A DNA stretch of 36,308 bases from an uncultured Patescibacteria group bacterium (lineage in GTDB: Bacteria; Patescibacteriota; Patescibacteriia; Veblenbacterales; UBA10138): the NCBI GenBank assembly GCA_937929825.1, contig CALFUV010000006.1, positions 1 through 36,308 on the forward strand, in the 5' to 3' direction. Positions 1 through 36,308 of this stretch are shown here, in pieces; within the stretch, counting starts at the first letter, position 1; every line of letters begins with the position of its first letter. The notes beneath the pieces were generated by a model. It did no database searches. It was not told where the DNA came from and saw nothing but the letters and a program-made list of their open reading frames with translations. Made by a program: the position numbers and the translations under genes.

Positions 1-1
1 C

Positions 2-3000
2 GTCAACTACACCGCCGCTTCGCCAAATTGTAAAGTTACCACTTACCATCACTTAAACTTTACCGGCTCGGGTACAGTGACTTGCGCAGTAACAACGGTG
101 AATGGCAATTTGGGAACCAGCGGTTCAGTTTCTTGGACTACCAGTTCTGATATTAATATTGCCGGTAATTTAGAATTGGATATTGGCACTACTTTAGCCG
201 GCACTAATAATATTACAGTTGGAGGCAATCATGCTGGGGGTTCTGGTACTCTTAATTTAACCGGCGGAACATTTAATATAATATATTATTTAGAGTTTGG
301 TTATTCCGGAGGCACCAATGTTTATAATCTAAACATTGGTGATGGTTCGCAATCAGCTAATGTTATTCAAACAACACCAGTACAAGTGGCTAATAATTTA
401 GTGATAAATAATCTAGGTACACTGGATTCTGGTAATAATGATCAGGATTTAATAATCGGCGGTAACTTTACTATTAATAATGGCGGCACGTATAACGCGC
501 CCGGTTCTGCTGTTTGGAAAATAGCTGGTAATTACACTAATAACGGCGGCACATTACTTAATCGTTTTGGCACTTTAGAGCTTTATGGCTCAACCAGTTC
601 TACTTTGGATTCAGGCTGTAATGATATTAGTAATTGTACTGATCAGGAATTTTACAATTTAGTTATTAATAAAACGGATAATAACAACGCCAATGATAAT
701 GTTACCCTAACTAATAATTTAAGAGTTTTTAACAGAATAACTATTACCGACGGCGAGCTTATCCAAGGCGCTTACAATGTTTGGGCAGGCGGCGCTGATA
801 TTGAAAGTTTGGGTATAGATGTTAGTTCAGACGGTAAATGGACTAGTATCAGCACTGGCGATTTGGTCTTAGGAGCTAACGTGCAAAATGCCGGCGTTAT
901 GATTTTTAATTCCAACAATGGTACTCAATGCGTGGATGGAAATGATGATATAGCAATTAGCTCAAGTCAAGAAGAGCAAGTACGCACCTGGTTTGGCGCC
1001 GGCACCTTTATTATCTATAATGTGAACGCTACGGATATGGCAGATTCATCTATTACCGCTTACACCTCTATTTTAAATAATAGCACTTGGTCAGTAGGGT
1101 TTTGCGGCATTACAGTGACTGGTGTTTTCTACCAAGAGGATGAATCTACACCTGATCCGGGTCAGTGTGGTGGTACGGCTAATCTATCTTTACGAGTTAA
1201 TGGTGGTTCTGAAATAACCACTACCTGTACAGCTGGCACTGGTGTTTTTGAATTCAGCGGTGTGGCCGCTTCTGCTGGTCAAACTATTACTATTTATTCC
1301 ACCGGCGTTAATAAGGCTAACTTAGTTTATATTTCTGATGGCACATCTGACTCGGGTATGGATTTATATGAAAATACAGTAGTCATAGGCAATGTTAATG
1401 GCGGTGCCACCACTATTGCCGATCTGTGGAATTATGATAGTACACACAACGATACTGACATGCTTTTTGACGCCGTGGATGATACCACCGATAGTTTAAC
1501 TTTAGAAGATGGGGTGGAACTGCACATTAGGGATAATTTCACTCCCGGCGGTATTATCATCACCAGCCCCTCCAGCAGCGCTTCTTCTAAAGATGGTGAT
1601 TTGCATATTGCCAGCGGGTCAACTTTAAATATGCAGGGTAATAACTTAAGTATTGGCGGTGATTATATTAATCAGGGAACTTTTAGCCAAAACGCCAGCA
1701 GTCAAACTACTATTTTTACTGCTACTGCTACAGGTCATAGTATCACTTTTGGCACAGGGTCTTATATGAGAATGACTTTTAATGGTTCGGGCGGGGAGTG
1801 GACTTTGCAGGATAATCTGCAGATTAATTCCTGGATTCAAATGTCAGCTGGTACTGTTACAGGCTCGGTTGATATTACCATGCAAGGGGGTTATGTTTGG
1901 GGTAGTAATGGTGTGTTTAATATGACTGGCGGTACTTTTAAACAAATTTTCTCGCAAAACAGGGAGTTTATTGGTATTAATAGTTCTGCTGCCCAAACAT
2001 TTCACAATATTACCTTATCTTCATTTAATTCCAGTACTTATACAGCTTCAGCTTCCGGCACAACTAAGACCATTAATATTAACGGAACATTAAAAATAAC
2101 CGATACGGGCGATACTGGCAGTATTGTTCTTAACGCTGGTAGTTACACTTATAATCTAGCTGGAGCCGATAACTGCAATCCGTTTGATATGGATCAGAAC
2201 AATGGCTCACTAACGCCAGAAACATCTACTTTTATATTCTCCGGCGCTTGTTCTTCAGGCAACGTTGCTGTTGAGAACGCTACTTATAATAATTTAACTT
2301 TGAGCGGCACGGACAATTTTGTTTTTGAAGGAGCTGCCAGCATTAATGGTAATTTAGTAGTTGATAGCAATGCTACTTTAATTGGAGATAATGATTTACT
2401 TATTGATGGCGGCAGTATTACCGGTGCCGGCCATATTAATTTAACCAGCGGTACTGTTACTTTGAGAGGCAGTGGTAATTTAGGCAGCAATAACAATTGG
2501 AATTTTTATAATTTAGTGCTTAGTGATAACGGTTCGCCTGGCACTACTACCGCCACTGGTAATGGTAATTTAACAATAGCTAAAGATTTATTAGTGGACG
2601 GTGGTCATACTTTTGTAGCGCCGAATTATTTAAATGTGGGCGGCGAATTAATAAATAACGGCACCTGGAATCATAATTCTGGCACAATTAATCTTACCGG
2701 TTCAGGTCCGCATAGCATTATCAATAATAATAGCAGTTTTAATAATTTAACTCTTAATAACGCTAATGGTGTTTGGCATGCCCTAGGCAACTACTTGAAT
2801 GTAGTTGGCACACTTAATCTTAATGCCGGTAAATTATATGTTAACGGTAATTTACAAGCCGGCTCTATAATTGGTGATGGTGAATTGGAAGTAACCGGTG
2901 AGCATACGGCATATTTAGTGAATGTTAAGTATAGTAATGATCGATCTTGCGCTATTGCAGGTGATGATAATAGCTTGTATTGTTGGGGATCAAATAGTTA

Positions 3001-6000
3001 TGGTCAATTAGGCAATGGTAATTTTAATACCTCTTTAGTACCTAGCAGAGTGCTTAAAGGCGAAGCTGCTGGAGCTGATCAGGATAGCACTAATACTTAT
3101 TTAGCTAATGTTAAATCAGTATCTTATGGCAATGGCCGTCATCGTTGCGCTGTTACTTATTCTGGCAATATGTATTGTTGGGGCCAAGGTAATAGTGGAG
3201 AAATTGGCATCAATAACCCCAGTTATACTAGTTATAGTTCACCTAAAAGAGTACTTAAAGGTGAGGCAGTAGCCACAGATAACGACGGCACTTATTTAAC
3301 AAATATTAAAACTATTGAAGGTTTGGGAGATGGTTTAACCTGCGCGCTTTCTAATGCCGGGATGCCTTATTGTTGGGGTTATGGTTTAACTGGGGGAATA
3401 GGTAATGGTAATTTTTCTAACCGGGCAGTACCTACTCGTATATTGAAAGGTCAAGCAGTGGCGGCAGATACTGACGGTACTTATTTAATTAATATTAAAT
3501 CAATTTTTGCCGGTGATGGTAACGCTTGCGCTATATCAAATTCGGGCAATATGTATTGTTGGGGAGAAAATACTTATGGTCAGGTGGGTAATAATATTTA
3601 TGGCACAAATTATTCAACTCCGCAGCGAGTGCTTAAAGGCGAAGCGGCGGCGGCAGATACTGACGGTACTTATTTAACCAATGTTAAACAGGGTGATGGT
3701 GGTCAGGTAAGTATTTGTGCTGTTACCACCGCAGGTAATGTTTATTGCTGGGGTAATCAAAATTATTATCGTCTTGGCAATGGTTTAACTGGCACGGTTG
3801 CCAAGCCAACGCCAATTAGAGTGCTTAAAGGTGAAGCGGCGGCGGCAGATTCTGATGGCACTTATTTAATTAATGCCAGACAGGTATCAACTGATTGGAT
3901 TAGCAGCACAGTTGTTACTAATAGCGGCAATGTTTATACTTTTGGTGTTAACTGGCAAGGAACCCTGGGAACTAATTATACTGGCGGTACTACAGCTACT
4001 AAAGTTAGAAAAGGTGAAGCGGCGGCGGCAGATACTGACGGTACTTATTTAACCAATGTTAAGGCAGCTTGGGGAGCTTATCGCAGCGGTTGTGCCTTAA
4101 CTTATTCAGGTAATTATTATTGCTGGGGTGATGATACTTTTACTCCGGTGCGAGTTCATAAAGGCGAGGCCAATCAAGCTAGTTATGGCAATGTTACCGT
4201 AGATGGCCATGGTAATTTAGGCAGCAATACTAATTGGGTATTTAATGATTTAACCATTGGTGATGGTTCAGGTTCAGGCACTACTACTTTAACCGGTACA
4301 GGTTCATTCATTATTAAAGGTGATGTATCTGTAGCTACCGGACAAACATTATCAGGAAATAAAAATATTACCATAGGCGGCACTGGTATAGTTACAAGAA
4401 GATCAAGCGTAGCTCAAGCAGTAAATTCTACCACTACCACTGATTTGACTATTAGTAAGCCAGAAGATTTGGCTACTGATGATTTAATGATTGCCTTTTT
4501 GTGTTCTGATAGTGATACAACAAATTCTATAAGTAATGAACCTTCTAGTTGGACTAGAATTAGCACAGAGACTGGTAGCGGTTTAACTTGTGATGCTTAT
4601 TATAAGCGAGCTACCAGTAATGAGCCGACTGATTATACTTGGTCTAGAACGTCAGCTGAACCAGCTAATAGTTTAGTAGGTTTTATTGCGGCTTTTTATA
4701 GCCGAGGCGGTGGTTTGGTTTATTATGACACAGGTTCAGGTAATAGTTTTTCATCCGGTACTACTCACACTTTAACGGGTATTACTACCACTAAAAATAA
4801 TGCGACCTTAATTGGTTTATTTGCTCACGATGGTAATGCTGGTGCTTCTATTGGTTATTATAATTATTCATCACCCTTAACCCAAATTCTTCGTTATGCC
4901 AGTGAAGTAACTATGACTATGGCTATGGGCGTTCAAGCTTCCGCTGGTACTAGTGGCAACAAGAGTGCTACAGCTACAGCATCAGATGATGGTGGTGGTT
5001 TTCTTATATCTTTATATTCTGCTGGTGTTGGCATAAATGATGTTACAGGCAACGGTGTAATTAATATAACTGGCGGCGATTTCTCTATTGAAGGAGGCGG
5101 TAATTTTGGTGGAAATAATAACTGGACCTTTAATAATCTTACCTTTGGCGATGGGGTCAGTACAGCTACCACCACTTCCACTGGTTCCGGCAATATAACA
5201 ATTAACAATATCCTGACAGTTGCTACTAATCACACCTTGGATACTAAGGGTAAAATCTGGACTATGGCCGGTGATGTAGCCAACCCCTTAATTATCAACG
5301 GTAACTTAACAGACAGTACTAATAATTCAAGCTATGTTTTTACAGGTAATAATCCTGCTGGCAATACTGTAATTCCCGCTCTAGGTAATATTAATAATTT
5401 GACTTTGAATAACGGCGCGGAAACTTATCAAACCTCAAGCAATCTGGTTTTATCGGGCAATCTTACAATAACCGCTGGTACTCTTATTAGCAGCGATGAT
5501 ATTACGGTTAGGGGCGGTTCGGTTACTGGTGCTGGTGTTATTACCCATTCTGGCGGTAATTTTAAAGTAGAAGGCAGTGGCACTTTTGGCGGTAATGGGG
5601 ATTGGCAATTTAATCATCTTATTTTTGGTGATGGTATAACTTCGGGTGGTACTACTGTTTCTGGCACTGGTTCAATTACAGCTAATACTTTAACAGTTGC
5701 CGCTAATCACGAACTTTATGGTGGTAGTAAAAATTACATTTTAACAGGCATTGGCACGCCACTGACAATTGATGGGACATTTACTCCTGCTTCATCTACT
5801 ATAATTTACAAAGGAGCTGGTGCGGTCAATATTTCCAATATTCCTTATTATAATCTGGAAGCCAAACCTACTTCTGGTAATCCCACTTATACTTTACCAA
5901 CTGGCACTTTGAATATTACGAATAATTTGGTAATCGGTGATGGCACTAATAATGTAACAGTTACAGCTGATACAAACGACGGGCCAGTGAATGTAAATGG

Positions 6001-7129
6001 TTCTTTAACCATTGCTAATAATGGTGTTTTAACTGCTTCAGATTCAGGACTTTTAACAGTGCGCGGCAATTGGACTAACAACGGCACTTTTAATCACAGC
6101 AATGGCACTGTTAAAATTCAGCCTTATACCGAAACGCCCGTTATTATAGGCGGCAGTCAGACTACTACTTTTTATAATTTCCAGAGTAGCCCAACCTCCA
6201 ACTCGCAAAATATTACTTTACAGTTTAAGTCTGGGCAGGCAACTGGTTTTCAGGGTGCGGTTACTATAAATGGCCAGCGGGGCCAGCCGGTTTATATTCA
6301 ATCGGATAACTTTAATCAACAGTGGACTTTTAATTTAACCGGCACTGCCAACATTACTTATGCTGTTATTCGTGATTCCGGTTGTGCGGGTGGTTCAGGC
6401 AACATTATACAAAGTGAATCAAATTTGGATTATGGCAACAATGGCGCTTGCTGGCGTTTAATTTCCCGCAGTGCTCCTGTAGGTGGCCAGTCTGGGGGTG
6501 GAACACCAGTGGGCGGCGGTGGAGCTGGTAGCGGCAGCGGTGGAGTTTCCTGTGAAGGCGCCAGCGGTTTATGCGATGATTTTGAAAGATCATCTTTGGG
6601 CAGTAATTGGACTGCAGTTTCAGGCTCGCCGCAGATTTATAATAATTCTGATTTTGGCGGCGAAACTGGTAGCAGTTATAATTTGGCTTATTGGTCTGCC
6701 AGTAGTTTAAGCAATAATCAATACAGCGAGATAGTTATTGCTGATTTAACAGAACAAGATGGCAATCAGGTTATAGCGGCAGTCAGAGTAACTGATAACC
6801 ATAATTTTTATGGTTTAGCCGCTGATGTTACCTCTTTTAATATATTTAAAGTAGTTAATGGAACATTGACTAATTTACTTAATTTAGGGTCAGCGCCAGA
6901 AAATGGTGATGTTATTCGTTTAGAAATCTCAGGTTCTACTTTAAAGGCTTATGTTAATGGGGTGTTGCGTAATCAAACTACAGATTCTTCGTTATCATCA
7001 GGCGCTCCGGGTTTGGGAGTTTACAAAAATCTTACTAGACCATTGTCTAGAATTGAATTATGGCGGGCCGGTGACGCTGCTCAAACCGGCGGCGGACCCG
7101 GGGGTGGTGGTGGTGGTGATACACCATAA
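2..7129 (+). CDS. Giant secreted/surface adhesin-like protein, 5' partial: beta-helix-like repeats, nested RCC1-like propeller, other nested module, C-terminal LamG/concanavalin-like domain
   Basis: Listed ORF begins at GTG 77, but the frame is open back to base 2 (VNYTAASPNCKVTTYHHLNFTGSGT...), so the real start is upstream. Recurrent 'GNL..NNWxFxNLxxGDG...TTTxTGxG' repeats, seven CA..YCWG blades, Gly-rich linkers, terminal FERSSLGSNW..LEISGSTLKAYVNG domain. Confidence 0.85.
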   Translation, partial: VNYTAASPNCKVTTYHHLNFTGSGTVTCAVTTVNGNLGTSGSVSWTTSSDINIAGNLELDIGTTLAGTNNITVGGNHAGGSGTLNLTGGTFNIIYYLEFGYSGGTNVYNLNIGDGSQSANVIQTTPVQVANNLVINNLGTLDSGNNDQDLIIGGNFTINNGGTYNAPGSAVWKIAGNYTNNGGTLLNRFGTLELYGSTSSTLDSGCNDISNCTDQEFYNLVINKTDNNNANDNVTLTNNLRVFNRITITDGELIQGAYNVWAGGADIESLGIDVSSDGKWTSISTGDLVLGANVQNAGVMIFNSNNGTQCVDGNDDIAISSSQEEQVRTWFGAGTFIIYNVNATDMADSSITAYTSILNNSTWSVGFCGITVTGVFYQEDESTPDPGQCGGTANLSLRVNGGSEITTTCTAGTGVFEFSGVAASAGQTITIYSTGVNKANLVYISDGTSDSGMDLYENTVVIGNVNGGATTIADLWNYDSTHNDTDMLFDAVDDTTDSLTLEDGVELHIRDNFTPGGIIITSPSSSASSKDGDLHIASGSTLNMQGNNLSIGGDYINQGTFSQNASSQTTIFTATATGHSITFGTGSYMRMTFNGSGGEWTLQDNLQINSWIQMSAGTVTGSVDITMQGGYVWGSNGVFNMTGGTFKQIFSQNREFIGINSSAAQTFHNITLSSFNSSTYTASASGTTKTININGTLKITDTGDTGSIVLNAGSYTYNLAGADNCNPFDMDQNNGSLTPETSTFIFSGACSSGNVAVENATYNNLTLSGTDNFVFEGAASINGNLVVDSNATLIGDNDLLIDGGSITGAGHINLTSGTVTLRGSGNLGSNNNWNFYNLVLSDNGSPGTTTATGNGNLTIAKDLLVDGGHTFVAPNYLNVGGELINNGTWNHNSGTINLTGSGPHSIINNNSSFNNLTLNNANGVWHALGNYLNVVGTLNLNAGKLYVNGNLQAGSIIGDGELEVTGEHTAYLVNVKYSNDRSCAIAGDDNSLYCWGSNSYGQLGNGNFNTSLVPSRVLKGEAAGADQDSTNTYLANVKSVSYGNGRHRCAVTYSGNMYCWGQGNSGEIGINNPSYTSYSSPKRVLKGEAVATDNDGTYLTNIKTIEGLGDGLTCALSNAGMPYCWGYGLTGGIGNGNFSNRAVPTRILKGQAVAADTDGTYLINIKSIFAGDGNACAISNSGNMYCWGENTYGQVGNNIYGTNYSTPQRVLKGEAAAADTDGTYLTNVKQGDGGQVSICAVTTAGNVYCWGNQNYYRLGNGLTGTVAKPTPIRVLKGEAAAADSDGTYLINARQVSTDWISSTVVTNSGNVYTFGVNWQGTLGTNYTGGTTATKVRKGEAAAADTDGTYLTNVKAAWGAYRSGCALTYSGNYYCWGDDTFTPVRVHKGEANQASYGNVTVDGHGNLGSNTNWVFNDLTIGDGSGSGTTTLTGTGSFIIKGDVSVATGQTLSGNKNITIGGTGIVTRRSSVAQAVNSTTTTDLTISKPEDLATDDLMIAFLCSDSDTTNSISNEPSSWTRISTETGSGLTCDAYYKRATSNEPTDYTWSRTSAEPANSLVGFIAAFYSRGGGLVYYDTGSGNSFSSGTTHTLTGITTTKNNATLIGLFAHDGNAGASIGYYNYSSPLTQILRYASEVTMTMAMGVQASAGTSGNKSATATASDDGGGFLISLYSAGVGINDVTGNGVINITGGDFSIEGGGNFGGNNNWTFNNLTFGDGVSTATTTSTGSGNITINNILTVATNHTLDTKGKIWTMAGDVANPLIINGNLTDSTNNSSYVFTGNNPAGNTVIPALGNINNLTLNNGAETYQTSSNLVLSGNLTITAGTLISSDDITVRGGSVTGAGVITHSGGNFKVEGSGTFGGNGDWQFNHLIFGDGITSGGTTVSGTGSITANTLTVAANHELYGGSKNYILTGIGTPLTIDGTFTPASSTIIYKGAGAVNISNIPYYNLEAKPTSGNPTYTLPTGTLNITNNLVIGDGTNNVTVTADTNDGPVNVNGSLTIANNGVLTASDSGLLTVRGNWTNNGTFNHSNGTVKIQPYTETPVIIGGSQTTTFYNFQSSPTSNSQNITLQFKSGQATGFQGAVTINGQRGQPVYIQSDNFNQQWTFNLTGTANITYAVIRDSGCAGGSGNIIQSESNLDYGNNGACWRLISRSAPVGGQSGGGTPVGGGGAGSGSGGVSCEGASGLCDDFERSSLGSNWTAVSGSPQIYNNSDFGGETGSSYNLAYWSASSLSNNQYSEIVIADLTEQDGNQVIAAVRVTDNHNFYGLAADVTSFNIFKVVNGTLTNLLNLGSAPENGDVIRLEISGSTLKAYVNGVLRNQTTDSSLSSGAPGLGVYKNLTRPLSRIELWRAGDAAQTGGGPGGGGGGDTP
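2911..4175 (+). repeat. Seven tandem RCC1-like repeats (about 60 aa each) within the adhesin
   Basis: Repeated motif C-A-[IVL]-x-x-x-G-N-x-Y-C-W-G ... R-V-L-K-G-E-A-x-A-x-D-x-D-G-T-Y-L-x-N-[VI]-K read directly in the translation, seven times. Confidence 0.85.
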
Positions 7130-7281
7130 ATCATAAATAATATTATTTGATTTTAAATCCCGTCAGTTTTATTTCACAGGGGTAAATTTTTTATAGATTA
7201 ATTTTAACACTTGCAAGTTTTGGTAAAAACGTTAGGATACAAGATAAATCAAATATCCAAAAACAAATAAAAGGAGAAAAA

Positions 7282-8229
7282 ATGTACTTTAGAATGTTAG
7301 CTTTTGCCATAGTTTTAACTATAGGCATGTCTTTAATGTTGCTATTTATTAATAGCAATTTGCAAAAAAGGCTGGATAAAATTGTCCATAATCAGCAAGC
7401 TTATAAAAGCTTACAGCAGGAATTAAATCAATTCATTGGTTTTGCTAATCCACGCGCTTATCAGCTGGATACAGCTGGGGTTTTTTTATTTGCTGGTGAG
7501 CAATATAGTTTAAATGACTGGTATTTTAGAGAACGTTTGCAAGATGAATTATGGCGCCTATATGACCGCCGGGGGTGGTTGTATTTGCAGGCCCAGCGTT
7601 TGGGGCGTTACCGGCCAATGATTGAGGCTGAATTGACAGCCCAGGGTTTGCCGCAAGACTTGCTTTATTTATTTATTTGGGAATCAGGTCTTGATCCCAA
7701 AGCTGTTTCTTGGGCTGGAGCTGCTGGTCTTGCTCAATTTATGCCCGGTACAGCCAGACAATTCAAACTGGCAGTAGCTAGTTTATACGATGAACGTAAA
7801 AATCCAGTAGATGCTGTACGAGCAGCCTGCCGTTATTTAAAAGTTTTATATGGCTATTTTAATGATTGGCAATTGGCTATGGCTTCCTATAACCATGGTG
7901 AGAACGCGGTGCGCAGTAAATTAAGTAGTCAGAAAGTCAAGCAGTTTACAGAACTGTATTTACCCAATGAAACTTATCGCTATGTGTTTCAGATTATGGC
8001 GGTAAGTTATGTATTCAAAAATGGTTTATTGGGCGATATAACCTGGCTTCAACCACATCAGCCATATCCGGCTTATAAAAAAACTCAAACTAAAATAACT
8101 AAAGCGGTTTCCTTATATAAATTAAGCGAGGAATTAGGTGTTGATTTTAACACTTTTCGTTTGCTTAATCCTCATTTGCCGGTTTATTTATCCGCTGGAA
8201 CTTATCCAATAAATTTGCCGGCTTCATAA
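7282..8229 (+). CDS. Membrane-anchored lytic transglycosylase (SLT/MltD-like)
   Basis: N-terminal TM segment; LPQDLLYLFIWESGLDPKAVSWAGAAGLAQFMPGTAR is the SLT catalytic signature; LysM-like C-terminus (LYKLSEELGVDFNTFRLLNPHLP). AAAAGGAG upstream. Confidence 0.85.
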   Translation: MYFRMLAFAIVLTIGMSLMLLFINSNLQKRLDKIVHNQQAYKSLQQELNQFIGFANPRAYQLDTAGVFLFAGEQYSLNDWYFRERLQDELWRLYDRRGWLYLQAQRLGRYRPMIEAELTAQGLPQDLLYLFIWESGLDPKAVSWAGAAGLAQFMPGTARQFKLAVASLYDERKNPVDAVRAACRYLKVLYGYFNDWQLAMASYNHGENAVRSKLSSQKVKQFTELYLPNETYRYVFQIMAVSYVFKNGLLGDITWLQPHQPYPAYKKTQTKITKAVSLYKLSEELGVDFNTFRLLNPHLPVYLSAGTYPINLPAS

Positions 8230-8238
8230 AAATTATAC

Positions 8239-8270
8239 CCTGCTTTTTATAAATAAAAAGCAGGTTTTAT
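8239..8270 (+). terminator. Rho-independent terminator after the transglycosylase gene
   Basis: CCTGCTTTTTAT / ATAAAAAGCAGG perfect arms (8239-8250, 8253-8264) followed by TTTTATT. Confidence 0.8.
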
Positions 8271-8276
8271 TATATC

Positions 8277-8305
8277 TTGACTTATTTTTTAGCCCATGAT
8301 AATAT
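8277..8305 (+). promoter_or_regulatory. Sigma70-like promoter of the rplJL operon
   Basis: TTGACT (8277-8282), 17 nt spacer, TAATAT (8300-8305), just upstream of the L10 leader. Confidence 0.6.
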
Positions 8306-8319
8306 TGAACAGCAATTAA

Positions 8320-8436
8320 ATAAACCGCAGATAGCAGGTTCTTCTGTCCTAAGTACGCAGAGGATTAAGCCTTTCAGGGCCTGCCGAGGTAAAGTGTTAA
8401 GTTAATGGGTAATTAGTATCTGGTCTGTGGTTTAAG
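8320..8436 (+). ncRNA. Ribosomal protein L10 leader (autoregulatory mRNA element)
   Basis: AAACCGCAGA...TCTGTGGTTT closing stem, internal GCAGG...CCTGC pairing and CTGCCGAGGTAAAGT segment, immediately upstream of rplJ; matches the known L10 leader layout. Confidence 0.8.
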
Positions 8437-8462
8437 CCGCAGATTTTTAATTTTAAAAAATT

Positions 8463-8987
8463 ATGGCTAAAACAAGAGCTGTTAAAGAAAGTTCTGTAGC
8501 CCGGTTAGCTGATAAGCTTAAGCAGGGTCGAGGCATAGTTTTTGCTGATTTTACGGGGCTTTTAGTTAAAGATATGCAAGCTTTAAGGCGTGAGTTAAGG
8601 AAAGCCGGTGTTTATTATGAGGTGGTTAAGAAAACTCTTTTAAAGCGTAGTTTGGTGCAAGCTGGTTTACAGGATGTGCCAGTGGAAAAAATACAAGGCA
8701 GCGTGAGTTTGGCTGTGAGCGAGTCTGATGAAACAGCTCCAGCTAAAACTCTGATGGGTTTTGTCCAAAAGAACGATAAAGTTAAAGTTTTAGGTGGGGT
8801 AATGGATAGCTCTTTTATTGATGAGTATAAAGTAAAATCTTTAGCAGCTTTGCCCGGCAAGCAGGAATTATTAGGGCGGGTAGCAGGTTCTATTGCTTCA
8901 CCCTTGACAGGCTTATTGAATGTTTTACAGGGTAATTTGCGGAGTTTTGTGCAGGTATTATCACAAATTCAAAAAATTAAGCAATAA
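8463..8987 (+). CDS. rplJ: 50S ribosomal protein L10
   Basis: VVKKTLLKRSL, GIVFADFTGL; followed by L7/L12; preceded by L10 leader. Confidence 0.95.
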   Translation: MAKTRAVKESSVARLADKLKQGRGIVFADFTGLLVKDMQALRRELRKAGVYYEVVKKTLLKRSLVQAGLQDVPVEKIQGSVSLAVSESDETAPAKTLMGFVQKNDKVKVLGGVMDSSFIDEYKVKSLAALPGKQELLGRVAGSIASPLTGLLNVLQGNLRSFVQVLSQIQKIKQ

Positions 8988-9012
8988 ATTTAATTATTAA
9001 TTTAATTATCTT

Positions 9013-9429
9013 ATGTCTGAAGAAAAGAAAACAGTGGAAGTACCGGAAAAGTTTCAAAAACTTGTCAGTGAGATTGAAAAGCTTTCGGTGCTTGATCTTT
9101 CAGAACTGGTAAAAGTTTTGGAGGAAAAATTCGGCGTTTCAGCCGCCGCGCCGGTAGCCATGATGGCTACGGGCGTCCCAGCTGGCGTAACTACTGCGGC
9201 TGCAGTAGAAGAAGAAAAAAGCTCATTTAACGTGGAGTTGACTGATGCTGGTAGTACTAAAATTAATGTTATTAAAGCTTTACGTGAAGTTACTGCTCTG
9301 GGCTTAAAAGAAGCTAAGGATATGGTAGATGCTGCTCCTAAGATAGTAAAAGAGGGTGCCAGTAAAGAAGAAGCTGAAAATATCAAGAAGAAACTGGAAG
9401 AAGCTGGGGCTAAAGTTACATTAAAGTAA
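9013..9429 (+). CDS. rplL: 50S ribosomal protein L7/L12
   Basis: Ala-rich hinge and [57 protein letters not shown]-terminal domain. Confidence 0.97.
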
Positions 9430-9444
9430 TAAATTACAGATTTT

Positions 9445-9484
9445 AAAAAATAACGGGTATTTTTATGATACCCGTTATTTTTTC
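9445..9484 (+). terminator. Bidirectional terminator between rplL and the convergent gene
   Basis: Perfect 16 bp stem AAAAAATAACGGGTAT / ATACCCGTTATTTTTT with 7 nt loop; A-tract and T-tract on opposite sides. Confidence 0.9.
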
Positions 9485-9492
9485 ATAACCCT

Positions 9493-11586
9493 TTATTTTC
9501 CTAAAATTGGTACGCGATAAATATTATTACCAGCTGCCACGAAAAGTATTTTATTGATGCCATCCACAGAAACTGACCAAATATTCTGTAAGGTAGGCAA
9601 AGTAATTTGGCTAATTAATTTACCGCTTTTATCATAAACTATTAGTCTCATTTTTACCGCTTCCCAAAGGTATAGAAAATCTTTATCATTAGCAGTAAAT
9701 ATTTGGTTAACTGACTGAAGCGGCGGTGTAACTGGTTTTAGAGTAAAATCCTGTTTTATACCCCGTAAGTATTTATCTACTTTATTGGGTAGGGCTACAT
9801 ATATTGCGCCGTCTACCGCCAAACCAACAGCTTCTGTGAGCAGGCCTTGTGATTCTCTTAACCAGCGCACCGGTGAGCTAAAACCATTTCCTTGGCGTGT
9901 TATCCGCCAAATACTTGGTTGTTCCAAACTTAAATAATAAAGCCCGCTTTGGTAAAAGTTAGCATCTTTAATTTTAAGATTCTGACTAGCTAAGTTGAAA
10001 CGGTTGGTATTTAGATTAAAAGTATAAGCCTGGTTATTGGCAGTAATCAACAAAATTTCATTTGGCATAACAGTCAGTAATGATATATCTCTAATTTCTG
10101 CTGGTAAATCATAAGAGGAAGAAATAACCCCTTTTTGATTTATCCGCAGTAGTTTATTTTGAGAAACTGCCAATAGTTCTTTATCAACAACCTGTAATTT
10201 TTGCCAGTTTTCCTGTGAAGGCAATTGTGTCCAAAGAGCTGGTTCGGTAATTTCATTAAGATAAAGCAAACGTTTTGAAAGAATTTTTAAATTATTGGAT
10301 AAAACTTGCCACTGTTCATCGCGGGTAGGTGAGTTGCGAGGCAGTTTATCAAGTAGCTTTTGTGCTTCTTCATAAAGAACTGCGGCTTTTTCAGTATCAC
10401 CGTAAATAAGAAGACTTTCAATGCCGACTTGTTTTTCAGTAATTTTAGTTACTAATTGATTATAACGTTCATTATCTTCGGCTGTAATGTTATATCGTCC
10501 AATATTTACAATGCTTTGAGAAAAAGCAATTAGCAGGGCAATACTCAACAAAAAAAGAGCACGTTTAGTTTTAGCTAATTGTCGCCACTGAATAATTTTA
10601 CTTTCCAGCCACCAAGCGATGGTTGATTTAGCTGATTCACGGTTAGTTAACCAGGCTAGCCGGCGCCATAATTTTGCTATTCTAGTCACGCTTAATACTG
10701 CCCGTTCTTTTTTATCAGCTGCCATTGGCTGTTTATCAGATTCAGCTACAGGTGGTTGGACTGAGTTGGCTGTTGATTGTTTTTTAATTAAAGCTGAAGG
10801 GGTAAAAATAGATAACTTGTTTTTTAGATATGCAAAAAGTTTTGGCTGCAATAGGGAGTTGGTGGCAGCTTTGGTTTGTAATAAACGATTGATGGACTGG
10901 TTCGTTGATTCAGTTTCCTCTGTTAAAGATAGTTTTAGGGCAATAAGTCCTAGAGGGGCATGTGTTTGAAGCTGTAGTATGTAACGCTCAATTTCACGCA
11001 AGGCTTGACCGGGCGGCCGATCAGCTAATAATTGACCTAACTTTTCCCAAGAAAAATAATCAGTGAGAGCTGGTGAAGCCAGTAGTAGAGTTTCACCAGC
11101 TATCAGTTCCCCGGAAATAATATTCTCAAAACTAATATTGCGAATATTGGGGCGCTTAGTTGTAGATAAGAGAATATTATTAATTTTTTGCAGACTAATC
11201 ACAAAAGCATTAATCTGACCAAGGCTGGATAAAGCCAGTTGTTGTCCGCTCAAGTAAGCCAGTAAAAGTTGACAACGGGGAGAAAGCGGGTTGCCAAATA
11301 AGCGATCATTATTGGCTAGTTGTAGATTAATAGGCAGAAGAATAGATTCCAAAACAGCGTCAGCTGAACCCGAATGATTTTTGGCTGTCTGCCAAGAGGT
11401 TTCAATTTTAGCATTTATTTTTTGTAAAAATTCCTGTCTGATTTGCGGCGCCAGATTAAGTTCAGCTAAAAAGAGTAACATACCCGCAGGTCCCGGCCAA
11501 ACACTGGCCACTACATGGGTTTCACGAGTAGGCAAAGCCAAGGTGGCGACTTTGGTGGTAATAGTTGGTTTAATAGCGGTTTTCAT
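9493..11586 (-). CDS. Membrane protein with N-terminal PP2C/PPM-like (probably degenerate) domain, one TM helix, and C-terminal extracytoplasmic beta-propeller-like region
   Basis: LLLAYLSGQQLALSSLGQINAFVI and GETLLLASPALTDYFSWEKL resemble PPM strands; TM at KRALFLLSIALLIAFSQSIVNIG; repeated beta-rich segments at C-terminus. Confidence 0.5.
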   Translation of the reverse strand: MKTAIKPTITTKVATLALPTRETHVVASVWPGPAGMLLFLAELNLAPQIRQEFLQKINAKIETSWQTAKNHSGSADAVLESILLPINLQLANNDRLFGNPLSPRCQLLLAYLSGQQLALSSLGQINAFVISLQKINNILLSTTKRPNIRNISFENIISGELIAGETLLLASPALTDYFSWEKLGQLLADRPPGQALREIERYILQLQTHAPLGLIALKLSLTEETESTNQSINRLLQTKAATNSLLQPKLFAYLKNKLSIFTPSALIKKQSTANSVQPPVAESDKQPMAADKKERAVLSVTRIAKLWRRLAWLTNRESAKSTIAWWLESKIIQWRQLAKTKRALFLLSIALLIAFSQSIVNIGRYNITAEDNERYNQLVTKITEKQVGIESLLIYGDTEKAAVLYEEAQKLLDKLPRNSPTRDEQWQVLSNNLKILSKRLLYLNEITEPALWTQLPSQENWQKLQVVDKELLAVSQNKLLRINQKGVISSSYDLPAEIRDISLLTVMPNEILLITANNQAYTFNLNTNRFNLASQNLKIKDANFYQSGLYYLSLEQPSIWRITRQGNGFSSPVRWLRESQGLLTEAVGLAVDGAIYVALPNKVDKYLRGIKQDFTLKPVTPPLQSVNQIFTANDKDFLYLWEAVKMRLIVYDKSGKLISQITLPTLQNIWSVSVDGINKILFVAAGNNIYRVPILGK

Positions 11587-11660
11587 ACTTTACCTAAATA
11601 TTACATTTAAGTATACTATAAGCTGTTTGTTTATATCTACTGGAGATGATGTCTGTTTTA

Positions 11661-11692
11661 TTGACTTCTTTAGTTATTATCATATTTATAAT
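11661..11692 (+). promoter_or_regulatory. Promoter immediately abutting the start codon of the winged-helix gene
   Basis: TTGACT (11661-11666) and TATTTA (11683-11688) or TATAAT (11687-11692); ATG at 11698. Confidence 0.5.
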
Positions 11693-11697
11693 ATAAC

Positions 11698-12264
11698 ATG
11701 TTAGAACAATTATTTGGCTCACGCACCAGAGTTAAATTATTAAGGCTTTTTTTAACTAATCCGGCTGTGCCTTTTTATGTGCGGGAAATAAGCCGTAAAG
11801 TGGGCGAACAGTTAAATTCTGTGCGGCGGGAACTGGCTAATTTAGCCCGCTTAGGTATTGTGATTGCTACTTCAGAACATGACAAAAAGTTTTATCAATT
11901 GAACAACTCTTTTGTTCTAGCTCCAGAATTAAAGGCTGTGTTGCTTAAATCGCAGTTATTAATGGAACAAGATTTGATTAAGAAGATACAAGAGTCAGGT
12001 AAGGTTAAATATTTAGCTTTAACTGGCATGTTTACCAATGCTAAGCAGGCTCAGACCGATATTTTGATTGTTGGCAAGGTGGAGAGAAATTTACTGGTAA
12101 AAGCCATAGAACGATTTCAGCGTGAAGTTGGTAAAGAAGTAAATTATACTTTATTTTCTTTGCGTGAGTATAATGAACGCCGTGGTGTGGGAGATAAATT
12201 TTTGTTAAGTATTTTAAATAGTCCACAAATGGTAGTAGTAGACGAATTAAATGAACTTGATTAA
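11698..12264 (+). CDS. Winged-helix DNA-binding protein with C-terminal nucleotidyltransferase-like domain
   Basis: RTRVKLLRLFLTNPAVPFYVREISRKVGEQLNSVRRELANLARLGIV is an ArsR/MarR-type wHTH; KYLALTGMFTNAKQAQTDILIVGK aligns by eye with GSxARGE..SDIDLLVVG of MNT-type nucleotidyltransferases. Confidence 0.65.
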   Translation: MLEQLFGSRTRVKLLRLFLTNPAVPFYVREISRKVGEQLNSVRRELANLARLGIVIATSEHDKKFYQLNNSFVLAPELKAVLLKSQLLMEQDLIKKIQESGKVKYLALTGMFTNAKQAQTDILIVGKVERNLLVKAIERFQREVGKEVNYTLFSLREYNERRGVGDKFLLSILNSPQMVVVDELNELD

Positions 12265-12476
12265 AGAGCTTACAGGATTTTTGACTGTTCAGTAAGGTAT
12301 ATGTCGGTTTTTAAAAAGGAACGGAGGAGGGCAGGTAGACAGTTTAAGTTAATTAATTAATGTTTAGTTTCTAAAAAGAATAATTACCCCCCATGACTCT
12401 ATAATAAGGTGTAGTGATAGTCATATTGGTTTTATTTATGATTTGATATTTTAAAAGACGTAGATGATTATAATTT

Positions 12477-12854
12477 ATGAATCCTAAAACAACTGTTAAA
12501 TATATTTTTTTATCAGGTCAGGATCGTGATCTAGTGTTGTTTTTATTGTCAGGCAAGGGTCAGTTTATAAAATATAAGTTTTTCCCCGGAGGAGCTACTC
12601 AGGAAAAATTTTTAATTCACTTTGCCAGATTAATGATCCAGTATGGTAGTCAAATTAGGGGGTTAATTATTTCACAACAAGGAAGTTTTTCCCGGCTTAG
12701 ATTATTATGTACGGCAGTCAACGCTTTGGCTTATGTTAACCATTGGCGATTAGCTTTGGTTACAGCCAAAGATTATGATGAGTTATGGTTAATGTGGCCT
12801 AAATTGGTTTGGCAAAATAAATTACATCCGGTATATAGCGTTCCGGCGGTGTAA
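12477..12854 (+). CDS. Short TsaB-like (YeaZ) protein, divergent
   Basis: RGLIISQQGSFSRLRLLCTAVNALAYVNHWRLALV resembles the TsaB motif ..[29 protein letters not shown]; only about 125 aa. Confidence 0.45.
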   Translation: MNPKTTVKYIFLSGQDRDLVLFLLSGKGQFIKYKFFPGGATQEKFLIHFARLMIQYGSQIRGLIISQQGSFSRLRLLCTAVNALAYVNHWRLALVTAKDYDELWLMWPKLVWQNKLHPVYSVPAV

Positions 12855-12965
12855 ATAATTTTTAATTAGCAACTTCTAACCCTTGTTAAAAAGGTTTTTT
12901 TGTGTTGTGTTAGTTATTAGGTTGTTGGGTATATCTTTGTGGATTATTTTAAATTTTAAGTTGTG

Positions 12966-12994
12966 TTGACATGTGGTTTTATGTGGAGTAAAAT
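12966..12994 (+). promoter_or_regulatory. Sigma70-like promoter upstream of mraZ
   Basis: TTGACA (12966-12971), 17 nt spacer, TAAAAT (12989-12994). Confidence 0.6.
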
Positions 12995-13050
12995 ATAATA
13001 GTAGTGGTAAAAAGTGGATAAAAATGGGGATAAGTAATTTAAAATGTGGA
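12973..13050 (+). promoter_or_regulatory. Array of helically phased GTGG/TGGG boxes, candidate MraZ-binding sites
   Basis: GTGG at 12973, 12983, 13004, 13014, 13046 and TGGGG at 13025; spacings about 10 or 21 bp. Confidence 0.6.
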
Positions 13051-13087
13051 AAACTATCATTTAAATTTCAACCATTATTGAAAAACC

Positions 13088-13519
13088 ATGTTTATTGGTG
13101 AATATCAGCATTCATTAGATGATAAGGGTCGTTTACAAGTACCTGTTAAATTTAGGTCTGACTTAAAATCGGGTGCTGTGGTTACAAGAGGTTTGGATAG
13201 TTGTTTATTCCTTTATACCAAAAAATCTTGGACAGAATTAGCTAAAAGATTGGCGGGTTTACCTATTGCTAAGGCTAAAACCAGAGCGTTTGCCAGATTA
13301 ATGTTAGCCGGAGCTATGGATGTGGAAATTGATAGTCAGGGTAGAATACTATTGCCCGATTATTTAAGAAAGTATGCTGGTTTAAAAAGACAAGTAGTAG
13401 TGGCTGGGCTTTATAATCGCTTAGAACTTTGGGATGAGGTGAAATGGTCAAATTATAAGAAAGTAACAGAAAAGGATAGTGGTGATATAGCCGAGGCTTT
13501 GTCGGAAATGGGCGTTTAA
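13088..13519 (+). CDS. mraZ: Transcriptional regulator MraZ
   Basis: MFIGEYQHSLDDKGRLQVPVKFR and second AbrB-like repeat DVEIDSQGRILLPDYLRKYAGLKRQVVVAG; followed by rsmH. Confidence 0.97.
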   Translation: MFIGEYQHSLDDKGRLQVPVKFRSDLKSGAVVTRGLDSCLFLYTKKSWTELAKRLAGLPIAKAKTRAFARLMLAGAMDVEIDSQGRILLPDYLRKYAGLKRQVVVAGLYNRLELWDEVKWSNYKKVTEKDSGDIAEALSEMGV

Positions 13520-13537
13520 TAAGGTAAGGGGGTTATT

Positions 13538-14467
13538 ATGCGTACAGCATTACATACCCCAGTTCTTTTAGAAGAAGCAGTAGAGAGCTTAAAATTATCA
13601 TCTAACGATAATGCGGTTGATGGTACTTTTGGTGGAGGAGGTCATAGTCAAGCTATCTTAGAGGCTATAGCGCCGCGAGGAAAATTGTTGGCTTTGGATA
13701 AAGATCCGGCAGCCTGCCGACAAGGGCAACGATTAGTTAAAAAATATAAAGGACGTTTAATACTTATTAATGATTCTTTTAGTCAAATAGAAAAATATGT
13801 CAAACTTTATAAATTACGTAACGTGGCTGGCGTCATTTTGGATCTTGGTTTTTCATCGATCCAACTCGCCGATTACACTCGGGGATTTTCTTTCCAAATT
13901 AACGGGCCATTAGATTTGCGTTATAACCGGTTTCAAGGTATTTCGGCGGCTGAATTGTTAAATACGGCATCGGAGAATGAGTTGGCTAAAATATGGCGTG
14001 ATGGCCAAGAACCTTATTGGCGACAACTAGCTCAGGCTGTAGTTAAAAAAAGGAAGAAGCAGCCCTTTTCCACTACAGCAGATCTTCTTCAGGTAGTAAG
14101 TGAGGTTAAGGGTAAGGGTCAGCGATCATTGCCTGCCGCCACCTTGGTTTGGCAGGCGTTACGCCTAAAAGTAAATGATGAGTTAAAAGAATTGTCAGCA
14201 GGGTTAAAAGGGGCAGTAGGTATTTTGGCCAGACAGGGTAGATTGGTAGTTATCAGTTTTCATTCAGGTGAAGATAGGCTGGTAAAAAATTTTTTAAAAC
14301 GCGAATCAAGTAATTGTCTTTGTCCGCCAAGCTGGCCGATTTGTCGGTGTGACCATAGAGCTAGTTTGAAAATTATTAGCCATAAACCTATATTACCAAC
14401 TTCAGCAGAAATCAGTCGTAATCCACGTGCCCGCAGCGCCCGTTTACGAATAGCCGAAAAAATTTAA
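13538..14467 (+). CDS. rsmH: 16S rRNA (cytosine(1402)-N(4))-methyltransferase RsmH
   Basis: HTPVLLEEAVESL, DGTFGGGGHS, VAGVILDLGFSSIQL, ISFHSGEDRLVKNFL. Confidence 0.97.
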   Translation: MRTALHTPVLLEEAVESLKLSSNDNAVDGTFGGGGHSQAILEAIAPRGKLLALDKDPAACRQGQRLVKKYKGRLILINDSFSQIEKYVKLYKLRNVAGVILDLGFSSIQLADYTRGFSFQINGPLDLRYNRFQGISAAELLNTASENELAKIWRDGQEPYWRQLAQAVVKKRKKQPFSTTADLLQVVSEVKGKGQRSLPAATLVWQALRLKVNDELKELSAGLKGAVGILARQGRLVVISFHSGEDRLVKNFLKRESSNCLCPPSWPICRCDHRASLKIISHKPILPTSAEISRNPRARSARLRIAEKI

Positions 14468-14494
14468 TGAATTAATTTATCTAAAAATAAAAAT

Positions 14495-14824
14495 ATGATT
14501 TTTACCCCACGACATCAACAAACTAATATCTGGCCGACTACCGGCAGAAAAATTTTAACAGTTGTTGTTTTATCTGGTTTATTGGTGGGGGTAGTAGTGT
14601 ATTTATCTTTGATAAATAATGTAGCTATTAAAGGTTATGAAATTAAGGAGCTGCAGAGTATTTTGGTGCAAGTTAAAATTGATAAACAATTACTGGAAAC
14701 AGAGGTTGCCTCTAAACAATTTACTACTAATCCGGCAGAATACATTAAACCAGAAGGTTTTGTGGCGGTAGAAAAAATTGAGTATCTTTCAGCCGTACCA
14801 CAGGCTGGTGTGGCTATAAAATAA
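14495..14824 (+). CDS. Small single-TM protein in FtsL position
   Basis: N-terminal TM (ILTVVVLSGLLVGVVVYLSLI) followed by helical segment, located between rsmH and ftsI. Confidence 0.6.
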   Translation: MIFTPRHQQTNIWPTTGRKILTVVVLSGLLVGVVVYLSLINNVAIKGYEIKELQSILVQVKIDKQLLETEVASKQFTTNPAEYIKPEGFVAVEKIEYLSAVPQAGVAIK

Positions 14825-14840
14825 TTTTTTGCTGTCCAGT

Positions 14841-16580
14841 ATGACTGACAAGGCTGTAACTGCTGGTATAGTAATTAGAAGACTGGCGGTTGTTAGGCTG
14901 GTTTTTTTTATATTTATTGGTGTATTATTAGTTCGACTTTATAATTTGCAGGTGATGCAGGGCAGAATGTTTGAAGCTTTGGCTTCAAATCAATATGATT
15001 TACTGCGTGAGTTATTACCGGAAAGGGGAGAAATTTTGGTTAATGATCCTTTAAGTAATAGTTTGTTTCCCGTGGCTACTAATTTAACCCTTAGTCAAGT
15101 TTATGCCGTACCTAAAGACATTAAAGATCCAGCAAAAGTGGCGGCTGTTTTAGCACCAATTTTAGATGTTGATTTAGTTTGGCTGGAGTCTAAATTAGAT
15201 AAACCAAATGATCCTTATGAACCAATAAAAGGAGGATTAAGTCCGGAATTAGCTAAACAAGTTTCAGAACTTAATTTGACCGGCATTTATTTAGTGCCGG
15301 AAATTGTGCGTTATTATTTAGGTGATGACGATTATGGACAAATAACTGGTTTTATTGGTTTTGTTGAAGATAAGAGACAAGGTCAGTATGGAGTGGAACA
15401 GTATTGGGATAAGATTTTAGCCGGACAGCAGGGTGAATTAAAAGCGCAGCGCGAAGTTGGTGGCAGTATAATTGCTTTGGGACAAAGACAAATAACCAAG
15501 GCAGTTGATGGTGCGGATATTATTTTGACTATAGATAAAAATATTCAAACGCGAGCTTGTGCAGTAATAAAAAAAGCAGTAGAAAAACATGGTGCTAAAA
15601 GTGGTAGTGTAGTAATTTTAGAGCCATCTACTGGAGCGATTTTGGCTATGTGTGGAGTGCCTAATTTTAATCCTAATGAATATTCTAAAGTTGCTGATTT
15701 AAAATATTTTAGTAATGAGGTTGTTTCCGGGACTTATGAGCCGGGTTCTGTTTTCAAACCTATAACCATGTCAGCGGCTTTAGAATCAGGAGCAGTCAGA
15801 CCAGAAACAACTTATTTTGATACGGGCGAAGTGCGCATTGGCCCTCATATTATTCGTAATTCTGATAAAAAAGCCAATGGTGTACAAAATATGACTCAAG
15901 TTTTGGAGCAATCTCTGAATACCGGCGCTATCTTTGCCATGAGACAGGCTGGCGTACAAAAATTTCGAGAAGTAGTGGAAAAATTTGGTTTTGGTAAATT
16001 AACCGGCATAGAATTACCTAATGAAAAGCCCGGTAGTATTAAAGCTATAAAAGAAAGAAATGAGATTTATCCAGCCACAGCTTCTTTTGGTCAAGGTATC
16101 ACCGTCACACCCTTACAGCTGGCAGTGGCTTTTGGGGCAATTGCCAATGGTGGTCGTTTAATGAAACCTTATATAGTTCAAGAAGTACGTTATTCAGATG
16201 ACCGAAGACAAGTTACTATACCAACAATGGTTACACAAGTTATTTCACCAGAAACTGCCACAACTTTAGGAGCTATGATGGTGCAGGTAATTGAGCATGG
16301 TCATGGTAAGCGGGCGGGGGTGCCAGGTTATTATATAGCCGGCAAAACCGGTACAGCGCAAGTTCCGTATTTAGACCGTCCGGGTTATGACCCAAACAGA
16401 ACCATTGGTTCATTTGTAGGTTTTGCCCCGGTAGAAGCACCAAAATTTGTGATGGTTGTAAGAGTTGATGAACCTCAAGGCTTAGTCTTTGCCGAAAGCT
16501 CAGCCGCTCCGGTTTTTGGTGAGATGGCTAAGTTTTTGTTAGAGTATTATCAAGTTCCACCTCAGCGGATAGATGATTAG
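14841..16580 (+). CDS. ftsI: Penicillin-binding protein, FtsI/PBP2-type transpeptidase
   Basis: EPGSVFKPI (SxxK), EQSLNT (SxN), AGKTGTAQVP (KTGT). ORF track starts at TTG 14829; ATG at 14841 is the more likely start. Confidence 0.9.
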   Translation: MTDKAVTAGIVIRRLAVVRLVFFIFIGVLLVRLYNLQVMQGRMFEALASNQYDLLRELLPERGEILVNDPLSNSLFPVATNLTLSQVYAVPKDIKDPAKVAAVLAPILDVDLVWLESKLDKPNDPYEPIKGGLSPELAKQVSELNLTGIYLVPEIVRYYLGDDDYGQITGFIGFVEDKRQGQYGVEQYWDKILAGQQGELKAQREVGGSIIALGQRQITKAVDGADIILTIDKNIQTRACAVIKKAVEKHGAKSGSVVILEPSTGAILAMCGVPNFNPNEYSKVADLKYFSNEVVSGTYEPGSVFKPITMSAALESGAVRPETTYFDTGEVRIGPHIIRNSDKKANGVQNMTQVLEQSLNTGAIFAMRQAGVQKFREVVEKFGFGKLTGIELPNEKPGSIKAIKERNEIYPATASFGQGITVTPLQLAVAFGAIANGGRLMKPYIVQEVRYSDDRRQVTIPTMVTQVISPETATTLGAMMVQVIEHGHGKRAGVPGYYIAGKTGTAQVPYLDRPGYDPNRTIGSFVGFAPVEAPKFVMVVRVDEPQGLVFAESSAAPVFGEMAKFLLEYYQVPPQRIDD

Positions 16581-16613
16581 ACAAAAAATTAATTAATTTT
16601 CTACTATTTTTAT

Positions 16614-17900
16614 ATGAGAACTTTATTAAAATTGATTTTAAAAATTTTAGCTAAAATTATTTTAATTCGTTATACACCAAGAATTATAGCTGTTACTGGT
16701 TCTGTTGGTAAAACAGGTTCACGCTTAGCGATTGTGTCTGTTTTGGCAGAACGCTGGCGAGTAGGTCAGGGTAAAAAGAATTTTAATAATGAAATTGGAT
16801 TACCTTTGGCTATCTTAGGAGAAGACGATTCGGGTTATCGGAATATATTTCTTTGGCTTAGGATATTCAGCCGAGCTTTAAAAAAAATTATTATAAAACA
16901 AACTGATTACCCTCAAGTGCTAGTTTTAGAATACGGAGTTGATCATCCGGGTGATATGGATTATTTACTATCCATTGCCCGGCCAAATATTTCAGTGGTC
17001 ACTGCTATTTCTGAAGCACATTTGGAATTTTTTGGATTGGTGAGCGATGTAGCTAAAGAAAAAGGTAAGTTGGTAGCGGCTTTGCCGCCTGATGGTTTAG
17101 CTGTGTTAAATATTGATTTTCCTTTAGTAGCTTCTATGAAAGCGAAAACAAAAGTAAGAGTTATAGGTTATGGCCAATCAGAAATGGCTGATATTAAATT
17201 AACGGGAATTAATATAAGTCAGTCAGCTGAAGGTCGGGTGGTGGGTATGAGTTTTCGTTTATCTATAGCTGGCAGTACTGTACCAATTCTTATTCGTGGT
17301 ACTGTTGGTTGGCCGATTGCTAGTTATGCTGCTGCGGCGGCGGCTGTGGGGCAGGCCATGGGTTTAACTGTACTGGAAATAACACGCGGTTTGGAAAAAT
17401 ATCAGGCCCCACCAGGTAGATTAAAATTAATAGCCGGCTGGCAGGGTAGTTTGTTAATAGATGATACTTATAATTCATCGCCGCAGGCTGCTAAAGAAGC
17501 TTTAAAAATCTTGGAACAGTTTCCTGTGCCGGTTGGCTCTAAAAAATGGGCAGTATTAGGTGATATGTTAGAGTTAGGAGAAGATAGCGAGAAGTATCAT
17601 CGTCAACTAGGTGAGTTAGTAGCTCAATTAAAAAGCATAGATTATTTAATAACTATTGGTCAGGAGTCAGTAAATTTACTGGCAGCAGCCCGTGAAAGTG
17701 GCTTTTTGGTTAGTAATAGTTGGCAGACTCAGGATACAACCCAAGCAACTGTTATTATTAAACAAAGACTTAAAACAGGCGATGTTGTGTTAGTTAAGGG
17801 TAGTCAAGGAGTAAGGTGCGAGCGAGTAGTAAAAGAGTTGATAGCTGAACCAGAGAAAGCCAGTGAATTATTAGTCAGGCAATCATCACCATGGGTCTAA
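16614..17900 (+). CDS. Mur ligase family protein, MurF-like
   Basis: IIAVTGSVGKTGSRLAIVSVL P-loop, EYGVDHPGDMDYLLSIARPNISVVTAISEAHLEFFG, LLIDDTYNSSPQAAKEAL, AVLGDMLELGEDS. Confidence 0.85.
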   Translation: MRTLLKLILKILAKIILIRYTPRIIAVTGSVGKTGSRLAIVSVLAERWRVGQGKKNFNNEIGLPLAILGEDDSGYRNIFLWLRIFSRALKKIIIKQTDYPQVLVLEYGVDHPGDMDYLLSIARPNISVVTAISEAHLEFFGLVSDVAKEKGKLVAALPPDGLAVLNIDFPLVASMKAKTKVRVIGYGQSEMADIKLTGINISQSAEGRVVGMSFRLSIAGSTVPILIRGTVGWPIASYAAAAAAVGQAMGLTVLEITRGLEKYQAPPGRLKLIAGWQGSLLIDDTYNSSPQAAKEALKILEQFPVPVGSKKWAVLGDMLELGEDSEKYHRQLGELVAQLKSIDYLITIGQESVNLLAAARESGFLVSNSWQTQDTTQATVIIKQRLKTGDVVLVKGSQGVRCERVVKELIAEPEKASELLVRQSSPWV

Positions 17901-17951
17901 GGATTGACTAAAATCTTCAAAATTTATATTATTTTACAATATTAGCCATTA

Positions 17952-18029
17952 GCCGGTATCGTCTAGCCCGGTCTAGGACGTCGCCCTCTCACGGCGAAAA
18001 CTCGGGTTCAAATCCCGATACCGGTACCA
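17952..18029 (+). tRNA. tRNA-Glu (anticodon CTC), CCA encoded
   Basis: GCCGGTA acceptor with TACCGGT, anticodon arm TCGCC-CTCTCAC-GGCGA, T arm TCGGGTTCAAATCCCGA, then ACCA. Confidence 0.92.
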
Positions 18030-18066
18030 AAAAACATCTAATTGTTCTGATTAGGTGTTTTATTTT
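18029..18066 (+). terminator. Terminator after tRNA-Glu
   Basis: AAAAACATCTAAT-TGTTCTG-ATTAGGTGTTTTATTTT; stem with one G-T pair followed by T-rich tract. Confidence 0.75.
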
Positions 18067-18107
18067 CTATTTTTAAATGACATGATACAATATAAACAAT
18101 ATTTTTT

Positions 18108-19283
18108 ATGGCTAAAACATTTCCTACTGTTTCATCAGGTAATATTTTAGACGAAATACTTAATAACGCTATTGAATATGGTGCCAGCGATGTTCATTTT
18201 GAACCCAATGGACAGCAGTTTAATGTCCGTTTTCGCGTGGATGGATTGCTTTATCAAATTGGTGGTTTCACTGACTTTCCTCAAGAAGCTATAACCTCCC
18301 GCATTAAAGTAGTAGCGGAAATGGATTTGTTTGAACATCGTTTGCCGCAAGATGGTCATTTTGAGTTTGTTTATAAAGAAAAAATTTATAATGTTCGGGT
18401 TTCCACTTCACCCACTATTCATGGACAAGCTGTTGTTTTAAGAATTTTTAACCGGGAGGCTTTTGTTAAAGAACTTTCCGAATTAGGTTTTGAAGAAGAG
18501 CAGTTAGCTACTGTTAAAAATATTATAACTGCGCCTTATGGCATGATACTTATTACTGGACAAATAGGTTCAGGAAAAACAACTTTACTTTACTCCATTC
18601 TTAATAGTTTAAGTACTCCCCAGATAAATATTATTGCCTTGGAAAATCCAGTAGAGTTTACCGTGCCTAATATCAGACAACTGCAAGTAAATGAAGCTGC
18701 TGGTTTAACATTTTCATTAGCAATTCGTGCGGCAGTAAGACAAGACCCCGATGTTATAATGTTGGGTGAAATTAGGGATTCGGAAACAGCACAAATAGCC
18801 CTACAGTCGGCTCTCACGGGCACTTTGGTATTTTCAACTTTTCATACTTTTGATGTTGTCGGATTAATTATTCGTTTAAAGGAAATGGGTGTGCCGCGTT
18901 CCGTGTTGGCACATGCTTTGGCTGGTGTTGTCTCGACCAGACTAGTTAGAAAAATTTGTAGTGATTGCTCTGAACCCTATAAACTTTCTGCTTATGAAAT
19001 CAAATTATTAGGGGTATTGAGCAATGGTTTATCATTGCGTAAAGGTTTGGGTTGCGATAAATGTCATCACACTGGGTATCGCGGACGTATAGGCATTTTT
19101 GAAGTAGTGCAGTTTGATGACGAAATCAGAGAGGCGATTGTGGAGGACAGGTCAGTAGCAGAACTTAAGGATATTTTACGCAGTAAGATCAGTCTTAATC
19201 TACGACAAGCAGCTTTTAAAAAAGTAGTTGATGGTATTACCACCACAGACGAATTAAAAAGAGTTTTAGGACCAGAATTGTAA
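18108..19283 (+). CDS. Type IV pilus / type II secretion ATPase (PilB/GspE-like)
   Basis: GASDVHFEP, Walker A GQIGSGKTT, ALENPVEF, RQDPDVIMLGEIRDSETAQIALQSALTGTLVFSTFHT, tetracysteine CSDCSEP..CDKCHHTGYRGRIGIFE. Confidence 0.92.
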   Translation: MAKTFPTVSSGNILDEILNNAIEYGASDVHFEPNGQQFNVRFRVDGLLYQIGGFTDFPQEAITSRIKVVAEMDLFEHRLPQDGHFEFVYKEKIYNVRVSTSPTIHGQAVVLRIFNREAFVKELSELGFEEEQLATVKNIITAPYGMILITGQIGSGKTTLLYSILNSLSTPQINIIALENPVEFTVPNIRQLQVNEAAGLTFSLAIRAAVRQDPDVIMLGEIRDSETAQIALQSALTGTLVFSTFHTFDVVGLIIRLKEMGVPRSVLAHALAGVVSTRLVRKICSDCSEPYKLSAYEIKLLGVLSNGLSLRKGLGCDKCHHTGYRGRIGIFEVVQFDDEIREAIVEDRSVAELKDILRSKISLNLRQAAFKKVVDGITTTDELKRVLGPEL

Positions 19284-19293
19284 TTAAACTAAA

Positions 19294-19779
19294 ATGCGCC
19301 AAGCAGGCTTTACCTTGATGGAGATAATCATAACTATAGCGATTATTGGCTTACTTTCTGCTTTAGCAGTGGTGTATTTGATCGGCAGTCGTGATAAGGC
19401 TCGCGATACCAAGCGTAAAGCTGATATAGCCCAAATCGGCCGTTATTTGTCGTTGTCTTGTTTTATGCCTCGTGGCGGCCCCGGTGACTATGATTTAGCT
19501 GAGGTAGCCGCAGAAATAATTATTACATATCCACAGTTTCAAAATTTTCTATCGAACCTACCCCAAGATCCAAAAACTGGCACCAACGCACAAACTAATT
19601 ACCGTTATGTAGTTGATGAACAGAATCGCTGTGCTCTTTATGCTAATTTAGAGTATAAAGACGAGCCGGTTACTTTAACTAACTTAAATGTACCGACACC
19701 CGGAGGGGGGCAGGGAGTATTACGCTCAGCTAGTGAAGGTTGGAATGGTACAGCTCTTTATTTTCAATTTTCCAACTAA
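19294..19779 (+). CDS. Type IV pilin-like / pseudopilin
   Basis: MRQAGFTLMEIIITIAIIGLLSALAVVYLIGSRDKARDTKRKADI: prepilin peptidase site G^FTLME plus hydrophobic helix. Confidence 0.9.
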   Translation: MRQAGFTLMEIIITIAIIGLLSALAVVYLIGSRDKARDTKRKADIAQIGRYLSLSCFMPRGGPGDYDLAEVAAEIIITYPQFQNFLSNLPQDPKTGTNAQTNYRYVVDEQNRCALYANLEYKDEPVTLTNLNVPTPGGGQGVLRSASEGWNGTALYFQFSN

Positions 19780-19843
19780 AACAACATGGCTTAGTAAGAT
19801 TATGGCTGTGGATTAATTACACTTTTAAGTAATTATTATAAAT

Positions 19844-20458
19844 ATGATGATCAAAGATAAATTTATTGTTGGTTTGGTGGTTATAATACTATTATTATTA
19901 GCAGTTGGTTTAATTTGGTTCAAAGTTTATGTTTCTACACCGCATTACTTAATTTATCATAATTCACTACAAGGTTATTCAGTGCTAATACCTGCTTGGT
20001 GGGGCAAAAATTACGATGTCTTGGAAGAAGATAATGGTGCGCATGTTAATTTTATTTTTAAATCTGTGAAAGAAGAACCTTATTTATTATTCTCTATAGT
20101 CAAAACTACCCCAACAGAGTGGGAGCAATTAAAAAAAGATTCCCAAAAAGTTACTGTGAGCCGTTGGCTTGCCAGGCGGGAAAATGATGTTTTTTATGCA
20201 TATTGGTTACCCAATAATCCTTATCGCGGTCAGGAGTCTGGTAAGTATTTAGCTATGGCGCGTGATTTAACAAGCGTTTTTAATAGTTTTTCTTTAGCAG
20301 TCAACAGTGAAAGTTTACCTCAAGAACAAGAACAGTCTTTTTGCATTCAGGTGATAACTACAGCTAAAGAATTGGTGAGCGGACAAATAAAAGAATTTTC
20401 TACTCCATGCGAGGTGCCGGCAGGGTGGGAAATTATTTCTCCATTACAACAAAATTAA
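19844..20458 (+). CDS. Single-pass membrane-anchored hypothetical protein
   Basis: N-terminal TM (IVGLVVIILLLLAVGLIWFKVYV) and extracytoplasmic domain; coding frame intact. Confidence 0.6.
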   Translation: MMIKDKFIVGLVVIILLLLAVGLIWFKVYVSTPHYLIYHNSLQGYSVLIPAWWGKNYDVLEEDNGAHVNFIFKSVKEEPYLLFSIVKTTPTEWEQLKKDSQKVTVSRWLARRENDVFYAYWLPNNPYRGQESGKYLAMARDLTSVFNSFSLAVNSESLPQEQEQSFCIQVITTAKELVSGQIKEFSTPCEVPAGWEIISPLQQN

Positions 20459-20465
20459 ATTAATT

Positions 20466-20627
20466 TTAGCAAAGACAATTATCTTCAGCTTGGCCGCAGG
20501 CGGCGTATTTTTGCTGTACTCTTTCCCGGCCGCAGGGATGATAAGGATCAGGCTCAAACATTTCCTGACCGCATTGTTTGCATTTATAACCGTCGGTATT
20601 GCCGCCGCATTTTGAGCATCTTTGCAT
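20466..20627 (-). CDS. Cys-rich 53 aa zinc-ribbon-like micro-protein (not in ORF track)
   Basis: Reverse-strand translation MQRCSKCGGNTDGYKCKQCGQEMFEPDPYHPCGRERVQQKYAACGQAEDNCLC*; CxxC...CxxC pair and eight Cys. Confidence 0.7.
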   Translation of the reverse strand: MQRCSKCGGNTDGYKCKQCGQEMFEPDPYHPCGRERVQQKYAACGQAEDNCLC

Positions 20628-20679
20628 AAATATAAATTAATTATAGATTATTGCTTGCCATAGTCAATTTTTTAATGTC

Positions 20680-20708
20680 TTGACTTTTTTTATTTTATGT
20701 AATATTAT
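20680..20708 (+). promoter_or_regulatory. Sigma70-like promoter of the AbrB-ABC transporter locus
   Basis: TTGACT (20680-20685), 17 nt, TATTAT (20703-20708). Confidence 0.65.
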
Positions 20709-20711
20709 CAT

Positions 20712-20738
20712 AGTATGAAATATTATACATTTCATACT
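20712..20738. promoter_or_regulatory. Perfect inverted-repeat operator candidate
   Basis: AGTATGAAAT-attatac-ATTTCATACT: 10 bp perfect arms, 7 nt spacer, directly downstream of the -10. Confidence 0.75.
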
Positions 20739-20790
20739 TAGTGATTATCATTGTAGGGTAAGGTTAATTATTTAAAAGTTTAGCTAAATT

Positions 20791-21054
20791 ATGAATAAAT
20801 ATAAATTAAAACCTAAAAAAGGTAAGTTTTTAGAAAATAATATTCACCCAGAATTACTGGGGACAGCTATTTTGGGGCAAAAGGGGCAAGTAGTTATACC
20901 ATCATCAATAAGGCGATTTTTAGGTTTATCTACAGGTGACAAATTATTGGTTATGGTTAAGTCAGGTACACTTTGTATGATTAAGGCCGAAATGCTTCAG
21001 GGGTTTATTAATCAGCTTACTAAACAATTGGGTAAATTAAAAAATAATAATTAA
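20791..21054 (+). CDS. AbrB/SpoVT-like swapped-hairpin DNA-binding protein
   Basis: LGQKGQVVIPSSIRRFLGLSTGDKLLVMVKSGTLCMIK. Confidence 0.88.
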   Translation: MNKYKLKPKKGKFLENNIHPELLGTAILGQKGQVVIPSSIRRFLGLSTGDKLLVMVKSGTLCMIKAEMLQGFINQLTKQLGKLKNNN

Positions 21055-21062
21055 ATAACCTT

Positions 21063-22601
21063 ATGATGATGAATTTTTTTTCATTTTTCAAAAAAAAATG
21101 GTTCTGGATTATTTTAGTGATTATAGCTTTACTGACTGGTGGAGTTTTATATCAACGTAATAAAAATGCACAGCCGCGATACAACACTGAAGTTATTAAG
21201 CGGCAAACTTTAGTGCAAACTGTTTCTGCTACGGGTACAGTTAAAGCGGCTGAAGAAGTTAGATTGAATTTTAAATCACCCGGCCGATTAACTGAGTTAA
21301 GAGTAAAAGTAGGCGATCAGGTTAAAGCCGGACAACTCTTGGCGATTCTTGATAGTCGTGATACACAAAGCGCTTTGTTATCTGCTGAAGCTGGTTTAAA
21401 AAGCGCTCAAGCCACATTAGATAAAATTAGGGCCGGTGCCAAAAATGAAGATATTGCTGTTTATGAGGCGGCCGTGAAAACAGCTGAAACTAATTTAGCC
21501 AATATTAAAACCACACAAGCTCAAGCGGTGGCCAATGCTTGGGCCCAACTTATTGGTTTGCCAGCGATAGCTGTAGCTAACCCCGGCAATCTTTCTACAG
21601 CCACTATAACAGTTACCGGTACTTATAAAGGACAAACCAGCGGTAGTTATATTATTAGAATTGATGATACAAACAGCCCAACATATTCTTATTTCGGTTT
21701 GGAGTCAGGTATTAATCAAACTGGTAGCCGATTAACTCCGGTGCCTTTGGGAAATTTAGGTTTAAATATTCAGTTTTCTGCTACTGGCACTTTGTATGTT
21801 AATGATAGTTGGACAATTAATATTCCCAACACTAGCAGTGCCAGTTACGCCTCTTTGTTAGCCGCTTATCAGGCAGCACAAGTTGCTGAACAACAACAGG
21901 TTCAGTCAGCTGAAAGAGTCTTGGCTGAGGCTAAACTTCGTTTGGAACAAGCAAAAGCGCCAGCTCAAACTTATGATGTTAAAGTAGCGGAAGCAGCGGT
22001 TGAATCAGCCCGCGCTGCTTTATTAAGAGCTCAAAACGATTTAGCTGACAGATTATTGATAGCGCCTGTTTCCGGTATTGTGACACGAGTTAACAACAAG
22101 GTAGGGGAAACCATCTCACTTACACAGCCGGTAGTTGTTATTTTGGCCGCAGGTGATAAAGAGATTAAAGTACAGGTCCCAGAATCAGATATAGCTAAAT
22201 TAGCGGTTGGTCAAACTGCCGATATTACACTGGATGCTTTTGGCAGCGCCGAGCATTTTAGCGGCCATGTTTCTTTTATTGATCCGGCTTCTACTGTGAT
22301 AGCTGAAGTGGTTTATTATGAAGTTACTGTTTTATTTGATGATAATGACGAGAAAATTAAACCGGGCATGACTGCTAATGTGGAGATTACTGCAGCGGTC
22401 TTGGAAAATGTTTTGGTAGCTCCTTTACGCGCAGTAAAATATGATGAAAATAGGCAGGCTTTTGTGGAAATTTTACAAGGGGCTGAAGTTATTCGCCGGC
22501 CGGTAAAAATTGGACTGCGGGGTGATCAGGGATTAGTAGAAGTTTTAGATGGTTTAAGTATTGGCGAGCAGGTTATAACTTTTAGGCAAAACGGTAAATA
22601 A
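21063..22601 (+). CDS. Periplasmic-adaptor / membrane fusion protein (MacA/HlyD-like)
   Basis: N-terminal TM; VSATGTVKAAEEVRLNFKSPGRLTELRVKVGDQVKAGQLLAILD biotinyl-lipoyl half-motif and second half LLIAPVSGIVTRVNNKVGETIS; C-terminal beta domains. Confidence 0.88.
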   Translation: MMMNFFSFFKKKWFWIILVIIALLTGGVLYQRNKNAQPRYNTEVIKRQTLVQTVSATGTVKAAEEVRLNFKSPGRLTELRVKVGDQVKAGQLLAILDSRDTQSALLSAEAGLKSAQATLDKIRAGAKNEDIAVYEAAVKTAETNLANIKTTQAQAVANAWAQLIGLPAIAVANPGNLSTATITVTGTYKGQTSGSYIIRIDDTNSPTYSYFGLESGINQTGSRLTPVPLGNLGLNIQFSATGTLYVNDSWTINIPNTSSASYASLLAAYQAAQVAEQQQVQSAERVLAEAKLRLEQAKAPAQTYDVKVAEAAVESARAALLRAQNDLADRLLIAPVSGIVTRVNNKVGETISLTQPVVVILAAGDKEIKVQVPESDIAKLAVGQTADITLDAFGSAEHFSGHVSFIDPASTVIAEVVYYEVTVLFDDNDEKIKPGMTANVEITAAVLENVLVAPLRAVKYDENRQAFVEILQGAEVIRRPVKIGLRGDQGLVEVLDGLSIGEQVITFRQNGK

Positions 22602-22602
22602 A

Positions 22603-23331
22603 ATGTCACAAGTATTATTTAAGGTATTAAACCTAACTAAAGAATTTAAAAGCGGTGAAGTGGTAACCAAAGTTTTACATGGTTTGAGCTTTGAGATACA
22701 AGCAGGCGAATTTGTTTCCATTATGGGTCCTTCAGGTTCAGGTAAAAGCACCTTGATGCATATTATGGGATTTTTAGATCATTTAACCGGTGGTCAGTAT
22801 TTTTTTGCTGGCAGAGATGTCTCTGGTTTATCAGACGATGAATTAGCAGTTAAACGATCAAAAGATGTTGGTTTTGTTTTTCAGCAGTTTTATTTACTGC
22901 CTAAAACCAGCGTGCTGGATAATGTTAAATTACCCTTACTATATGTGGATTTATCTGAAAAAGAGCGTTTAACCAGAGCCAAGGAAGCTATTGAGGCCGT
23001 GGGGTTGGAGCACCGAGAAAGCTATCTGTCTAGTCAACTCTCAGGAGGAGAAAAGCAGCGAGTAGCCATTGCTAGAGCTCTGGTTAATAGACCAAGCGTT
23101 ATTTTTGCTGATGAGCCTACAGGCAATCTTGACTCAAAGTCAGGCAGTCAAATTATGAAAATTTTAGATGAGCTTAATAAGCAAGGAAAAACTATTATTT
23201 TAGTAACACACGAAACAACTACCGCTGCTTACGCCAAGCGTATTTTGCGACTTAAAGATGGTTTATTGGTGTCGGATGAATTAGTTGATGAAGCCAAACG
23301 TCAGCAAGCTTTAGAGGGAGAATTGAAGTAG
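22603..23331 (+). CDS. ABC transporter ATPase (MacB/LolD-like)
   Basis: [60 protein letters not shown]. Confidence 0.95.
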
Positions 23332-23406
23332 AAAGAAATGGGATCAGAAATCGTGAATTAAGGAATAAAACCATAATTCTTGTTGCTGTATTCAATATTA
23401 AACAAC

Positions 23407-24651
23407 ATGGAAGTTCGCAATATATTCAAATTATCTCTATCCAATTTACGCGCTAATCCATTGCGTTCTTTTTTAACTATGCTTGGGTTAATTATTGGCA
23501 TTGGTTCAGTGGTATTGATAATTTCATTAGGAGCCGGCGCACAGGCACTTATTATTTCACAGGTAAATTCCTTGGGATCTAATTTGGTTGGTGTTTTACC
23601 AGGTGCGTCTGATGAAAAAGGTCCGCCTGCCAGTGTTTTTGGTATTCAAGTTAAAACATTAGTTAATGATGATGTTAAAGCTTTATTAAATGATTCTCGT
23701 ACTCAGCATTTAGTAGCAGCTTCCGGTTATGCCCAAGGCAAAGCGCCAATGGTTTATGATAATCAGGAATTAGGAGCCGGGACATTTATGGGAGTGGAAG
23801 CTAGTTATCCAGAGGTAGAAAATGTTAAATTTAAAGCTGGTCGATTTTTTACACGAGAGGAAGATGCTGGTTTGGCCCGGGTAGCAGTGGTTGGTTATCG
23901 GGTAGCACAAGATTTATGGGCCGGAGATGATCCTCTAGGTAAAACTTTTAAAATTAAGCGGGAATTATTTCGTGTAATTGGTGTTTTGGAGCCCCGGGGC
24001 CGTGTAGGTTTTTCTAATTTAGATAATTATGTTTTTATTCCTTTAAACACTGCTCAAAAAATATTATTAGGACAAAGGCATTTGTCTCTTATACGGGGTC
24101 GGGTGGATAAAGCTGAAAATATTGAAATTACTGTGGCTGGTATAAAAGAAGTTTTAAGAGATCGGCATAATATTAGTTCAGCCGAAGAAGATGATTTTTC
24201 TGTTCGCAACGCAGCCGATGCTGTAGAGTTATTAAGAACGGTTACGGACGCTTTTAAATTTTTCTTGGCGGCTATTGCGGCTATTAGTTTATTGGTTGGC
24301 GGTATTGGTATTATGAATATTATGTTGGTAGCTGTTACGGAACGTTATAGAGAAATTGGTTTACGTAAAGCAGTAGGTGCTAAGCAAGCCAATATTCAAA
24401 ATCAGTTTTTACTAGAAACTTTAGTGGTGACAGGTATAGGTTCGGTAATAGGTATTTTAGGCGGAGCGGCTATTTCTGGTTTAGTGACAATTATAGCTCG
24501 GGCGCTAGGCTATGATTGGGTTTTTATCGTTTCTTGGTCATCTATTATTTTGGCAGTATCAGTTGGCCTTATAATTGGGTTGTTGTTTGGTTTTTATCCT
24601 GCTCGTCGGGCAGCTAAACTTGATCCTATTACAGCCTTGCGTTATGAATAG
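23407..24651 (+). CDS. ABC transporter permease (MacB-like), copy 1
   Basis: SNLRANPLRSFLTMLGLIIGIGSVVLI and C-terminal GGIGIMNIMLVAVTERYREIGLRKAVGA...FYPARRAAKLDPITALRYE; ATG 23407 preferred over 23380. Confidence 0.92.
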   Translation: MEVRNIFKLSLSNLRANPLRSFLTMLGLIIGIGSVVLIISLGAGAQALIISQVNSLGSNLVGVLPGASDEKGPPASVFGIQVKTLVNDDVKALLNDSRTQHLVAASGYAQGKAPMVYDNQELGAGTFMGVEASYPEVENVKFKAGRFFTREEDAGLARVAVVGYRVAQDLWAGDDPLGKTFKIKRELFRVIGVLEPRGRVGFSNLDNYVFIPLNTAQKILLGQRHLSLIRGRVDKAENIEITVAGIKEVLRDRHNISSAEEDDFSVRNAADAVELLRTVTDAFKFFLAAIAAISLLVGGIGIMNIMLVAVTERYREIGLRKAVGAKQANIQNQFLLETLVVTGIGSVIGILGGAAISGLVTIIARALGYDWVFIVSWSSIILAVSVGLIIGLLFGFYPARRAAKLDPITALRYE

Positions 24652-25900
24652 CCGAGCTTATATCTCCTTAGCTTTAACATCTTTCCGCCGTAATCCTTTA
24701 CGCACCCTGCTTACTGGTTTGGGGATAGTTATTTCTATTGCTTCAGTAATAATTGTCATTTCTTCAGCTCAAGGCGTTAAAGGTTTTTTAATAGCTCAAT
24801 TTGAACAATTTGGCACTAATATAATTCAAATTGAAACACGGGTGCCTAATACCGGCAGTATCAATAGCGGCCAAAGTCAGGAAGCTATAGCTTTAGGTAC
24901 TGTTATTACCTCTTTGAAAATTAGTGATTTAGAAGCTATTAAAAGATTGCCTAATATAGCGACAGCTTATGCCACACAAATAGGGCAGGTAGTAGCGACT
25001 TCTAGGTATAATAAAAAAACGGTTATGCTTTATGGAGTTTCGGGAAATTTTTTACAAATAGATAATGGACAAATAGCCGAAGGTCGTTTTTTTACAGAAG
25101 AAGAAGATGCTAGTTTAGCGCGGGTGGCTGTATTGGGTGCTGGCGCGGCTCGTGATTTATATGGCGATCAAAATCCTGTGGGGCAGATTATCAAACTTAA
25201 AAATCAGAATTTTACGGTTATAGGGACTTTTAAAACCAGAGGTGCTGTTTTATTTTTTAATCTTGATGACATGGTTTATGTGCCAGTACAAACCTTACAA
25301 AAAAGACTTTTAGGTGTTGATCATATAAACAGTATTACGGTCAAATATGCCGATAAGAATAAACTTAAAATTACCATATCTGATATTGAGGATTTGCTTC
25401 GTTCTAGGCACAACCTTGATCATGATAATCCAGATAAAGATGATTTCATTTTACAAACTGTGGATGAATTTACTGATGTTTTAGATACTATAATTGGCGG
25501 TTTTACTATTTTATTAGTGGCTCTGGCAGCTATTAGTTTAATTGTTGGAGGAGTAGGTATTATGAATATTATGTATGTTTCTGTTTTGGAAAGAACTTTT
25601 GAAATTGGTTTACGTAAAGCAGTAGGTGCTACTCGTAGTCAAATACTACGACAATTTTTAAGTGAAGCAGTTATGGTTACTTTCGCTGGGGGAATAACAG
25701 GGATTATCATTGGCGTGCTCATTGTTTATTTAATATCAGTAGTTGCTGGTTATTTAGGTTTTGCTTGGCAATTTATTGTGCCAGCTTATTCAATTTTATT
25801 AGCAGTAGGCTTTTCTGTAGCTTGCGGCCTTATTTTTGGCCTTTATCCAGCCCGTCGGGCAGCTGAGCTTGACCCAATAGAGGCCCTAAGACACGAATAA
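24644..25900 (+). CDS. ABC transporter permease (MacB-like), copy 2
   Basis: TSFRRNPLRTLLTGLGIVISIASVIIVIS and GGVGIMNIMYVSVLERTFEIGLRKAVGATRSQI...LYPARRAAELDPIEALRHE; ATG 24644 overlaps the copy 1 stop by 8 nt, preferred over 24575. Confidence 0.92.
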   Translation: MNSRAYISLALTSFRRNPLRTLLTGLGIVISIASVIIVISSAQGVKGFLIAQFEQFGTNIIQIETRVPNTGSINSGQSQEAIALGTVITSLKISDLEAIKRLPNIATAYATQIGQVVATSRYNKKTVMLYGVSGNFLQIDNGQIAEGRFFTEEEDASLARVAVLGAGAARDLYGDQNPVGQIIKLKNQNFTVIGTFKTRGAVLFFNLDDMVYVPVQTLQKRLLGVDHINSITVKYADKNKLKITISDIEDLLRSRHNLDHDNPDKDDFILQTVDEFTDVLDTIIGGFTILLVALAAISLIVGGVGIMNIMYVSVLERTFEIGLRKAVGATRSQILRQFLSEAVMVTFAGGITGIIIGVLIVYLISVVAGYLGFAWQFIVPAYSILLAVGFSVACGLIFGLYPARRAAELDPIEALRHE

Positions 25901-25911
25901 TTTAATAGGAC

Positions 25912-25941
25912 TTGACAAGCTTTTTAAGTGTTATATATAAT
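25912..25941 (+). promoter_or_regulatory. Promoter of heat-shock cluster
   Basis: TTGACA (25912-25917), 18 nt, TATAAT (25936-25941). Confidence 0.8.
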
Positions 25942-25945
25942 GGAA

Positions 25946-25972
25946 TTAGCACTCTAAGTATGAGAGTGCTAA
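25946..25972. promoter_or_regulatory. CIRCE operator (HrcA binding site)
   Basis: TTAGCACTC-N9-GAGTGCTAA, perfect consensus inverted repeat. Confidence 0.98.
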
Positions 25973-25992
25973 TAAGTGAAAAGCCTTATTTT

Positions 25993-26679
25993 ATGCTGGA
26001 AAGACACAATAAATTATTAGCTGAGGTTATCCGTTGTTATATCAGGCAAGCAGAGCCCGTTGGTTCTAAGGCTCTAGAGGCTAAATTAGGCGTCAGTTCA
26101 GCTACTATTAGGAATGACATGGCTATTTTAGAAGAGCAGGGTTTGCTTAGACAACCTCATACTTCAGCCGGTCGTGTGCCCACAGCTAAGGGGTTTCAGT
26201 ATTACCTTGATAATTTAATGCAGCCTAAAGAGCCTAAACCAGCTGAGCAAAAGTCTTTAAGGGAAATTATACAGAATAATATTCTGACCGAGGCTAAAGC
26301 TAAAGCTTTAGCTAGAAGATTGGCCTCTTTTTCTCAAGTAGCTGCCCTGTTAGCTTTTTCTAAAGATGAAACTTATTATACAGGTTTAGCTAATCTTTTC
26401 CAACAACCTGAGTTTGCTGATATCAGTATGGTTAGGGAAATTGGTCAAGTGGTAGATCATTTAGATGAAAGCTTGCGCCAGTTATGGTCTTTTGTCAACC
26501 AGCGTATTGAAGTGAAAATAGGCTCTGAAAATCCTTTAGGAGAAGATTGTGCTATTATTTATACACATTTTCACCTTGAAGACCAGCCAATTTTATTTGG
26601 TTTATTGGGACCAGTGAGAATGGATTATGAAGCTAATATTGGTAGATTAAATTATGTCGCAACCATTACCAAAAACTGA
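25993..26679 (+). CDS. hrcA: Heat-inducible transcription repressor HrcA (short form)
   Basis: EPVGSKALEAKLGVSSATIRNDMAILEEQGLLRQPHTSAGRVPTAKGFQYYLDNL; C-terminal KIGSENPLGEDCAIIYTHF..GLLGPVRMDYEANIGRLNYV. ATG 25993; the track start 25912 is the -35 box. Confidence 0.93.
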   Translation: MLERHNKLLAEVIRCYIRQAEPVGSKALEAKLGVSSATIRNDMAILEEQGLLRQPHTSAGRVPTAKGFQYYLDNLMQPKEPKPAEQKSLREIIQNNILTEAKAKALARRLASFSQVAALLAFSKDETYYTGLANLFQQPEFADISMVREIGQVVDHLDESLRQLWSFVNQRIEVKIGSENPLGEDCAIIYTHFHLEDQPILFGLLGPVRMDYEANIGRLNYVATITKN

Positions 26680-27136
26680 AGAAAATATGGCAGACGATCA
26701 ACTTTCGGTAGTTAAACAACAGGCCGAGGAATATTTAGCTGGTTGGCAACGAGCCAAGGCAGATTATATTAATCTTAAACGTGAAACTGATGAAAAAATA
26801 GCAGGCCTTATAAAATACGCTAACCAGGAATTACTTAAAGAATTATTGCCTTTGGTTGATTATTTTAAACAAGCTTTGCGAGCGGTGCCTAAAGAAGAGG
26901 CTGGTAGCCAGTGGGTGGAAGGTATTAGGCATATTCAAACTCGTCTTTTGGAGATTTTAGCGTATCATGGTGTTAAAGAAATGGATGTGGTGGGAGAAAG
27001 GTTTAATCCGGAGTTGCATGAAGCAGTGGAAGAAGTTGAAAATGGTAAAACTGGTTTGGTGGTAGAGGAAGTTAGGACTGGTTTTTATCTTCATGATAAA
27101 GTCTTACAACCAGCACGAGTGAAGGTCGGTAAATAA
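26654..27136 (+). CDS. grpE: Nucleotide exchange factor GrpE
   Basis: YLAGWQRAKADYINLKRETDEK, ELLPLVDYFKQAL, GVKEMDVVGERFNPELHEAVEEVENGKTGLVVEEVRTGFYLHDKVLQPARVKVGK. Confidence 0.95.
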   Translation: MSQPLPKTEENMADDQLSVVKQQAEEYLAGWQRAKADYINLKRETDEKIAGLIKYANQELLKELLPLVDYFKQALRAVPKEEAGSQWVEGIRHIQTRLLEILAYHGVKEMDVVGERFNPELHEAVEEVENGKTGLVVEEVRTGFYLHDKVLQPARVKVGK

Positions 27137-27237
27137 AGGCAAAATATAAAGTAAATATTAAAAATCAAAAAGTAAAAAAGTATAAAAACAAATAATTTTA
27201 TATTTAATCTATTAATTTTTTATCTTTAATAAATAAT

Positions 27238-27375
27238 ATGGATTACATCTGTCCTGAATGCGGTTACACCGATGAGGCTCGTGGGCGTTGTCCTTCATGT
27301 GAAGTACCTCTTATACCCATTGACGACGTTGGTGAAACTACTGAAGACGAGACAGATTTGGGCGAAGATTTTTAG
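27238..27375 (+). CDS. 45 aa zinc-ribbon/rubredoxin-like micro-protein with acidic tail (not in ORF track)
   Basis: MDYICPECGYTDEARGRCPSCEVPLIPIDDVGETTEDETDLGEDF*; CxxC...CxxC. Confidence 0.75.
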   Translation: MDYICPECGYTDEARGRCPSCEVPLIPIDDVGETTEDETDLGEDF

Positions 27376-27405
27376 AGTAAGCGTTATTTACTCTTGGTCG
27401 GTGCT

Positions 27406-27459
27406 CAAGACGGCGGCGTGCTGTAGTTTTAAATAAAGATTACAGAACGCCGCGTCTTG
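27406..27459 (+). promoter_or_regulatory. Long imperfect hairpin in the hsp20 5' region
   Basis: CAAGACGGCGGCGTGCTGTA / TACAGAACGCCGCGTCTTG, about 18 pairs with one bulge and one mismatch, 15 nt loop. Confidence 0.7.
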
Positions 27460-27513
27460 GGGACTAACCCCCTTATAAATATTCATAATTTTAAAAAGAA
27501 AGGAGGTGAATAT

Positions 27514-27933
27514 ATGGCACTTGTAAGATGGACACCAATGATGCCAGCTCTGGATGAGTTTGATAAGTTTTTTGAAGATTGGGGAGGTTTTAGCAGATTG
27601 GGTAGTTTTGTACCAGCTTTGGATGTATATCAGACTAAAGATACAGTAGTGGTAGAGACACCCTTGGCAGGTATTGATCCGGAAAAGGTTAATATTTCTA
27701 TTGAGAATGATGTTTTAACCATTGAAGGTAAGGTAGAGCAAAAGTCGGAAGTAGATGAGAAAAATTATTATCGCAAAGAGGTGCGCTATGGCTCATTCCA
27801 CCGTTCGGTGGCCTTGCCAACAGCGGTTGACGGTAATAAAGCCAAGGCTACTTATGAAAAAGGTATGTTGAAAATAGAAATACCCAAAGAAGAGCGGGCT
27901 AAGCCTAAGACTGTTAAAGTGGAGGTTAAGTAA
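27514..27933 (+). CDS. Hsp20/alpha-crystallin family small heat-shock protein
   Basis: ALDVYQTKDTVVVETPLAGIDPEKVNISIENDVLTIEGK...YGSFHRSVALPTAVDGNKAKATYEKGMLKIEIPK; ATG 27514 after AAAGGAGGTG. Confidence 0.93.
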   Translation: MALVRWTPMMPALDEFDKFFEDWGGFSRLGSFVPALDVYQTKDTVVVETPLAGIDPEKVNISIENDVLTIEGKVEQKSEVDEKNYYRKEVRYGSFHRSVALPTAVDGNKAKATYEKGMLKIEIPKEERAKPKTVKVEVK

Positions 27934-27960
27934 GCTAAGCCCCCCTAAGGGGCGGTTTAG

Positions 27961-28002
27961 CCCTCCTCTTAGCGCCTGTAATTACAGGCGCTAAGAGGAG
28001 GG
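27961..28002. repeat. Perfect 42 bp palindrome between hsp20 and dnaK
   Basis: CCCTCCTCTTAGCGCCTGTAA|TTACAGGCGCTAAGAGGAGGG, 21 bp perfect arms, no spacer. Confidence 0.92.
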
Positions 28003-28046
28003 AAACAACTAATTTTTAATTTAATTATCAATTAATTAATTTTACT

Positions 28047-29960
28047 ATGAGCAAAATTTTAGGTATTGATTTGGGCACCACTAACTCTTGTATGGCCATT
28101 ATGGAAGGCGGACAGCCTAAAGTATTGGAAAACAAAGAGGGTGTACGTACTACTCCTTCAGTGGTAGCTATGGCTAAAAACGGTGAACGTTTAGTAGGAT
28201 TATTAGCTAAGCGTCAGGCAGTAACTAATCCTGAAAATACTCTTTATTCAATTAAACGTCTTATTGGCCGTAGATGGAGCGACCCCGAAGTACAGCGAGA
28301 TTTAAAAGTTTTACCTTTTAAATTAGTGCAAGCTGGTGATGGTGTAAAAGTAGTGATGCAAGGAAAAGAATATACACCACAAGAAATCAGCGCTATGATA
28401 TTACAAAAAATGAAAGCCGATGCTGAAAGTAAACTCGGACAGACCATTACCGAAGCGGTTATTACTGTACCGGCATATTTTGATGATGCACAGCGGCAAG
28501 CCACTAAAGATGCAGGTGAAATCGCTGGATTAAAAGTACGGCGTATTATTAATGAACCAACCGCCGCCGCCTTAGCTTATGGATTTGATAAAAAGAAAGA
28601 TGAACGGATAGCGGTTTATGATCTTGGCGGCGGGACTTTTGATATTTCTATTTTGGAAGTTTCTTCAGATACGGTGGAAGTCAAAGCTACTAATGGTGAT
28701 ACACATTTGGGGGGTGATGACTTTGATCAGCGAATAATTAATTATATAGTTGATCAGTTTAAACGGGAAAACGGTATTGATTTGTCAAAAGATCCACTAG
28801 CTCTTCAGCGTGTTAAAGAGGCAGCTGAAAAAGCCAAGATTGAATTATCAACCGCGACTGAAACCGAGATTAATCAACCGTTTATAACCAGTGATGCTTC
28901 TGGACCCAAACATTTAGTAATGAAATTAAGTCGAGCCAAGTTAGAAGAATTAGTGAGTGATTTGATTGAAAAAACTTTAGAACCAACACGTAAAGCCTTA
29001 GCTGATGCTGGTCTTAAAACTAGTGATATTAATGAAGTGGTATTGGTGGGGGGTATGACACGTATGCCCAAAGTGATTGAGACAGTAGAAAAGTTTTTTG
29101 GTAAAAAAGCTAATGCCAGTGTTAATCCTGACGAAGTTGTGGCTATTGGCGCGGCAGTACAAGCTGGAGTATTACAAGGTGAAGTTAAAGATGTTCTATT
29201 ACTTGATGTTACCCCTCTTTCTTTGGGTATAGAAACCTTAGGCGGGGTAATGACTAAGCTTATAGACAGAAATACTACTATTCCTACCAGTAAGAGTCAG
29301 ATTTTTTCTACAGCGGCTGATGGGCAAACCAGTGTGGAAATCCATGTTTTGCAGGGTGAGCGTGAATTTGCCCGTGATAATAAAACATTAGGCCGGTTTA
29401 TTTTGGATGGTATTCCTCCGGCACCGCGTGGTATGCCCCAAATTGAAGTTAATTTTGATATTGATGCCAATGGTATTTTAAATGTAAAAGCTACTGATAA
29501 AGCTACTGGCAAAGCACAGCATATCACTATTACAGCCTCCAGTGGACTTTCTAAAGAAGAAGTGGAGAAAATGAAAAAAGAAGCTGAATTACACGCTGAA
29601 GAAGATAAGAAAAAGCGTGAGTTAGTAGATATGCAAAATGTGGCTGAAAGTACAATTTATCAAACTGAAAAAATGCTTAGAGATCAGGGTGATAAAGTAC
29701 CTGAAGATGTTAAGAAAGCAGTGGAGGAAAAACTGGAAGAAGTTAAAAAGGCTAAAGACGGCAATGATGTTCAAGCAATCAAAAATAGTTTAGATGCTCT
29801 TCAGCAAGCAGCTATAAAAATAGGCGAAACTATGTATAAGCAATCAGCACCCAGCAGTTCTTCAGACAGTTCCAGTCAAACAAGCGCAGAAGGTGGCAGT
29901 CAGTCGGCTGGTACATCAACTGAACCAATTAAAGGTGATTACGAAGAAATTAAAAAGTAA
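28047..29960 (+). CDS. dnaK: Molecular chaperone DnaK
   Basis: [22 protein letters not shown]...full-length Hsp70. Confidence 0.98.
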
Positions 29961-29966
29961 GTATTT

Positions 29967-30221
29967 ATGAAAATTAAAGAAATATTAAGGCGTTTGGCCA
30001 CTCCTTTTGCGCCGGGTGTAACAATGTATGTAATGATTCGTACTCAGATTAAGGATCAATTAATCAAAGAAGCTCAAAAGAAGCTTGAACAGGCAAAGCA
30101 GGGTAAGACAGATGATCAGGTTAAAGAATTGGAAAAGAAGTATGCCGAGAAAATAGCAATTTGGGAAATAGAGAAAAAAGCTTTAAAAGATAAATTGCAG
30201 TTTTTTACTAAACAAACCTGA
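29967..30221 (+). CDS. Small hypothetical protein, helical, downstream of dnaK
   Basis: Intact 84 aa frame 6 nt after dnaK; hydrophilic coiled-coil-like C-terminus. Confidence 0.6.
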   Translation: MKIKEILRRLATPFAPGVTMYVMIRTQIKDQLIKEAQKKLEQAKQGKTDDQVKELEKKYAEKIAIWEIEKKALKDKLQFFTKQT

Positions 30222-30335
30222 AAACTTATTACCTAAGCTAGGTATATAAATTTAGTTGAATTATTATTGGTTTGTGACTAAATAAGCAAATATATTAATC
30301 AATAATTCTTTATTCTTAATATAAATAATTAATTT

Positions 30336-30623
30336 ATGAGTAATCAACCACAACAAATTCAAGTTAAAATCACAGATGACGTATTGAAAGGAGTTTACGC
30401 TAATATGGCGCAAATTGCCCATTCCCGGGAAGAATTTGTGATAGATTTTCTTAATCTTATGCCACCTTCAGGTATTGTAAGTGCCCGTGTTTATTTATCA
30501 CCGGCACACACCAAGCGATTGGTCGCGGCGCTGTTAGATAATGTTAAAAAGTATGAAGACCAGTTCGGTAAGATAGATGAAGGTTCAAGCCAGGCTCCTG
30601 AAATAGGATTTAAGACAGCTTAA
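30336..30623 (+). CDS. DUF3467-like protein
   Basis: QIQVKITDDVLKGVYANMAQIAHSREEFVIDFLNLMPPSGIVSARVYLSPAHTKRLVAALLDNVKKYEDQFG. Confidence 0.75.
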   Translation: MSNQPQQIQVKITDDVLKGVYANMAQIAHSREEFVIDFLNLMPPSGIVSARVYLSPAHTKRLVAALLDNVKKYEDQFGKIDEGSSQAPEIGFKTA

Positions 30624-30690
30624 ACCTTGACATTAGCAATTTTCTCGTTTATCGTAAGGGGAACACACTCAAAAACAAAAGAGGTATGCG

Positions 30691-31004
30691 ATGACAAAAG
30701 GTGGACGAATCCAACCAAAGAAAAAATACACCAGAGAATTCAGTATAGATTTAAGCAAAGAAGCCGCGGGTGCCCCGTTGAGGTTATAAACCTCGATGGT
30801 TATAAGTTCAAAATTGAACTTGTTGACCCCAGAAAACAGACAGTGAGAGTTATCGGTGTAGGTAATGATATTTATAAAGAACCTTGTGAAGGTAATATTA
30901 CTACCACCCGCGGTCGCATTAGTTGTTTAACGGCTTATGCTTCGCTCCCGATACCAAAAGATACCACTTATGCAATCATGATAGAAAAGTTATGTCGCCT
31001 TTAA
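30691..31004 (+). CDS. Hypothetical gene that appears split by a -1 frameshift near the CCCC run at 30773-30776
   Basis: ATG 30691 after AGAGG reads MTKGGRIQPKKKYTREFSIDLSKEAAGAP then hits TAA 30787; the -1 frame continues as VEVINLDGYKFKIELVDPRKQTVRVIGVGNDIYKEPC...KLCRL to 31004. Confidence 0.55.
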
Positions 31005-31014
31005 CCCCCTTAAC

Positions 31015-31053
31015 GGTAAACGTCCTTTAAAAGCGCGTTTACCTTTTAATTTT
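31015..31053 (+). terminator. Terminator-like hairpin before dnaJ
   Basis: GGTAAACG (31015-31022) / CGTTTACC (31036-31043) then TTTTAATTTT. Confidence 0.65.
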
Positions 31054-31062
31054 ATAAATTTT

Positions 31063-32199
31063 GTGTCTAAAGATTATTATCAAATATTAGGAGTAAGCAA
31101 AGGAGCCAGTCAGGAGGAAATTAAAAAAGCCTTCAGGAGATTGGCTCATGAACACCATCCTGATAAACACGGAGGTTCTGATGCTAAGTTTAAAGAAATA
31201 AATGAAGCTTATCAGGTTTTGGGTAACCCGGATAAACGCAAGCAATATGATCAGTTTGGGGCCGCTTTTGAAAGCGCCGGCGGGCCCAGCGGTTTTAATT
31301 GGCAAGATTTTGCCCACGCTGGTGGGGGGTTTAATCAAAGTGGATTTAAAGTTGATTTTGATAATTTTGGTGATTTGGGAGATTTATTTGGTTTTGGCGA
31401 TATTTTTGGTGGTTCTAGCAGAAGAAGCAGAAAAGCTGGTCCGAGAAAAGGCGCTGATATTCAATTTGAAACAGCCATTGATTTTCGAGAATCTGTTTTT
31501 GGTACAGAAAAGATTTTAAGATTTGAAAAAAATGTGGTTTGTAGTAAATGCGGTGGAACCGGAGTAGAGTCTGGAGTTAAAGTGACAACCTGTTCTACTT
31601 GCGGCGGGCAAGGGCAGGTGGAACAAGTGCAAAGAACTTTTTTGGGTGCTATGCGTAGTATTAGTACGTGTCCGGATTGCGGCGGCGAAGGCAAGCGAGC
31701 TGAAAAATTATGCAGTCGTTGCCGGGGCAAGGGGAGTGAACCAGGATTAAAAGAACTTAAAGTAAAAATTCCCGCTGGTATTGCTGATGGTCAGACGATT
31801 GAATTAAAGGGTGAGGGTGAGCCGGGTATTAGGGGTGGACCAGCTGGTAGTTTATATTTGTTGATACGTGTTCGGCCAGATAAAGTTTTTAAACGTCAAG
31901 GTTATGATTTGTTAACCCAAAAACAAATAAGTTTTCCTGTAGCTGCTTTGGGCGGCAGTGTGCCTTTATTTACACTTGATGGTGAAGTACAATTAAAAAT
32001 CCCCGCCGGTACACAAGCAGGTACGGTTATAAAATTGGAAGGCAAGGGTGTTCCTTATTTGCACGGCAGAGGACGAGGCGATTTATTAGTTACTATAAAA
32101 ATAATTACGCCTTCTCGTTTAAGTAAAAAAGAACGGGATATTTTAAAACAACTGCCGATGGAAAAGGGTGAAAAATTATCAAGCGATAGCTGGTTTTAA
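31063..32199 (+). CDS. dnaJ: Molecular chaperone DnaJ (GTG start)
   Basis: J domain with HHPDKHGG (HPD), GFG-type region, four CxxCxGxG zinc motifs. Confidence 0.97.
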   Translation: MSKDYYQILGVSKGASQEEIKKAFRRLAHEHHPDKHGGSDAKFKEINEAYQVLGNPDKRKQYDQFGAAFESAGGPSGFNWQDFAHAGGGFNQSGFKVDFDNFGDLGDLFGFGDIFGGSSRRSRKAGPRKGADIQFETAIDFRESVFGTEKILRFEKNVVCSKCGGTGVESGVKVTTCSTCGGQGQVEQVQRTFLGAMRSISTCPDCGGEGKRAEKLCSRCRGKGSEPGLKELKVKIPAGIADGQTIELKGEGEPGIRGGPAGSLYLLIRVRPDKVFKRQGYDLLTQKQISFPVAALGGSVPLFTLDGEVQLKIPAGTQAGTVIKLEGKGVPYLHGRGRGDLLVTIKIITPSRLSKKERDILKQLPMEKGEKLSSDSWF

Positions 32200-32208
32200 G
32201 ATTGTTTA

Positions 32209-32260
32209 TTTATTATTTATCTTTTCAGTTCGTGCTTAACCGGCGGGGATAAACAATAAA
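32209..32260. terminator. Bidirectional terminator-like hairpin between dnaJ and dus
   Basis: TTTATTATTTATC / GATAAACAATAAA, 12 of 13 paired. Confidence 0.5.
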
Positions 32261-32267
32261 TAGGGTA

Positions 32268-33272
32268 TTAAGATATAATATTTTTTACGTCAGCCAATGT
32301 TTTAATTTGCACTAGTTTGGCACGGAGCTCGCTGGCGCCCTTGGTACCTTTAACATAATGAGCTAGATGTTTACGTAATTCAATTAAGCCATAATCTCCT
32401 TTATTAGCCAGTGTTAGTTCAGCATGCTGTATTATAATTGATTTAATTTGCTCCCAAGATAATGTTTTATAAGTGCTAGTAGCCAAATAATCCTTGATTT
32501 GCTGAAAGATCCAAGGTCGTCCCCAGGCCCCGCGGGCAATACCTAAGCCATCAACATTAGTTGAGTCTAAAATTTCTTTGGCTTTTTCTGGGGAGTAAAT
32601 ACCACCATTGGCCAATAAAATGCCGGGCCATATTTTTCGCACTTCTTTGACCATTTCTAAATCAGGTTCGCCATCAAACGGCTGTTCATAGGAACGGGCG
32701 TGAAGCATAATAGCGCTAACTGGCAGATGATTTATTTTTTTAACTAAATCAAGAGCGGTTACTTTATCTACAGGGCATTCAAATTTATCTAGTTTATCTT
32801 CATCTTCAACTTTATCTTTAGTATTTACATCTTTGCTAATAGAAGCGCGTATTTTTATGGAAACCGGTAATTTACCCCCTTCACAGGTAGCCTGTACCAA
32901 TTCTTCACACAAGCCTAAATTACGCATTAGTTTCACTCCACCGCCAGATTTTACCACTTTATAAGCCGGGCAACCAAAGTTTATATCTATACCCGAAAAG
33001 CCCATTTCTTCCAAGATTTTAGCTGATTTATAAAATAGTTCAGGTTTACTGCCAAATATTTGACAGACTACCGGTTGCTCTGAGGGCTCAAAAGCTATCA
33101 TCTCACGAGTTTTAATATTGCCATGAGTAAGAGCATCTACACTGGCAAATTCAGTGTAGATAACATCAGCTCCGTAACGTTTGCACATTTGCCGAAAAGG
33201 CGTATCTGTTACCCCAGCCATGGGGGCCAAGGCCAGGATTGGTTTCTTGAGTGTGACCCAGAAATTTGGCAT
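32268..33272 (-). CDS. dus: tRNA-dihydrouridine synthase
   Basis: LALAPMAGVTDTPFRQMCKRYGADVIYTEF, GIDINFGCPAYKVVKSGGGVKLMRN, ILLANGGIYSPEKAKEI..DGLGIARGAWGRPWIF. Confidence 0.93.
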   Translation of the reverse strand: MPNFWVTLKKPILALAPMAGVTDTPFRQMCKRYGADVIYTEFASVDALTHGNIKTREMIAFEPSEQPVVCQIFGSKPELFYKSAKILEEMGFSGIDINFGCPAYKVVKSGGGVKLMRNLGLCEELVQATCEGGKLPVSIKIRASISKDVNTKDKVEDEDKLDKFECPVDKVTALDLVKKINHLPVSAIMLHARSYEQPFDGEPDLEMVKEVRKIWPGILLANGGIYSPEKAKEILDSTNVDGLGIARGAWGRPWIFQQIKDYLATSTYKTLSWEQIKSIIIQHAELTLANKGDYGLIELRKHLAHYVKGTKGASELRAKLVQIKTLADVKNIIS

Positions 33273-33315
33273 AGCTTAGGTTATATATTTTGAAATTGGT
33301 TTTGCAGCAAATTTT

Positions 33316-33338
33316 ATTATAGTCTAATTCGCGCGAAT
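33316..33338 (-). promoter_or_regulatory. Reverse-strand -10 element with adjacent 12 bp palindrome upstream of dus
   Basis: TATAAT (complement of 33316-33321) and ATTCGCGCGAAT (33327-33338); no clear -35. Confidence 0.4.
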
Positions 33339-33540
33339 AGGAGAATAGTTGGCATTTTTATACCAGCAGGCTTTTGATATTTTTTAAACTGGGATTGGTA
33401 ACTTTAGTGTATATTTGCGTAGCGCGTATATAAAGGTTCGGCACTCGGCTTGTGTCTCACCTAAATTTTCTCTACTATGTTCCGCAAACTTCGCATACTC
33501 TTAAATGTTGTGCGAAATAATTAGAGATAGATTTGTTGAT

Positions 33541-34914
33541 TTACCTCAATTTTTTCACCACTGGCCCCAGGTCAGTATCATCTACCGTAAAACCCAGTTC
33601 TTTAAGGCGATTTCTGATGTCGTCAGCTTTGGCGTAATCTCGGGCAAGTCTCACCCTTTTCCGATCTTCTACCAGAGCTTGGACTTCAGGCGGAATAGTA
33701 AGCTTGGGTACATTTTTTAAACCCAAACCTAATACTTCATCCATTTTTAACAAAGATTGTTTTTTAGCTGAATCCGGATAATCTGATTTCATCATCTCCC
33801 AAACAACAGCCAAAGCTTGAGGTGTATTTAAATCATCATTTATGGCCTCTTTAAATTTAGCTTCATACTCAGCGCAACCTATGGCCGGTTTATCCATAGT
33901 AGCTATTTTATTGTATAGGTTAGTAAGGGCTTTTTGAGCAGATAAAACCGCTTCCAGCGAGAAATTTAGCGGTTTGCGGTAGTGTGTGCCTAAACAGAAG
34001 TAACGATAAGCCAGCGGCGAGACACCTTCATTTTTTAGCCAATCTAATGTCAGCAGATTACCTTCGCTTTTACCCATTCTTTTTTCGTTTATTACCAAGA
34101 ATTCCCCATGCAGCCAGTAGCGAACAAATGGTTTACCCGTAGCCGCTTCTGATTGGGCAATTTCATTGGTATGGTGTACCGGAATGTGATCAATGCCGCC
34201 GCAGTGAATATCAAAAGTTTCGCCTAAGTATTTTATAGCCATAGCTGAACATTCAATATGCCAGCCGGGGAAACCTGTGCCCCAAGGACTGGGCCATTCC
34301 ATTTGTCGTTTGGCATCAGTGGGTGATAATTTCCAAAGAGCAAAATCGGTGGGATTTTTCTTTTCAGGATTAGTCTCTACCCGCGCGCCGGCTTTTTGCC
34401 CGGCAGTATTAAGTTGGGCTAATTTGCCGTAATTAGTCAGTTTAGAAGTATCAAAATAAACGCCATCAGATGTTTGGTATGTATAACCTTTATCTTCCAG
34501 TTTTTTTATTAAGGCTATTTGTTCTGTAATATGATCAGTCGCTTTGCACCAAATATCAGGCGGTAAGATATTTAAATCTTTTAAATTATTTTGGAAAAGT
34601 TCAGTATACATTTCAGCCAGCTGCCAAACTGTTTTACCGGCAGTACGCGCGCCTTTTTCCATTTTATCTTCACCTTCATCTGCATCGCTGGTTAAATGGC
34701 CAACATCAGTAATATTCATCACATGCTTGACTTTGTAGCCATTAAAAAGCAGAGTACGTTTTAATATATCTTCAAAAATATAAGTACGTAAATTACCAAG
34801 GTGAGGCGGGGCGTACACCGTAGGACCGCAGGTGTATAAGCCTACCATATCACCTTGTCTGGGTGAAAAAATTTCTTTCTGACGGGAAATTGTATTGAAT
34901 AACTGAAAGTTCAT
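33541..34914 (-). CDS. cysS: Cysteinyl-tRNA synthetase
   Basis: [44 protein letters not shown]-like [14 protein letters not shown]. Confidence 0.97.
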
Positions 34915-34916
34915 AA

Positions 34917-36308
34917 TTAAGCTTTATGGCGTAAGTTGTAGTGTTCTAATAATTCAGCTAAATGACGTTCACGCTCTTGCTGAGTAACAGCCGGATTAAG
35001 CATTAATTGATGCAAAATTTCTCCTAAATGTTGGCCTGTTAAATAGTGGGGGAAGATAACATAATCCGCTCCAGCACGGTATAATAGTTGGGTATCTTGC
35101 CAAGTGTCGGCTGTAACGTAAATCGGCGCGGTGGCCCCGCGTTTTTTGGCGTCAGCTATTAATAACCGGTTATTATCCACATCAGGCACCGTGGAAATAA
35201 TAAGTCTAGCTTTACCAAGTTGCGTTTTATCGTAAATATCAGGATCGCTCATATCACCGTAATAACAAAGCACTTGACGTTTAGAGAGTCTGGCAATAGT
35301 TTCCGGGTCAAAATCTATGATTAACAACGGCAAACCAATTTTTTGAATTGCGCTTACCAGGCGTTCTCCCAAACGATCACAACCAAAAATGACTACGTGA
35401 TTGCTCATATCTTCAGCTTTCATCGGTGATTCAGAGATTGTTGGTCGTTCAAATTTTTGTAAATAAGGAGCTAAACCGGAATAAATCCTGTCGCTGTAAG
35501 TAATTAAATAACTGGAAATAGTGATGGTGGTAATACCCACTAAAGTAACCAGCGCCACTTCAGTTTGGCTGACATGCCCAAGATTAAAACCAAGATTCAT
35601 GAGTATTAAAGAAAACTCGCTGATTTGAGCCACAGTTAAGCCAACCATAAAACCAGTTCTTTTGGTATAGCCCATTTGTCTCATAATCAGCATAACAATT
35701 AAAGGATTTCCTATAAGCACAAATAAAGATAAGACTATAAAAGGCAAAGCCAGTGAAGCAATAGTAGAAAGCATTAGCTGACTGCCCAGTACTACAAAGA
35801 ATATGGTAATGAAAAAATCGCGCAAACTTTTTACCCGGCCGCTGATTTCCAAATGATAAGGCAAGCGAGCCAGCGCTAAGCCTGCCAAAAAAGCTCCAAT
35901 TTCTATAGAAAAGCCGCCTAGTACAGCCATTAAGGAAAAGACAAAACACCAAGCAATACTAGCTAGCAACAATAGTTCTGAATTACGTGCTAGTTTCATA
36001 AATAAAGACGGCAAAAGATAGCGCCCAGAAAGTAGGGCCAGCATTACCAGGCCCGCTCCTTTAAGAAGAATAAAAAATAATTCTGCCAGTTGGGGAGTTT
36101 GGTCCGTGGAAAAGCCGGAGAGCAGAACTAAGGCAAAAATAGCCAAGAAGTCCTGCACTAAAAGCATACCCACAGCTAAACGTCCGTATAATGATTCTAA
36201 AGCCTGTTTTTCCGAAAGCATTTTAACAATAATGATAGTGCTGGAAAAAGTTAAAGCTACCGCCACATAAGCCGCGCTAATAGATGCTAGGCCAAATAAA
36301 CGGATGAT
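34917..36308 (-). CDS. CPA2/Kef-type cation:proton antiporter with C-terminal TrkA-N (RCK) domain, 5' partial
   Basis: [71 protein letters not shown]. Frame remains open to 36308 ([21 protein letters not shown]). Confidence 0.9.

Follow-up and report, generated by a model that had tools for sequence, protein, structure and literature searches.

The locus and its genes

The window analysed here, a stretch of 36,308 nucleotides (C6:1-36308 of genome G000), comes from a Patescibacteria genome of 801,535 bases that is 98% complete. It opens with a giant reading frame whose 5' end is missing because the contig starts there, and in which an RCC1-type propeller lies among the repeat units of a long stalk (Table 1). 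No other gene of this genome gave RCC1_2 matches. The product is an adhesin-like giant protein that would be secreted; since the N-terminus of this copy is missing, its location outside the cell is deduced from the homologues described below. The placing of the propeller within a large secreted protein agrees with the first-pass annotation. All 28 Cys residues of the frame, including the 16 outside the propeller, can be grouped as neighbouring pairs, a pattern that would fit the expectation for an exported protein and that also speaks for the disulfide reading given below.

The protein ends in a Gly-rich tail (7070-7126) that closes with (A/D/S)(T/S)P, as do the giant proteins L133, L135 and L136. 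The tail ends of the four family members read GGGGGGDTP, GGGGGGATP, GGGSGATP and GGGGGGASP, and this tail is possibly a sorting or anchoring signal. Elsewhere in the window, a 697-aa open reading frame (9493-11586, minus strand) lies between L7/L12 and the mraZ/mraW cluster and had no match in Pfam and NCBIfam searches, and a T2SSE gene (type II/IV secretion ATPase) precedes a pilin-like gene whose product bears a methylation motif at its N-terminus (18108-19779, plus strand).

Table 1. Coordinates of the features of the giant protein and its downstream neighbour
Feature	Nucleotides	Strand	Residues (aa)	Details
Giant open reading frame hosting the propeller	2..7129	+	at least 2375	5'-truncated
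Stalk repeat unit U1, uninterrupted	2354..2668	+	785-889	unit alignment
Interrupted stalk unit, first half	2795..2899	+	932-966	alignment with propeller excised
RCC1 propeller module, seven blades	2900..4183	+	967-1394	Pfam, PDB phmmer, Cys-masked HMM, AF2, Foldseek
Blade 1	2924..3049	+		Cys 983/994 (nt 2948, 2981)
Blade 2	3086..3232	+		Cys 1049/1059 (nt 3146, 3176)
Blade 3	3281..3439	+		Cys 1114/1124 (nt 3341, 3371)
Blade 4	3470..3628	+		Cys 1176/1186 (nt 3527, 3557)
Blade 5	3659..3802	+		Cys 1239/1249 (nt 3716, 3746)
Blade 6	3851..3997	+		Thr at both Cys sites (aa 1303, 1313), Phe for Trp
Blade 7	4034..4141	+		Cys 1364/1374 (nt 4091, 4121)
Interrupted stalk unit, second half	4184..4393	+	1395-1464	alignment with propeller excised
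Stalk repeat unit U3	5027..5341	+	1676-1780	unit alignment
Stalk repeat unit U4, uninterrupted	5462..5812	+	1821-1937	unit alignment
SLT lytic transglycosylase	7282..8229	+		next gene

A seven-bladed RCC1 propeller with paired cysteines

The excised domain belongs to the RCC1-type beta-propellers according to the Pfam RCC1, RCC1_2 and RLD profiles, with matches to PF25390 (160.4 bits, cut-off 150, E=1e-46), PF00415 (112.8 bits, cut-off 21.7, E=1.1e-32) and PF13540 (99.7 bits, cut-off 22, E=5.4e-29), and a phmmer search of PDB sequences also supports this. A blade profile in which all Cys had been masked found exactly 7 matches in the window protein, so the Pfam models and the masked profile agree with the earlier count of seven blades in one open frame. 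The range first proposed for the module, 2911-4175, falls inside the extent determined here, while the residue range given with it, aa 940-1370, had to be corrected to the one in Table 1. The excised domain also matched Ntox28 (E=1.4e-4), but this hit falls below the cut-off and covers a linker between blades together with some of blade 3; we discarded it as chance similarity.

The two Cys are separated as C-x10-C in blade 1 and as C-x9-C in blades 2-5 and 7, and in these six of the seven blades the second Cys is that of CWG. Blade 6 (TVVTNSGNVYTFG) lacks both Cys and the Trp, and the residue positions thus bear out what had been read from the repeats at first sight.

Predicted structure

An AlphaFold model from the single sequence of the domain reached a pLDDT of only 31. 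A second model was built from an alignment of 19 sequences (A5), whose members were found through a DNA pattern in 19 viral_contigs stretches, the majority with RCC1 proteins; single-protein scans of viral_contigs returned no relatives. This model had a pLDDT of 72 and a pTM of 0.75, with blades 1-6 mostly at 80-94 and blade 7 at about 30-45, probably because few alignment rows cover blade 7. A Foldseek search of the PDB with the model placed UVR8, HERC2, HERC1, RPGR and RCC1 at the top (E down to 2e-27), UVR8 being the closest fold (TM by target up to 0.76). The seven blades found by profile would probably form a closed ring, in which blade 7 is modelled with low confidence.

The model sets the two Cys of a blade on adjacent strands of one hairpin. 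These are C17 and C28 on strands 15-20/26-30 in blade 1, C83 and C93 on 81-86/91-95 in blade 2, C148 and C158 on 146-150/156-160 in blade 3, C210 and C220 on 208-213/218-222 in blade 4, and C273 and C283 on 271-276/281-286 in blade 5. In the strand register of the model, the paired Cys lie within about one residue of directly opposite positions.

Concerted loss of the two cysteines

To see whether this loss is concerted in relatives too, 380 genomes from the phylum were searched for RCC1_2, larger stretches were then fetched, and blades were located with the Cys-masked profile. RCC1_2 repeats were present in 29 of the 380 sampled genomes (about 7-8%), many with the Cys pair. The 347 blades collected, which take in three loci from archaea and one from a myxobacterium, comprised 177 with both Cys, 137 with neither, 6 with the second only, none with the first only and 27 that were not scorable. 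Four of the six apparent single-Cys blades belong to one protein (L078), in which the first Cys is shifted by one residue, and were recounted as pairs. In Patescibacteria alone (269 blades in 35 proteins), 131 blades had both Cys, 136 neither and 2 a single one. The concerted loss first noticed in blade 6 therefore extends across relatives. One protein, an Euryarchaeota MAG fragment of 3276 aa (L034), carries about 37 RCC1 blades with the Cys pair in all scorable ones.

Loss of the Trp is only loosely linked to loss of the Cys, as 89 of 134 Cys-less blades still have the Trp (compared with 171 of 177 paired ones). The idea that the Trp is lost with the Cys pair as a single event was thus rejected as a rule.

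The earlier suggestion of an intra-blade disulfide is supported as probable by the paired losses together with the placement of both Cys on one hairpin, and each Cys-paired blade very probably contains one such bond, a well-supported prediction from sequence and model. A different explanation, which we regard as improbable, is that the paired Cys co-occur simply because Cys-bearing and Cys-less propeller types are inherited through blade duplication, with no disulfide formed. The association is indeed mostly between proteins, 22 being mostly paired and 18 mostly Cys-less, and amplification of propellers from single blades is the subject of one paper (PMC9218822). However, inside the 21 Cys-bearing propellers we counted 180 blades with both Cys, 5 with neither and 1 with a single Cys, against 0.16 and 10.7 predicted for the last two classes by independent loss, figures that are indicative only because blades of one protein and of related genomes are non-independent and kinship was uncorrected. 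Inheritance by duplication is also at odds with the position of the Cys sites on facing hairpin strands in the model and with the view that the equivalent pair of CRINKLY4 is a likely disulfide (PMC4617170).

Blades from viral contigs speak more for duplication, because there the second Cys often stands alone: 29 blades had the second Cys only, 32 had both and 114 had neither, in a sample that was selected by the YCWG pattern and includes seven paired blades of one plasmid-encoded protein (L098). In several blades of L099, L107, L104 and L109, the second Cys is kept within WCWG or YCWG while the first is missing. The paired-Cys rule is therefore not universal; most of these are phage-type RCC1 proteins, which presumably fold in the cytoplasm. 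The observation that had been named as evidence against a disulfide, routine loss of one Cys alone, was not made in Patescibacteria (2 of 269 blades) but was partly made in these YCWG-selected proteins.

It is also conceivable, at very low probability, that each Cys pair holds a metal or redox cofactor instead of forming a disulfide, for which the repeated pairing of two Cys is the sole support. On the other hand, a blade has just two Cys, set on adjacent strands, the blade alignment showed no additional conserved ligand that could serve as a third or fourth, and ordinary residues (Leu/Tyr/Phe and Ala/Ser/Val at the two sites) replace the Cys in Cys-less blades.

Of the enzymes of disulfide formation, the window genome has four DsbA-like Thioredoxin_4 matches (C4:85858-87880 and C23:1499-1975), three of them in a row, which favour the disulfide reading. 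No VKOR or DsbB match was found in this 98% complete genome, which counts against it. DsbA-like proteins occurred in all 14 genomes with paired Cys and in 9 of 13 without (p=0.04), and VKOR in 10 of 14 and 5 of 13, respectively (p=0.13), both values being uncorrected for kinship. The association of Cys-paired propellers with disulfide enzymes is thus weak.

Insertion into the stalk and homologues at the same locus

When aa 967-1394 were excised, the flanks aligned with three other repeat units of the window protein and also with a unit from a homologue in the family, the joint carrying one extra residue. Thus, the propeller interrupts a stalk repeat unit, as judged from few homologues. Its G+C content (0.41) is similar to that of the flanks and thus gives no sign of recent acquisition from a foreign source. 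The interrupted unit is followed directly by a second non-repeat domain (about 4394-5026, aa 1465-1675), apparently another insertion between units of the stalk, for which a Pfam search gave no match.

In G383, a genome of the same family and another genus, we identified a complete homologue of 1574 aa with 51-55% identity over two stretches. It has a signal-peptide-like N-terminus, and the gene after it encodes the same SLT lytic transglycosylase (60% identity); both features suggest that the window copy too would lie outside the cell. No RCC1 blade was found in the G383 homologue, and a LamG/DUF2341 module is present there. In G380, a genome of the same genus, the C-terminal domain occurs in two copies with the SLT neighbour too, and the contig ends there. 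One tentative possibility is that this family uses its giant stalk proteins as adhesins whose heads can be exchanged (stapled RCC1, LamG/DUF2341 and others) carried in loops of the solenoid repeat at one SLT-adjacent locus, where swaps would change the host or surface recognised.

Possible function

Little is known of the proteins by which Patescibacteria attach to the microbes on which they live. The reading that we consider likely is that a giant secreted stalk displays a closed, seven-bladed RCC1 propeller outside the Patescibacterium cell as a swappable binding head. In the oxidising exterior, a disulfide between neighbouring strands would staple the hairpin in six blades, and in blade 6 the staple would have been lost as a unit. 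By analogy, the propeller plugged into the stalk repeat would most likely bind a host or surface ligand. This binding role is proposed because of the precedent of PilX2 (PMC12206443) and because another sampled protein (L072) is a fusion in which a propeller with Cys-paired blades follows an N-terminal type IV pilin segment (PF07963, E=1.5e-8). Several other sampled RCC1 proteins start with hydrophobic pilin-like segments.

The propeller could instead be a rigid spacer or stalk cap without a ligand, its disulfides being purely stabilising. It sits mid-stalk rather than at the end and interrupts a repeat, the family homologue manages without it, and no catalytic or ligand motif was found in it, all of which would suit such a role. 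However, a propeller set into a stalk usually acts as a platform for display. The pilus-borne RCC1 propeller of PilX2, from another Patescibacterium, is moreover needed for host binding (PMC12206443), and we consider a spacer or cap rather unlikely.

What is new here is the set of Cys-pair counts, the interruption of a stalk repeat by the propeller and the finding that a family homologue occupying this locus has no propeller. The plug-in arrangement is the more interesting part, with few homologues behind it, and it makes the stapled propeller a concrete candidate for a head that recognises the host, and one that can be expressed. The counts suggest that many RCC1 propellers on bacterial surfaces have a CRINKLY4-like staple, and exported members could be recognised in sequence data by their Cys pair.

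Comparison with known systems

BLIP-II of Streptomyces is a free-standing secreted RCC1-type propeller that binds beta-lactamases. It shares the seven-bladed fold with the window domain and was also retrieved by Foldseek (3qi0_A, TM by target 0.67), so that an inhibitor domain of this kind might be considered. However, it is a distant relative ranked far below the eukaryotic RCC1 domains, and the window domain is embedded in a stalk; a BLIP-II-like role is highly unlikely. The Pfam families RCC1, RCC1_2 and WD40_RLD, for which the window domain scores well above the cut-offs, include many proteins without the Cys pair.

PilX2 of Nanosynbacter lyticus TM7x (Saccharibacteria) is likewise a Patescibacterium surface protein with a seven-bladed RCC1 propeller, is required for T4P-2 function and has been proposed to be an adhesin (PMC12206443). 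It is a minor-pilin-like protein of a type IV pilus, whereas the window encodes a giant stalk protein. A type IV pilin N-terminus ahead of the propeller would be expected of a PilX2-type adhesin; the contig begins downstream of this region of the window protein, and the G383 homologue has a signal-peptide-like N-terminus instead.

A parallel for the Cys pairs is the ectodomain of plant CRINKLY4/ACR4 (PDB 7a0j, 7a0k), with seven extracellular RCC1-like repeats in which the second Cys directly precedes WG. Its repeats have the core C(x~10)CWG, and the Cys likely form stabilising disulfides, one predicted inside each repeat (PMC4617170). The crystallised ACR4 chain in the PDB shows this motif in its repeats (a query fragment matched the chain in full), and a profile of the window domain and its relatives matches chain 7a0j (E=8e-13). 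Six of the seven window blades carry the motif, with x9 or x10. CRINKLY4 is, however, a receptor kinase with a TNFR-like region and repeats of about 39 aa, whereas the window protein has about 63 aa per blade, one blade without the Cys pair, a giant bacterial stalk and no TNFR or kinase Pfam match across its 2375 aa. It resembles a CR4 protein in how it works but does not belong to that class. The propeller had at first been called an unusual surface module, a description that is not supported, given the same repeats in plant CRINKLY4 and the share of Patescibacteria genomes with RCC1_2. We regard the module as an RCC1 propeller with a probable CRINKLY4-like staple, carried by a surface protein of Patescibacteria, and a functional precedent has already been published in the phylum.
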